In this document: positions 1 through 64,000 of the stretch, piece after piece | How the letters are laid out: each line of letters starts with the position of its first letter | How positions within the stretch are numbered: the stretch's first letter is position 1 | NCBI GenBank assembly: GCA_903839875.1 | Contig: CAIMDZ010000194.1 | Span: 1 to 64,000 of the forward strand | Length of the DNA: 64,000 nucleotides | Direction: 5' to 3' | DNA from: an uncultured Bacteroidota bacterium | GTDB taxonomy: Bacteria > Bacteroidota > Bacteroidia > Chitinophagales > Chitinophagaceae | Notes under the pieces: model-generated | Told to the model about the DNA's origin: nothing | What the model saw: only the letters and a program-made list of their open reading frames with translations | Databases searched by the model: none | Program-made: the position numbers and the translations under genes

Positions 1-74
1 AAAATGTGCTGTCCGACAAAATTGCTACTTTTGTTCATGTTGTATATTAATCTGTGGTAAGACAAATAAACAAC

Positions 75-101
75 AAAGGGGGCATATCGCCCCCTTTTTA
101 T
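75..101. terminator. Rho-independent-type hairpin (aaagggggcatatcgcccccttttta)
   Basis: GGGGGC/GCCCCC stem followed by a T-run; A-run on the other side suggests it could be bidirectional. Confidence 0.7.
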
Positions 102-329
102 ACGACTAATTTCTCAATAATTTTCTCGGACAACAGTGATTTAAAATTGCTGTTGATCATTAATCGCCTTCAAGTCCTCAGCAATAAAGTTCGAAATTTG
201 TCCCCCATTCAATCCGCAAATGCTTCATCTCATAGGTCAGGCTTTTTTGTGTAAATGATCCGGATTAAGGATGGCCATATACATAGCAACCTAAAACTTC
301 TTACTTTAGAACTTTGAAACTCCCAAAAT

Positions 330-1790
330 ATGAATGAACAGATAAGAATTTTAGAACCTATAGTTTTATGGAACCATTTTGCAGACCTGAATGCAGTTCC
401 CCGCCCATCCAAAAAAGAAGAAAGGGTTACCGCCTTTATGAAAGCATTCGGGGAAGGGCTGAATCTGGCTACTTCTGTGGATAGTGTTGGGAATGTTATT
501 ATTAAAAAGCCTGCTTCTGTTGGTATGGAAGACCGGCAAACCATAGTATTACAAAGCCACCTGGATATGGTGCACCAAAAGAATAGCGACACAACATTCG
601 ACTTTGATAAACAGGGCATAGAAATGTATGTGGATGGTGACTGGGTAAGGGCAAAAGGGACTACACTCGGAGCAGATAATGGAATCGGTGTTGCCTCTAT
701 TATGTCTTTACTGGCTTCCGCTGATATTCCGCACCCCGCTATTGAAGCCCTTTTTACTATTGACGAAGAAACAGGAATGACAGGGGCAAAATCATTAGCA
801 GGAGCACTACTTTCCGGCAAAATATTGCTGAACCTGGATACAGAGGCTGATAATGAACTGACAATAGGATGTGCAGGTGGCATTGATATTACCTCAACCG
901 GAAAATACAACCAGGTACCGCCGGGAAATAATACCTCACTCACCATTGCAGTTAAGGGACTTACCGGCGGGCATTCAGGCGCTGAAATTCATTTGGGCAG
1001 GGGCAATGCCAATAAACTGATGAACAGGATACTGCTGAATCTGACGAAAGAATCTGGTATTGAAATAGCAAGTATAAACGGCGGAAGTTTGCGAAATGCT
1101 ATCCCGCGCGAGTCGGTGGCGGTGATAGTTGCTGATGAAAAGAAGGCAGCGCAGGTGAAAGACTCAGTGGTGTCATTGGCTAAGATTTTAAAAGAGGAAT
1201 ATAAGGTAACAGACCCTAATCTGAATATTACCATTGAAAGTGCAGGTATGCCTGAAAAGGTTATTGATACTGTGTTTCAGCAAAAGTTATTACGTGCGGT
1301 TTATGCCTGCCCCAATGGTATTTACCGCATGAGCCCGGAAATTAACGGACTGGTGCAAAGCTCAAATAATGTGGCGCGCGTATTGGTTGCCGATGGCGCA
1401 TATAGTATACAGTGCCTGACGCGAAGCTCTGTGGATTCTGAAAAAACTGACCTCTCGGCAGCAATTGCCAGCGCCTTTGAATTGATGGACTCCACCCCTG
1501 ATTTCAGTGGTGATTATCCAGGATGGCAACCTAAGCCGGATGCGCCGATAGTGAAACTTATGTCTGATCTTTATAAAGAATTGTTTCATGGCGAGGCACA
1601 TGTAAATGCAGTGCATGCCGGATTGGAATGCGGGATACTCGGGACCAATTATCATGATATGCAAATGATCTCTTTCGGGCCGAATATCAATGGCGCTCAT
1701 TCTCCGGATGAGTGCGCCCAGATTTCCTCGGTTCAGAAGTTCTGGGGGTATTTACTCGAGACTTTGAAGCGGATACCAAATAAGAATTGA
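330..1790 (+). CDS. pepD: Aminoacyl-histidine dipeptidase (M20 family, PepD-like)
   Basis: ORF 486 aa; motifs LQSHLDMVHQKN, GTTLGADNGIGVA, TIDEETGMTGA, GGHSGAEIHLGRGNA typical of PepD. Confidence 0.93.
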   Translation: MNEQIRILEPIVLWNHFADLNAVPRPSKKEERVTAFMKAFGEGLNLATSVDSVGNVIIKKPASVGMEDRQTIVLQSHLDMVHQKNSDTTFDFDKQGIEMYVDGDWVRAKGTTLGADNGIGVASIMSLLASADIPHPAIEALFTIDEETGMTGAKSLAGALLSGKILLNLDTEADNELTIGCAGGIDITSTGKYNQVPPGNNTSLTIAVKGLTGGHSGAEIHLGRGNANKLMNRILLNLTKESGIEIASINGGSLRNAIPRESVAVIVADEKKAAQVKDSVVSLAKILKEEYKVTDPNLNITIESAGMPEKVIDTVFQQKLLRAVYACPNGIYRMSPEINGLVQSSNNVARVLVADGAYSIQCLTRSSVDSEKTDLSAAIASAFELMDSTPDFSGDYPGWQPKPDAPIVKLMSDLYKELFHGEAHVNAVHAGLECGILGTNYHDMQMISFGPNINGAHSPDECAQISSVQKFWGYLLETLKRIPNKN

Positions 1791-1816
1791 TACGCTATTA
1801 TTTATGCTTAAGGTGG

Positions 1817-1948
1817 CAATGTCACTGTCTTAAGGAAGCCTGAAGGGCTTCAATATGAATAGCCGCCGGTGAAACAATAACATGGTCCAACCCGGAAAGG
1901 GTTGAATGTGGTATGGGAAATACCAAAATCCTTAAGTCAATGACATTG
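1817..1948. repeat. MITE/REP-like element copy A (terminal inverted repeats CAATGTCAcT...AATGACATTG)
   Basis: ~20 bp imperfect terminal inverted repeats (CAATGTCACTGTCTTAAGGA / TCCTTAAGTCAATGACATTG); internal GCCTGAAGGGCTT, TAGCCGCCGGTGAAA, ACCCGGAAAGGGTT, TATGGGAAATAC blocks shared with the reverse complement of 51443-51587. Confidence 0.75.
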
Positions 1949-1988
1949 CCTGAAAGGGCGAAATATAATGCGTAGTTTGTTCCGTTCC

Positions 1989-3911
1989 TCAATTCTTCTT
2001 TTGTATTGAATCAGTGATGGCTTTGTTGCAGTCTGATAAATTTACTAACGCTATGCGGTAATCAGGTTTTATTTTCAGACTTGCTTTAAAATACCCGAGC
2101 GCTTCTTCATACCTTTTCATAACGAACAGGGTATAGCCCTTGTTATTCAGTAAAATGTAGTTATCGGGTTCCTGCTTTAGCCCGGCCTCAAGGGTTGAAA
2201 GTTCAGTGGTATAATCATGCAAAACGTAGTAGCACTCGGCAAGGCATAGGTAGGAGTTTATGTTGTCATTTTTTATGCGTATTGCATCTTTTAAAAAACC
2301 TATTGCTTCTGTGTACTTATTTTGTCTGAAAAGTAAATACCCTTTAGTAGTTAGCAGGTTAAAGTCTTTAGGTGCATACGTCAACGCGGTATCGGCGGTT
2401 TTTAAGGCATGATCATAATTGTTCAAAGCGATATAGGAATTAATAAGGTTGATGTAGGCCATTATATAATCCGGTCTTACCTGTATAGCCTTGTTGAAAA
2501 GCCGGATGGACTCTTCATACCTTTTCTCTTCAAACAATAAATAGGCTTTGTTATTGAGTACAAGACGGTCGTTGGGGAATTTTTCAATTAAGTCGTTTGC
2601 AATGCTATCGTTGTTTTCCCATACCCCGCAGCGTGCATAGGTGAAGTAAGAACTTGTAATTGCAAGCAGGATAATTAACCCGGTGGCAACAGACCGGTAG
2701 GCTTTAAATTTTTGGCTGTTGTAAAGCCGGTCGAACCCCATGGCAATAATAAAAAACAAACCGATGTATGGAATATAGGTATAACGGTCGGCCATGATGG
2801 CGTCGCCAATGGATAGGAGCTGAAGGATAAGTATAATATTTGCAAAAAAGAACAATGCCCCGAAAGCGATTAACCGGCCAGATTTTAATGACCGGTAGAC
2901 GCCATAAAACAGCAGTATCACAATAGCAGGCGCAACGTAATAAAAGTAAGGCAGGCGTCCGTTTACCGTCTGCGGGTAAGGATAGAAAATGGACAGGTTG
3001 AAGGGGAAGAACAATTTTATCAGGTAGTCGGTCAGGGAATGGCAGGCAAAGAAAAACCGCTGGTATAAGGGATAATAATCGTGCAGCAGGCGGTCGGCCT
3101 GCTGCGCCTTAACGGCAACGATTCCGAAAATAACAGATAACAGGAAGAAGGGTGCTTTTTCCAGGTAAACCCATTTATCAAATTTGCGCCTGTTATAAAA
3201 GTCAATTAATAATAAAACAACCGGGAAAGTAACAGCAGCAGGTTTTGACAGGATAGAAAGAACAAAGAGCAATAAGGCAAGCCCCAGCGGTTTGTAAACA
3301 TCGGTTTTCTTTACCGGGGCCTGTTCTTTCGTTTCTGGTTTCGTGATATACTGATCATTCGTTTTCCTTTCCAGGTATTTATAGTAGGCTATTAAGCCTG
3401 GAATAAAGAAGAAGGTAAACAGCACATCTTTTAACTCAGCAACCCAGGCAACAGATTCTACATGCATCGGGTGGATACCAAAGAACAGGGCTACCAGCGT
3501 GGCTACCAGCGGCTTCTTTCCACTCAGTAAATAAATAAACCAGAAGACAAGGATCACATTTAATAAATGGATAAGAATATTAACCGAATGAAAGAATTTT
3601 GGCTCCAGACCGGCCGAGTGGTATTCCAGTGCGTAGGCAATCATCGTCAGAGGAATATAGTTGCCGATGAAATAATGAGGACCGAAAAAGTATGTCGCCG
3701 ATTCAGAAAGTGGTTTATCAAGGTGTTTGTTTTCGAATACATAGGCATTGTCATCCCAGTTGATAAAACTGTTTTTGAGGACAGGTGAAAAAGAGAACAA
3801 GGTAAAAATAGCTATAGCCCCCGCCAGCAAACCCATCTTCAGATTAATGTAAGAAGCAGGAGTTGGCCGGACAGGTGCGGTATTTTTTTTTATTATACTT
3901 TTTTTTGGCAT
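1989..3911 (-). CDS. Multi-pass membrane protein with C-terminal TPR repeats (TMTC/GT39-like mannosyltransferase-type)
   Basis: 640 aa; N-terminal NWDDNAYVFEN and many hydrophobic segments (GIHPMHVESVAWVAELKDVL), C-terminal TPRs (KPDYIMAYINLINSYIALNNYDHAL). Confidence 0.8.
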   Translation of the reverse strand: MPKKSIIKKNTAPVRPTPASYINLKMGLLAGAIAIFTLFSFSPVLKNSFINWDDNAYVFENKHLDKPLSESATYFFGPHYFIGNYIPLTMIAYALEYHSAGLEPKFFHSVNILIHLLNVILVFWFIYLLSGKKPLVATLVALFFGIHPMHVESVAWVAELKDVLFTFFFIPGLIAYYKYLERKTNDQYITKPETKEQAPVKKTDVYKPLGLALLLFVLSILSKPAAVTFPVVLLLIDFYNRRKFDKWVYLEKAPFFLLSVIFGIVAVKAQQADRLLHDYYPLYQRFFFACHSLTDYLIKLFFPFNLSIFYPYPQTVNGRLPYFYYVAPAIVILLFYGVYRSLKSGRLIAFGALFFFANIILILQLLSIGDAIMADRYTYIPYIGLFFIIAMGFDRLYNSQKFKAYRSVATGLIILLAITSSYFTYARCGVWENNDSIANDLIEKFPNDRLVLNNKAYLLFEEKRYEESIRLFNKAIQVRPDYIMAYINLINSYIALNNYDHALKTADTALTYAPKDFNLLTTKGYLLFRQNKYTEAIGFLKDAIRIKNDNINSYLCLAECYYVLHDYTTELSTLEAGLKQEPDNYILLNNKGYTLFVMKRYEEALGYFKASLKIKPDYRIALVNLSDCNKAITDSIQKKN

Positions 3912-3966
3912 TGGTGTATATGATTTTCTTTATTGTTCTAAAAATACAAAAGTTTCTTTTTGTTTT

Positions 3967-4062
3967 GCTCGTCATTTCGACCGAAGCCGTCATTTCGAAC
4001 GAAGTGGAGTGAAACGGAACGAAGAGAGAAATCTCCTGAAGTGTCGAACGAAGCTGAATAGA
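3967..4062. repeat. Degenerate intergenic repeat (cgtcatttcgaccgaagccgtcatttcgaacgaagtggagtgaaac...)
   Basis: CGTCATTTCGAnCGAAG appears twice in tandem, followed by degenerate GAACGAAG units. Confidence 0.5.
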
Positions 4063-4210
4063 ATTCCTGCTACCCCTATGTACTTAGCTGTTCTGCTACT
4101 ATCACCGTCCGTTGCCACGCTCGCTTGTACGTTCGGGGCATCTGTCATTATAAGCACAGCCGAATGAAAGTCCGACCAAAGAACCTGTCATTGTAAGTTT
4201 TATTTAATGT

Positions 4211-4239
4211 AAATTGTGTACTCACTGTGTACACAATTT
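4211..4239. promoter_or_regulatory. Perfect palindrome aaattgtgtac-N7-gtacacaattt, possible operator
   Basis: 11 bp perfect inverted arms upstream of the decayed DUF1016-like gene. Confidence 0.35.
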
Positions 4240-4320
4240 GATTGAAATATTTGTTTAATACAATTTATACCTACTGAATGCAATTCGTGTTTCCAAAAAT
4301 CATTTTTATATTGCGATCAT

Positions 4321-4783
4321 TATGGAAAACAAATAACAGGTTTTCGATAACCTCGTTACGGATGTAACCCAACTTATTGATGCCGCCCGGCAACGGGTAG
4401 CGGTAGCGGTGAATGCTGAATTAACTATGCTTTACTGGCGTATCGGCGTTCGCATTAATGATGAAGTTTTGCTTGGTAAAAGGGGTGCTTACAGAGAAGA
4501 AACAGTATTGCAATTGGCAAACAGGCTTACAGAAATGTATGGTAAAGGGTGGTCTGACAAATCATTGCGGCATTGTCTCCGCGTTGCGGAGACTTTTACC
4601 GGGGATGAGATTGTTTCCGCAGTGCGGAGACAATTGAACTGGACGCAGGTAAAGCGTATTATGTATCTGAAAAGTGATACGCAACGCGCTTTTTATATCG
4701 AAATGTGCGCTCATGAATGCAACAATATGTTCAGACAAGGAAGCTATTTTCTTAGAGATATCTATTCCAAGTATGACAGTTAG
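4321..4783 (+). pseudogene. DUF1016/YhcG N-terminal domain remnant (nonsense codon plus 3' truncation)
   Basis: Reading from ATG 4321: MENK*QVFDNLVTDVTQLIDAARQRVAVAVNAELTMLYWRIGVRINDEVL...; in-frame TAA at codon 5 and no C-terminal PDDEXK nuclease domain before the stop. Confidence 0.7.
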
Positions 4784-5126
4784 CCGATGTGCCCTGTTCC
4801 CCATATATTTCTAAAAATAAAAGAGTCGTTTGACGTAGACTCCGTCTACGTCATGGTGGCCAGGAATCTCCTGATTCCCAAAACGTGTATCCACAAGCTC
4901 ATCTAACGTGAATAGGTTGCGCCACCTACAGGGCGCGTGTAACCGGGGGGTAATATCTTGTGCTACAAACCTCTCACACACTGACGGGGCGATGACAAGT
5001 TATACCAATATCTATGATAAATTAGTACAAAAATTTTTTTTCGGCAGGTATCAGCGAAAATATAGATAAAACGAAACCCCCTGGGGATGCAGGTGTTTTT
5101 CAGAAGTGGGACGCTTCGGTATGGCA

Positions 5127-5160
5127 GGACGCAGCGAGACGCTGCGACCAGTGTGGTAGG
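5127..5160. repeat. Dispersed repeat copy 1 (ggacgcagcgagacgctgcgaccagtgtggtagg)
   Basis: Shares GGACGCAGCGAG-N-CG-TGCGACCAnTGnGG with 5991-6020 and 7271-7310. Confidence 0.65.
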
Positions 5161-5192
5161 CTGTTGCAAATGAGGACGAATGCAGAGCTATA

Positions 5193-5600
5193 TTAAACTG
5201 CTTCAAGCAAAAGATTAGCATCTATTTGCAATTCCTTATGGACGGCTTTCAGGAAAGAAATATCCGGTTTTTGTTTTCCGCTCATAATGAGGGATAATTT
5301 AGTATCGCTGATATGTAGTTTCTTTGCCAGTTGCGTTTGTCGTAATTTCATATCATACATTTTCATTTCGATTATGCCTGCGAGGGTTGTTGGCGGTTCG
5401 ATAATGTATTTTTTCTTCTCGTAAGCCTGTGCCTTAAGGGCAAGGCTACGGATTTCGGCAAGCTCGTTTTTGGTTACGTTTGCGCTGCCCTTAGCCATGA
5501 GTTTATCTATTTTTGCCATTACCGAATTGTAATCGGTTTCAGAGGCAATATTTATTGTTTTTCTTTTGTCTTTGGTATTCAAGGGCTTTACAATATTCAT
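5193..5600 (-). CDS. higA: HigA-like HTH antitoxin
   Basis: C-terminal HTH (LRQTQLAKKLHISDTKLSLIMSGKQKPDISFLKAVHKEL); directly downstream of HigB-like toxin; likely start MNIVKPL rather than the upstream ATG. Confidence 0.8.
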   Translation of the reverse strand: MNIVKPLNTKDKRKTINIASETDYNSVMAKIDKLMAKGSANVTKNELAEIRSLALKAQAYEKKKYIIEPPTTLAGIIEMKMYDMKLRQTQLAKKLHISDTKLSLIMSGKQKPDISFLKAVHKELQIDANLLLEAV

Positions 5601-5613
5601 AATCAATTTATTT

Positions 5614-5940
5614 TCAAATAGTCGAAGCATTTTTCAATTTATCGTATTCAGCGTGCCATCCTACAAACCGGATATACAATGTGCGAACATCAAAAAAAAT
5701 CAGTGCTATAATTCTGTAATTACCACCTCCCACATTGAATACAAATCTATCGTTTCCTATGGCATCAACTGAGTTACTAAACATAGTCTTAATCTCATGA
5801 AAATTGCTCCAGTCGGCTTTTTCGGCAGTCCGATACCAGTTATTCATGACATCCTTTGCCTGTGAGTTTTCATCTATGAAATCCCTTATAATAGCGTAGC
5901 TGATAACTACCATTGGATTGTTTTCAAAATGAAGGTACAA
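5614..5940 (-). CDS. higB: HigB-type mRNA interferase toxin
   Basis: 108 aa; WYRTAEKADWSNFHEIKTMFSNSVDAIGNDRFVFNVGGGNYRIIALIFF...LYIRFVGWHAEYDKL matches HigB family pattern; likely true start MVVISY. Confidence 0.85.
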   Translation of the reverse strand: MYLHFENNPMVVISYAIIRDFIDENSQAKDVMNNWYRTAEKADWSNFHEIKTMFSNSVDAIGNDRFVFNVGGGNYRIIALIFFDVRTLYIRFVGWHAEYDKLKNASTI

Positions 5941-5943
5941 TTT

Positions 5944-5980
5944 ATTTTAGAATTTCTAAAAAATTTAGATTTTCTAAAAT
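5944..5980. promoter_or_regulatory. Nested TTTAGAA/TTCTAAA palindromes upstream of higBA, candidate autoregulatory operator
   Basis: attttagaa...ttctaaaat arms plus internal tttctaaa/tttaga, immediately 5' of higB. Confidence 0.5.
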
Positions 5981-5990
5981 ATGCAAGTAA

Positions 5991-6020
5991 GGAATGAGCC
6001 GTTGCGACCAGTGGGGTTGC
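5991..6020. repeat. Dispersed repeat copy 2 (ggaatgagccgttgcgaccagtggggttgc)
   Basis: Matches GAGCCG-TGCGACCAGTGGGG core of copies at 5127 and 7271. Confidence 0.6.
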
Positions 6021-6098
6021 CATCAAGGAAATAGCCATAAAATTGACAAATCTTCTTTTAACCTTGTAATTTTAATATTTAATGTTAAATTTGCATGG

Positions 6099-7271
6099 AT
6101 GATAAAGCGACGCTTAGAAACTCAAATCCAAAAGGCTTTAGGACGCAGTCCGTCGGTTGCGCTGATGGGGCCACGTCAGGTTGGCAAAACAACGATTGCT
6201 CTGAATCTGTCTGAACAGATGCCTGCAATTTATCTTGACCTTGAAAATAGTCTTGATGCTGCAAAAGTTCGGGACATTGCTAATTTTCATGCCGAAAACA
6301 GCACCCGTCTGATTATACTGGACGAAGTACATCGGACACCGGAGATATTTGCGCCGCTACGTGGCATTATTGACAGAGAATGCCGTAAAGGTCATAAAGC
6401 TGGATTGTTCCTTTTTCTTGGGTCTGCTTCGATGGATTTGTTACAACAATCGGGGGAATCATTAGCCGGTCGTATCGCCTATCTGGAACTGTATGGCATT
6501 GATGCATTAGAGTTTGCAGGAAACGATAGTGCAGCGATCAACCAGTTATGGTTACGCGGCGGATTTCCCGAAAGCCTGCTGGCAGGATCCGATAGCCAAA
6601 GTATAGACTGGCGGCGCGACTTTATCAGAACGTATCTGGAGCGCGATATTCCGCAATTGGGGCCGAGGATTCCGGCACAAACACTTGAGCGTTTCTGGAC
6701 AATGCTGGCCCATAATCAAGGGAGTGTTCTGAATGCCTCCCAACTGGCAAGAAATCTTGAAGTAAGCAGTGTAACCGTTAATCGTTACCTTGATTTGATG
6801 GTTGACCTTTTGCTGGTAAGGCGATTGCAGCCCTGGGCGGTGAACGCAGGAAAGCGCCTGGTACGTGCGCCAAAAGTCTATGTACGTGATAGTGGTGTGG
6901 TTCATGCCTTGTTGAATATCCCCGCTTATAACGATCTGGTGAGCCATCCTGTGGTCGGAGGAAGCTGGGAAGGGTTTGTCATTGAAAACATTATGTCGGT
7001 CATACTGGGCAGAGCATTGCCCTATTACTATCGGACAGCGACCGGCGCAGAAATTGACCTTATTCTGGAATTTTCAGGACAGGAAAAATGGGCAATAAAA
7101 ATTAAACGCAGTTCTGCGCCTACATTATCTAAGGGCTTTCACATTGCTTGTGAAGATATAAAGGCAGACAGGAAATTTGTGATCTATTCCGGGATTGAGC
7201 GATTTCCCTTGGGTGAGCAAGTAACCGCAATTTCATTGGCTGATATTATGCAAGAAATCCTAAATAAATAG
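6099..7271 (+). CDS. AAA ATPase with DUF4143 domain (AAA_14 family)
   Basis: Walker A GPRQVGKTTIA; Walker B LIILDEVH; C-terminal GGSWEGFVIENI...YYRTATGAEIDLILE; start taken at MIKRRLETQ (ORF opens at 5994). Confidence 0.88.
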   Translation: MIKRRLETQIQKALGRSPSVALMGPRQVGKTTIALNLSEQMPAIYLDLENSLDAAKVRDIANFHAENSTRLIILDEVHRTPEIFAPLRGIIDRECRKGHKAGLFLFLGSASMDLLQQSGESLAGRIAYLELYGIDALEFAGNDSAAINQLWLRGGFPESLLAGSDSQSIDWRRDFIRTYLERDIPQLGPRIPAQTLERFWTMLAHNQGSVLNASQLARNLEVSSVTVNRYLDLMVDLLLVRRLQPWAVNAGKRLVRAPKVYVRDSGVVHALLNIPAYNDLVSHPVVGGSWEGFVIENIMSVILGRALPYYYRTATGAEIDLILEFSGQEKWAIKIKRSSAPTLSKGFHIACEDIKADRKFVIYSGIERFPLGEQVTAISLADIMQEILNK

Positions 7272-7310
7272 TGGTAGGACGCAGCGAGCCGATACGACCA
7301 TTGGGGAGTG
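7271..7310. repeat. Dispersed repeat copy 3 (gtggtaggacgcagcgagccgatacgaccattggggagtg)
   Basis: Shares GGTAGGACGCAGCGAG and CGACCAnTGGGG with the other copies. Confidence 0.65.
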
Positions 7311-7616
7311 TTCTACGCATGGCTGTTAGTGAGATTGCCTGCAACGGCTGGGAAACCTGCGGACCTAAACCATGAACACATAATAAATTATTTTTTTGTT
7401 TAAATAATAAAGCGTACCTTTACTAAGACAATGGCGCCTGCCTTTGCTTTTTCTGATTTGTTTAGTTAATTCTTTCTCCTCAGTCTTCGCTTTTCCAGTA
7501 GCCTTTTTATTGCAAAAAATTATAAAAAATAGTTACCGTTAACTATCCCCAAAGGCTGATGTTTTGCATGCGCTGAAATGAAGTTAAACAAGAACAAAAA
7601 AAATCAAAAATAAAAT

Positions 7617-8057
7617 ATGAGTGAATCATTTGCCAAAAAGGAAAAAGAAAAAAGAAAAGCTAAAGAAAGACAAGACAAGGCTCAGAAAATGAAAGAGCGT
7701 AAGTCGAATAACACTAAAGGAAAAAGCCTTGAAGATATGATGGCTTACCTGGATGAGAATGGAAATATTTCTTCTACTCCGCCGGATCCTTCAAAAAGGA
7801 GAGAAGTAAACATTGATGATATTCAACTGGGTGCAGCAAAACCAGGTGCACCGGAAGACCCGCAAAGGCATGGCATTGTGGCATTCTTTAATGATGCAAA
7901 GGGTTATGGATTCATCACTGACAATCAAACTAAAGAGAATGTATTTGTGCATGCTAACCAGCTATCACAGCCTGTAAAAGAAAGGGACAAAGTTACTTTT
8001 GAAAAGGAAAGAACACCGAAGGGTTACAGTGCCACAAACGTAAAGAAAGTAGGATAA
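7617..8057 (+). CDS. Cold-shock domain protein with lysine-rich N-terminal extension
   Basis: HGIVAFFNDAKGYGFITDNQTKENVFVHANQL; charged N-terminal extension KKEKEKRKAKERQDKAQKMKER. Confidence 0.9.
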   Translation: MSESFAKKEKEKRKAKERQDKAQKMKERKSNNTKGKSLEDMMAYLDENGNISSTPPDPSKRREVNIDDIQLGAAKPGAPEDPQRHGIVAFFNDAKGYGFITDNQTKENVFVHANQLSQPVKERDKVTFEKERTPKGYSATNVKKVG

Positions 8058-8103
8058 AATAGTTTTTCATTCAATCAATTAATAACAATTAAACAATCAG
8101 AAA

Positions 8104-8295
8104 ATGCAAGAAGGTACAGTAAAGTTTTTTAATGGAACTAAAGGTTTTGGTTTCATTACCCCATCAAAAGGTGGCGAAGATATTTTTGTTCATGTTTCCG
8201 GACTTCAGGATGAGATCCGCGAAAATGATAAGGTATCTTTTGAAGTGCAAAATGGTAAAAAAGGCTTAAATGCAGTTAACGTAAGAGTTATATAA
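8104..8295 (+). CDS. cspA: CspA-family cold shock protein
   Basis: 63 aa MQEGTVKFFNGTKGFGFITPSKGGEDIFVHVSGL. Confidence 0.95.
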   Translation: MQEGTVKFFNGTKGFGFITPSKGGEDIFVHVSGLQDEIRENDKVSFEVQNGKKGLNAVNVRVI

Positions 8296-8319
8296 TTACC
8301 AGGCAGTTACTTATTATTA

Positions 8320-8346
8320 AAGCTCCGCAATCCGGAGCTTTTTTTG
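8320..8346 (+). terminator. Rho-independent terminator after cspA
   Basis: aagctccgcaatccggagctttttttg. Confidence 0.88.
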
Positions 8347-8364
8347 TGTTCTATCCTCCTCCAA

Positions 8365-8667
8365 TCAGCCGACCGGAACAAGGATTTTGCATTTTTCAGC
8401 CAGCATGATATCAGTATAGACCTTATCAATAAATAAAGAGGTAGCCATATTTTTGCTATTGTTTATTTCATTGAAAAGTGGTGTGTAACCATGCTTCTCC
8501 TTAATGGAGAGCAATTCGAATTTTTTGATCTGTAACCAGGTTGGGAAATGCTGTCCGTTAATACAGCAGAATATGGTTTGAAGATTTTCGGATGTTTCGA
8601 TAGAATAGCTTAGCAGTATCGGGATGGATGTTTCACCGGGAGAACTAACTGTAATTGATTTGCTCAT
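8365..8667 (-). CDS. Hypothetical protein (~100 aa)
   Basis: ORF open to 8703; likely start MSKSITVSSPGETS; overlap with the desaturase 3' end argues for the shorter start. Confidence 0.5.
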   Translation of the reverse strand: MSKSITVSSPGETSIPILLSYSIETSENLQTIFCCINGQHFPTWLQIKKFELLSIKEKHGYTPLFNEINNSKNMATSLFIDKVYTDIMLAEKCKILVPVG

Positions 8668-8686
8668 ATAATTTAGTTTAACCTGA

Positions 8687-9451
8687 TTAAAAAGTTGATT
8701 CAATTTCGGAATATGCCATTACGGGTATTTTTGCAATTTTAATAATGCCAATTTTTGCCAGTAACCGGATAAGAGGATAGATAGGATCAATCTCATGCCA
8801 TCTGCTGCCGAAATTAATGGATGAAGGGTATTTGTGATGGTTATTGTGGTAAGACTCACCCAGCATCAGTATATCAATGAACAGCAGGTTCATGGATGTA
8901 TTCTTCAGTTTGAAATTGATGTATCCGTATTTATGTGCAAACCAGTTGATGACGGCGCCATGCACCGCTCCCATTGAAACGATTATTGGCAGTAACAGGA
9001 ATACCCATGCATTGGTTGCGAAAAACACGAAGAAGAGTATATATATACCTACCCATATTATTCTTGAGGCAGAACTGTTGGCGATCCGTTCGAATGCAGG
9101 CCATTCAGGCAAATTCTTTGTAAAACGGCTTTCTATTTCCATTCTTCCTTTAATGATATCCTGGTAAAAGCCACGTGTGCGCCACATCATTGTGAAAATA
9201 TTGGCAGAAAAGGAAGGTGAATGCGGGTCTTTGTCGGTATCGGTATATGCATGGTGCAGCCTGTGCATAATTGCGTAAGCCCTTGGGCTCATGTATGAAG
9301 ACCCCTGCGTGATGTAAGCGATAATAAAGAAAAAGCGTTCCCAGCCTTTGCTCATACTAAATGCGCCATGGGCTGCATATCTATGTTGAAAGAATGTTTG
9401 AGAAAACAGAGACGCATACCAAAGTGTAATAAAAAAAATAAGGATTATCAT
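8687..9451 (-). CDS. Acyl-CoA/fatty acid desaturase family protein
   Basis: His-box motifs HRYAAH, HRLHHAYTDTDKDPHSP, ESYHNNHHKYP. Confidence 0.92.
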   Translation of the reverse strand: MIILIFFITLWYASLFSQTFFQHRYAAHGAFSMSKGWERFFFIIAYITQGSSYMSPRAYAIMHRLHHAYTDTDKDPHSPSFSANIFTMMWRTRGFYQDIIKGRMEIESRFTKNLPEWPAFERIANSSASRIIWVGIYILFFVFFATNAWVFLLLPIIVSMGAVHGAVINWFAHKYGYINFKLKNTSMNLLFIDILMLGESYHNNHHKYPSSINFGSRWHEIDPIYPLIRLLAKIGIIKIAKIPVMAYSEIESTF

Positions 9452-9741
9452 AAAAAAATGAGATTATTAACAGAAGTGCGGAAAAATAAATCTCACAAAA
9501 TCCCCGGGGAGGTAATGAAAAATGACAGATTCGCTATCTCTGGTTTTCATAAAGTTAAACATTTTCATGTTAAGATGAACAAAAATGTTTACAGCGTTAT
9601 ACTCATTATTAATTATAAATGGGTATTGTACCCCAATTCCAATGAAAAGCTATGGGCAATTACAACATAATTTATAAATACGCGTTTATCCATTGCCCTT
9701 TACAATTATTTTATTCTTTACATTTGGAGCAATAACGATAA

Positions 9742-10956
9742 ATGGGAAAGACCTCAAGCAAAGTAGCATACCTGGATGGTATACGGGGAGTAGCTGCCTT
9801 TTTAGTATTTTTTCATCACTTTTTACTGGCATTTTATAGCGCCTTTTTCAATTCGGATGCGACTAATTCACATCTGAATAACCTGGAGATCAGGTATGGC
9901 CAGAGTGTGCTGAGCGTTTTCTCGAACGGGCATTTCATGGTATGCATTTTCTTTGTACTGAGCGGGTTTGTATTAAGCAGGAAATACTTTCAGAACAATA
10001 ATTTTGAAATTATTGTTTCAGGGGCGCACCGGAGGTTTCTGCGGTTATACATCCCTGTTGCCACAGTAATGATACTTGGTTATATTTTACTGAAAGCCGG
10101 ATTGTATTACAATGTGGCGGCGGGCAAGATAACTCATTCCGTATGGTGGCTGAGCCAGTTATGGGTGTTTCCCGATCCTCCTTTATTAAAGCTTTGGCAA
10201 TGCCTGAAAGTACAAACCATGTTTTTTAATGACAGTACTTTTGATACCAGCCTCTGGACGATGGCAATAGAGCTTACCGGTTCATTTTTTGTATTCGCAT
10301 TCCTTGCTCTTACCCATAATATAAAGAACAAGTTTGTCATACTAATCATCGTACTTGTGTATTGTAAGATTACGGAGCAGGCAATATTATCTGATTTTGT
10401 ATTCGGAATAGGTCTCAATTATATAGAGCCAAGGGCGTTTAAAGTAAATAAATTCTTTACGCTGTTAATTGTTCTTTTTTTATTTGCAAGCGGGCTTATT
10501 TTAGGTTCGTATCCCAGCAACTGGGAGATCAAAGGCACCCTATATGAGCATCTTCCAGAATGGATATTTCAATATAGAGGTTGGTTCCATGTTATCGGTG
10601 CATTTTTTGTTGTATTGGCATTTGTGATATCTCCTGTGCTTCAGCGCTTGTTTAGTTTGAAACCATTCAGATTCTTAGGTTATATTTCATTTGCCTTTTA
10701 TTTGTTGCATCCGCTGGTTATCGGGTCGTTCAGTTGTTATATGTTTTTGCATATTTATGAACGGTGGGGTTATAACCATTCCACTGTTGCAGTATTTGTG
10801 GCTACTATCCCTGTATGTATTTTAGTATCATGGCTTATGACGCGGTTTATTGATGATCCCGGGATCAGGTTTTCAAAATATGTATATGAACGCTGGTTAA
10901 AGAAAAGCACTGTGCCATTCCAAAACAATGAATCCATATCAGATAATTCTAAATAG
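9742..10956 (+). CDS. Acyltransferase 3 family membrane protein (OafA/YrhL-like)
   Basis: YLDGIRGVAAFLVFFHHF, FFVLSGFVLSRKYF, multi-TM, SFAFYLLHPLV. Confidence 0.9.
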   Translation: MGKTSSKVAYLDGIRGVAAFLVFFHHFLLAFYSAFFNSDATNSHLNNLEIRYGQSVLSVFSNGHFMVCIFFVLSGFVLSRKYFQNNNFEIIVSGAHRRFLRLYIPVATVMILGYILLKAGLYYNVAAGKITHSVWWLSQLWVFPDPPLLKLWQCLKVQTMFFNDSTFDTSLWTMAIELTGSFFVFAFLALTHNIKNKFVILIIVLVYCKITEQAILSDFVFGIGLNYIEPRAFKVNKFFTLLIVLFLFASGLILGSYPSNWEIKGTLYEHLPEWIFQYRGWFHVIGAFFVVLAFVISPVLQRLFSLKPFRFLGYISFAFYLLHPLVIGSFSCYMFLHIYERWGYNHSTVAVFVATIPVCILVSWLMTRFIDDPGIRFSKYVYERWLKKSTVPFQNNESISDNSK

Positions 10957-11043
10957 TGCCTGATTATATGTTTGTTCAGCTTTTTTAATCAAAATGCAGG
11001 CACAGAACTTGTTTAATTATTCTTACTTTTGTACTCCCAAATA

Positions 11044-12045
11044 ATGGTTATGCAATTTCTGGATTTTGAAAAGCCGCTTGAAGACCTGTATGCCCAGATT
11101 CATAAACTAAAGGAAATGTCTGTCAAGAATAAGGTAGATGTTACTAACAGCATACGTGAACTTGAAACTGCCATAGATATTACCCGGACGCAGATCTATG
11201 AAAACCTTACTCCATGGCAACGCGTGCAATTAAGCCGTCATCCTGAAAGGCCATATACCCTATATTATATTGAAAAGTTATTTGCCAACTTTACTGAATT
11301 GTATGGTGACAGGCAGGTGAGGGATGATAAAGCGATGGTAGGTGGCATGGCAGAACTGAATGGCCAGCCGGTAATGGTTATCGGGCAGCAGAAAGGGACA
11401 AATACCAAAATGAGGCAAATGCGTAATTTTGGTATGGCAAATCCTGAAGGCTACCGCAAGGCATTGCGCCTCATGAAGATCGCTGAGAAATTTAACCGGC
11501 CCATAATTACCCTGATTGATACCCCCGGCGCTTTTCCCGGACTGGAAGCAGAAGAACGCGGACAGGCAGAGGCGATTGCCCGCAATCTTTTTGAAATGGT
11601 GAATATGAGGGTGCCTGTAGTGTGCGTTATTATTGGTGAAGGTGCATCTGGCGGTGCACTGGGTATAGGAGTAGGCGACAAAGTAGCCATGATGGAAAAT
11701 ACCTGGTATTCAGTTATTTCCCCCGAATCCTGCTCATCCATATTATGGAGAAGCTGGAATTTCAAAGAAAAAGCTGCGGAACAATTGAAGCTTACCTCGC
11801 AGGATATGAGCGGTTTCGGACTTGTGGATGATGTAATTCCTGAACCAATTGGCGGAGCACATACAGACCCTGAAAAAACTGTAGAAACTTTAAAATCATA
11901 TCTTATAAGCACAATCAACGGATTGAAGAAAATTGATCCGGATACCCGAATAAGCCAGCGGATAGAAAAACTATCCAAAATGGGTTTTTATGATGAAACA
12001 GAAATACCTGTGGAAAACAGCACACTTGCCCATATGGGCGCCTGA
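11044..12045 (+). CDS. accA: Acetyl-CoA carboxylase carboxyltransferase subunit alpha
   Basis: [20 protein letters not shown]..., [69 protein letters not shown] opens at 11029. Confidence 0.97.
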
Positions 12046-12149
12046 TCATAATATTGATAAATTGATTTTTTTTTGGACTTAGTGCATAACTTATAACCCC
12101 TTTCCACAAACCTGGCCCATTTTTTTTACCATTAAATAAAAAAGCAAAA

Positions 12150-13031
12150 ATGGCTTATCAACAGCTTAAGGGTACCGGTGTAGCATTGGTTACACCATTT
12201 CTTAAAAACGGGAATATTGATTTTCCCGCTCTCGAAAAATTAGTTAGTAATGTGATCAGGGGAGGTGTAGACTTTCTTGTGGCACTTGGAACCACTGCCG
12301 AAACTCCAACGCTTACGGCCGAAGAAAAACAAACAGTTCTTTCATCCATAGTTAAATATGGTGATGGGAAAGTTCCGGTTGTTTGTGGCATTGGCGGCAA
12401 CAATACGGAAGAGGTGATTCATCAGCTTAAAAGCTTTGATCTGCGTGGCGTTGATGCTATACTGAGTGTGGCTCCTTATTACAACCGGCCTTCACAGGAA
12501 GGAATATATCTGCATTTTAAAGCAGTGGCGGCTGCTACTAATAAACCAATTATCCTTTACAATGTGCCTGCCCGTACAGGATGTAATATTTTACCTGCCA
12601 CTGTGCTTCGTCTTGCTGCCGATTGCAAAAACATTATCGGCGTAAAAGAAGCCAGCGGGAACATGGTGCAATGCATGGAGTTACTGCAACAGAAACCCGA
12701 TGGTTTCACTGTTCTGTCGGGAGACGACAACCTCGTACTTGCCCAGATGGCCATTGGAATGGAGGGGATTATTTCCGTTGCAGCCAATTGTTTTACAAAG
12801 GAAATGACAGACATGATCAACCTCGCTATTGTCGGGAAGTTCGACAAGGCGCGTAAAGTACATTATAAAATGCTTACAGGTATAGATCTGTTGTTTGCTG
12901 ATGGCAATCCTCCCGGCGTGAAATATGTGCTCAGCCAGCAGGGTGTTTGTCTGAATGTTCTACGCCTGCCTTTGACAACGGTTAGTGAAACGACAGCAAA
13001 AAAACTGACCGCTTTTCTCAAGACGATTTAA
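12150..13031 (+). CDS. dapA: 4-hydroxy-tetrahydrodipicolinate synthase
   Basis: GTGVALVTPF, LGTTAETPTLT, YYNRPSQEGIY, YNVPARTGCNI, GVKEASGN. Confidence 0.97.
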   Translation: MAYQQLKGTGVALVTPFLKNGNIDFPALEKLVSNVIRGGVDFLVALGTTAETPTLTAEEKQTVLSSIVKYGDGKVPVVCGIGGNNTEEVIHQLKSFDLRGVDAILSVAPYYNRPSQEGIYLHFKAVAAATNKPIILYNVPARTGCNILPATVLRLAADCKNIIGVKEASGNMVQCMELLQQKPDGFTVLSGDDNLVLAQMAIGMEGIISVAANCFTKEMTDMINLAIVGKFDKARKVHYKMLTGIDLLFADGNPPGVKYVLSQQGVCLNVLRLPLTTVSETTAKKLTAFLKTI

Positions 13032-13060
13032 AGTTGAAATATTTTTTCATTGAGTTGATC

Positions 13061-13093
13061 AGATGTGCCACACTTCAAAAGTGTGGCACATCT
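13061..13093. terminator. Perfect 15 bp inverted repeat downstream of dapA
   Basis: agatgtgccacactt-caa-aagtgtggcacatct; no strong T-run so terminator function is uncertain. Confidence 0.55.
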
Positions 13094-13211
13094 GCGTTAT
13101 TGCTTGTTTGCCATTCTTACCCGCTTAAACCAGCGGCAAGGGATGAATTTTAACCATACATTCACCTCTGTTCACTGAAAATATCAGTAACTTACAGCAC
13201 TTATTATTTGT

Positions 13212-14492
13212 ATGGCTAAAATGAAATTCCGGCTTCGGGCCCTGATCGTATTTATTTTGATACTTTCCTCGGTATCGGCAAATGCCGCAAAAATATTCAT
13301 CCCGATGGATGCAGACAATCAGCGTAACCATCTCAAGGCTTATGGTGTTGCCTATGCTGCGCTGAAGGCTAATATTACTATTGACTGGCTGCTGAATTAC
13401 AAAGGGGGCAGCTTTTGCATGGATGATATAGAAAGCATAGAGCGCATGTGCAAACTGCGCGGAGTAAGTTATGAAGTGATCAGTGACGCGCAGTACACCG
13501 GGATTATCAATGAAATTTCTAATCCTGACTTTAACGGCGATATCATAAAACTGGAAAAAGCGCCAAAGATAGCGGTGTACACACCACCCAATAAGGAACC
13601 ATGGGATGATGCCGTTACACTTGTGCTCACCTATGCCGAGATCCCATTTGATAAGGTTTATGATGACGAGGTACTGGACGATAACCTGCCTAAATATGAC
13701 TGGCTGCATCTGCACCATGAAGATTTTACCGGGCAGTATGGCAAATTCTGGGCACAATACCACAATGCCACGTGGTACCAAAACGACCAGCATTCAGCAG
13801 AGGTTATGGCAGCCAAACATGGTTATAAAAAAGTGTCGCAACTGAAACTGGCAATTGCAAAGAAGATCCGCGATTTCGTAGCAGGGGGTGGTTATATGTT
13901 TGCCATGTGCTCTGCTACCGACACGTATGATATTGCACTTGCCGCGGAAGGTGTGGATATTTGCGATGTTCCGTTTGATGGCGACCCAATGGACCCGAAT
14001 GCCCAAAGTAAACTCGATTATACGAAGTCATTTGCATTTAAAGATTTCAGCCTGGTGACGAATCCTTATGAATATGAATATTCAAGTATTGATAACACAA
14101 TAGCCCACCGTCCCGACCTGATGAAGGTGGATTATTTCAGCCTGTTCACTTTTTCGGCCAAGTTTGACCCTGTACCAAGTATGCTTACACAGGACCATAC
14201 CACTACCATAAAAGGATTTATGGGGCAAACAACAGCCTTTAAAAAAGAACTGTTGAAATCGAGTGTTCTGGTAATGGGCGACAATAAAATGATGAACGAA
14301 GCCAGATATATACATGGTGAATTTGGCAAGGGTACCTGGACATTCTATGGCGGTCATGACCCCGAAGACTACCAACATATGATCTACGATCCGCCGACTG
14401 ATCTGAGTCTGCATCCTAATTCACCCGGTTACCGCCTTATTTTGAATAATGTGCTGTTCCCGGCGGCAAGGAAAAAACCAAGGAAGACGTAA
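13212..14492 (+). CDS. Secreted/periplasmic protein of the type often labelled 'asparagine synthetase B' in Bacteroidota
   Basis: Signal peptide MAKMKFRLRALIVFILILSSVSANA; HHEDFTGQYGKFWAQY; GGGYMFAMCSATDT; function not inferable from motif reading. Confidence 0.6.
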   Translation: MAKMKFRLRALIVFILILSSVSANAAKIFIPMDADNQRNHLKAYGVAYAALKANITIDWLLNYKGGSFCMDDIESIERMCKLRGVSYEVISDAQYTGIINEISNPDFNGDIIKLEKAPKIAVYTPPNKEPWDDAVTLVLTYAEIPFDKVYDDEVLDDNLPKYDWLHLHHEDFTGQYGKFWAQYHNATWYQNDQHSAEVMAAKHGYKKVSQLKLAIAKKIRDFVAGGGYMFAMCSATDTYDIALAAEGVDICDVPFDGDPMDPNAQSKLDYTKSFAFKDFSLVTNPYEYEYSSIDNTIAHRPDLMKVDYFSLFTFSAKFDPVPSMLTQDHTTTIKGFMGQTTAFKKELLKSSVLVMGDNKMMNEARYIHGEFGKGTWTFYGGHDPEDYQHMIYDPPTDLSLHPNSPGYRLILNNVLFPAARKKPRKT

Positions 14493-14706
14493 TATATCTC
14501 ACGCGGTATAAGTCATTGCAGGAAAATGGTTCACGCGCAAAGGCGCAATTCTCCATGTTGCGTTTTTAAGGTAGCAAAATGTCCATATTTCCTGATGTAG
14601 TAATTTACCTTGTTTTCGGCGGGGATACTTTCGCATAACAGCTTCAACAAACGTATGTTTAATTTTTTATTGAAAAAATCTTTGCGGGGATTTAGGTTTT
14701 TTCTTT

Positions 14707-16434
14707 TTACTTTTGCATCCCCTCAATGCAGCGATGATTCAGGCTTTTGGTTTGGAACAGAGTTGTTGAAAAAGATGCGGCGATGGCGAAACTGGTAGAC
14801 GCACTACTTTGAGGTGGTAGCGCCTGTAACGGGCATGAGAGTTCGAATCTCTTTTGCCGCACATAAGGAGACAAACAGGTTTTACCACCTGTTTGTCTTT
14901 TTTCATTATTGCCTGTATCGCTTGACAGGCTTGCGATTAGCTCAAAAATAGAGTTTACTCTTTCGGTTCGAAATGACCCATTTTTCTTATCATAGACAAT
15001 TCCTGCTGGAAAAACCAGTTTTTGCAGCTTTTCCTTCCGGTCAATATCGCTGGAAACCCACTCTGTAGCCAATCCTATGGACAACCCTATTGCCCCTTCT
15101 ATGGTTACCATAGGGTTCGAAATACCACTGCTCAATTTAGATAGCTGCTTATTGATTACTTGTTGCTCTGAATCAAACCTTCCATAGAACTTATCATAGG
15201 TTTCTTTGTTCATGTCTTTTGTGACATAGTAGCTTTCTTCGATGTTCTCAATTTTACCATTGACTTCCACAAGCTGCTTTTTATAGCTTTGTTCCAAGTC
15301 AAAACTTTCCTTATTTATTTCTTTCCATTTGCTCTCCATTTTTTTATATAAAGGGGCTTTAAGTGTATCCGTCACCTTATAACTATCAAGTAATTCTATA
15401 AACATCTCGTGCATTGTCTTAGCACTTTTATTGCATTTACACCCCTTCGTGCGGCACTTGTAATACCACAAACCCTTTGCCTTTACCACATACCCGGTAA
15501 AAGGCTCATTACAATCACTGCAACGAATGAAAACTTTTAATGGTACAGCATCCTGCTGTTTTTTATGAGGTACTCCATATCCTTCATTATTTTGATGAAT
15601 TTCGTTAACCTTTAAAAACAGTTCCTTAGAAATGAGTTTTTCATGAGTGCTTTCTACTATTTGTCCTTCCAGCATGTTATGGCAAAGCATTCCACAATAA
15701 AAGGGGTTCTTTAGCAGCTTAGTCAAATGTTGTTTGTTAAGGCTAACACCCATGCTTCTTAATTTCTCTAAAATAGCTTCATTTTTCATCCCTTCACTTT
15801 TCCATATAAAGGCTTTCTTTATCTTTTTGCCAACACTGTTTACTTCAATTGTTCTTGTACCGTTAATTTTAATTACGTCATACCCTATTGGCGGTTTGGC
15901 AACCCAAATACCTCTTTTAAACTTCTCTTTCATACCAGCTATTGACCGCTGTTTTCTTAGCTCATTGTCATATTGGGAGAAGATGAATTGTATTGACTGC
16001 TGTAATACCCCGCTGGGATTTGAAGTATCAGAAGGTTGTGTCACTGCATATACCTGCACCCCATACTTTTCTCTAAGTTCCTGTGCAAGCTTTATAGCTC
16101 CACCACCTGTCCGGCTAAAGCGATCAAGCATGTACACAAGAATATGAGAGACCTTTCCCTTGTTCTTTTTTATGAAGTCCAGCATTCGCTGAAATTCCTT
16201 GCGCCCATCAGTCTTGGCACTTTCATAAGTACCACCGAAGTACGCCTCAACCTTTATATTGCTGCGTTGAGCATATTCGTCAATAATCCTACGCTGAATG
16301 TCCAAAGATAGATTGGTATCTGCCTGCTCCTTGCTGGATACCCGTGTATAAACTACTGCCGTATTTATACCGGATGTCCGTGGGGCTATGCGATTATCCT
16401 TAGCGAAATGTGCAAAAGTTGATAGTTGTGTCAT
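14707..16434 (-). CDS. Large serine recombinase (resolvase N-terminal + recombinase + zinc ribbon)
   Basis: AVVYTRVSSKEQADTNLSLDIQRRIIDEYA; YMLDRFSRTGGGAIKLAQEL; zinc-ribbon CSDCNEPFTGY...CRTKGCKC. The last ~45 codons are antisense to the terminator and tRNA-Leu. Confidence 0.93.
   Translation of the reverse strand: MTQLSTFAHFAKDNRIAPRTSGINTAVVYTRVSSKEQADTNLSLDIQRRIIDEYAQRSNIKVEAYFGGTYESAKTDGRKEFQRMLDFIKKNKGKVSHILVYMLDRFSRTGGGAIKLAQELREKYGVQVYAVTQPSDTSNPSGVLQQSIQFIFSQYDNELRKQRSIAGMKEKFKRGIWVAKPPIGYDVIKINGTRTIEVNSVGKKIKKAFIWKSEGMKNEAILEKLRSMGVSLNKQHLTKLLKNPFYCGMLCHNMLEGQIVESTHEKLISKELFLKVNEIHQNNEGYGVPHKKQQDAVPLKVFIRCSDCNEPFTGYVVKAKGLWYYKCRTKGCKCNKSAKTMHEMFIELLDSYKVTDTLKAPLYKKMESKWKEINKESFDLEQSYKKQLVEVNGKIENIEESYYVTKDMNKETYDKFYGRFDSEQQVINKQLSKLSSGISNPMVTIEGAIGLSIGLATEWVSSDIDRKEKLQKLVFPAGIVYDKKNGSFRTERVNSIFELIASLSSDTGNNEKRQTGGKTCLSPYVRQKRFELSCPLQALPPQSSASTSFAIAASFSTTLFQTKSLNHRCIEGMQK
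14777..14861 (+). tRNA. tRNA-Leu (anticodon GAG)
   Basis: GCGGCGA...TTGCCGC acceptor stem, CTACT-TTGAGGT-GGTAG anticodon arm, long variable arm, GAGTTCGAATCTC T-arm; CCA not encoded. Confidence 0.95.
14869..14904. terminator. Rho-independent terminator just downstream of tRNA-Leu
   Basis: agacaaacaggt-tttacc-acctgtttgtct-tttttt. Confidence 0.85.
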
Positions 16435-16724
16435 GCTGCTCTTTTTTGAATTTTTTCTTGCTCAGGTAAAGATACAACATGTTGATTATCAATGTGCCTT
16501 AGCTTATGATGTGCGTTCTCTAAAAGTATAGTTGCAAGTATGTCAAGACTGTCTAATATTGCCATTGCTTCCACATCATCATAATGTTCGCAGCCTTTAA
16601 ATGATCGTAGCCAATCAGGTGTATTGTCATTGGGAGCATTAATATTTAACGCGATTACTTTCGGCTTTATATTCTCGTATTCCATTTCCAACTTGTTTTC
16701 TCCTTTTTTGTTTTCCATTATCAT
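16431..16724 (-). CDS. Small hypothetical protein co-encoded with the serine recombinase
   Basis: 97 aa; stop overlaps recombinase start by 4 bp (ATGA-type coupling). Confidence 0.65.
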   Translation of the reverse strand: MIMENKKGENKLEMEYENIKPKVIALNINAPNDNTPDWLRSFKGCEHYDDVEAMAILDSLDILATILLENAHHKLRHIDNQHVVSLPEQEKIQKRAA

Positions 16725-16843
16725 AATTCATCTTTTTTATGCAAACCTAAAATGCGCTGACGATCTGCTTTCGCGTTTTATGTGGAGTTGTTCCGAGTTA
16801 CTCTTAATAATTCCGAGTTGCTCTTAATAATTCTTACCACACA

Positions 16844-17120
16844 AAAATACAACGACCGAAAAACCTGCTTTCCGCTTTCGGGCGTACTTTCCGAAAACGG
16901 GCGAAAACTCCGAAAATGGGTGCTAATTCCTTTGTTTTCCTTATTGCATTCAAAGCTACAACGACATAAAACACCACTTACCCGATTCGGGACGATCTGG
17001 GGCGACCAGGGCAAACTTTCCCCGATTTCCAAAATATTAAGCACTCACAATACATTTTTTACTTCTCTGTTGCAAAGCTACAACGGCTGAAAACATCACT
17101 TTACAGTTTGGGACTGTACA
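16844..17120. repeat. Three degenerate ~45 bp direct repeats (CAAAGCTACAACGrC.nAAAACA.CACTT....TTCGGGAC)
   Basis: Copies begin near 16844, 16951 and 17072; also the 20 bp tandem ttccgagttnctcttaataa at about 16791-16832. Confidence 0.55.
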
Positions 17121-17460
17121 GGCACCTAAAGCGCTAACAAAACCTGCATCGCACTAACATTACCTGTCCGGGATAATTTGGAACTCTCAACTCCACCTCT
17201 GTAAACTAAAATAAGGATTAACAGATACTGGTAAACCACATCAGGACTAACGAACATTATCCCACGATTTGACTACCATTTGAAAACTATTTGAAAACTA
17301 TTTGTTTTCCATTTAAAAATGATTGAAAATAGTTGACTTCCATTTAAAATTCATTGAAGACAGGCTGGCCGCATGAGGGTAATTATACACTTACTGTCAA
17401 TTTTCAACTAAATATTTCTATATTTTTTCTTTGCAAAATGAATAATGTTAAATTTGAAAA

Positions 17461-18522
17461 ATGGAAATAGAAGATGTTGTAGCAAAACGCGGTTTGCCAT
17501 CATGGGAAGATGCTGATACTGGAATAAATGATGTTATTATCAAGCACTTGTTAGAGAACTCCAAATCTGCAATATTTGGCGCAGTTGAATTGCATAACAA
17601 ACCTGTATTTCCATGTAGATATGAAATTGCCATTATCCTGACAATTAATGCTTGGGAATTGGCAATGAAGGCCTATATTCTTAAATATCTTCCGGAGCAT
17701 AAACTTCTTGACGAAGATGGCAAATCAAGACCATTTGACAAATGCATTTCTCTAATAGAACGGCAGATAGGGAAAGATTTTTTGCCAGTTAAAGAAAGTG
17801 TTGAAAACTTATACAAATATAGGTGCGACATTATTCATTATTATGGGACAGGAATTGAAGCAATATTATACTCTCTATTGCGTCCAAACATTTTATTTTT
17901 CTCTGATTTTTTCAAAAAGTTTTTTGATATAGATTTGGCTGAAGAAGCAAACTTAATTATACTTCCAATAGGCTTTAAGCGTATTATTTCACCATTAGAT
18001 TTTTTAAGTGAAAAGTCAGTGGATGGGAATGAATTTGTAAAGGCGCTTATTGACAATATAAAAAAATCTGCCCAAAACCTAATTGACAATGGGTTTGAAG
18101 ATGGTTTGGTTTGTAATTATAGTATGTACATAGAAAAAGAGCATAAAATTGCTCATGCCGATATTATAGTTGGTGTTACGCAGGATAATGAAAAGGCGGC
18201 ATTTAATGTAGGTTTCAATAAGAAAATGAGATTAACAAACGATGCAAGCGCACAAGCAATCAGATTAGATGAAGAGAGTGTATTTAGGGATTATTTCAAT
18301 ATGACCTACACATTTTTTTTGGATAGAGCCAAAAAAGAGATTGAAGGGTTTAAAATGGGTGGCAAAAAATTTAATGATATACTTAATAAAATAAAGAAGG
18401 ATGAAAATTGCTTTAGGAAAAGATGTCTTGATATAAACCCAAGACCCAAAAGCATATATAAGCCGTATTATAGTGAGTTAGCTCTTGACAGACTTAAGGA
18501 AGAGTATAAAACGACTACTTAA
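17461..18522 (+). CDS. DUF3644 domain protein
   Basis: IIKHLLENSKSAIFGAVELHNKPVFPCRYEIAIILTINAWELAMKAYILKY; CDIIHYY. Confidence 0.75.
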   Translation: MEIEDVVAKRGLPSWEDADTGINDVIIKHLLENSKSAIFGAVELHNKPVFPCRYEIAIILTINAWELAMKAYILKYLPEHKLLDEDGKSRPFDKCISLIERQIGKDFLPVKESVENLYKYRCDIIHYYGTGIEAILYSLLRPNILFFSDFFKKFFDIDLAEEANLIILPIGFKRIISPLDFLSEKSVDGNEFVKALIDNIKKSAQNLIDNGFEDGLVCNYSMYIEKEHKIAHADIIVGVTQDNEKAAFNVGFNKKMRLTNDASAQAIRLDEESVFRDYFNMTYTFFLDRAKKEIEGFKMGGKKFNDILNKIKKDENCFRKRCLDINPRPKSIYKPYYSELALDRLKEEYKTTT

Positions 18523-18829
18523 GGTATTCAGACAGAGATAAAGCATTTTTAGGTAGAATAATGTCCAATCCCAAGACTGGTTTATCTGAAATATTAATTT
18601 CGCCAGTTGGCGAGTTTGATAATATTGTTTTCAATATTTCAACCTCCGTTTCTCTGTTGGTAAATACTTCCCGAACAGAGCCATCTGATAATTTACAAGT
18701 AACCAAAAGGTTTGTAATCTCCATAAAACAGTCTGTTTTAAGTAATAAATATACTACTGTTTTTTTAATCTTACCTGTTGTTTTTAATCTCTTCCGCAAC
18801 GTAGGCTTTTCTCCTGTCAGCATATCCAC
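18515..18829 (-). CDS. Hypothetical protein
   Basis: 104 aa ORF converging on the DUF3644 gene; likely start at MEITNLLVTCKLSDGSVREVF. Confidence 0.45.
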   Translation of the reverse strand: MDMLTGEKPTLRKRLKTTGKIKKTVVYLLLKTDCFMEITNLLVTCKLSDGSVREVFTNRETEVEILKTILSNSPTGEINISDKPVLGLDIILPKNALSLSEYLK

Positions 18830-18995
18830 AATACTTTTAGCGTACTGGTTGGTATCTTTGGTTTTCGTTTACTTTGCTATGCTGTAATGTTGCGAAGGGT
18901 AAAATCAGCGATTAATATTTATTTGTTTAAACTGATGTGCTACCGAAAAAATGAAAACTTCACAATAGCGTTACGCCTTGATTATATTTGTCCCG

Positions 18996-21317
18996 ATGGA
19001 TCAGAAATTATCTCTTTCAAGATTAGAAACACTACTGCTCAAAGCCTGCGACATACTCCGGGGAAACATGGATGCTTCGGAATTTAAAGAGCATATTTTT
19101 GGGGCTTTGTTCCTGAAGCGGCTTAGTGATAAGTTTGATGCTGACAGGGCTAAATTAGAACTGGAATACACGCAAAAGGGGCTTGCTGCTGCCCTTATAG
19201 CCAAGCAACTAGATAACCCAGCCAAATACGATTTTTACGTGCCAGAGCGGAGCCGCTGGGCTAATATCCGCCACCTGAAAAAGGATGTTGGTACGTCACT
19301 AAATAAAGCCCTGGAAGCCCTGGAAGAAAGCAACCCGAATACGTTGCAGGATGTATTGAAAAGTATTAACTACAATAAGAAGGTTGGGCAAAAGACACTG
19401 GACGATAGCACCCTGGTTGACTTTATTCAACATTTTGAAAAGATACCGCTGAAGGATGAAGACTTTGAGTTTCCCGACCTGATGGGAGCCGCCTATGAGT
19501 ATCTGATAAAATACTTTGCGGATAGTGCAGGAAAGAAAGCTGGAGAATTCTATACACCAAGTGAAGTTGTAAAATTACTTACAAATTTGCTGGAGCCCAA
19601 AGAAGGTATGAGCATTTACGACCCAACTGTAGGATCGGGTGGTATGCTTATACAGGCACATAATTACATAGCACAATCGGGCGGCAATACGAGGAACTTG
19701 TCATTATATGGGCAAGAAAGCAGCGGTGGTGTTTGGTCTTTATGCAGAATGAATATGCTGCTACATGGCATCTTTACCGCTAAAATATATAATGATGATA
19801 CTATAAAGAATCCCAGGCACCTCGAAGCTGATGGTAGATTAAAGAGTTTTGATAGGGTTATAGCTAACCCACCGTTTTCACAGAACTACAGCAAGAACGG
19901 GATGGAACATAAAGACCGCTTTCAGGTATTTATGCCAGAAGGTGGGAAGAAGGCAGAATTTATGTTTGTACAACACATGATAAGTGTGCTGAAGAGTGAC
20001 GGTAAGATGGCAGTGATAATGCCTCATGGTGTATTATTTAGAGGTGGTGAAGAAAAGACTGCCAGGAAGTGGATATTGGAAAAGGGGTGGTTGGAAGCGG
20101 TTATTGGTTTACCAGGTGGTTTATTTTATGGTACGAGTATTCCTGCCAGCGTTTTAATCATCAACAAATTGAGGCCCGGTGACGGGCGTGAAGTGTTGTT
20201 CATAAACGCTGACCGTGAGTACAAGGAAGGAAAAAACCAGAACAAGCTAAGACCTGAAGATATAGAGAAGATAAGCTACGTTTACCGTAATAAACTTTCA
20301 GTTCCCCACTATAGCCAAATGGTGAAGCTTGAAGAACTGGAAGCTGAAGACTTTAACCTCAACATAAGAAGGTATGTAGATAATGCACCGCCACCAGAGC
20401 CACATGATGTAAAAGCACACCTGAGCGGGGGAATACCTGAAGCCGAGGTGGAAGCCCTAAGCAGTTTCTTTACCAACTATGCAGGAACAAAAGAAATGTT
20501 GTTTACAGCACTCAGACCAGGCTACCTGCAATTTACATCTGAGTTAACGGATAAGGAGCAAATAAAAGTACGTATAGAAAGTAACCAGGGTGTAATAAAT
20601 AAACATGCTGCATACCAAGCAATACTGAAGGAATGGTGGAATAAACATTTACCAACCATTAAAGCCATTAATAACCAGAAGGCGGTGTTTGACCTGTACC
20701 GTAAGTTGTTAGCAGAAATAAGCACTACATTGCTGCCATTGGGTATTCTGGATCAATTTAAGATACGGGGTGCATTTGCATCATTCTGGAACGATGAAAC
20801 GATATTGAGTGATCTGAAATCGGTAGCGGCAAGTGGATGGGGAGCAAACCTAATACCCGATGAAGAAATACTAAGATCACAGTTTGCCGACATACTGGAT
20901 AAACACGAACAGAACCTAAACCAACTGGCAGAAGCGGAAGCCCTTAAAACGGAAATGGAAGGTGAAGACTATGAACCAGACGAAAGCCAGCCTACCAAAA
21001 CACTAAAGAAGGTTAAGGATGACATAAAAAAATTGAAAGCTGAGATAGGTGCAATGGATAAGCGAAGGGAAGAGCTGGTAGCCGCTGCCAGAGTAAAGAT
21101 AACACCAGCAGAAGCCGAGCAACTAATAATAGCGAGGTGGGAACGAACCTTATACAGTACTATAGAAAGTTATCTGAAACAATACCAACAGGTTTTTGTA
21201 GCGGCTATTGAGAACCTATATGATAAGTACACGGTAACACTAAAGAAGCTGATAACAGAGCGAGAAGAAGAAACCCGATTGTTAAACCAGTATTTAATCG
21301 AATTGGGTTATGAGTAA
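18996..21317 (+). CDS. hsdM: Type I restriction-modification methyltransferase subunit
   Basis: [44 protein letters not shown] opens at 18978. Confidence 0.96.
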
Positions 21318-22488
21318 CTGGAAAGAATATTCATTATCGGAAATTGGCAATATTATTACTGGTTATACACCTCCAATTCTTAATAAAACGAAATGGGACG
21401 GTAATGTGGCATTTTATTCACCCGCCGATTTTGGTCAACATTTATACTGTAATAAAACAGAAAGAACAATTTCTGAAACAGCGTTACAAAGGAACAGGAC
21501 TATACCTGTTAATAGCATAATGGTAACGTGTATTGGTAGTACCATTGGTAAAATGTCGCTTGCAGGGAATTATGGTATCACCAACCAACAAATTAATACC
21601 ATAGTATGCGATGTGAAATTTCACTACTTATTTATTTACTATAGTTTACTTTACAACATAAAGCAGATAGATGCATTATATGGAGTTACAGCAATACCTA
21701 TCGTAAACAAACAGCAATTTTCAACAATTAGACTGCCAATACCTGCCTTCTCCATCCAACAAAAGATCGCAAAGATACTATCCATTATTGACGGACAGAT
21801 AGAAAAAACTGAAGCAATTATTGCCAAATACCAGGCGGTGAAACAGGGAATGTTACAGGATTTGTTTACAAGGGGTATAGACGTTACAACTGGTGAGCTA
21901 AGACCCAAATACGAAGACGCACCAGAGTTGTATAAGGATTCACCGCTGGGGATGATACCGAAAGATTGGGATGTTGAAAGTTTAGATCAGGTTTGCAAAA
22001 TGAGAAGTGGAGAAGGGATTACCGCCGAAACAATATCCGAAGTTGGTGAATATCCTGTTTATGGCGGCAATGGCTTACGAGGTTTCACAGATAAATATAC
22101 GCACGATGGTTATTATATTTTGATTGGAAGGCAAGGTGCATTGTGTGGAAATATTACAAAAGCAAGCGGCAAATTTTACGCTTCAGAACATGCTGTTGTT
22201 GTGACCTTACATGAAAATATGGATACGGATTGGCTGTCTGAGAAATTAGAAATGATGACGTTAAACAAATATTCCGAAGCTTCAGCGCAACCAGGGTTAT
22301 CGGTATCAAAAATATTAAGGCTGAAAATCGTTAAGCCGAAATATCAGGAACAAAAAAGCATATCGTCTAAAATTAACCAGGCGAATGAAAAACTACGGAT
22401 TGAGGGTAAATACCTAATTAAAACCAGATTTATTAAACAAGGTTTAATGAGTGATTTATTGAGTGGAAAGGTAGAAGTAACAGCGTAA
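21310..22488 (+). CDS. hsdS: Type I restriction specificity subunit
   Basis: Two TRD-like halves with conserved helices ([60 protein letters not shown]); 8 bp overlap with hsdM. Confidence 0.93.
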
Positions 22489-22499
22489 AAAGTAATGTT

Positions 22500-23135
22500 A
22501 TGATGCAGCTAATTCAGTTAATGTCGGTTTTTACAGTATGGTCTACTGGGTTATTTTTCGTTATTAAGTACATCGGCAAGAAGGTAGTGGATCGAACCTT
22601 TGAGAGAGATACTATTAGATTCAAGAGTGAACTTGATAAGGATTTAAAGCTGTTCGATGCAAATCTTCATGAAACTACCATTAAGTACCAGATTCAGTAC
22701 TCAACAATTCATTCCAATACAGCAACAGTAATTACTGAGCTATATAAACTCATCATAAATCTGGAATATTCAGTTGGTGACTATATGCGTAATAACGGGA
22801 AGCCTGAGTTTTCTAAAAAAATGTATGAAGACCTTAATGCTTTGAAACGAAAGCATTATGAAACGGACATCTACTTCAGTGATCAACTTAATGCGAAATT
22901 CATGACGATTATTAATGCTTTTGTCGGTGTTTATGCTGATTTCGACACTTATTTAGCCTACGGCGAATACAATGAACTGGATAAAGATTTGAAAATTGAA
23001 AAAAGGGAGATGAAAAATGCAGCAGCCGATGGCATATCAAAAAAAATACCGCAGATAAAAGCAGACCTAAAAAAAGAGTATCAAGCAATTTTAGGAATAA
23101 CCTTTAAAACAACAACCAATGAACACGACAATTAA
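22500..23135 (+). CDS. Hypothetical protein, one N-terminal TM segment plus helical cytoplasmic domain
   Basis: MSVFTVWSTGLFFVIKYIGKKVVDRTFERDTIRFKSELDKDLKLFDANLHETTIKYQIQYSTIHSNTATVITELYKLI. Confidence 0.6.
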   Translation: MMQLIQLMSVFTVWSTGLFFVIKYIGKKVVDRTFERDTIRFKSELDKDLKLFDANLHETTIKYQIQYSTIHSNTATVITELYKLIINLEYSVGDYMRNNGKPEFSKKMYEDLNALKRKHYETDIYFSDQLNAKFMTIINAFVGVYADFDTYLAYGEYNELDKDLKIEKREMKNAAADGISKKIPQIKADLKKEYQAILGITFKTTTNEHDN

Positions 23136-23502
23136 TGACATTACCAGACAACAAAACAAGCAAGTTCAAAGAGCCTCTGTAAAAGGTAGGCTTCAGAAAA
23201 AGGTTGTAAGACCCTATGAGTTAGAATACTTTTTTGAGTTAATCGAAGTGTATCCAAAAAACGGTATGCCAATTGAAACACAAGTAGGACTTACAATTCA
23301 GAACCGTGGTGAAGTTGATGACAAAATAATATATGGATATGCGGACACGGTTGACGAAGCAATTGATTTATACAGACAGTTTTGTGGAACAATGAATACC
23401 CAGCCAGACCCCGATACTGAGGAATATTTGAGAGGTCGGGTTGACAGAAGGGCACAAAATGTTTGTCTGTTGATAGTTGAACGATTAATAGAAATCGGAT
23501 AA
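23119..23502 (+). CDS. Hypothetical protein
   Basis: 127 aa, overlaps the preceding ORF by 17 bp, same strand. Confidence 0.5.
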   Translation: MNTTINDITRQQNKQVQRASVKGRLQKKVVRPYELEYFFELIEVYPKNGMPIETQVGLTIQNRGEVDDKIIYGYADTVDEAIDLYRQFCGTMNTQPDPDTEEYLRGRVDRRAQNVCLLIVERLIEIG

Positions 23503-23547
23503 GTGTTAGAATTGACGTAAAGAGTTAACCAAATCAAATGAACCAAT

Positions 23548-24429
23548 ATGACTGTACACCAGGAAATTATTTCAGCATCCGACTACACCAATGTGTATCA
23601 GGGGGAGTATTTTAATTGCTATCAAATCCATGTCTTTAGTTTCAATAAGGTCTTTTCAACTTATTTTAACCCTGAACTGATAGCTATTGAACAGCTTAGG
23701 CAAAATGTGAAAAGTGTAGTAGCAGCAATTGCTGAGAGAAGCAGGCAAGCGGAACCCGCCCTGTTTGAAAAGAACGGGAAATTCCTGATAACTTATAACA
23801 ACGACATACTTGACCCTGTTGAGTTATTTGAATTTCTTCCTGAATTTGTTAGGTATGAACCTGTTTATGATTATAATGATTTGTTCGAGTATATTGGTGA
23901 CATTCCGATCGATGTTTTCATGAAAAATGCAATGATAAGCATCGGTGCAGAGGAACTATATGGTGAGATTGAAGGTCAGGTAGCGAAATTGGTTGAGCAC
24001 CAGAACAGCGATATTGCGTACAATGAAGAAACGAAAGCCATAGATACAAGTGATCCCAAGTTCCTGATTGAAGTATATAAAATCGAGAAGGACTATAAAC
24101 CTGTTTTAGTAGAAACGTTACGTTCCAACAACTTTGAACGAACCCTTTTTCTTCTAGAATACCGCCATATAATGGAACCAGATCGCCGATTTTCGTTTAA
24201 GGCAATTGACATTGCAACGAAAAAAGTAATTGAAGATCATATCGAAGAATCAATAGAGAGTATACGATTCAATAAACATTTGCGCAAAAATCCACCCACC
24301 ATTGATTTGGGAGCGATGCAGCGCATGGAATTAGACAATGATGATCCAGATTTTCTGAGTTGGGAAGAATACACCGCCAACGATGATGAATATGAAGAAG
24401 GTGACGATGAATATACACCAAGGCATTAA
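23548..24429 (+). CDS. Hypothetical protein with acidic C-terminus
   Basis: 293 aa, ends EEYTANDDEYEEGDDEYTPRH; same strand and spacing as neighbours. Confidence 0.6.
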   Translation: MTVHQEIISASDYTNVYQGEYFNCYQIHVFSFNKVFSTYFNPELIAIEQLRQNVKSVVAAIAERSRQAEPALFEKNGKFLITYNNDILDPVELFEFLPEFVRYEPVYDYNDLFEYIGDIPIDVFMKNAMISIGAEELYGEIEGQVAKLVEHQNSDIAYNEETKAIDTSDPKFLIEVYKIEKDYKPVLVETLRSNNFERTLFLLEYRHIMEPDRRFSFKAIDIATKKVIEDHIEESIESIRFNKHLRKNPPTIDLGAMQRMELDNDDPDFLSWEEYTANDDEYEEGDDEYTPRH

Positions 24430-24477
24430 AGATCACAAGAAACAAGAGCTTTCCAGAAAAGTAATAAAATCAAGCCT

Positions 24478-25293
24478 ATGCAGGAGTTTATAGCATTCTA
24501 TGATATTTTGGGGTTTAAACAGCTAACGGAAAATAATACCCAGGCACTTGTCAATCGGTCAATTGAGCATATTTTCCGTGAATCACAAACGGCAGTATGT
24601 AAAAATAACTTAACTGATGACCCCCGTCGACCTGGTGTTGTCGTACCTAATTTTGACTTTGCGGAAGTTAATTGTATGCACATTTCCGATAGCATTGTCT
24701 TTTGGACTACAGGCGGTTTAACAGAGCAAAATTTTTTGAACATCGTTGAAGCATGTTATACATTTAACTGGCGAACCCAGCAAAGTGCTTTACCTGTTCG
24801 AGGTTGCCTGGTAGCTGGCGAACTTGAATACCACCCATTTCAGATCAGGAATGCTCAAGGAGTGTCTTTTCATAATAGTTCACTTTATGGAAAAGGAGTA
24901 ACAAATGCATACTTGTTAGCAGAAAGCCAGGATTGGGCTGGAAGCTATATTGACAAAAGTGCATTGCAAGCTGTTTCTCAGAATCTTCAGATTATTCCCA
25001 CACTTATCTACGATAAAAAGCTGGTCTATTACCAAGTGCCATTGAAGGGCGGCAAGTATTCGTATGAGTTAGCGTTTAGAACAATGGGAACATTGAATGA
25101 TGTTGGATTTTACAATAGTGCGAAAGGAATAGAAGCCAATTTTAGGATACCCATGAATGGGCAATCGTTTGATGATTCTGTTCAAAGAAAACTGACTAAT
25201 ACAATCAAATTACTGGACTATTTTCGGATAGAAAGCCAGCCTGAAGAAGCCAAAGACAGTAAATCTGTTGACGGTGAACCTCTTCAAGTGTAA
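24478..25293 (+). CDS. Divergent class III nucleotide cyclase-like protein
   Basis: Ordered motifs FIAFYDILGFKQL, CMHISDSIVFWT, LPVRGCLVAGELEYH, SLYGKGVTNAYLLAESQDWAGSYI mirror the DI.GF / GDS / PvR.G...G / G..vN.A..L layout of class III cyclase folds. Confidence 0.5.
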   Translation: MQEFIAFYDILGFKQLTENNTQALVNRSIEHIFRESQTAVCKNNLTDDPRRPGVVVPNFDFAEVNCMHISDSIVFWTTGGLTEQNFLNIVEACYTFNWRTQQSALPVRGCLVAGELEYHPFQIRNAQGVSFHNSSLYGKGVTNAYLLAESQDWAGSYIDKSALQAVSQNLQIIPTLIYDKKLVYYQVPLKGGKYSYELAFRTMGTLNDVGFYNSAKGIEANFRIPMNGQSFDDSVQRKLTNTIKLLDYFRIESQPEEAKDSKSVDGEPLQV

Positions 25294-25361
25294 CAGGGGG
25301 AAATACTCCAATGTATTTTGTAATTTGAGACCCGGCGCAAGCCGCCGCAATCACAAAACCG

Positions 25362-28300
25362 TTGTTTCCCATGCCAGAATACAGCCATATAGAAAAGCCA
25401 TTTCTTACCCAGCTACATAACCTGGGCTGGACAATAATAGAACAAGGTGCTGGTATACCAACAGACCCAACCAGGAGCAAACGCACCACCTTCAGAGAAG
25501 TAACCTTAAAGGAATTGTTTATCCAATCGGTGAGGGATATTAATATTACCGAAACTGGTGAAAAGTGGCTTACGTCCCACCAATTGGAAGAACTTTATGA
25601 AGATGTAATAAAGTTAACCAGGAAGAACCTGCTGGAAGCCAATAAAGATATTCTGAAGCTGCTGCTGGATAACGCCAAAACAGATAAAAACGAAATTACT
25701 GGAGAGGAAGCACCAGTAGTAAAGCTTATAGACTTTGACCACCCAGAACTTAATATATTTACCGCTATCAACCAATTCAGGATAGATACACCTGGAATGG
25801 GAAAAGGGTTCATTATTCCCGATATTGTACTATTTGTAAACGGTATGCCTTTGGTGGTGGTGGAGTGTAAAGATCAAAATGAGTTTACCTCAAACCCGAT
25901 GCATGAAGCCATAACCCAGCTATTACGCTACAGCAACCAAAGGGAAGGAACTAAGCAGGATGGGCTAAAAGAAGGGGAAGAAAGCCTGTTTACATTTAAC
26001 CAGTTCAATATTGCCACCTACGGAGAGAAAGCCATGTATGGCACTATAACTTCGTCAGAGGAATATTACTTTGAGTGGAAAGATATTTACCCAGACAAGT
26101 ATAAAACATTCCAGGCACCGTTAGGCAAAGTAAGATCACAGGAAACGCTTATACAAGGCATGTTACCGCCTGATACCTTGTTGGATATTGTAAGACACTT
26201 TGTTTTGTTTATGACAGAAACAGGCGGCAAAGAAATAAAGATAGTTTGCCGTTACCAGCAATTCAGAGCAGTTGGTAAAATCGTTCACCGTTTAAGGACA
26301 GGTGGTACACCGATGGAGAGATCGGGTGTTGTATGGCACACCCAGGGCAGCGGTAAGAGCTTAACAATGGTAATGCTGGTAAGAAAGATAAGATCACTGT
26401 CAGACCTCAAAGATTTCAAGGTAATAATGGTTAATGACCGTAACGACCTGGAAGATCAATTGGGGGAAACAGCCGAGCTTACCAATGAAAAGATTGATTA
26501 CGTAAATAATACCAGGGAGCTTAGAGAAAAGTTATCAACCCCTTCCAGCAATGTGGTGATGGTGATGGTACATAAGTTCCAGGAACGCGTGAAAACAGAA
26601 GATACATTGGTAGGGCAAACGGTAGCTGAATATTTACCAGTATATAATAACATTGGGCTTGTGAATAATTCGGAAAGGGTATTGATCCTAATAGATGAAG
26701 CCCACCGAACCCAGGGCAGTGATCTGGGCAATAACCTGTTTGAGGCATTCCCTAATTCAACCAAGATAGCCTTTACTGGTACACCTTTGATTACCGACAG
26801 GCATAAGAAGAAAACGCATGAAAGATTCGGGTCTTACATAGATAAATACAAACTAAAAGATGCTGTGGATGATGGAGCTACCCTTCAAATATTATACGAA
26901 GGTAAAACCAGCGATGATGCAATAAGAGATAAAAGTAAACTGGAAGAAAAATTTGAAGACCTGATAAAGGAGCATACCGATGAAGAAAAAGCAAGGATAA
27001 AGAAGAAGTATGGCACATATACCGACATTCTGGAAGCTGAAAGCAGGATAAAGGCAATAGCTACAGACCTGGTTAACCATTACATAGAACACATTCTACC
27101 GAATGGATTTAAAGCCCAGGTTGTGGCAAGTACGGTATTGGCAGCGGTAAGGTATAAGAAAGCTATTATAACAGCTATTAAAGACCGCCTGGAGCAGGAG
27201 CAGAACAAACCCAACCCAAATAATGAATTGATAAAACAACTGGAATTCCTGAAGGTTGAAACGGTTGTTTCGTCACAAGGCACCAATGAAGCCGCCATAA
27301 TAACCGAAGCCAGGAAAGCATCACTATCCAACAAGGCAGTAGCTAACTTTAAAGAGAAATTTGATTATTCGGTTGATAATAACGGCAACTACACCAAGCC
27401 GCTATCTGGTATCGGGTTCCTGGTAGTATGCGATATGTTGTTGACGGGCTTTGATGCACCAATAGAACAGATATTGTACCTGGATAAGAAGATGAAGGAA
27501 CATAACCTGCTGCAAGCCATTGCCAGGGTAAACAGAACCCGTAAAGGAAAGAATAGGGGTTATGTGGTAGATTACATTGGTAATACCAACAACCTTCAGG
27601 ATGCACTAAAGATATATAGCGAAGACGATATAGCCGATGTTCTGGCATCCTTTAAAAACATTACCACCGAAATTCCAATTCTGGATCAGCGGTACAAACG
27701 GCTGGTGCAGTTATTTAAGGAAGAAGGAGTAGAAAAGATTGAGGACTTTGTAAACCAGAAGATAAAGAACCCTAAAGACACATACGCAATACTGGAAAGA
27801 TGTGTGGAGATTGCAGGTGACACAAAATTCAGGGCGGATTTTGAGGTGTATTTTAAGAACTTCATGGAGAGTATGGATATTGTACTACCATTGGCAGCGG
27901 CGGAGCCATATAAAATACCTTCCAAACAATTTGCCTTTATACTATTCAGAATTAAACAACGGTATAAGGATAGCACTATAAGCATTGAAAACATTGGAGA
28001 GAAAATAAAACGGCTGGTAAATGAACACCTGGTGAACCTGGGAATAGACCCCAAAATACCACCAGTAGAATTATTTTCCGATAATTTTGATGCTGAAGTA
28101 AACAAGAACGTATCAAAGAAAGCAATAGCTTCAGAAATGGAACATGCTATCAGAAAGCATATAAAAGTTAGCTTTAACGAAGACCCTTCCTTATATAAAA
28201 AGTTATACGAAAAACTGGAAGCTATAATAAAGGCTCATAAGGATGATTGGGATAAATTGGTCGAGCGATTGAAGGGGCTAAAAGAAGAAGCCCGTCAGGG

Positions 28301-28637
28301 CCGGTATAAAATAGAAGATGGAGTGTCTGAGGTGGAAGCCCCGTTTTTCGACCTGATGTTAGATATAGCTTTCGGTAAAACAGAGATAGAAAAATCGGTC
28401 AGAGAAAAGTGTAAAAAAGTTAACGCTGAGATCATTGAAAAGCTGGAATCGAATATAGGGATCATCAACTTCTGGGATAAAGACCATGAGATTGAAAAGA
28501 TAAAGGGGGAAATGAGCGACATTATACTTTATAGTGGCATACCGCAGCTTATTACCACTTCAGAACTAATATGTTCCGAAATAATGGCTTTGGCTAAAAG
28601 AAGGCATAATCAGATAATCGGGGGTAAGCATGAGTAG
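25362..28637 (+). CDS. hsdR: Type I restriction endonuclease subunit R
   Basis: LVVVECKD nuclease motif; HTQGSGKSLTM Walker A; LILIDEAHRTQGSDLG; AFTGTPL; LLTGFDAP. Confidence 0.96.
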   Translation: MFPMPEYSHIEKPFLTQLHNLGWTIIEQGAGIPTDPTRSKRTTFREVTLKELFIQSVRDINITETGEKWLTSHQLEELYEDVIKLTRKNLLEANKDILKLLLDNAKTDKNEITGEEAPVVKLIDFDHPELNIFTAINQFRIDTPGMGKGFIIPDIVLFVNGMPLVVVECKDQNEFTSNPMHEAITQLLRYSNQREGTKQDGLKEGEESLFTFNQFNIATYGEKAMYGTITSSEEYYFEWKDIYPDKYKTFQAPLGKVRSQETLIQGMLPPDTLLDIVRHFVLFMTETGGKEIKIVCRYQQFRAVGKIVHRLRTGGTPMERSGVVWHTQGSGKSLTMVMLVRKIRSLSDLKDFKVIMVNDRNDLEDQLGETAELTNEKIDYVNNTRELREKLSTPSSNVVMVMVHKFQERVKTEDTLVGQTVAEYLPVYNNIGLVNNSERVLILIDEAHRTQGSDLGNNLFEAFPNSTKIAFTGTPLITDRHKKKTHERFGSYIDKYKLKDAVDDGATLQILYEGKTSDDAIRDKSKLEEKFEDLIKEHTDEEKARIKKKYGTYTDILEAESRIKAIATDLVNHYIEHILPNGFKAQVVASTVLAAVRYKKAIITAIKDRLEQEQNKPNPNNELIKQLEFLKVETVVSSQGTNEAAIITEARKASLSNKAVANFKEKFDYSVDNNGNYTKPLSGIGFLVVCDMLLTGFDAPIEQILYLDKKMKEHNLLQAIARVNRTRKGKNRGYVVDYIGNTNNLQDALKIYSEDDIADVLASFKNITTEIPILDQRYKRLVQLFKEEGVEKIEDFVNQKIKNPKDTYAILERCVEIAGDTKFRADFEVYFKNFMESMDIVLPLAAAEPYKIPSKQFAFILFRIKQRYKDSTISIENIGEKIKRLVNEHLVNLGIDPKIPPVELFSDNFDAEVNKNVSKKAIASEMEHAIRKHIKVSFNEDPSLYKKLYEKLEAIIKAHKDDWDKLVERLKGLKEEARQGRYKIEDGVSEVEAPFFDLMLDIAFGKTEIEKSVREKCKKVNAEIIEKLESNIGIINFWDKDHEIEKIKGEMSDIILYSGIPQLITTSELICSEIMALAKRRHNQIIGGKHE

Positions 28638-29310
28638 TAAGTTGCCAGCATATACAGTAAAACGGAGCAAACGGAAAACGCTAAGTATCTACATAGAGCG
28701 TGACGGTAGTGTATTGGTATTAGCACCAGAAAAAAACACCGATGCGGAAATAGAAACCATAGTTAACCAGAAGAGTTATAAGATATTTAAGCACCTGGCA
28801 GAAAGGGATGAACTAAACGCCACCAGGACATACCGAGAAATAGCCAACGGAGAAAGCTTTCTTTACCTGGGTAGGAATTATAGGTTACAATTGGTCAAAG
28901 ATCAGGATGTATGTCTGAAGCTTAAAGACGGACATTTTTACCTGCTGAAATCATTAAAGGACGAAGCCCAGGAAGTCTTTAAGGCCTTTTATCGGGAGAA
29001 GGCATTACCCAGGATCGCCAGCCGAGTAGATTACTATAAGGGGCAATTAGGGGTAACGCCAGGTGTAATAAGGATAATGGAGTTACAAAACCGTTGGGCT
29101 TCCTGTTCCAGGAAAGGTGATCTTAATTTCCATTGGAAATGCCTGATGGCACCCCTAACCGTTCTGGATTATATAATAGTACATGAGATGGCACACCTGA
29201 TACATGAGAACCATTCAGAAGCCTTCTGGAATGTGGTTGACAAGGTATTGCCAGACTATCGGGAGCGAAAAACATGGCTAAAATTCAATGGTGCAGGCAT
29301 GGATTTATAG
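28630..29310 (+). CDS. YgjP/DUF45-type (M48-like) metallopeptidase
   Basis: LQNRWASCSRKGDLNFHWKCLMAPLTVLDYIIVHEMAHLIHENHSEAFW (HExxH); 8 bp overlap with hsdR. Confidence 0.92.
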   Translation: MSSKLPAYTVKRSKRKTLSIYIERDGSVLVLAPEKNTDAEIETIVNQKSYKIFKHLAERDELNATRTYREIANGESFLYLGRNYRLQLVKDQDVCLKLKDGHFYLLKSLKDEAQEVFKAFYREKALPRIASRVDYYKGQLGVTPGVIRIMELQNRWASCSRKGDLNFHWKCLMAPLTVLDYIIVHEMAHLIHENHSEAFWNVVDKVLPDYRERKTWLKFNGAGMDL

Positions 29311-29479
29311 AGTTTTATGGTGTTTTTAGTGGATATTGAAGCAACAGGATCACTTTGCCACATTCTTACCGCTTACCCCGCCGAGGAAGTTTTTAAATGG
29401 CGAAACGCACCGTTATCTTGGAAAGCAATACAGACTAAAGAAAATGCCATCCGATACCAACCAAGTCAAATAATACCGG

Positions 29480-29875
29480 GGTTATATTGAGGTGCATAGC
29501 AAAGGGCAGACAATGGAAGATATATAGGTAGTGCTACAGGACTGGTATAAGTTACGGGCAAAGGAGATTTTTACTGAACTGCTTGTAGAAATTATTGAAA
29601 AAACACCCAGGTTTCAAAATAGGAGGCTAATACTGTATACTAAGGATATGCCTACCAGGTGGGGCAGTTGCTGACCAGAAGGCAGAATAACCCTTAATAC
29701 AGAGCTGATAAAAGCACCAAAAGAATGTATTGAGTATGTTATCCATGAACTAAGCCACCTGATATTCTCTGATCACAATAAGAAGTTTTTCTGGCTGCTA
29801 AGTACCTTAATGCCTGATTGGGAGAAATGGAAAGAGCGGTTGGAGAGGAGTATGTGTAATTGTACCCAAGAATAA
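29480..29875 (+). pseudogene. Second, decayed YgjP/DUF45 metallopeptidase copy
   Basis: In one frame: YIEVHSKGQTMEDI*VVLQDWYKLRAKEIFTELL...MPTRWGSC*PEGRITLNTELIKAPKECIEYVIHELSHLIFSDHNKKFFWLLSTLMPDWEKWKERL; two internal stops. Confidence 0.85.
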
Positions 29876-30027
29876 ATCGGAAGCCTGCCGGGATTCTTTT
29901 TTATCTTTTATATCCATTAAGTGCATCATAATTGTTACTGTAAGGATATGAAATATAAATAACAATAAAAGCAGTCACAGTATGAAAAATTAAGCATTTT
30001 CCCATTAGGACTGTATTTTAAATAAGA

Positions 30028-30813
30028 ATGCAAATAATTCCTCCACCGCTTTCGATTTCAAACTATACAAGTAACATTGTTGTAATTGAAAATTGCAATC
30101 AACATTCTGATGTGGTGCTCCCATTAATAGCAAACGGTTACCCTGGCATTACCTTTCAGACAACAAATACAGCACTCATTTCAAGCAGAAATAAAAAAAT
30201 TGACACTTTATTTCTTTACGGGCAAAATGTAAAGCCAGTTGAACTTTATACAACAGGACAATTCTCATTTATTGCATACTTCTTTTATCCTCACATTTTG
30301 AAAACTCTTTTTGGATTTAATGCAAAAGAGTTAACGGATATAAATATTGACTTAAATATTTTACAACCTGCTAAGGGAATGAATCTAAAAGAAATTCTTA
30401 TTAATGCAACTTCTTTGAGTATGCGGTTACAACTGATGGATAGTTTTGTTTTGAAAATTTCCGAACCAAATTATTCAGATGTTAACAATTCAATACTATT
30501 TGCAACACAAGCAATACGCAAAAGCAAGGGCTTAATATCATTAAAAAAAATTCAGTCCGAATTGAAGATAACGGAACGAACATTTCAGCGTTTGTTTGAA
30601 TTTCATGTTGGAGTTTCTCCAAAGATGTTTAGCCGGATTTGTCAATTTCATTCGGCATTTCAACAACTCAACCAAAATCAATTTTCCAAATTCACCGATG
30701 TTGCCTATGAAAATGGCTATGCTGACCAAAGTCATTTTAACCGTGTATTCAAAGAGTTTACAACCTACACCCCAAAGGAGTATTTTAAGAAATGTTCTAA
30801 CTCGCAATTCTAA
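30028..30813 (+). CDS. AraC-family transcriptional regulator
   Basis: C-terminal ISLKKIQSELKITERTFQRLFEFHVGVSPKMFSRICQFHSAFQQ...AYENGYADQSHFNRVFKEFTTYTPKEYFK. Confidence 0.9.
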   Translation: MQIIPPPLSISNYTSNIVVIENCNQHSDVVLPLIANGYPGITFQTTNTALISSRNKKIDTLFLYGQNVKPVELYTTGQFSFIAYFFYPHILKTLFGFNAKELTDINIDLNILQPAKGMNLKEILINATSLSMRLQLMDSFVLKISEPNYSDVNNSILFATQAIRKSKGLISLKKIQSELKITERTFQRLFEFHVGVSPKMFSRICQFHSAFQQLNQNQFSKFTDVAYENGYADQSHFNRVFKEFTTYTPKEYFKKCSNSQF

Positions 30814-30894
30814 ATTTGTTTTCAAACATGTCGGGTTTGTTCTATTTTCTATCTGTTAGCATTAATACTTTTGCGACTTAAAAAATAGAATCAC

Positions 30895-30980
30895 GTGAAA
30901 AAAATAATTGTTTCAGCATGGGTGACACTAATGGCATATTTGAAGCAAATACAATGCAACAATGGTTTATCACCTACCTA
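30895..30980 (+). pseudogene. 5' fragment of a dihydrofolate-reductase-family gene, frameshifted and truncated by an IS21 element
   Basis: GTG AAA AAA ATA ATT GTT TCA GCA TGG GTG ACA CTA (vKKIIVSAWVTL), then after a 1-nt frameshift NGIFEANTMQQWF; typical N-terminus of DHFR-family proteins. Confidence 0.6.
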
Positions 30981-31025
30981 TGTTTATTTAAAAATAAGAT
31001 TTATTGATAATAAAATGTAAAGACT

Positions 31026-32555
31026 ATGCTTAATATCAGACACATATTACGTTTGCATACTCAAAATCAAACCAGCTCTGAAATAATCGTGCAGACAGGT
31101 ATTCATCGTCTTATTCTGAAAAAAATAATCAATGATTTTAAAGAGAGTAAGTTAAGCTTTTCAGAAATAAACGAGCTTTCAGATAAAGATTTGGAAGATT
31201 TATTTAAAAGACCGCCCGAGAATTTACATAGTAAAAAACTAAAAACACTTTACAGCTTATTCCCCGAAATAGATAAAGAGCTTAAACGAAAAGGCGTTAC
31301 CAAGACCTTATTATGGGAAGAGTACAAAAGAAAATATCCTGATGGTGCCAGTAGCAGTGCTTTTCTTTTTCATTTCTCTCAATGGAAAGCGAGAAAAACA
31401 CCAATCATGCGCCAAAATCATAAAGCCGGGGATAAACTATTTATCGATTTTGCTGGCGAGAAGTTAGTTATTAAAGATAAAGAAACGGGTAAAGAAAAGC
31501 CTGTAGAGGTTTTTGTAGCCGTACTTGGAGCCAGTCAGCTTACATACGTAGAAGCAGTAATGACCCAAAGAAAAGAAGATTTTATTTCGGCCTGCGAAAA
31601 CGCATTACATTTTGTAGGAGGTGTACCCGCTGCAATTGTACCTGATAATTTAAGATCGGCAGTTACTAAATGTGATAAATATGAACCAACTATAAACGAA
31701 ACTTTTGCCGATTTTGCAGAACACTATAATACAACAATTTTACCAGCACGGGCATACCGACCAACAGATAAAGCTGTGGTCGAAAATACCATAAAGATTA
31801 TTTATACCAGAATTTATGCCAGATTGAGAGATGAAGTATTTTATTCTCTGGAAAGTTTAAACAATGCCATTTCAGTTACCTTAGAAGAACACAATAATCA
31901 AATTCTTACCGGGAAGGATTACAGCAGGAGACAGAAATATGAAGAGGTTGAAAAATCCGCCCTACTTCCTTTGCCAGGTATGCGTTACGAATTTAAGAAA
32001 CAACTTTATGCAACAGTGGCAAAAAACGGCCATATAGCCCTTAGTCTGGATAGGCATTATTACAGCGTTCCCTATAGTTGTATCGGGAAAAAGGTAAAAA
32101 TACTGTTTACCAGTTATAATGTAGAAGTGTTTGAAAATTACCAACTCATCGCAATTCACAAGCGATTACAAAGCCCATTTAAATACACAACTGATAAAGA
32201 ACATTTGCCACCAACACACCGCTTTGTGGCCGAAACCGAAGCTGATAGGTTTTTGACTATGGCAGATGAAATTCATAAAGATGTAAAACAATACATAACT
32301 AAAATACTCGAAATAAAACAGCATCCCGAACATTTGTATAGAATCTGCACGGGTGTTTTAAATCTTTCAAAAAAATATGGCAATGAACGTTTAACCAAAG
32401 CCTGCCAGCGCAGCTTGATCTTTGGTATTTATAACTACCGTATAATAAAAAAAATACTTGAGAGTGGCTTAGATATATATGAAGACGATGATTGGATTGA
32501 TAAATTTGAAATGCCAAAGCATGATAATATCAGGGGAAGTGATTATTACAAATAA
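31026..32555 (+). CDS. istA: IS21 family transposase (IstA)
   Basis: DDE core: GDKLFIDFAGEKL, AAIVPDNLRSAV, PARAYRPTDKAVVENTIKIIYTRI. Confidence 0.93.
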   Translation: MLNIRHILRLHTQNQTSSEIIVQTGIHRLILKKIINDFKESKLSFSEINELSDKDLEDLFKRPPENLHSKKLKTLYSLFPEIDKELKRKGVTKTLLWEEYKRKYPDGASSSAFLFHFSQWKARKTPIMRQNHKAGDKLFIDFAGEKLVIKDKETGKEKPVEVFVAVLGASQLTYVEAVMTQRKEDFISACENALHFVGGVPAAIVPDNLRSAVTKCDKYEPTINETFADFAEHYNTTILPARAYRPTDKAVVENTIKIIYTRIYARLRDEVFYSLESLNNAISVTLEEHNNQILTGKDYSRRQKYEEVEKSALLPLPGMRYEFKKQLYATVAKNGHIALSLDRHYYSVPYSCIGKKVKILFTSYNVEVFENYQLIAIHKRLQSPFKYTTDKEHLPPTHRFVAETEADRFLTMADEIHKDVKQYITKILEIKQHPEHLYRICTGVLNLSKKYGNERLTKACQRSLIFGIYNYRIIKKILESGLDIYEDDDWIDKFEMPKHDNIRGSDYYK

Positions 32556-32572
32556 CCAAAAAAACAAAAAAA

Positions 32573-33304
32573 ATGAACGAATCAACTTTAGAGAAAATGC
32601 GGAAGATGAATCTCTTCGGCATGTACAGGGCATTTAAGACAAGTATTGAGTCCGGTAAAACCGAAAACTATACAACAGATGAAATGATTTCCACCCTTAT
32701 TGACTCAGAATGGGACGATAGAAAAAACCGGGGTATCGAAAGGCTACTCAAAAACGCCCATTTTAGGTACAAGGCCTCGGTTGAAGAATTGAAATTTGAA
32801 GCAGAGCGTAATATTGATAAAAACCAGATAATGCGTTTTGCCGATTGCTCGTTTATTGATAAGTACGAAAATATTTTAATTACAGGCAGCACAGGCACAG
32901 GTAAAAGTTATATTGCCACTGCTATTGGTCGCCAGGCATGCTGCCTTGGGCATAAAGTAATTTATCAAAGTACCCCAAAACTCTTAAGCATATTAAAAAT
33001 TGCAAAAGCTGATGGCTCATATATAAAAGAAATGACCAAAATAGAAAAACAAAGTTTACTTATACTTGATGATTTCGCCCATCAGCCCTTTGATGCACCA
33101 GGCAGAGCCATGCTTATGGAGATTATTGAAGACCGCCACGGAAAAAGTTCTACAATTGTTACCTCTCAGTTACCAGTAAGTAAATGGTACGATATGATTG
33201 GCGACAAGACAATGGCCGATGCAATTATGGACAGGATTATTCACCAGGCGCATCGTGTAGAACTTAAAGGCGAATCCATGAGAAAAAAATCCAAGCTCAA
33301 ATAA
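32573..33304 (+). CDS. istB: IS21 helper ATPase (IstB)
   Basis: ILITGSTGTGKSYIATAIGRQAC; LLILDDFAHQPFD; DRHGKSSTIVTSQLPVSKWYDMIGD. Confidence 0.95.
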   Translation: MNESTLEKMRKMNLFGMYRAFKTSIESGKTENYTTDEMISTLIDSEWDDRKNRGIERLLKNAHFRYKASVEELKFEAERNIDKNQIMRFADCSFIDKYENILITGSTGTGKSYIATAIGRQACCLGHKVIYQSTPKLLSILKIAKADGSYIKEMTKIEKQSLLILDDFAHQPFDAPGRAMLMEIIEDRHGKSSTIVTSQLPVSKWYDMIGDKTMADAIMDRIIHQAHRVELKGESMRKKSKLK

Positions 33305-33314
33305 CAGAACCACT

Positions 33315-34559
33315 TTATAACGCTAGTGCCCGAATTGAAATGCTCTCAAAATTTAGTTGGTCGTTATGGTACTTGAACACAACCTCAAATGTGATAGTCT
33401 TATTGGCCGGGCCAGCAGGCAAATAAGGGTCAGTCACATACACTACGGGTGTTGTGTAAGATGCGCCATTTACCCGTTCAAAAGTAGGCGAAGCCTCAAT
33501 TGCAGCAACCGCTGTATTGATAACTTCATTGAGTGTTTTTTGTTCATGCTTCAGTCTAATACGCCCCCGTAGATTCTTGAGAGCAGATATTACCTCGTCA
33601 AATGCTGGAGCTTCTTCGTAAATCATCTGTTCCCGCATTCTTTCATAATCCCGGCGATAATCCTCAACGACCTCATCAATTGGAATAAAGGAAACTGTGG
33701 TGTATGACAGGGAAGCGTAGTCAACCCATGAAATTCGGCTATACCACTGCCTATGCTGAACGAGGTCATCATATAGTCGATGGTCTGCAAGAGCAGCATC
33801 GGCAACAGCCGAATTCATGATTTTATAAAGGTCATATAAATGGCGCGACATTCGCTCTGTCCGAATCCTTGCCCTATCGGGTTTGCCAAATTCTTCGTGC
33901 AGCAAAAAGATTTTCTCAAGAAAAGTCTTGCGGGGTTCTACCACCTCTACCGGAAAAGGAATTTCAGCATAGGCATGCTTGGGATTATATGTGTGCAAAA
34001 TGGACTGGATGTTTACCGTTGTAAAAGGAATTCGCATTGACCGGACGCTTACTTCTATTTTTACATTATCTGCGATATACTCATTCGGTTCATATAGTGA
34101 AGGATAATGAACGATCAAAGTTTGTGGGTCAGTATCTGGCATATTCTCCGGCACAGGAGCCGCTTCAATCGTTACAATACCATCTGGCAGCCTAAGGACT
34201 CTTAACTGGTTTACCAGTTCATCCCTGAGCTGGTTGCTCGTAAACACGCAACCAGCTCTTTTCAGGTCAGCCAATTGCCTGCGTGATGGGTTTTCAACAT
34301 AAGCCATGTTGAATGCGGCAGGGTCAAGGGCAATGTCTATGTCTTCTGAAAAGCGCGCAATAAGGTCCCAGCATTTGCTTAAGGACGTACCGCCCTTAAA
34401 TACCATGTGCTGGCGGTATGCTGACTGGAACAATGCTTTCAAAGTGAGCGTCACCCACCAGTCTTTTTCTATTGCTTTTGCCTGAATACCGCTAAGTAAT
34501 TCGGCTTCATCTATTACAGCTTTTCTTTGCTCATCCGTTAAATTTAACCATCCGATCAT
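33315..34559 (-). CDS. Nucleotidyltransferase AbiEii-like toxin
   Basis: AKAIEKDWWVTLTLKALF...VFKGGTSLSKCWDLIARFSEDIDIAL (GGTSLSK...SEDID signature). Confidence 0.9.
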   Translation of the reverse strand: MIGWLNLTDEQRKAVIDEAELLSGIQAKAIEKDWWVTLTLKALFQSAYRQHMVFKGGTSLSKCWDLIARFSEDIDIALDPAAFNMAYVENPSRRQLADLKRAGCVFTSNQLRDELVNQLRVLRLPDGIVTIEAAPVPENMPDTDPQTLIVHYPSLYEPNEYIADNVKIEVSVRSMRIPFTTVNIQSILHTYNPKHAYAEIPFPVEVVEPRKTFLEKIFLLHEEFGKPDRARIRTERMSRHLYDLYKIMNSAVADAALADHRLYDDLVQHRQWYSRISWVDYASLSYTTVSFIPIDEVVEDYRRDYERMREQMIYEEAPAFDEVISALKNLRGRIRLKHEQKTLNEVINTAVAAIEASPTFERVNGASYTTPVVYVTDPYLPAGPANKTITFEVVFKYHNDQLNFESISIRALAL

Positions 34560-35164
34560 TTTTTATTTTCTTTAAGGAGTTTTACAATAAAGTTGTTCAC
34601 CTTCACTGTTGTCAGTTTCAGGTCATGCAATAGGGTTTGGTAATCTTCCTGTAGGAGTAGCGAGCGTAGTTTTTTTCTTGTTGTTTCTTCGATATTTTCG
34701 GCACCAAGCTCTTCTATTGCCTGAATGACGAGGCTGCTAATCTTCCCTTTTTGCTCCAGTCGCTTGTGATTAGTTGACTTAAACTTAATTTGCAGCCTCC
34801 CAAGTGTAATTTGACGCGGATGTCCATCCGTAATATATACCCGCCGTGTCGGAACTTGCGTTGTCAGGCCGAGTTTATGCAATGCATAAGCGCCCGCAGG
34901 CCGAACTTTGATTTTTTCTTTTTCGGCAATCATTTTCACAACGTCATCGGCACCTGGTCTAAGCTCTCCCAATTCAGGATCAACCTTTGGTACATAATAG
35001 AGCCCATGTGCAAGGCGCTTTATCAGCCCTTCTTCGCAAAGACGCGATAGGGCTTTCTTGATCGCCATATCTGTGCCGTTCCCATAGAAGTCCGAGGGAA
35101 ATATCAATTCACCATTTTTCATGCGAGCAATAGCTTGCCTGATATATGTATGTGCTTTTTCCAT
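34556..35164 (-). CDS. DUF6088/AbiEi-like antitoxin
   Basis: wHTH N-terminus (ALSRLCEEGLIKRLAHGLYYVPK), 4 bp overlap with AbiEii-like gene. Confidence 0.82.
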   Translation of the reverse strand: MEKAHTYIRQAIARMKNGELIFPSDFYGNGTDMAIKKALSRLCEEGLIKRLAHGLYYVPKVDPELGELRPGADDVVKMIAEKEKIKVRPAGAYALHKLGLTTQVPTRRVYITDGHPRQITLGRLQIKFKSTNHKRLEQKGKISSLVIQAIEELGAENIEETTRKKLRSLLLQEDYQTLLHDLKLTTVKVNNFIVKLLKENKK

Positions 35165-35315
35165 TTGTCACCAATTTTGCAAATATAGTGACATTTAACA
35201 ATTAAAATGTCACCTTTTTTTTAAAAACAGTGACATTTCTTCACACCTGGATACGAAACACGAATGATTGAAGAAGATTGCTTTTGTTGTGTAAACAAAA
35301 TAAAGCCAGGTAATC

Positions 35316-35795
35316 CTAGTTGTTCACAACATTCATTGGCTTCGTCAGCCCGCTTCGCCTATCCGTTAGGAAAGGCTTAACTACGTAGCGCTTGGCGCTC
35401 CCAGCAATAATAATCATAATCGCCTCCGGACAATTGTAACTATGGCTATTCGCAATTTCATGCATTTGAGTAAGGTCTTGTGAACTCGGAGTCGCCGTAC
35501 CCAATGGGTGAAAGTGCCACTCACCCAAGTAGTAATGTTTCTCCTTCCATGCCTTGTTTAAAAGCAACTTTAACCCCTTAATGCCTCGTTTAAACCAGTA
35601 CCTTCCGCTCCGGGAATCTTCGGGCGGATCACTCACTTCGCAGACAACCGCCCGGAGATTGTCTGCCGTGTAGTAACCAATTAAAACGCCTCCGGTTTCA
35701 TTAATGCCAGAGGCTGCAATGTTTTTAACCATTACAGCGATATGCTCATCCGCGATACTCAATCCTAAAATTCCGTTTTCAACCACAAAGTCCAT
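35316..35795 (-). CDS. cap3: CBASS Cap3-like JAB/MPN isopeptidase
   Basis: ETGGVLIGYY; GEWHFHPLGTATPSSQDL (ExnHxHPx8-SxxD JAMM motif). Confidence 0.92.
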   Translation of the reverse strand: MDFVVENGILGLSIADEHIAVMVKNIAASGINETGGVLIGYYTADNLRAVVCEVSDPPEDSRSGRYWFKRGIKGLKLLLNKAWKEKHYYLGEWHFHPLGTATPSSQDLTQMHEIANSHSYNCPEAIMIIIAGSAKRYVVKPFLTDRRSGLTKPMNVVNN

Positions 35796-35802
35796 CTTCG
35801 TT

Positions 35803-37578
35803 TTATTGAGTTTTTACTATTTGCAATCCTCCATCTTCTTTCCGTTCGATAACGGCGAGGCAATGTTCATCCTGTCTTTGAAGAAAACCCTCGATTTGCC
35901 GGATAGAGGGAGACAATACCCCGAGGAGATCATCGAGCCTTGCCGGAAATACCGGATGCCAACAGCCTATTCCCTCCAAAGGAAAGACTGGATTTGGTTT
36001 TTCGTCTTTTTGTTTTTGATGCCAGGGCTTCATTAAAGCATCGAAGTTATCCATGATTTCAAATGTAGCAGTTCTGACCATGTAACAATATAGTCGTTTC
36101 GCCTCAAGGCTTGTTGATAAGGATACGACAATCTTGTTTTTGTTTTTCAATTCCCGGCCTAAAAGCATTAACACCATGTTGTTTGCCGTAGCGTCAATAA
36201 TAAGATCAAAAGCGTCAAAAAAAGACGGCTCTTTTTGAAAACACTCTTCAAGGGTTCCAACTTTAAAAGACACGTTAACGAACGGAAAAATTGAATTAAG
36301 CCTTTGCGCAAGCTCTGGTGCTTTTAGGAAGGGCAGGGAAGTCATATCCAAAGTGTGGCGTGAGAAATTGCCAACACTCAAAGTATCTCCGTCAACTATC
36401 GTAATTTTCTCACAACCCAGACGAACTAAAAGTTCCGCAAGCGATGAGCCGAGAGCGCCTGCTCCGACCAGCAGGATATTCATCGCCTCAATTGGCCCGG
36501 TTAGATTTCCCCGAGACGTAATCTGATCTTTAGCCCAGTTTTCTGTTTGAAGCCATTTTATACTGGCACTATCCCGAAACATCACGTTTGTTTGAAATTT
36601 ACGACGCTCTATATTATCGGTTCTGAAACCAGCCTTAACAAGTGGCACGTCTAGTTGTGCTGCAAACCAATGCATGCGGCAGCTTGCTTCCCCAAACCGT
36701 TCAGATACAGGAAACCCAAGAGCAAGAAGTGTTGCTTTGCCCATCATCTTTTTTTCCGCAAGCTGTTTAACAAGTAATGACCGGAGGTCTAATCCCATTG
36801 CAGAGCAAACGTCAAATAATTCCCGCCATGTTTGAGGTATCTGCCAGGGTGCCTTAACAGGAATTCCGGGAAGACGTACCCACAAACCTACACCCTCACT
36901 CCCCTTTGAATTATGGATTGCACTTCCCCATTCAGTTTTAACGACTGGTTCGTGCACTGACTTAAATTCAAGAACTGCTGCAATCTCGCGATTGAAATCA
37001 GGTCGACGCCAATGAACCAGCCCATCTTGTACCGGACTATTTTCCCATATCTGATAAGCGGCCTTCGTTTCATTAGAAACCCAAACCGTCGAAACCCGTG
37101 TTGGGAAAGGTGGCAGTTCAAAAGGATCGCCTTCTGCGACTAGTCGATTTTCCGCAGCGGCTGTTATCCACGATTGCGCACGCTTGATTGTCCAATGCAT
37201 ACGGGTTCCGGCATCGAAAGGCTCCGAATTAAAGAAAGCCTTGCCCCATATACCAAGGCTCGTCTTTACACAAATGTTCCCTGTGCGCCACGGTTTATTG
37301 CTTTCCTCGTTAAAGGTCATGTGGGGGAAAGTAACCTTTATGCCCTGTTCGGCATCAGGATATATTTCCAGCTCACCAAAGGGGTACTGGTGAGAAACCA
37401 AACACCACCAGGTGGTTGCAACAGGCACCCAGTCCGTTGCCGCATAGTCGCCTATGAGCCGAAACTTGAATACCCATTTCTCCGCCTTTTGGTTCCACGA
37501 AAGATCCTCCAACAATTCATATCCGACGATGCCTTCCAGCCTTCTTCGCCCCAATAGCAATTCCTCACTTGGCTCCAT
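35803..37578 (-). CDS. cap2: CBASS Cap2-like E2-E1 fusion (ubiquitin-transferase-like)
   Basis: E2-like N-terminus with TGNICVKTSLG candidate Cys; ThiF/E1 MNILLVGAGALGSSLAELLVRLGCEKITIVDGDTLSVGNFSRH; GCWHPVFPA near C-terminus. Confidence 0.93.
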   Translation of the reverse strand: MEPSEELLLGRRRLEGIVGYELLEDLSWNQKAEKWVFKFRLIGDYAATDWVPVATTWWCLVSHQYPFGELEIYPDAEQGIKVTFPHMTFNEESNKPWRTGNICVKTSLGIWGKAFFNSEPFDAGTRMHWTIKRAQSWITAAAENRLVAEGDPFELPPFPTRVSTVWVSNETKAAYQIWENSPVQDGLVHWRRPDFNREIAAVLEFKSVHEPVVKTEWGSAIHNSKGSEGVGLWVRLPGIPVKAPWQIPQTWRELFDVCSAMGLDLRSLLVKQLAEKKMMGKATLLALGFPVSERFGEASCRMHWFAAQLDVPLVKAGFRTDNIERRKFQTNVMFRDSASIKWLQTENWAKDQITSRGNLTGPIEAMNILLVGAGALGSSLAELLVRLGCEKITIVDGDTLSVGNFSRHTLDMTSLPFLKAPELAQRLNSIFPFVNVSFKVGTLEECFQKEPSFFDAFDLIIDATANNMVLMLLGRELKNKNKIVVSLSTSLEAKRLYCYMVRTATFEIMDNFDALMKPWHQKQKDEKPNPVFPLEGIGCWHPVFPARLDDLLGVLSPSIRQIEGFLQRQDEHCLAVIERKEDGGLQIVKTQ

Positions 37579-37580
37579 GC

Positions 37581-38741
37581 TTAGGCAAATCGTTCTTGTT
37601 TTGGTTCAGAAATATTTGTTCGTGGTGTAAAGCCCGCCAGTGTCGGCGCATTGTTGCTTCCGCGCGTATCGGTATCGTCATCATCCGGCGCAAGTGGGAA
37701 CTTGTCGCCAAATATCTGCCGCCACTTTTCTGTCTGTTTTTTTAGTGAGGTCTCGTCATAAGCTTCGCGGGCGATCTTCGCGTAGGACTCCGCATAATCA
37801 TAAAATTTCTTGAAGTCATCGAAAGTTATCCGGTGCCATACGTTATGTTCCGGTACACCGCGATCTGGGAAGATCGGCACCGTGCCGCTTCGCCTATGCA
37901 CAGCATAGTTCGCAACAAAGGCTTCAAATGTTTCAACGACACCTTCGGCGACACTTGTGATTTTATCCGGGCAGCAATCGCCAATCATGTGTTCTACCGG
38001 ATAGCCTTTGGGATATTTGAGGTCCGTTAATTTCAGCGTCCGCCACCATTTGAATGCCTTGACGACATTGACATAGTGGCCGTTCGTATTCTTGTTCTTT
38101 TCCCGTGTCCACCTGATTTGTTCCAGTGGATGTGTTGTCTCCCAAATACCGGCGTCACGATCAGGAATCCAGAGCGGCTCGCCTTTCCATTCAGGTTCTG
38201 CCCTTTGCGCAGCGCTCAAGACAGAGTTGCCTTTTAGGAGATCAGGTTCAGTCCACCCCTTGGATAATCGCCAATCATAGTAAGGCGTCTGAAGATCTTC
38301 GAGGATCAGGTTTGTTGTGACGCTCGCAGAACGCAGCATCTTCTGGTCAATCTCCGAAGGTGCAGAGGTAACAACAATATCCAGATCAACATACGAAAGA
38401 GAAATGCCGATAGACCGCCCTTGTCTCTCCCATTTTCCTTTATAGTGTTTATCCGCAAATGGCTCAAACATTTCCAGAGCCTTCTTCGGCGTGACTTTCG
38501 CCCGGTCAAGGTTCGTCACGACGATGATATCGACGTCGGCGCGCTTTTCACCCAAGGGGCGAATAGCCGTCGATCTTCTGTAACTTCCTTGCAGGAAGGT
38601 GGTAACGATGGTGTCCTTCAAATCTTCGTCACCCATAAGTCTTTCTCTTAGCGTTGTATGTCCCCTCCGGGACTCGTCTTTTTGTGTTGCAGTCATTCGA
38701 ATGACCGAAAGAAAATCAGTAAAGTAAGTATTTATTCCCAC
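37581..38741 (-). CDS. CBASS CD-NTase (cyclic oligonucleotide synthase; probably clade D-like)
   Basis: QGSYRRSTAIRPLGEKRADVDIIVV (GS...DhD) and third carboxylate VDLDIVV; located next to Cap2/Cap3. Confidence 0.92.
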   Translation of the reverse strand: MGINTYFTDFLSVIRMTATQKDESRRGHTTLRERLMGDEDLKDTIVTTFLQGSYRRSTAIRPLGEKRADVDIIVVTNLDRAKVTPKKALEMFEPFADKHYKGKWERQGRSIGISLSYVDLDIVVTSAPSEIDQKMLRSASVTTNLILEDLQTPYYDWRLSKGWTEPDLLKGNSVLSAAQRAEPEWKGEPLWIPDRDAGIWETTHPLEQIRWTREKNKNTNGHYVNVVKAFKWWRTLKLTDLKYPKGYPVEHMIGDCCPDKITSVAEGVVETFEAFVANYAVHRRSGTVPIFPDRGVPEHNVWHRITFDDFKKFYDYAESYAKIAREAYDETSLKKQTEKWRQIFGDKFPLAPDDDDTDTRGSNNAPTLAGFTPRTNISEPKQERFA

Positions 38742-38744
38742 GTG

Positions 38745-40298
38745 TTATTTGTTTAAAAAAGGTAAAGAAATTGAAGGGACATAAGTGCCCGTTCTTAAGT
38801 TGTCAAAGTCAAATTCGTATAAGGTAATCCTGCCAAGCTGCTTGCCATACCGGCCCAGAAAAAAGGAAAAGGCATTCGGAGCGGCCAGGAATAAATGAAC
38901 ACTTCCCATTCGTTCACCAGCTTTTCTATTTGCACGAAATTCAGTCAAAAGTTCTTCTATAGCAGCGACAATATGATTACCGTCACGGATAGAAGCGCCG
39001 GAGGGGCCGGGAAGGATGGTCGCGCTCAAAATTCGGCTCACTTTCGGTAAGCTCTCCAAAACATACTCCTTTACACGCGGAAATATGTCATAGGTGACGC
39101 CGATGCACAAAACGACATCATTGCTGCTGACATTGATAGTTTCCTCGCTCCACTTCCAAAGTGGTGCTGCGTTTTCGCCCGGAGCGGGTTTTCCATTTGG
39201 CTCCAATAATATTCTGCCTCCGTTCCGAACCTTCTGAATGACACCAACCTCGGCCCCGGTTTTTGCATCAAGGAAATACCCCATTGCAAAGGCAGCGGAT
39301 AAGTGGGTGTCAAGATGGATAACCAAAGGCTTGCCTTCTGCCAGCGCCTTATCTGAAAGACGTTGTAGCGCGGGTACAATATCACTTTGCCAAAGCTCGT
39401 CGGCAAGTACATAACGGTTATCAAAATGATGAAGCAGGCAAAGATATTCGTCGGTTTCAAATTCTATTGTGTCGGTTCCTCTGCTGAAGGTGCGCACGCC
39501 GATGCGATAGACATTCCGCACATCCTGTGTCGTGGTCGTGACCCATAAATTTTCTTGTTTAAGAATTTCTTTAAGTTCCTCACGGCCCAGCAGATTGCGC
39601 TTTTCCTGATGCAGGCGCTTTATCAGGTCTGGATAGGGGCTGGTTCTTTTGTCGCTTTGCAGCGTTTGAAGGCCCACGCCTGCAAGTGCGAAATTCATAT
39701 CTTCATCTATGCCCTCGCCGGAGCTCGCACTATGCATGATCCGTAGTTGCCTAACAATAAGAAGCAGATCATCGTCAGACCCGAGCCCAAGATGTTCCCG
39801 CCATTTTTTACGGATTTTGCCGTGCTTTGAATCATCCGACTTGCCGTCAAACAATTGACTGAGTCGGATTGCACCGTTATTGTCAAGCAAGGTTTTCAAC
39901 GTATCGTTCCGGTCCAATCCCCAGGTATTCACGATATGATACACAGCAGTGGCATATTCACTCGGCGATTTTTGATAGTTTCGTTGCAGCTTCTGCAACA
40001 GAGATTCAGATGTCGCACCGATAAAAGCAGGGTCAATCAGCGCATCACAGCTAAACGCACTGCTATGATTGACATGAAACTTTACTTGAAAATATTCGCA
40101 CTTAACAGTGTAGCCATATTCGGAGAGTTTCCCCGGATCGTAAAAGACAGCAACGTCATCAAAGCCAGGCGTATCTGAAATTTCCCAAGCAACTTGCTTC
40201 ACATTGCTATTCGGTAGGTAAAGCGTGCAGGCTTTCCGCCAGAAAAACTTCGCCTGAAATTCAAATCCTCCTTGTATTGCAAGTACTGCGTCCGCCAT
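38745..40298 (-). CDS. CBASS effector: SAVED-domain protein with N-terminal nuclease-like domain (Cap4-like)
   Basis: SAVED C-terminus (IHLDTHLSAAFAMGYFLD...; SVHLFLAAPNAFSFFLGRYGKQLGRITLYEFDFDN); N-terminus GFEFQAKFFW...GFDDVAVFYD...CEYFQVKFH resembles a D...QxK endonuclease core. Confidence 0.85.
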   Translation of the reverse strand: MADAVLAIQGGFEFQAKFFWRKACTLYLPNSNVKQVAWEISDTPGFDDVAVFYDPGKLSEYGYTVKCEYFQVKFHVNHSSAFSCDALIDPAFIGATSESLLQKLQRNYQKSPSEYATAVYHIVNTWGLDRNDTLKTLLDNNGAIRLSQLFDGKSDDSKHGKIRKKWREHLGLGSDDDLLLIVRQLRIMHSASSGEGIDEDMNFALAGVGLQTLQSDKRTSPYPDLIKRLHQEKRNLLGREELKEILKQENLWVTTTTQDVRNVYRIGVRTFSRGTDTIEFETDEYLCLLHHFDNRYVLADELWQSDIVPALQRLSDKALAEGKPLVIHLDTHLSAAFAMGYFLDAKTGAEVGVIQKVRNGGRILLEPNGKPAPGENAAPLWKWSEETINVSSNDVVLCIGVTYDIFPRVKEYVLESLPKVSRILSATILPGPSGASIRDGNHIVAAIEELLTEFRANRKAGERMGSVHLFLAAPNAFSFFLGRYGKQLGRITLYEFDFDNLRTGTYVPSISLPFLNK

Positions 40299-40400
40299 TT
40301 TTATTAAGTATTATTTTGTTCATAGAAAATTTATTTACGAATTTCTTCATTGAGGATAGAGGATAGAGCTACGATTGCAGCGCTATCCCTTACCACCCTT

Positions 40401-40598
40401 TTATTTCTTCCCGTCTTTAAGTGCGCGCCTTACGCCATCAAGCGAGTCTGTATCGAACTTGTCTTTCAAAGTTCCCAAGTGTGTATTCCCGTTAACCCCT
40501 TCAAATTCGGGATACTGCTCTTTAAGGTTCTGTACTTTTGTATCTGACCTTTTGCGTCGGTATTCTCCGTCGTTGTTTCGTGAACGTTCGTTGCTCAT
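40401..40598 (-). CDS. Small hypothetical protein upstream of CBASS operon
   Basis: 65 aa MSNERSRNNDGEYRRKRSDTKVQNLKEQYPEFEGVNGNTHLGTLKDKFDTDSLDGVRRALKDGKK; same strand as CBASS. Confidence 0.6.
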   Translation of the reverse strand: MSNERSRNNDGEYRRKRSDTKVQNLKEQYPEFEGVNGNTHLGTLKDKFDTDSLDGVRRALKDGKK

Positions 40599-40622
40599 GA
40601 TAAAGTTGTTTTTTAATGGTTA

Positions 40623-40901
40623 TTAATTGAAGTCTTTTACTCTGCCATTCTCGTAAGTAAAGGTTAAAGCGATGTACTTTTCGAGTGTGGCGCTTTTCTT
40701 TTTACAAACGTCCTGAAGGGCTGTTGTGGCCTGCTCTGGCGTTGCATTTTCTTTTACCAAAGTTGTATTCGGCAGTTTCACATTGCCGCCAGAATTTATC
40801 GGAACATGGTCTGAATAGCCAAGATCCTTCATTGCGTTCTTTACTTCAGTATGGATTGTGCTCGTCGTACGTTCGACGTCATAGGTAATTATTACCGGCA
40901 T
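40623..40901 (-). CDS. Small protein, possible Cas2/SinR-like ferredoxin fold
   Basis: MPVIITYDVERTTSTIHTEVKNAMKDLGYSD...LPNTTLVKENATPEQATTALQDVCKKKSATLEKYIALTF; beta-YD-helix-LG-beta-helix order. ORF opens at 40928. Confidence 0.55.
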   Translation of the reverse strand: MPVIITYDVERTTSTIHTEVKNAMKDLGYSDHVPINSGGNVKLPNTTLVKENATPEQATTALQDVCKKKSATLEKYIALTFTYENGRVKDFN

Positions 40902-41756
40902 ATTATTTGTATTAAGTAATCTGTTCACTGGGGTGCTTCCTATCGTAGCAGAACAGAACTCGCCGGGGAGAGAATTGAAAAAATGTTTTAGAAAGCTATT
41001 GTTTTATCCAATCTTTGTTTACTTTCGTCGCGCAATTAGTCATTTTCCAATCTGTTAAGAGGTGAACGGCCTCCGAAGTAGCTTTCCCAGTTGCTAGGTG
41101 ATCTTCTTTGTATTTCGTTTTCGAGTATTTTTTATTAAATAAAGGCTGCAATTATTATGCCATACTGATATTTTCTGAAAAAATGTCACGCATAAGTAAT
41201 TTATTTTTGAAACCGATACACCCATTAACAATCGCTTAAATAAGAAAAGGGCAAATTTGACAGACTGTCTGACAGGCGAAGGCATTTATGTCGCACACTT
41301 ATGCCGTTTTAGTTAGAAAACCATTATGCTTTTGGCATGTAAAGCTACCTTCCATTATCGTGTCGTCAGATATTTTACAGGAATCTATTTTGTTCTTATT
41401 GAAGGTTATCTTATAAATGTGCATAGCATAAAAGTGCTTGGTTTCCACCTTGAATCTGCAAATCTACTAATAGAGCAGGCACGTAATTAAATATCCATAT
41501 TCGCCTTTATCCGTTCAAGTTTTGTAAGTTTATTTATACGGTTGCAAAGGTACTATGAGTACCTGAGTTCGATCTATTTTAAACCGGGTTGTGTACCTCC
41601 GTCTTGCGATATAAATTCCTCAATAGCCTTCAAATCTTCAATAAAATAGTTCGAAAGTTGTATCTTTGGGCGCACAGAAAATGAGAGCGAAGTACAAAGG
41701 GCGGAGAGCGCTTGGAGGCTTCGCTCTTTTATTGCGTTTCATTTCCCATTGTTTTT

Positions 41757-41820
41757 GACGTACTACTTTGAGGTTGTAGGGCGCAAGCGTTCTGATCCAT
41801 TTTGCCCCGCAGAAATGTAA
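41757..41820 (+). repeat. Decayed partial copy of tRNA-Leu(GAG): candidate att site / right end of integrated element
   Basis: gacgtactactttgaggttgtagggcgc...gttctgatccattttgccccgcaga vs tRNA gacgcactactttgaggtggtagcgcc...gttcgaatctcttttgccgcaca. Confidence 0.65.
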
Positions 41821-41844
41821 AACCCGCGACAAGCGCGGGTTGTG
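41818..41844. terminator. Hairpin aaacccgcgacaagcgcgggttgtg
   Basis: AACCCGCG/CGCGGGTT stem; weak T content after. Confidence 0.5.
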
Positions 41845-41925
41845 TCGTTCGAAAAGTTCCTTTTACTTACTCTAATTGAAAAAAAACTCAGCGAGAAAGC
41901 CATTTGAAGTATTTTTAAAGAAAAA

Positions 41926-42537
41926 ATGGGGAAACAGTTTAGATATTATTTGTTGACTACTTTTTCGTTTATCACAATACTTTTTTCAGCTTGTATGGCG
42001 AAATCTAATGACAAAGAGAAGCAATTTTGGGAATGGTTTATCGTTAACAAGACGAGATTGTACGAACAAAAAGAACCGCAGGAAAAATTGTTTGACGAGT
42101 TAAGTAGGGAATTAAATAAAGTCGACTCCAGTTTAACATTCGAATTTTCTCCTATCCATTCTGACGGTGTCAGAGAATTTACCGTTTCGGCAGACGGCAT
42201 TAAAAAATACTTCCCCATTGTTCAATCATTGGTAAGTAAGGCCCCTCATGTTGATAAATGGAAAATAAATGCTTTTAGACAGAGGATTCCAGATGATTAT
42301 ACAACGATTGAATACGACAAGAAAACAAAAATTGGATATGACGATATTTACTTTAGATATGCGCTTGATTCAGGGAAAATTGCGATAGAATTAAATGTGC
42401 GAAATTTTATTGATTCTCCCAGTTTCAAACATGCAGTCTATATTTTATTGGATGGTTTGATAGGTGAGTACGATATGGAAATACAAATAAGTGGTATTAA
42501 ATTTGTTTTATTAGATGAAAATAATACTGCTCCTTAA
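41926..42537 (+). CDS. Putative lipoprotein of unknown function
   Basis: Signal with lipobox-like ILFSAC; 203 aa. Confidence 0.6.
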   Translation: MGKQFRYYLLTTFSFITILFSACMAKSNDKEKQFWEWFIVNKTRLYEQKEPQEKLFDELSRELNKVDSSLTFEFSPIHSDGVREFTVSADGIKKYFPIVQSLVSKAPHVDKWKINAFRQRIPDDYTTIEYDKKTKIGYDDIYFRYALDSGKIAIELNVRNFIDSPSFKHAVYILLDGLIGEYDMEIQISGIKFVLLDENNTAP

Positions 42538-42677
42538 CTCCATTAATTAAGCTGAGAGATCTCGTCGATGAAAACAAAAAAGCAAAGTCTAATTAAAAAT
42601 GTCATTCGAAATAGTTTTCTCTGAATTGTATAGGGTGCTGACCGCATAACTACCGATTCATTTTCATCGAGGTCATG

Positions 42678-43247
42678 TTATTTACAGTACATCAACGGAA
42701 GTTTTTTATGGAAATGTACAGGCTCTTTGTAAAAACCGGGGTTATTCACATTCTTTGCTAATCGCTCCCGCAATGCATCCCTGCTGGTTATATCTTTAAG
42801 TGTTGAATCGGCAACTAATGATAAAGTCAAGTTCCATCCCCGGCTATCAAGGTCTGTAACTTTTAAGAAAAAGTATCCCGGACGTTTTGCTTCATAATCA
42901 TAACACTCCACATTGATGAAAACGGCATTGCCAATTTTTGAAAAGAACGCACCGACATTTTCGTAGGTTCTGTTGGACCCGGCGCGGTTCATATAGGTGA
43001 ATGCAAATTCAAAATAATTATATCGTTCCATCACAAAATAATTGTGCTCGTCAACATCTTCCTTCATCTTCCAGATGGCTATCAGGTTGGTATCTGCCGG
43101 AACATTCGGTTTTTCGTCGAGCGAGAACTTCGAACAGAACTTACTAAAAATCCGAAGTTCGGGAAGAGGGTCATTCTGCTGTGCTTCACAGATACCTACA
43201 GTAAATAAAAAGGTGATGATCAAAGAAATGTATTTCATGTCAAGCAT
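42678..43247 (-). CDS. Secreted hypothetical protein
   Basis: Signal peptide MKYISLIITFLFTVGICEAQ; 189 aa. Confidence 0.65.
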   Translation of the reverse strand: MLDMKYISLIITFLFTVGICEAQQNDPLPELRIFSKFCSKFSLDEKPNVPADTNLIAIWKMKEDVDEHNYFVMERYNYFEFAFTYMNRAGSNRTYENVGAFFSKIGNAVFINVECYDYEAKRPGYFFLKVTDLDSRGWNLTLSLVADSTLKDITSRDALRERLAKNVNNPGFYKEPVHFHKKLPLMYCK

Positions 43248-43632
43248 ATTTAATTATAAAGATAGTTTAGTTTTTACAAATATAAATATCCCGGAAAAAG
43301 TAAGAGTAATTCCATGTCGTGCATAAATATTTAAAAACAGAAAAACCTGGACTATAAAGCAACTGCTGATCTGCTTGACAGAATAAAGGATATGCTGAAG
43401 AAATAGTCGAATTTACTTTATGCGGTGTGGACCTGCTTGCCTGCAGGTGAGTATAAATAAGTTTTATCGGACGCGATGGACAATTATTACCAGCCTATCG
43501 GCATGCAGGCGGTTGGCAGGTTTACCCCGATTGCTGTATAATTGTATCGCCACGGTTTACTTTTGCAACTGATTATTACTATATTCGCCTATCTTTTCTG
43601 TATAATTAATTAACAATATTACAAATATTATT

Positions 43633-44406
43633 ATGCGCAAGTCAACATTGTTATTACTGGTTTTTTTGTTTATAGCGGTTCATGGCTATAGCCAGGATGA
43701 AATGAATATTCAAATGGTATTTGTAAAAGGAGGGAACTTTTTTATGGGTTCTGATGACCATCATTTTCTGGATGATGAATACAACAATGAACGTCCGCTT
43801 CACAGGGTTAATGTAAGTAGTTATTATATTGGCAAATTTGAGGTGACGCTTGGCCAGTGGCGCAATGTTATGGGTATCAAGCCTCCGGCATATACAGGTG
43901 TAGATTATGGTAATAAAGATTGTGACAACTGCCCGGTAGTAAAAGTAAGCTGGGAAGATGCCCAGGAGTTTATTAAACGACTGAATACCAAAACGGGAAA
44001 GCATTATCGTCTGCCCACAGAGACAGAATGGGAATATGCTGCAAAAGGTGGAAAGTATGCCAAGGATTATAAGTATAGCGGCAGCGATAAAATTACTGAT
44101 GTTGGCTGGTATGGTAAGCCTAACGGATCTACACACCCTGTAGGTAAAAAATCACCTAATAATTTAAGTATCTATGACATGACCGGCAACGCTATGGAAT
44201 GGTGCCAGGACTGGTATGGTGAAGACTATTATAAAAAGACGATAGATGAAATAAATCCGAAAGGTCCGGAAAAGGGTGAAAAAAGAATACTTCGCGGTGG
44301 CTCCTATTTCGATGATGATGTTGTTTGCCGCAATGTTTATCGCAGCAGGTTACTCCCCACTACAAGGCAATGGAATATTGGATTCCGCCTTGCTATGGAC
44401 TACTGA
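43633..44406 (+). CDS. Formylglycine-generating-enzyme/SUMF1 family protein
   Basis: FVKGGNFFMGSDD, KVSWEDAQEFIKRLN, YRLPTETEWEYAAKGG, NAMEWCQDWYG, ILRGGSYFDD. Confidence 0.92.
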   Translation: MRKSTLLLLVFLFIAVHGYSQDEMNIQMVFVKGGNFFMGSDDHHFLDDEYNNERPLHRVNVSSYYIGKFEVTLGQWRNVMGIKPPAYTGVDYGNKDCDNCPVVKVSWEDAQEFIKRLNTKTGKHYRLPTETEWEYAAKGGKYAKDYKYSGSDKITDVGWYGKPNGSTHPVGKKSPNNLSIYDMTGNAMEWCQDWYGEDYYKKTIDEINPKGPEKGEKRILRGGSYFDDDVVCRNVYRSRLLPTTRQWNIGFRLAMDY

Positions 44407-44491
44407 ACAAATTCTCTTTAATAAGTTAACGATAAATCAACTTTTTTGAAATGCAGGTATCCCATAACTTTGCATTTAGTTATTTCTGAAA

Positions 44492-46138
44492 ATGGACGTA
44501 AATAGGAGGGATAGGATACAGGTCTGGACGCCATTATTTTTCTCACTGGTATTGATATTGGGAATGGTATTAGGATTTAATTTGCGTGATTCCTTAAGGA
44601 GCAAGCGCGAATTAAATGCAGTCATACAACGAAATGACAGGCTGGATGAATTAATAGACCTTATCAATCAGAAGTATGTGGATACCGTAAATTGCAACCA
44701 GCTTTACCAGGATGCTATTACCGGTATTCTCAAATCCCTTGATCCGCATACTGTATACATTCCTGCGGAAGAATTGCAGGGTGTCAATGACGACCTCGAA
44801 GGTGGATTTTCAGGAATTGGTGTGGAGTTCTCCATAGTACGGGATACAATACAGGTAATTTCTGTTTTAGAAGATGGTCCTTCAAGCCGTGCCGGTATCG
44901 AAGTAGGTGACCAATTGATAAAGGTAGGTGACAGCGTTGTTGCAGGAAAAAATATTACTTCAGACCAGATTGTGGAATTGCTTAAAGGCAAGAATGAAAG
45001 CAAAGTTTTTGTTACTGTTATTCATGCACCGGATGGTTTGGTGAAACATGTTGGGATTGTACGAGCAATTATTCCTGTTAATAGTGTGGAAGCAAGCCTG
45101 ATGCTCGATGAGGTAACTGGTTATATCAAGATCAACCGTTTCAGCGCTAATACAAGCAACGAATTCAGCGCTGCACTAAAGAAATTAAAAAAACAAGGCG
45201 TTAAGCAGCTAATAATTGATCTCCGCGATAATCCCGGTGGATATATTGACGCAGCCACATCCATTGCCGATGACCTCCTCGACGATAACAAACTCATTGT
45301 GTACACTAAAGGTATACGCTCACCCAGAACGGAATATAAAGCGAGTAAGGACGGCTTGTTTGAACATGGAAAACTGGCCATCCTTGTGAATGAAGGTTCA
45401 GCCTCAGCCAGTGAAATACTGGCCGGGGCTATACAGGACTGGGACAGAGGTGTGATCCTTGGCAGACGCTCATTTGGTAAAGGCCTCGTTCAGGAACAAT
45501 ACGAATTACCGGACGGATCAGCCATCAGGCTTACGGTTGCAAAGTACTATACACCATCAGGCCGGTGTATTCAACGTTCTTTTGCCAAGGGCAGAGAGGC
45601 CTATAATGAGGATTACGAAAAGCGTTTTGAAAATGGTACGCTTACTACGCAAGATACCACAGCTATCACTGATACAGTTCCCTTTTATACATCCACACAC
45701 AGAGTGGTTTATGGCGGTGGTGGCATCAAGCCAGATGTATATGTCCCTTATGATACATCCCTGTTATATTCCGGGGTACTGAGCATGCTTTACAGCCAGG
45801 AACTGAAAACCGCAATATGGGATTATTTTATTCATAACCGCGAGGCCCTAAGGTTCAGGAATATTGCAGATTTCAACAGGTCATTTGAAACCCCGGAACA
45901 GCTTACCGGCAACTATTTTGCCATGCTGACTCCTGAAATACGTAAAGGAGCACTAAAACAACTTTCAAAACCGGTAAATGATCTGTATTTCAGGCAGCAG
46001 ATAAAGGCGCAAATGGCACGCTTCCTGTTTAAAGACAATGGCTTTTATAGCATAAGCCTAAGGCAGGATGACATGGTGAATAAAGCGCTTGAAGTTATGA
46101 ACAGCGACAGGTATTCAAAGATGGTAAACGGGAAGTGA
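44492..46138 (+). CDS. S41 family C-terminal processing peptidase
   Basis: PDZ domain plus IDLRDNPGGYIDAA, NEGSASASEILAGAIQD, SFGKGLVQEQYELPDGSAIRLTVAKYYTPSGRCIQR. Confidence 0.95.
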   Translation: MDVNRRDRIQVWTPLFFSLVLILGMVLGFNLRDSLRSKRELNAVIQRNDRLDELIDLINQKYVDTVNCNQLYQDAITGILKSLDPHTVYIPAEELQGVNDDLEGGFSGIGVEFSIVRDTIQVISVLEDGPSSRAGIEVGDQLIKVGDSVVAGKNITSDQIVELLKGKNESKVFVTVIHAPDGLVKHVGIVRAIIPVNSVEASLMLDEVTGYIKINRFSANTSNEFSAALKKLKKQGVKQLIIDLRDNPGGYIDAATSIADDLLDDNKLIVYTKGIRSPRTEYKASKDGLFEHGKLAILVNEGSASASEILAGAIQDWDRGVILGRRSFGKGLVQEQYELPDGSAIRLTVAKYYTPSGRCIQRSFAKGREAYNEDYEKRFENGTLTTQDTTAITDTVPFYTSTHRVVYGGGGIKPDVYVPYDTSLLYSGVLSMLYSQELKTAIWDYFIHNREALRFRNIADFNRSFETPEQLTGNYFAMLTPEIRKGALKQLSKPVNDLYFRQQIKAQMARFLFKDNGFYSISLRQDDMVNKALEVMNSDRYSKMVNGK

Positions 46139-46558
46139 TATTAACCATTTTATATCCTGCACATTACAGGCATCGGCACAAAATGTTTGATGGCCGTTGG
46201 TTAACAACCAGTAATTGCATTGCATGGTTCGCTGGTAATTGAGCAGTTGCTGCATGGTTGTTTCAGTCACCGGGATTTCCGGAGCCTTGCATTCCACCAG
46301 CATCCATGGCTTGTGATCTCGGTTGTACACAACAATATCAAACCGCTTGTTCACCTTACCCACCTTTATGGTTTTTTCAACAGCAATTAATGAAGCGGGG
46401 TATTGCATTTCGCCTGTAAGGTAGCCTATCATATATTGCCGCACGTGTTCCTCGGGCGTAAGTATCAGCCACTTTTTGCGAATAGGATCGAAGACAGTGG
46501 TTTTGCCTTCGGTTTTGCGGAGTTTAAGTGTGATGTTAGACAGATCCAGTTGTACCAT
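46115..46558 (-). CDS. Type I restriction enzyme HsdR N-terminal-domain (HSDR_N_2) protein
   Basis: RFDIVVYNRDHKPWMLVECKAPEIPVTETTMQQLLNYQ; ORF opens at 46624. Confidence 0.85.
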   Translation of the reverse strand: MVQLDLSNITLKLRKTEGKTTVFDPIRKKWLILTPEEHVRQYMIGYLTGEMQYPASLIAVEKTIKVGKVNKRFDIVVYNRDHKPWMLVECKAPEIPVTETTMQQLLNYQRTMQCNYWLLTNGHQTFCADACNVQDIKWLISLPVYHL

Positions 46559-46640
46559 GTTTGCCAAAAGTAAATAGTTAAGCTCAACTATTTGCAGGAA
46601 TTTTAAGATGATTGTTAGGTTCATTTCTTATCTTTAATCT

Positions 46641-47411
46641 ATGAAAACCAAGCAGGAGATAGTTCAAAACTGGTTACCGCGCTATACCGGGCAGGAGCTG
46701 AAAAACTTTGGCGAATACATACTCCTTTGCAATTTCAGTAATTATGTTACCCGCTTTGCAGATATGCATAATGTACCGGTAGTAGGGCTTGATAAACCCA
46801 TGCAATGTGCAACGGCTGAAGATATAACGATCATAAACTTTGGTATGGGCAGTCCTACGGCTGCTACGACGATGGATCTGCTTTCGGCTGTAGCTCCCAA
46901 GGCTGTTTTATATCTTGGCAAATGCGGCGGCCTGAAAAAGAAGAACAAGGTAGGCGACCTTATTTTGCCAATAGCTGCAATAAGGGGTGATGGTACCAGC
47001 AACGATTATTTTCCGCCTGAAGTGCCCGCCTTACCTGCATTTGCATTACAAAAGGCGATCTCTACAACTATCCGCGATCATAAACGCGATTACTGGACAG
47101 GAACGGTTTACACTACCAACAGGAGGGTTTGGGAACATGATGAGGCCTTTAAAGCTTACCTGCGCAAAGTTCGGGCTATGGCTATTGATATGGAGACTGC
47201 TACAATATTCATTACCGGCTTTGCAAATAAAATACCAACCGGCGCTTTATTATTGGTTTCTGATCAGCCTATGGTGCCCGAAGGCATAAAAACTGCGTTG
47301 AGCGATACTACTGTAACAAAAAATTATGTGGATGAACACTTGCGTATCGGCATAGATTCTTTAAAGCAATTAATAAATGGCGGACTTACCGTTAAGCACC
47401 TTAAGTTTTAA
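46641..47411 (+). CDS. amn: AMP nucleosidase
   Basis: INFGMGSPTAATTMDLLSAV, YLGKCGGLKKKNKVGDLILPIAAIRGDGTSNDY. Confidence 0.92.
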   Translation: MKTKQEIVQNWLPRYTGQELKNFGEYILLCNFSNYVTRFADMHNVPVVGLDKPMQCATAEDITIINFGMGSPTAATTMDLLSAVAPKAVLYLGKCGGLKKKNKVGDLILPIAAIRGDGTSNDYFPPEVPALPAFALQKAISTTIRDHKRDYWTGTVYTTNRRVWEHDEAFKAYLRKVRAMAIDMETATIFITGFANKIPTGALLLVSDQPMVPEGIKTALSDTTVTKNYVDEHLRIGIDSLKQLINGGLTVKHLKF

Positions 47412-47474
47412 TCCATTTCACCTTTTAGTTTTAAAAGAATTCACTTGTCTTGACCGATTCCTAATAATTGATTT

Positions 47475-47888
47475 ATGATACAACACATAAAGCTTACAGA
47501 AATTATCCTTTATGTTAGCGACCAGGAAAAAAGCAAGGATTTTTATGAAGGTATATTCCGATGTAAAGCTGACCTGCATGTACCCGGAATGACCGAATTT
47601 ATTATCTCGCAGAACTGCAAATTAGGTTTAATGCCTGAATCCGGTATTGCAAAGATACTGGCAGGGAAGACGCCTCATCCTTCGTCTGGAACAGGTATTC
47701 CACGGTGTGAACTATATCTCTATGTTGATAACATTACCAATGAATTTGCAAATGCAATGGGTCAAAACGCCAAATTGATATGCCCTGTGACAGATATGGA
47801 TTGGGGGGACAGAGTATGTTATTTTGCTGATCCTGACGGGCATATTATTGCCTTTGCAGAAAAAGCAATACTCACAGAAAAACAGTAA
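47475..47888 (+). CDS. Glyoxalase/VOC family protein
   Basis: EIILYVSDQEKSKDFYEGIF...DRVCYFADPDGHIIAFAE. Confidence 0.88.
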   Translation: MIQHIKLTEIILYVSDQEKSKDFYEGIFRCKADLHVPGMTEFIISQNCKLGLMPESGIAKILAGKTPHPSSGTGIPRCELYLYVDNITNEFANAMGQNAKLICPVTDMDWGDRVCYFADPDGHIIAFAEKAILTEKQ

Positions 47889-47922
47889 TTTCGGCGGTGT
47901 AAAATGACCTTTATTGTCTCAA

Positions 47923-48468
47923 ATGAAAAAGTATTTTGCCATTCTGATAATTTTATTCGTCTGCCTGGCTTCCTGTAAGCGAAAGCAGGAGGACATTATA
48001 GCAGATGTAAAAAAGAAGTACACCGAAATAAATCAGAAGCTTACAGATTATAAACCCAAAAGGGTGGATGACCTCACCAATTCGGGTGGGGGCTCTATAA
48101 CCGGCTACTACAGGGAAGAAGAAGTGAAAAAAGTGGTAGCGGAACATTTTACCGATTCCACACGGTCATTTATAGAGTGTTATTTTGATGACGGTATGCT
48201 GATAATGATATGGAAGCAGAATTATGTTTATAACCGTACCATGTCCTATACCGAAGAAAGAGCCAGGGCAAACGGTGACAGCGTTTGGTATGATGATAAA
48301 AAAACAAAGGTTCAAACCAACTTGTTTTATTTTAATAAGAATAAACTGGTTAAATGGGTAAATATAAATAATGCAGATGTAAAACCCGGAACTGCTGAAT
48401 TTATTGATATGGAATCTGTGTTGTGGGGTGAAACAGCCATTCTTTTAAAGCAATTGAAAGAACAGTAG
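47923..48468 (+). CDS. Putative lipoprotein, hypothetical
   Basis: MKKYFAILIILFVCLASCKRKQ lipobox; ORF opens at 47914. Confidence 0.65.
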   Translation: MKKYFAILIILFVCLASCKRKQEDIIADVKKKYTEINQKLTDYKPKRVDDLTNSGGGSITGYYREEEVKKVVAEHFTDSTRSFIECYFDDGMLIMIWKQNYVYNRTMSYTEERARANGDSVWYDDKKTKVQTNLFYFNKNKLVKWVNINNADVKPGTAEFIDMESVLWGETAILLKQLKEQ

Positions 48469-48541
48469 TAATTTCCACTTTTTACTTAAGACAAAATGTG
48501 GTAATTTTGCACCGGATTTACTATTATATTTTAAAATTAAT

Positions 48542-49423
48542 ATGTCAGGACAACTTAAAGAGGTTCGTAATCGTATCAAGTCAGTCACATCTACCCAGCA
48601 GATAACCAAGGCTATGAAGATGGTAAGCGCAGCGAAACTCCGCCGCGCACAGGATTCAATAATACAGATGCGTCCATATGCAAGGAAGCTGCAGGATATG
48701 CTCAGTAACATCGTAAGTGGTTCTTCTTCCGATGGCGGGATGCCGTTGGCGGAGGAGCGTCCGGCAGAACGGGTTTTGCTGATCCCTATTACCAGCGACC
48801 GCGGGCTATGTGGTGGTTATAACTCCTATGTCATCAAGCTTACCCGTGAGGTTATCAGGACCAGGTATGAAAGCCAGCATGCCAAAGGAAATGTCACCAT
48901 ACTCCCTATTGGTAAGAAAGCCTATGAGTATTTCCTGAGGAATAATTATAAACTGGCAGACGCCTTTTGGAATATTTTTTCAGACCTTACTTTCGATAAT
49001 GTACGCAGGGCAGCAGTGTTTGCCCAGCAGGGTTTTCTGAATAAGGAATATGACCGTGTTGAGATCATTTACAGCCAGTTTAAGAATGCCGCTACACAGA
49101 TATTTGTTGCAGAGCCCTACTTGCCCATTCCGAAAGTAGAAAAAAAGCCGGGTGCGAAAACAATTGATTTTATGTTCGAGCCTGCTATGGAGCCGCTTCT
49201 TCGGGAGATGATGCCTAAAATTCTAAATACGCAGGTTTTTAAAGCAGTATTGGATGCCAATGCTTCTGAACATGGTGCACGTATGACAGCTATGGACAAA
49301 GCAAGCGACAATGCCAATGAAATGCTGAAGACATTAAAGATTAGCTACAACCGTGCCCGCCAGGCGGCTATTACTACCGAGCTAACTGAGATAGTAAGTG
49401 GTGCAGCAGCATTGCAGGGGTAA
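48542..49423 (+). CDS. atpG: ATP synthase F1 subunit gamma
   Basis: LKEVRNRIKSVTSTQQITKAMKMVSAAKLRRAQ; SDRGLCGGYN; NRARQAAITTELTEIVSGAAAL. Confidence 0.97.
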   Translation: MSGQLKEVRNRIKSVTSTQQITKAMKMVSAAKLRRAQDSIIQMRPYARKLQDMLSNIVSGSSSDGGMPLAEERPAERVLLIPITSDRGLCGGYNSYVIKLTREVIRTRYESQHAKGNVTILPIGKKAYEYFLRNNYKLADAFWNIFSDLTFDNVRRAAVFAQQGFLNKEYDRVEIIYSQFKNAATQIFVAEPYLPIPKVEKKPGAKTIDFMFEPAMEPLLREMMPKILNTQVFKAVLDANASEHGARMTAMDKASDNANEMLKTLKISYNRARQAAITTELTEIVSGAAALQG

Positions 49424-49444
49424 GTGATATTTACATTTTAACAG

Positions 49445-49477
49445 AACCTCCGCCATTATTTGACGGAGGTTTTTTAA
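49445..49477 (+). terminator. Rho-independent terminator after atpG
   Basis: aacctccgccattatttgacggaggttttttaa. Confidence 0.85.
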
Positions 49478-49487
49478 CTTTATACAA

Positions 49488-51353
49488 ATGTTGAACATGC
49501 GCAGTATTATTTTTTCAATTATTATGTTGGTTTTTGCCGCCACAACCTCTTATGGGCAGCAGGTAAAAGCAAAGAGATTCACCGCAACGTTAGCAGGTAC
49601 AGTTGTGCTTGGTGATGTAGCAGATAAGTATAACCCCAGTGTTTATAACCTGGAGTTGCCTGAGCCGGATGGCAGCGCGGAACAAAAGATATTGCGTCGC
49701 CTAAAAGAGCAGATAGCAAAAAATTATCCCCATAAAAATTCACCACGGGCGAAAAAAACAACTTCGTCCGTTGCGGCTCCTGAAGTTGCTATTAGTTTCG
49801 TAGCGGACTCATTTCCCGGTATTCCACCTGATAATTACAGTTCTGTGAGTAACGGGCAAAAGGCTGTTACCGTTTTGAATTCAAATATTGCCATTCATGA
49901 CGCTTCGACCGGAGCTTATATACAACGCAAAGGGTTGAAGCCCTTTTCTACAGTTGTTGGTTTGAATGGTATGTACGACTACCGGTATGATCCCAAGGTG
50001 GTTTACGATCCGGTGGCAGACCGATTTATTTGCGTTATGCTCAGCGGAATTGACGTATCAAATTATATTGTCCTTGCTTTCTCACAAAGTAACGATCCTA
50101 CTGGCCGATGGAACTTTTACCTATTCTATGGCAACTATACAGGCGATACCACATGGTTCGATTACCCTGCAATTTCAATCACCCAGAATGAATTTTTCCT
50201 CACAGGTAACAAGATTATGTATGACAGTTCGTGGCAGGCTGGATTCAGAAGGACAATTATATACCAGGTTCGTAAACAAGATGGTTATGACAGCTCCTTA
50301 ACCCTTAATTATCAGATATGGGACAGCATTACCTACAATAATAAAAACCTCAGGTGCCTGTATCCTTTAAATCCCGGAGACAGCCTGCTGGGGCCCAGCC
50401 AGTATTTTCTTTCCAACCGTAATTTTGATTTGAACAACGATACGGTGTTCCTGGTAAAGGTACCAGACACCATTGGCAGCGTTGATACTATATTAACAGT
50501 TACACCTATTGTATCTGCAACAGCCTCTTACGGTGCACCACCGGATGCCCGCATGCCCGATACTGCGCACGTACTTGCCACCAATGATGGAAGAATATTA
50601 GGCGGGTATATAAAAGGCGATGAAATACAGTTTGTGAGTGAATCGCTGAATCCGGCTAACGGAGCATCGGCTGTGTATCATGGTATTATCAGTAATTTCA
50701 GTACTGCTCCTGTAATGCACGCGCAATTATTCAGTATTGATACCCTTGACTTTGGTTATCCGAATATTTCTTATGGAGGTGGGCCAGGGGAATCTATTAT
50801 TTCCTTCGAGTATTCCGGGCCGCATACTTTTCCGGGTTATGGCGCCATTATTTATGATGGCACCAACTATTCAGATATGACCATTATAAGGAAAGGGGAC
50901 AGTTCTATTTACGCATACGCTAATCATGAACAAAGATGGGGAGACTACAGTGGTTCACAACCTGATTTTGGTACACCCGGAGCAGTATGGGTGGATGGTA
51001 TTTATGGCAGAAAAGACCGCAACTACGGGAGCATGGTTGCAAGGCTTTATAATCCAAACAATACTGCGGTCCCGGTTATTAAGAAATCTCAGGTGCCGGA
51101 TTCCAAAATATATCCGAACCCCACCTTTAATTACGTCAGTTTTGAATTCAACGTAAGCAAACAGCAGGTATTCAGTTTCATTATTTATGACATGCAGGGA
51201 AGGGTAGTAGATAAAATGATGGATAAATATTGCCAGGATGGGAAAAATGTCATCAATTTCAATATGGCTCCCCTTGCTCCCGGTACTTATTTGCTGAAAG
51301 CCATAGGCGCAAATGGAGAAAGTATAGCTATCCATACTTTTGTAAGGCAGTAA
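49488..51353 (+). CDS. Secreted protein with T9SS type A C-terminal sorting domain
   Basis: Signal peptide; C-terminal KIYPNPTFNYVSFEF...YDMQGRVVDKMM...LAPGTYLLKAIGANGESIAIHTFVRQ. Confidence 0.88.
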   Translation: MLNMRSIIFSIIMLVFAATTSYGQQVKAKRFTATLAGTVVLGDVADKYNPSVYNLELPEPDGSAEQKILRRLKEQIAKNYPHKNSPRAKKTTSSVAAPEVAISFVADSFPGIPPDNYSSVSNGQKAVTVLNSNIAIHDASTGAYIQRKGLKPFSTVVGLNGMYDYRYDPKVVYDPVADRFICVMLSGIDVSNYIVLAFSQSNDPTGRWNFYLFYGNYTGDTTWFDYPAISITQNEFFLTGNKIMYDSSWQAGFRRTIIYQVRKQDGYDSSLTLNYQIWDSITYNNKNLRCLYPLNPGDSLLGPSQYFLSNRNFDLNNDTVFLVKVPDTIGSVDTILTVTPIVSATASYGAPPDARMPDTAHVLATNDGRILGGYIKGDEIQFVSESLNPANGASAVYHGIISNFSTAPVMHAQLFSIDTLDFGYPNISYGGGPGESIISFEYSGPHTFPGYGAIIYDGTNYSDMTIIRKGDSSIYAYANHEQRWGDYSGSQPDFGTPGAVWVDGIYGRKDRNYGSMVARLYNPNNTAVPVIKKSQVPDSKIYPNPTFNYVSFEFNVSKQQVFSFIIYDMQGRVVDKMMDKYCQDGKNVINFNMAPLAPGTYLLKAIGANGESIAIHTFVRQ

Positions 51354-51442
51354 AAAATCAGGTAAAAGGTTAGACATATATTTTGAACGGCGGTAAGACT
51401 AATTGAACTATAGATTTTTTTTAGTTGCCCAGACCTTTGGGT

Positions 51443-51587
51443 CAATGTCATTTTGTAAGCGTTTTCTGTACTTCCCATGCCACGGAAAACCCCTTCAGGG
51501 TTCGTGTTATATTCTATGTTTTCCGTGGGTTTCACCCACGGCTAATCACGGGAAAGCCCTCCGGGCTTGCTTAACTAAATGACATTG
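51443..51587. repeat. MITE/REP-like element copy B (inverted relative to copy A)
   Basis: CAATGTCAtT...AATGACATTG ends; reverse complement contains GCCCGGAGGGCTT, TAGCCGTGGGTGAAA, ACCCTGAAGGGGTT, GGCATGGGAAGTAC in the same order as copy A. Confidence 0.75.
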
Positions 51588-51738
51588 AGCTACCGAAAAA
51601 AATCGGGAACTTGTTTCGGTCGGGGCTACCAGGGAAAAGGGCAATATGCCATACACCCATTTTGATCAAATTACCTGATAACAATGCACTTTTTGCTTTG
51701 CCGTTTCTCCTTTGCAGCTTTTATATTACTTTTATCAG

Positions 51739-53103
51739 ATGAAGTATCGAATTTTTACCTTGCTGGCATTATTGTCGTTCTACGCTTCATTTGCCCAGGA
51801 TTCACTCATGTTCCGGAAAATATCCAATGAGATTATGGTGCATGCGAATTGCTATAACGACCTTAGGGTATTATGTAAAACGGTTGGTCATCGCATCAGC
51901 GGTTCACCATCGGCGGCAAAAGCTGTGGAATGGGGTGAAAAAGCAATGAAGGCGGCAGGAGCTGAAAAGGTTTGGTTGCAGGCTTGCGACGTGCCGTATT
52001 GGTACAGGGGCAAGGAAAATCTTGATCTGTTATTTGGCGGAAAGTATGTACATGTTGATGCGCTTTCTTTGGGTAATAGTGAAGGCTCCGGTGGCAAAAC
52101 TATCGAGGCGCCCATCATTATGGTTCAGAATTTTGATGAATTCAATGCCTTACCTGAAGCTGCCGTGAAAGGGAAAATTGTATTTTTTAACTACCGCTTC
52201 AGGCAGGATTTTATATTTACATTCGAGGGGTATGGCGATGCGGTAAAATACAGGGGTGGCAGTCCGACTGTGGCTGCACAGAAGGGAGCCGTTGGTGTTA
52301 TAATTCGTTCCATGTCAACGGGTGAAGATGATTTTCCGCATACAGGGGGGACGCATTATAAAGATTCGGTGAAAAAAATACCTGCTATGGCGCTTGGCAA
52401 TAAAACGGCAGATAAACTGGAACAGGCATGCAGGAAAGGCCAGGTAAAGGCCAGGCTGACATCAGAATGCCACATGATGCCGAAAATGGTTCGTTCCTAT
52501 AGTGTAATAGGTGAAATAAAGGGAACCGAAACCCCGGAACGTATAATAACCATAGGTGGTCACCTCGACTCATGGGATGTGGGCGAAGGTGCCCATGACG
52601 ATGGTGCAGGTTGTGTACAATCTATTGAGGTTATCCGTGCTATCAAGGCGCTTGGAATCAGGCCTAAATGCACCATACGCGCTGTATTGTTTATGAACGA
52701 AGAGAATGGGCAGAAAGGCGGACAAGCCTATGCCGACTCTGCAATTGCCAGGCATGAGAACCATGTAATTGCCATTGAAACAGATGCCGGAGGATTTTCT
52801 CCGCGTGGTATTGGCCTGGTGATGAGCAAGGAACAAAAAGAACACCTGGCGCAATACACACACCTGTTTCTGCCCTACGGAGTTTATGATTTCAGCCGCG
52901 AAGAGGGTGGCTCAGATATTTCTCCCATCCACGATAAACTAAAGGTTCCGCTTGCAGGCCTTATGCCCGATGCTCAGCGTTATTTCGACATCCATCATAC
53001 CAACAATGATATTTTTGAGAATGTTAACCACCGTGAACTGAAACTTGGCGCTGTGGTATTGACTCAATTCATCTGGCTGGTTAGTGAACATGGTTTAAAC
53101 TAG
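51739..53103 (+). CDS. M28 family metallopeptidase (secreted aminopeptidase/carboxypeptidase-like)
   Basis: ITIGGHLDSWDVGEGAHDDGAGCVQSIEVIRAI; FMNEENGQKGG; ETDAGGF; ORF opens at 51712. Confidence 0.93.
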   Translation: MKYRIFTLLALLSFYASFAQDSLMFRKISNEIMVHANCYNDLRVLCKTVGHRISGSPSAAKAVEWGEKAMKAAGAEKVWLQACDVPYWYRGKENLDLLFGGKYVHVDALSLGNSEGSGGKTIEAPIIMVQNFDEFNALPEAAVKGKIVFFNYRFRQDFIFTFEGYGDAVKYRGGSPTVAAQKGAVGVIIRSMSTGEDDFPHTGGTHYKDSVKKIPAMALGNKTADKLEQACRKGQVKARLTSECHMMPKMVRSYSVIGEIKGTETPERIITIGGHLDSWDVGEGAHDDGAGCVQSIEVIRAIKALGIRPKCTIRAVLFMNEENGQKGGQAYADSAIARHENHVIAIETDAGGFSPRGIGLVMSKEQKEHLAQYTHLFLPYGVYDFSREEGGSDISPIHDKLKVPLAGLMPDAQRYFDIHHTNNDIFENVNHRELKLGAVVLTQFIWLVSEHGLN

Positions 53104-53118
53104 TGTTATTTATTTTCT

Positions 53119-53874
53119 ATGAGTAAAAATTTTTATTTCCGGAAAGGGAAATTTTTTTTCGATAAACTTGTCCAGAGAATTAGGTTCGATATTTCATTGG
53201 GACTTGCGAAATCTAACAATGATTCGCTGGTAAAGCTTAATTTAACTTCTTTAAAATATCCTGTGTACCTCAGGAAAAACACAAGTGATATAAAAACCTT
53301 CCAGCAGGTATTCCATAATAAAGAGTATGAAGCAGAGCTGAGCTTTGAACCCAAAGTTATTTTTGATTTAGGCGCAAATATTGGAGTGGCATCTATTTAC
53401 TTCAAAAACAGGTTTCCTGCTGCTACTATTATTGCCGTAGAACCCGAGTCGGCCAATTATGATCTGTTAGTAAAGAACACGGAACAATACAAGGATATCC
53501 ATTGTTTAAAATCCGGCATCTGGAATAAAACCACCAACCTCAGGATACATGATAAAGGTTACGGGAATTGGGGATTCATAACCGAAGAGGCAGAGCATGA
53601 AGACACAGATACTGTAAAGGCGATTTCTATTGATGGACTGATGGAAAAATACAATATTCAGCATATTGACGTTTTGAAAATTGACATTGAATCTTCTGAA
53701 AAAGAGTTGTTTGATGAAAACTTTGAAAAGTGGTTGCCCAAGGTCAAAATAATCATAATAGAACTTCACGACTTTTTCAAAGAAGGCTGCAGCAGATCAT
53801 TCTTTAAGGCACTGACCAACTATAAATTCACCATGAAATATTCAGGTGAAAATATCATTGTTGAAATGCTGTAA
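53119..53874 (+). CDS. FkbM family methyltransferase
   Basis: VIFDLGANIGVASIYFKNRFPAATIIAVEPESANYDLLVKN; IDVLKIDIESSEKELF. Confidence 0.9.
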   Translation: MSKNFYFRKGKFFFDKLVQRIRFDISLGLAKSNNDSLVKLNLTSLKYPVYLRKNTSDIKTFQQVFHNKEYEAELSFEPKVIFDLGANIGVASIYFKNRFPAATIIAVEPESANYDLLVKNTEQYKDIHCLKSGIWNKTTNLRIHDKGYGNWGFITEEAEHEDTDTVKAISIDGLMEKYNIQHIDVLKIDIESSEKELFDENFEKWLPKVKIIIIELHDFFKEGCSRSFFKALTNYKFTMKYSGENIIVEML

Positions 53875-54072
53875 ATCCATAAATGAAAATCCCCTTTTTT
53901 GTTATTTACCTGCAGTCTGAAATGCGGTGTTTTTTGTGCTGAAAAGCGCGAAAAACTCCACCTCTAAAGAGAGGAGAAACGGAGCGAAGCGTGGCGTGAA
54001 TTGGTATTACTACCCGGCCTTACCGGGGGCTGCGGTAATTATTCTGAGTATTAATTTCTTTATTATATCTTT

Positions 54073-54267
54073 GTACCTTCGGATAACAATGGTAGTGAAC
54101 AGGCAATAAGGAATGTGAAAGTGAAGCAAAAAGTATCCGGGCAGTTCAAATCAGAACAAGGTGCAGATGACTTTGCTTTAATCCATTCCATAATAGATAC
54201 CGCAATCAAGGCAGGTAAAGATGTTTATAATGAACTGGTATTAATAGCTAATTTAGTACCCGGCTAA
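54073..54267 (+). pseudogene. C-terminal remnant of IS66-family transposase
   Basis: VPSDNNGSEQAIRNVKVKQKVSGQFKSEQGADDFALIHSIIDTAIKAGKDVYNELVLIANLVPG*, no start or upstream catalytic region. Confidence 0.85.
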
Positions 54268-54409
54268 GATGACCTGTATGTTTACTTTTTATTTACACTT
54301 CCATAAACATTCCTGAATTTGGCAATGGTTTTATTGAAAAAGCATACAAATATTACTATCCAAATAAATGATCAAAATTAATTCATCATATAAGCCTTAA
54401 ATCATTCAG

Positions 54410-55696
54410 ATGCAGCTATCGAATATGAATAACAGGAAAGAAACCATCAATACGTTTTTATTGGTTTTAGGATACGGACTGGTATTTTATCTGATTCAGG
54501 TTTTTATTTATAAGGCAGGTTTCTCTATGGTTTATCCTCAATCGGAGACCCTTGCAAGGTGGGATGCGCCCATCTATTGGGGCGTTTCAGTAAATGGTTA
54601 CTTTCATACGGGCATAAACCATTCCAACTGTGGGGTGTACGTTCTACTCCCCTGGGTTTGGCGTATTTTACACGCAGGTTATATGGGTATGACCATAGCC
54701 AATCTTGTTTTCTTTGCAATTGGGTTTACTATCATTACCAGTATCTATAAGATATCCTCTTCTGAAAAATTATTATGGCTTTCTACTCCTTCTTTATATT
54801 TTATTTTCGCACCCTACACAGAGGCTTTATTTTTCCTGTTAATGGCAATCTCATTTTATGGTATCGTCACTAAAAATAAATGGTGGATATGGATCGGGTT
54901 ATTTTTGGTTTCAATGAGCAGGGCAACTGCTTTGTTCCTAATCCCAAGCCTGTTTATCATGGAATTATTGACAAATAACAGGTCAGGAATTCTTAAAGTT
55001 CTTCGTAATTATTTCATCTATTATGCACTACCAACATTAGCCGGAACATTTGCTTTTATTTATGTACAGTATTACCAAACAGGGGAATGGTTTGCATATT
55101 ATAGGATTCAACAAGAATGCCTTGATCACAAATTTTCCTGGCCCGATATGCCATTAAATGATTTCTATGGTACCGAAAAGGTTGTTTGGTTATGCGCATT
55201 GGCTATGCTGCCTTGCTTTATTGCTTTAATTTTTCTATTCAAAAAGATATTTAAATGGGTGGTTAGGCAAAAAGTATATACCGATAAACTTTGGATAATG
55301 ACTTTGGGGTATTTGCCCATTATACTGTTTATTATGGTATTCTGTAATCCCAAGTGGGGTGGTCAGGGTACCAATTTGCTCGGCATTCATCGTTATGTTT
55401 TTTGTTCACCTTTTATTTTTGTATTCTTATATAATATGGTCAGTAAAGCAAATTCATATAAGCCTAAGCATTTTTTTATTTTATTCTTAATGTGCAATAT
55501 TGTTTGGCTTTGCTTAGGGTCATATACGCATATACAGTGGATGCTTTTTTACAATTTTAATACATTGATTGCCTTTGGATATTTGCTGCATGCAAATAAT
55601 AAAATCTCTTGGGCTACATCGGCGCTGACTGCTGTGAACCTGTTTTTTCAGATAACATTGTATCAACTATATCTGCATGGGGTATTTACTGATTAA
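54410..55696 (+). CDS. Multi-pass membrane protein, PIG-V-like mannosyltransferase type
   Basis: RWDAPIYWGVSVNGYF, PYTEALFFLLMAISFYG, SMSRATALFLIPSL; many TM segments. Confidence 0.6.
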   Translation: MQLSNMNNRKETINTFLLVLGYGLVFYLIQVFIYKAGFSMVYPQSETLARWDAPIYWGVSVNGYFHTGINHSNCGVYVLLPWVWRILHAGYMGMTIANLVFFAIGFTIITSIYKISSSEKLLWLSTPSLYFIFAPYTEALFFLLMAISFYGIVTKNKWWIWIGLFLVSMSRATALFLIPSLFIMELLTNNRSGILKVLRNYFIYYALPTLAGTFAFIYVQYYQTGEWFAYYRIQQECLDHKFSWPDMPLNDFYGTEKVVWLCALAMLPCFIALIFLFKKIFKWVVRQKVYTDKLWIMTLGYLPIILFIMVFCNPKWGGQGTNLLGIHRYVFCSPFIFVFLYNMVSKANSYKPKHFFILFLMCNIVWLCLGSYTHIQWMLFYNFNTLIAFGYLLHANNKISWATSALTAVNLFFQITLYQLYLHGVFTD

Positions 55697-55860
55697 TTGT
55701 TCCGGGCATGAAAATTGAGTAGGTTATTTGCCCGAATCAGTCTTTTTTTACAAATAACATGCCATATTTGGTTTGCCAATGTCATTGTTATGTGACTTAT
55801 TGGCACTACTTTTAACATGGTTTAGAATTTGCTATAAGATTAATAACAAAGATATTTTTT

Positions 55861-56568
55861 ATGAATCAAAATGAATTTCGCAAATATGCCATTAAGCATC
55901 ATGGCATCAGTAGTTTAACTCTAGATAGTTATTCCTCTTCCTTATTTAAAACGCCTACGGCTCTTACTCCATACATTATTGAGGAGCGCCCCATGAATGT
56001 TGCATCTATGGACGTTTTCTCCCGGTTGATGATGGATCGTATCATTTTCCTGGGCGAGGCTATTAATGATTATGTAGCCAACATTGTTACTGCCCAGTTA
56101 TTATTCCTGGAAAGTACTGACAGGACAAGGGATATACAAATGTATCTGAACAGCCCCGGTGGCAGTGTTTATGCAGGTTTAGGCATTTATGACACCATGC
56201 AGATCATTAATCCCGACGTATCCACAATTTGCACTGGCATTGCCGCTTCCATGGCTGCCGTGCTCATGTGTGCAGGAACGAAGGGTAAACGTACTGCGTT
56301 AAAGCATAGCCGCGTGATGATACACCAGCCGTTAGGTGGCGCTGAAGGACAGGCAAGTGATATTGAGATCACAGCGCGTGAGATAGGGAAGTTGAAAAAG
56401 GAGCTGTATGAGATCATCTCCTATCACTCAGGCCAGAAACTTTCCAAGGTAGAAAAAGACAGTGACCGCGATTACTGGATGACTGCTATAGAAGCTAAGG
56501 AATACGGCATGGTGGATGAAGTGCTGGAGCGTAATCCACGCAAAACTACAACTGAAGAAACGAAGTAA
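55861..56568 (+). CDS. clpP: ATP-dependent Clp protease proteolytic subunit
   Basis: DRIIFLGEAINDYVANIVTAQLLFLES, LNSPGGSVYAGLGIYDTM, CTGIAASMAAVLMCAG, RVMIHQPLGGAEGQASD. Confidence 0.96.
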   Translation: MNQNEFRKYAIKHHGISSLTLDSYSSSLFKTPTALTPYIIEERPMNVASMDVFSRLMMDRIIFLGEAINDYVANIVTAQLLFLESTDRTRDIQMYLNSPGGSVYAGLGIYDTMQIINPDVSTICTGIAASMAAVLMCAGTKGKRTALKHSRVMIHQPLGGAEGQASDIEITAREIGKLKKELYEIISYHSGQKLSKVEKDSDRDYWMTAIEAKEYGMVDEVLERNPRKTTTEETK

Positions 56569-56590
56569 TTCCGGCAGGGATTATTATGTG

Positions 56591-56632
56591 AAGATGTACT
56601 GCGGCTATTTGCTGTAGTACATCTTTTTTTTG
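56591..56632 (+). terminator. Rho-independent terminator after clpP
   Basis: aagatgtactgcggctatttgctgtagtacatcttttttt. Confidence 0.85.
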
Positions 56633-56664
56633 CATAGCACAGATATATTTAACCCACTGAATAA

Positions 56665-56697
56665 AAAAGCCGGAAGGATATTATCCTTCCGGCTTTG
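56665..56697 (-). terminator. Hairpin terminator between clpP and the convergent T9SS type B gene
   Basis: aaaaaagccggaaggatattatccttccggcttt, A-run positioned for minus-strand transcription. Confidence 0.75.
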
Positions 56698-56718
56698 TCA
56701 ATATTACCTGATTCTGAA

Positions 56719-59235
56719 TTACCTGATCAGTGTTACAGTTCCTTTGAAGGTTTTATTTTCGCCATTTACATAACCCAGGGTAATGATCCAGTTGTACACG
56801 CCAATATCCTGTGGTGTGCCGTGATAAGTACCATCCCAGCCAACCTCGGGGTTAGCGGTCTGGAATACTTCCTGACCCCACCTGTTGAATATTCTGAAGT
56901 CAACGAGCTTCGGGAATTTAAGCTTGGTGATCTTGAATATATCATTCAGGTTATCTCCGTTAGGAGTAAAGCCGGTTGGCATACCTTCAAACATGGTATT
57001 ATCAAGTGTAATGGTTATGTTAGCTGAATCCACACATCCATACAGGTTCATACCATATACAGTGTAAACTGTGGATGGGTCAACGGGGGAAGCAACGGGA
57101 TTGTTAATATTGTTGTTATCCAATGTGCCGTTGTCGGGTTTCCAGGTGTAGTATACTGCTCCGCTTGCGCTTAATTGAATACTGCCGCCAAAAGGTATGG
57201 CTGTGGGGCTTGATGTAAGGTTTGTCAATGTCACAGGTGGATAGGATACAATACGCTCAGTATCGGTTGCAATACATCCGTTGGCATTGGAAGCCATAGG
57301 AGGAGTAGTAGCAGTAATGGTATAAATAAAAGTGCCTAAGCCAAAGAAGTTAGTACCCAGTCCATCTGTCTGCCCGATGTTATTGGCGGGCGACCAAAGA
57401 TAAGTTGGCTGTAGCCTGCCTTCAGGAATAACTTCCACATACGCGAGCATGCTCATGGAATCGGTAAGGCATACTGAAGTATCGTGAACCCGTGTGCGAA
57501 CCCCGATGTAAATAATCATAACACTATCGTCAAATGTTTTCTGGCATCCTATGGTATCAGTAATGGTTAGCTTGACATCATACATTCCGGGGCTGGGGAA
57601 TGTATAAACCGGGTTGATAACTGTGTCATTGGCATTGTTCGCGAATTCCCAGTAATATTTAAGCAAACCGGTAGTGGAGACGCCATTGGTACTGCTGGTA
57701 GAGTAATTACTGAAAGTAAGCGGCATCCCAACGCAAACCTGGTTGTAATCTACTGTAAATGAATCGTACAACGGATGGTTCAGTGCAACTGTAAATGAAG
57801 TGTCTTTGTAACAGTTTCCCGCACCGGGGCAGGCAGAACCTGAATAGTTGGATGCAAATTTCAAGTGAACTGTATAGGTACCCTGCGCGGTGTAAGTATG
57901 CACAGGGTTTTGTAAATTACTTGTTGGTGTACCGTCTCCAAAATCCCAGGTGGGTGTGTAATCAATAGTGTAAGGAGTAGAAAGGTTGGTGAAATAAACA
58001 AGGTCGCCGTCGCATTTCATATCCACCCAATAATTAAGATCTACCCGTATAGGTGGCGTAGTCAGGGTTATAGGCCCAACCTGGTTCGAGGGGCAATTAC
58101 CGACTTTGTAATAGAAATAATCATAGGTATTTGCACACAAATTTGGAAAAGAAATGGTGCTGTCGAGATGTGCTGAATCAATAAAAACCGGTTGAGCAAC
58201 CCCGCCAATGGAGTAGAAAACGGAATCTACGTTATGAGGTGTAATACCATGCAGGGTAATATAACCATCATTTTTACCGCAAACGGTTGGATTTACAGCA
58301 GTAATATTGGTGGTGCTGATATGTGGTGCGCCGCCAAATGCTACTATTGAAGGTAATACGTGTATATAGGCTTTAGTTGTATCATTACAACCCAATGCTG
58401 CTGCCATATAAGTAGTAGGCACAGCCGGATTAATAGTGATGTTTGGGCCGGAACCCAGGTAAGCATGGGTAGCGCTGTCGTACCAGTAAATGCCGCTGGC
58501 GGCATAAGGAATGGGAGCGTAAGGAATAGGTGTTACCGAATAGCTGGGGCCTGCGATTGGTGTGAAGCGCCATCCTTCAGGAGTAGAAACAACCCATGTA
58601 GGTGCATAATCCCTTGTTGCAGGTGATGTTGAAACTGTACCCGCAGCATTTTTTACACCGATTTCTGCACGTGATCCATTCCATCCTGTTGAGCAAATTG
58701 TTCTATGCTGTATATGTACCTCAGCAATACCGGTAGTTTCGTAAATAATTATTTGAGTAGTAAGCCATTCTGTAGTACATCCGAACATATGAGTACCGCA
58801 CCAGGTAACCGCGAAATTCCTGTTAGGAGCGGTTCCCTGCATAGAATAGTCAATGGTACCACCCGCAAGGATATATACGTCGCACCATGGACCGCAGATC
58901 ACGTTACGGATATCAGTAGCGGTAGTGGTAGCAAGAGTTGAACTGATAGGCCAGGTATTATAAGCGCCGGCAGAGGCTAAATTGAAACCAAGGCAACCGT
59001 TAGAGCCGATGATACATTGTGTATTAGGCGCGCCATAAAAATTGTAGCTGAATCCTATCGGAATCGTCCCTGACCAACCATCATCAACGGTAATACCCGA
59101 TGATGTTGGAATAATACCACCAGTTACTTCACCATGAAGTGTGTGGTTGAGGCAATGGGGTGTATCTACAAGTGTTATCTGGCTGTAAGCGTTGCATGTA
59201 AAGGCTAATGCAAGAAGGGATAAAAAGTATTTCAT
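56719..59235 (-). CDS. PKD-domain cell-surface protein with T9SS type B (gliding motility-associated) C-terminus
   Basis: PKD units (YTPTWDFGDGTPTSNLQNPVHTYTAQGTYTVHLKF); C-term PTGFTPNGDNLNDIFKITKLKFPKLVDFRIFNRWGQEVFQTANPEVGWDGTYHGTPQDIGVYNWIITL. Confidence 0.93.
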   Translation of the reverse strand: MKYFLSLLALAFTCNAYSQITLVDTPHCLNHTLHGEVTGGIIPTSSGITVDDGWSGTIPIGFSYNFYGAPNTQCIIGSNGCLGFNLASAGAYNTWPISSTLATTTATDIRNVICGPWCDVYILAGGTIDYSMQGTAPNRNFAVTWCGTHMFGCTTEWLTTQIIIYETTGIAEVHIQHRTICSTGWNGSRAEIGVKNAAGTVSTSPATRDYAPTWVVSTPEGWRFTPIAGPSYSVTPIPYAPIPYAASGIYWYDSATHAYLGSGPNITINPAVPTTYMAAALGCNDTTKAYIHVLPSIVAFGGAPHISTTNITAVNPTVCGKNDGYITLHGITPHNVDSVFYSIGGVAQPVFIDSAHLDSTISFPNLCANTYDYFYYKVGNCPSNQVGPITLTTPPIRVDLNYWVDMKCDGDLVYFTNLSTPYTIDYTPTWDFGDGTPTSNLQNPVHTYTAQGTYTVHLKFASNYSGSACPGAGNCYKDTSFTVALNHPLYDSFTVDYNQVCVGMPLTFSNYSTSSTNGVSTTGLLKYYWEFANNANDTVINPVYTFPSPGMYDVKLTITDTIGCQKTFDDSVMIIYIGVRTRVHDTSVCLTDSMSMLAYVEVIPEGRLQPTYLWSPANNIGQTDGLGTNFFGLGTFIYTITATTPPMASNANGCIATDTERIVSYPPVTLTNLTSSPTAIPFGGSIQLSASGAVYYTWKPDNGTLDNNNINNPVASPVDPSTVYTVYGMNLYGCVDSANITITLDNTMFEGMPTGFTPNGDNLNDIFKITKLKFPKLVDFRIFNRWGQEVFQTANPEVGWDGTYHGTPQDIGVYNWIITLGYVNGENKTFKGTVTLIR

Positions 59236-59417
59236 AACATGTAAAATAATAAGTTAAAACACTAATAAGTTTAAAAGTTAGTCGTAAAAGCTAAAATATA
59301 AGTAAAAATTTATTCCGCTAAGTTATGTAATTTATTAGAAACTTTATAATCCAAATAAACCACTTTTAAATAAGACAGATAAAAGTTTTAAACGGTTGGG
59401 TAAATGGTTCATTTTGT

Positions 59418-59476
59418 TGGCAGTTAGCAGTTGTCAGTTTGCAGTTACCAGTTAGCAGTTGGCAATTGGCAGTTGA
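59418..59476. repeat. Tandem CAGTTnnCAGTT microrepeat
   Basis: ggcagttagcagttgtcagtttgcagttaccagttagcagttggcaattggcagttg. Confidence 0.8.
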
Positions 59477-59892
59477 CCATGTTGCGAAGACTGTGTCACG
59501 CAGGGCAACCCTGCCTATCGGCAGGCGCAAGGGTTTGCTCCTACTTTTTGACTAGAGAAATAACCGGGATGCCCCATTTTTTTCTTTTTATAGTCCCATA
59601 ACTAAAGATGGTGGGCGATACTTTTACTGATTATCAATAAGTTATGAAAAAAAAGAGGTTAGCACGATGCCCTCCCGGTAGCTATCGGGATTACCCCATT
59701 GTTACTACATGGGGGAAATGACAGTTACCCTGATTTGAGAGTGAAGTAAGAGAGCGAAGAGCGGGATTAAACTTCGTAGATTTTTTTATGTTATCTCTTT
59801 ACAAAAAAAAATTAAATATGTCGAATTAAGAAACATATCCTAATTTAGTAAAAATTTTACCTCTGAAAAGGAACTTATATACTTTATGTTTT

Positions 59893-61761
59893 GTGGCCTT
59901 TGTGCTTTGCAGTTCACTGACTTTAAATGCCCAGGTAGTAATTAATACAATTGCCGGCAATGGCACCGGTTCATATAGCGGTGATCTGGGGATGGCCACT
60001 GCGGCTGAAATTAATAACCCCAATGGGGTAGCTGTGGATGCCATAGGAAATGTTTACATTGCTGATTACGGCAATAACAGGATCCGCAAAATAGATACTT
60101 TTGGCATCATTACTACCCTAGCCGGTACAGGTACTCTGGGTTTTGGCGGCGATGGCGGGCCTGCAACAGCCGCGCTTATTAATTCTCCCATAGGTATAGC
60201 AGTGGATGGCGGCGGGAATATTTTGTTTACCGATAACTGTCGCATCCGTAAGATAAATACTACAGGTATTATTTCCACTATTGCAGGGTCGGCATTCGCA
60301 ACTTTTAGCGGTGATGGCGGCCCTGCAACTGCCGCTGACCTGAATTATCCAACAGGTATTGCTGTAGATGGCCCGGGAAATATTTATATAGCAGATCAGT
60401 TTAACTGCCGTGTGCGGAAAATAAATACTTCAGGAATTATTTCTACGATAACCGGAAACGGAATTTGCTTTGGGGGCGGCGATGGCGGCCCGGCTACGGC
60501 GGCGCTGGTGCAATATCCGAGGGGTGTGGCTTGCGATGCTGCGGGCAATATTTACATAGCGGACTATGGAAATAACAAGGTCCGCAGGATAAACCCCGCA
60601 GGGATTATTGACTCTATAGCCGGGTCGCGCACTTACGGATTTACTGGCGATGGCGGGCCATCAACGGCCGCGCGGCTGTATTATCCTATGGCTATTGCAG
60701 CAAGCCCGGCAGGCGAGGTTTATATATGCGACGTGAACAACGGCCGCATCAGGGAAATAAATACATCGGGGATCATAAATACTATTATTGGCACGGGTGT
60801 AGACGGGTACAGTGGCGACGGTGGCCCACCCACTGCTGCCCAGATCAACAGGCCTACGGGTTTGGCAATTGACGCAGGGGGGAGAATTTATATTTCGGAT
60901 AACTACAATAACCGGATACGGATTATTCATCTTCCTAATCATGGGCCTCACTTTACCAAAGGCCCTGTTCAGTCAGCGACTGTATGCCCGGATGGGATTA
61001 TTAACATTGATTCTTTGCTTAAAGTATCAGATATAGACACCGGCCTGACCTTAACATGGGGTATAGCAATTGCTCCTGCACATGGAACGCTGTTTGGTTC
61101 ATATTCTACTTTATCAACCGGGGGCACTCTTTTACCGTCAGGTATCAGTTATTCTCCAGCAGCAGGATATTCAGGTTATGATACTTTTAAAGTGCGTGTG
61201 AATGACGGCACCTTTTCAGATACCATAACAATTTATATAACCATTTTGCACTTACCTGATGCCGGTACAATTAGAGGAATTGACAGTATTTGCCCCGGCG
61301 ATACACTGACATTTGCTGATACCGTAACCGGTGGTACATGGGCAAGCAGTAACCCCGGAATTGCAACCATTACAGCGGCAGGTTTTGCCACAGGGGGTAC
61401 TCCGGGAGTAACTACTATAAGCTATACAGTCACTAATGTTTGCGGCGCCTCGGGTGCCCTATTTACTTTAAGGGTCCGTTCTGATTGCCCCAACAGAATA
61501 CCTGCAGTTAAGGGCGCTGAAAACAGGATTGTAGTATTTCCTAATCCTGCACGTGGCGTATTTACAGTTTCTCTGCTTTCAGATGATCCGGGTGAAATTC
61601 ATTTTACTATTACAAACCTTGTTGGTGAAAAAATAAATGAATTTAACAGCTTCGCAAATAAAGCGGTAGATATTTTTCCTGTTATGCCACCAGGTATTTA
61701 TATCCTTTCTGCATTGGGCTCAAAAGGTAAATATTTTGAGAAAATAACTATTGTGCAGTAG
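59893..61761 (+). CDS. NHL-repeat secreted protein with T9SS C-terminal sorting domain
   Basis: About six repeats of GDGGPATAA.INxPxGIAVDxxGNIYIADxxNxRIRKINTxGIIxTIAG; C-term RIVVFPNPARGVFTVSL...MPPGIYILSALG; start codon uncertain. Confidence 0.88.
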   Translation: MAFVLCSSLTLNAQVVINTIAGNGTGSYSGDLGMATAAEINNPNGVAVDAIGNVYIADYGNNRIRKIDTFGIITTLAGTGTLGFGGDGGPATAALINSPIGIAVDGGGNILFTDNCRIRKINTTGIISTIAGSAFATFSGDGGPATAADLNYPTGIAVDGPGNIYIADQFNCRVRKINTSGIISTITGNGICFGGGDGGPATAALVQYPRGVACDAAGNIYIADYGNNKVRRINPAGIIDSIAGSRTYGFTGDGGPSTAARLYYPMAIAASPAGEVYICDVNNGRIREINTSGIINTIIGTGVDGYSGDGGPPTAAQINRPTGLAIDAGGRIYISDNYNNRIRIIHLPNHGPHFTKGPVQSATVCPDGIINIDSLLKVSDIDTGLTLTWGIAIAPAHGTLFGSYSTLSTGGTLLPSGISYSPAAGYSGYDTFKVRVNDGTFSDTITIYITILHLPDAGTIRGIDSICPGDTLTFADTVTGGTWASSNPGIATITAAGFATGGTPGVTTISYTVTNVCGASGALFTLRVRSDCPNRIPAVKGAENRIVVFPNPARGVFTVSLLSDDPGEIHFTITNLVGEKINEFNSFANKAVDIFPVMPPGIYILSALGSKGKYFEKITIVQ

Positions 61762-61853
61762 GATATTTTTCTGTTACCAAATGTTTACTGTTAGTCTCCG
61801 TTATTGCCCGTTTATAGTTCTTATGTAATTTTAGCCGACCATTATTAATACAC

Positions 61854-62987
61854 ATGCAGGATCTCAGCTCATTTTTTGAAACAAATCATTTTATAGAAAC
61901 ACACCAGGCCTCCTCCTACCAGCCGCTGCAATGGGGCGCCAACATTAAGTGCGCAACTCAGCGGTCTTTTGATTGGGAAGATGCCGATATTGTTATTGTT
62001 GGCTGCGGGGAATGGCGGGGCGCTGATAATAAAGCAGTGTACAGCAACAGCCCCGATGTGATACGTGAACATTTATACAAAATGAATTACTGGCACACCG
62101 GTATCAAAATCGCAGATGCGGGAAATATTCGGCAGGGTGTAACATTGGGAGATACCCGTGCAGCACTGCTCACCGTATTGCAGGAGATACATGCAGCAGG
62201 AAAAATAGCTCTGGTAATTGGCGGATCCCATGATCTTACCTTTCAGCAATATGAAGTGTTTAAAAAGGCAGAGGAAATGGTGGTTGCCTCAGTCGCCGAT
62301 ATGCTGATAGACCTTGATGAGACCGAAGAAATAACAGACCGGAGCTACCTTATGGATATGCTTACTGGCACCCCTAACTTCATGGCGCATTACAGCCATA
62401 TTGCTTTCCAGAGCTATTATGCGCATCCGCGAATGCTGGAAACTCTCGATAAACTCCGTTTTGATTTTTACAGGCTGGGCAAAGTGCGTGAGCATATTGA
62501 AGATATGGAGCCGGTACTCAGGTCAACTAATTTGTTCAGTTTCGATATGTCTGCCGTTCGGTTCAGTGATGCGCCGGCTAATATCAACGGTTCGCCGAAC
62601 GGGCTTTCTGGAGAGGAAGCATGTCAGCTTACACGGTATGCCGGAATGAGTCTGAAACTTACCTCAATGGGCATTTTTGGATATGACGACCGGGATGATA
62701 CGCATGATATGACTGCCCGGCTCATTTCGCAGATGATCTGGTATTTCGTTGATGGGTACCTTGTGCGTAAGACGGAGGCCAAACTTACAGAGCGCGATGA
62801 GTTCATTATTTTCAATGTAGCCTTCACAGATAACGACACTGTATTCCTGAAAAGCAAACGTACCAACAGGTGGTGGATGAAACTGCCCGATCATTCTTTC
62901 GTACCATGCTCCTACAATGATTACCTGGTGGCGAGCAACGATGAGATACCGGAACGGTGGTTGAGGGAGCAGGAGCGGATGTTGTGA
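61854..62987 (+). CDS. Arginase/formimidoylglutamase family protein
   Basis: IALVIGGSHDLTFQQYEVF; LFSFDMSAVRFSDAP; SFKLTSMGIFGYDDRDD-like region; ureohydrolase layout, some metal ligands degenerate. Confidence 0.8.
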   Translation: MQDLSSFFETNHFIETHQASSYQPLQWGANIKCATQRSFDWEDADIVIVGCGEWRGADNKAVYSNSPDVIREHLYKMNYWHTGIKIADAGNIRQGVTLGDTRAALLTVLQEIHAAGKIALVIGGSHDLTFQQYEVFKKAEEMVVASVADMLIDLDETEEITDRSYLMDMLTGTPNFMAHYSHIAFQSYYAHPRMLETLDKLRFDFYRLGKVREHIEDMEPVLRSTNLFSFDMSAVRFSDAPANINGSPNGLSGEEACQLTRYAGMSLKLTSMGIFGYDDRDDTHDMTARLISQMIWYFVDGYLVRKTEAKLTERDEFIIFNVAFTDNDTVFLKSKRTNRWWMKLPDHSFVPCSYNDYLVASNDEIPERWLREQERML

Positions 62988-63025
62988 TATTTTTATTGTT
63001 TAGTTGTGTTGAAATTTAGCTAACT

Positions 63026-63229
63026 TTGGGGTGTCATTTGTCTGAATTTATGGAAGAAAAAGAATATAAAGCTTTAATGAAGCAAATTAAAAAGGAGCAG
63101 GAAGAGATAAAAAACTCTAAGGAAGCTGCAAAAAAATTCCTGATCGAATTAGGGATATTAACACCTAAAGGCAATCTGAAAAAAAGATTCAAAGACCTTG
63201 GCCTATGTATTCAACAAAGCCCGGCTTAG
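63026..63229 (+). CDS. Small coiled hypothetical protein, possible antitoxin partner
   Basis: MEEKEYKALMKQIKKEQEEIKNSKEAAKKFLIELGILTPKGNLKKRFKDLG (likely start at 63050); overlaps downstream ORF by 25 bp. Confidence 0.6.
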   Translation: MGCHLSEFMEEKEYKALMKQIKKEQEEIKNSKEAAKKFLIELGILTPKGNLKKRFKDLGLCIQQSPA

Positions 63230-63813
63230 TATTCGCTTTTCATGGTTGCGACAAGGAAGTGTGTGAGCGGGTGCTGAATGGAAAAGCACAGCTTGTACCA
63301 AGTGAGAACGAGTATGATTGGCTTGGGAACGGTATTTATTTTTGGGATGGTAATCTAAAAAGGGCTTGGCAATTTGCAGAAGAGTTAAAGAAATTGCCAC
63401 GATCAAATAAACAAAATATTACCAATCCGGCGGTTTTAGGTGCTGTAATTGATTTAGGTGATTGTCTGGATCTCGTGAATAGCGAACATCTGGAACTGCT
63501 AAAAGAAAGTTACAAAAAACTGGAGATTTCTTCACGAATACTGGGACTCAAATTACCTCATAATAAAAAAGGAAAGGACAGCGGAGACCTACTTTTAAGA
63601 AACCTGGATTGCTTTGTGATCGAGAACCTGCATAAAAGAAGGCTACCTCTTTCTTTCGATTGTGTAAGAGGCGTGTTTTGGGAAGGAGAAGAGTTATATC
63701 ACAACGCTGGCTTTAAAGAAAAGAACCACATTCAAATATGTATCCGTAATCCCAATTGCATTAAGGGATATTTTCTTCCGAGGAGTTTAGATGCTGCATA
63801 TAAAAAAGTGTGA
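63205..63813 (+). CDS. Hypothetical protein with ADP-ribosyltransferase-like features
   Basis: FAFHGCDKEVCERVLNG...DWLGNGIYFWDGNLKRAWQFAEE (H...G.GIYF....A..FA layout seen in PARP/DUF3990-type ARTs). Confidence 0.5.
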   Translation: MYSTKPGLVFAFHGCDKEVCERVLNGKAQLVPSENEYDWLGNGIYFWDGNLKRAWQFAEELKKLPRSNKQNITNPAVLGAVIDLGDCLDLVNSEHLELLKESYKKLEISSRILGLKLPHNKKGKDSGDLLLRNLDCFVIENLHKRRLPLSFDCVRGVFWEGEELYHNAGFKEKNHIQICIRNPNCIKGYFLPRSLDAAYKKV

Positions 63814-64000
63814 AATGCATAAACATGAAATGGAAAGATGCAATCATATTCAGATTAAGAATGCCATATCAATTATTAAACAACTCCTTTTGTTAGAAAA
63901 TTAATCCAAACTAAATGATTTTATCACACAACTTTTCACTTTTCACTTTTGACTTTACACCGTGCTAGACAAACAAAACAAAATACAACACGAAGAGAAA

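Follow-up and report, generated by a model that had tools for sequence, protein, structure and literature searches.

A defence-associated small basic protein and a putative Cas2/VapD-like protein encoded ahead of a type II CBASS operon in a Bacteroidota genome

The CBASS operon and its two leading ORFs

In the 64,000-nucleotide stretch of Bacteroidota DNA analysed here (hereafter, the window), two small ORFs on the minus strand precede an operon that, judged by its gene content, is a complete, bona fide type II CBASS. The operon, also on the minus strand, begins with the gene for a Cap4-like SAVED-PDDEXK nuclease, the predicted effector (38745..40298; PADLOC PDLC00752 (SAVED3/PDDEXK), E=1.5e-180; Pfam SAVED, E=1.2e-25). 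The effector gene is followed by those for a CD-NTase of the SMODS type (37581..38741; PADLOC Cyclase, E=3.2e-160), Cap2, an E1-E2 protein (35803..37578; PADLOC E1-E2, E=2.3e-202), and Cap3, a JAB isopeptidase (35316..35795; PADLOC JAB, E=1.8e-50), and then by AbiEi/AbiEii. The operon resembles other type II CBASS with a Cap4-like effector in having all four core genes, in order, but differs from them in the two extra leading ORFs. Relatives of the effector (32-34% identity) were found at eight loci on plasmids, all of which lack both ORFs. A search for the effector in 299 genomes of the same order recovered only the window's own copy.

The distal of the two leading ORFs, ORF-B (40623..40901, minus strand), encodes a protein of 92 aa with a predicted Cas2/VapD-like ferredoxin fold. 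We place its start at the ATG at 40901; an alternative in-frame GTG upstream, at 40928, would yield 101 aa. ORF-A (40401..40598, minus strand) starts with ATG and encodes a basic protein of 65 aa (pI 9.4). ORF-B and ORF-A are separated by 24 bp, and ORF-A and the start of the CBASS effector gene (40298) by 102 bp, so that the two same-strand ORFs, with gaps of 24 and about 100 bp, are both present as the first-pass annotation of this DNA had described them. Searches of Pfam, NCBIfam, PADLOC and PHROGs gave no usable match for either protein. Comparison nevertheless shows that both ORFs are genuine genes and not frames open by chance: relatives of ORF-A are recognizable at the protein level at 47 other loci, and ORF-B has three relatives, one detected with the single sequence (E=6e-9) and two with a profile (E=3e-8 and 6e-6).

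The 102-nt gap contains a strong RNA stem-loop (40353..40399, minus strand) that lies directly after ORF-A and before the effector gene. Its folding energy is -27.3 kcal/mol (z=-5.2), and none of 200 shuffled sequences was as stable; it matches no Rfam family and occurs only once in the genome, and no U-tract terminator was called at this site. The stem-loop may stop, slow or protect the transcript, so that co-transcription of the leading ORFs with the effector gene is putative. Sigma-70-like promoters and terminators within 40200-41900 were not clearly above those in shuffled sequences. Upstream of ORF-B there is a sigma-54-like site (41163, minus strand), which was set aside because the window contains three other matches that are just as good. 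Farther along the operon, between Cap3 and AbiEi (35165-35315), we noticed by eye a TATATTTG (-7-like) element amid inverted TGACATTT/AAATGTCA repeats, an arrangement that suggests an autoregulated promoter of its own for AbiE.

The ORF-A family and its genomic partners

Catalogues of defence systems rest on large effectors, and annotation misses families of genes of 60-75 aa. The ORF-A family is unnamed and undescribed and, by its distribution, sparse and pan-bacterial. Single-sequence and profile searches placed relatives at 48 loci after removal of duplicates, the window included. The family was found in six of 249 genomes of the order and three of 397 genomes of the phylum (the window's own counted in each), at 41 loci in a GTDB species collection, on a Bradyrhizobium conjugative plasmid and in a single viral contig, with none in phage records. 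Its hosts belong to Bacteroidota, Patescibacteria, Acidobacteriota, Verrucomicrobiota and other phyla.

The family consensus (alignment A5) reads DAPGMKGxRSRNxDGxLRxKRxDTHxGTIEKQYGRDFGVRSDMHLGTxL...SLNDLI, and Arg17, Tyr29 and Ser52 (window numbering) are invariant across 40 rows. The window's protein departs from the family at the near-invariant positions 24, 26, 36 and 45 and belongs to a deep, divergent subclade together with L027, L024 and L045 (support 100/100). The AF2 model built on the 40-row alignment consists of disordered basic residues (1-20) followed by three short helices (pLDDT 86-88); it has no fold match in the PDB, and no PDB chain matched the sequence below E=0.38. The basic character is shared by the family, with a median pI of 9.4. 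More than half of the family genes (28 of 48) have a neighbour on the same strand at a distance of 50 bp or less, and in 20 of these cases there is one directly upstream, so that ORF-A is often not the first gene.

The neighbours of the ORF-A relatives encode components of type I, III and IIG restriction, GmrSD, TIR/Thoeris, HEPN-like and Fic proteins, two further CBASS and a Pycsar cyclase. Restriction is represented by HsdM (L030), MmeI (L029) and type III Res (L028), to which BLAST clusters of the neighbours add three more HsdM loci and further HsdS loci. GmrSD is encoded at L032 and L058. A TIR/ThsB protein (L070) and a TIR-like protein (L055) account for the TIR group, and further neighbours are Fic (L063), a PLD nuclease (L050) and DUF3892 (L014, L027). 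The two CBASS loci contain, respectively, an HNH-SAVED protein with a cyclase (L040) and a cyclase (L039), and both encode an E2 like the one in PDB 8hsb (E=1.9e-19 and 2.3e-16). At L059, the ORF-A relative comes third, after a truncated Pycsar cytidylate cyclase (2-1562; 8jsf, E=4.8e-51) and a SEC-C protein that weakly matches E2 (UBC).

At seven loci, a protein of 171-208 aa starts at most 16 bp downstream of the ORF-A relative or overlaps it, forming a two-gene module found mostly in Patescibacteria (L033:4618-5133, L037:4458-5000, L061:4212-4754, L065:8176-8706, L016, L053 and L066). This partner has no Pfam match; its R-x6-H pattern, like that of HEPN RNases, suggests that it is a HEPN protein. 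The ORF-A family could serve as a sequence handle for new defence loci, of which this HEPN-like module is an example. We also observed, at two Bacteroidota loci (L035:8191-8400 and L043:8193-8402), a Cys-rich protein of 69 aa, without a Pfam match, encoded after the ORF-A relative, with an S24/HTH regulator before it.

The neighbours of ORF-A are enriched for defence genes. When the 90 nearest neighbouring proteins with 100 aa or more are searched at E<=1e-8, they match 325 PADLOC models, compared to 28 for 90 random Bacteroidota genes, a control that draws on four genomes of this phylum only, whereas the ORF-A loci span many phyla; one helicase contributes 23 of the 28. Counted per protein, at least 16 of the 90 neighbours and at most six of the 90 random genes have a defence match (Fisher p=0.02); 16 is a lower bound from tallies and individual scans and six an upper one, and operons that are related do not count as independent cases. 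At these loci, 56 distal genes match 73 PADLOC models, and because these genes are also rich in defence functions, part of the linkage signal reflects residence in defence islands.

The phylogeny of the family, which is based on few alignment columns, ties particular partners to particular branches. All seven members with a HEPN-like partner fall into a single clade (98/94), the type I restriction-modification members L030, L034 and L023 into another (98/81), and two GmrSD-associated members group together (99/97). The retention of one partner type within subclades, with switches between them, suggests a working relation rather than mere co-residence. The three CBASS members (window, L039 and L040) do not group, which suggests that ORF-A was recruited to CBASS independently. 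Since partners switch between subclades, ORF-A is, by its genomic contexts, a mobile, general defence-associated accessory protein rather than a CBASS-specific one. The earlier proposal that the leading ORFs are CBASS accessory genes thus survives in a weak sense, in that ORF-A occurs in two further CBASS loci and one Pycsar locus, and not in the sense of specificity, most of the named neighbours being non-CBASS defence genes. Linkage with CD-NTase genes did not recur above that with other systems: only two of the 47 other ORF-A loci, and none of the three loci with ORF-B relatives, are CBASS.

ORF-B relatives and predicted fold

ORF-B is rare. Among 249 genomes of the order, there was one clear relative (G150, 41% identity), and a profile of these two rows led to two further relatives in the class; searches of genome contigs, viral contigs, plasmids and phages found none. 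The AF2 single-sequence model (pLDDT 68, pTM 0.55) has the order E-H-E-H-E-E. When this model was compared to the PDB with Foldseek, VapD came first (6zi1, E=0.011, prob 1.00), followed by Cas2 structures such as that of S. pyogenes (4qr0); Sulfolobus SSO8090 (3exc, TM 0.55/0.64) was likewise among the best matches, and GhoS was listed too. The top matches have TM scores of about 0.5 and E-values of about 0.01, and since none falls below 0.001 and the model reaches a pLDDT of only 68, we treat the likeness to VapD and Cas2, at low confidence, as a fold-level resemblance from a low-resolution match. At that resolution, the Cas2/SinR/VapD-like fold suggested by the first-pass annotation is supported. 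By sequence profile, ORF-B matched neither Cas2 nor VapD nor another named family in Pfam, NCBIfam or PADLOC, and a profile search of the PDB returned only unrelated chains (E>=0.33).

A non-CRISPR nuclease of the Cas2/VapD type, BPSL1038, contains D and SST elements (PMC10491678). ORF-B is similar to the Cas2/VapD nucleases, this one included, in size, in the predicted order of secondary structure elements and in its best fold matches. The protein of the window also has an Asp at the end of strand 1 (YD) and a Ser/Asn-Thr-Thr turn that can be likened to the SST turn in BPSL1038; the [NS]-T-T turn is present in ORF-B and two of its relatives. ORF-B differs from these nucleases in that the insert from Asp8 to the NTT turn is longer, in that no PDB chain is detectably similar to it in sequence and in that Asp8 is not invariant, being Asp in the window, L011 and L025 but Asn in L026. 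Unlike the Cas2 of CRISPR adaptation, ORF-B is not linked to cas1, which was not found among the ORFs around it in the window. ORF-B is possibly a metal-dependent nuclease. The relative in L025 (7605-7871), in which we recognized a Cas2-like motif by eye, is some 4 kb away from a type II CRISPR-Cas locus (cas2/cas1/cas9-like) that has a cas2-like gene of its own, and adjoins two genes of repeated zinc-finger-like units (also read by eye).

Accessory protein, repressor, toxin-antitoxin pair or passengers

The explanation that we favour, tentatively and at somewhat less than an even chance, is that ORF-A is a small basic anti-phage accessory protein that spread horizontally and was recruited to the front of this type II CBASS, with ORF-B as a separate matter. 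Under this model, the disordered Arg/Lys-rich N-terminus of ORF-A would touch nucleic acid, the three-helix C-terminal part would dock on the adjacent effector or modifying enzyme, and this docking would restrain or place the partner until infection. ORF-B would be a separate, rarely found, stand-alone Cas2/VapD-like protein that merely shares the leader of this operon. With its basic tail and helical mini-domain, ORF-A probably acts on the adjacent effector, by docking on it or restraining it, or else as a regulator of its operon. A conserved small family that recurs next to unrelated immune effectors would suggest that these are restrained, placed or regulated in a common way. The broadest form of this idea, in which ORF-A is the founder of a general immunity adaptor serving restriction, TIR, HEPN, CBASS and Pycsar systems in many phyla, we consider unlikely. 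Several observations speak against the favoured explanation itself, among them the defence-rich distal genes of the ORF-A loci. For 20 of the 48 family genes, no gene on the same strand lies within 50 bp, and a single docking surface is hard to square with partners as biochemically unrelated as methylases, TIR and HEPN proteins and a SAVED nuclease; the model is further weakened because the window's ORF-A is divergent and the relatives of the effector elsewhere come without ORF-A.

The alternatives differ in whether they grant the two ORFs a joint role, a regulatory role or no role in CBASS. The toxin-antitoxin-like pair suggested earlier, here taken as a VapD-like RNase (ORF-B) with ORF-A as the basic antitoxin, acting independently of CBASS, would account for the 24-bp spacing, for VapD toxin as the best fold match of ORF-B and for Asp8 following strand 1 as in Cas2 and VapD. 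However, ORF-A and ORF-B never co-occur outside the window (ORF-B is at none of the 47 other ORF-A loci, and ORF-A at none of the three ORF-B loci), and the aspartate is replaced in one of the relatives, so that we regard such a pair as quite improbable. A role for ORF-A as a small transcriptional repressor leading the operon, in the manner of RptR or of CapH/CapP and CapK/CapS, is doubtful as well, even with published precedents (RptR, PMC12255303; CapK/CapS, PMC13373217). RptR is a 79-aa repressor encoded before type I R-M systems (PMC12255303) and, like ORF-A, which is small, basic, helical and near the operon head in the window, it is small and helical and recurs at restriction operons, ORF-A being found at other defence operons, too. 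At L070, ORF-A leads a TIR operon divergent from HTH and ImmA/IrrE genes, and S24/LexA-like or M78 regulators lie near several other relatives. Unlike RptR, however, which occurs mainly in Gammaproteobacteria (PMC12255303), ORF-A is spread over many phyla and matches no PDB chain in sequence or fold, and its relatives are often inside operons, with about 20 of them directly downstream of a same-strand gene and hence not at a promoter. Because ORF-A genes are so often not first, a protein partner fits better than a promoter-bound autorepressor. ORF-A and ORF-B share with CapH/CapP, CapW and CapK/CapS (PMC13373217) a position upstream of CBASS and other immune operons but contain no HTH, WYL, peptidase, kinase or STAS domain.

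Finally, both ORFs might be passengers of a defence island, under selection of their own or none and without a functional tie to CBASS. The absence of CBASS beside the ORF-B relatives, the occurrence of Cap4 relatives without either ORF, the gap with its strong stem-loop that parts the two ORFs from the effector, and the defence-rich distal genes at ORF-A loci all speak for this possibility. Nevertheless, many ORF-A relatives lie only 3-23 bp from a gene on the same strand and keep to one partner inside subclades such as the HEPN clade, which argues for more than shared residence, and on balance we find the passenger explanation unlikely, ahead of the repressor and the toxin-antitoxin pair.

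At four ORF-A loci, a nucleotide cyclase occurs together with an E2-like protein, namely the window (Cap2), L039 and L040 (E2) and L059 (E2-like, weakly supported). We considered and dropped the idea that ORF-A is tied to E1/E2 conjugation: four or five loci fit it, which does not exceed the CBASS-like share to be expected among defence loci, a share that is estimated rather than computed. The E2-like gene beside the Pycsar cyclase of L059 may deserve a look in its own right.
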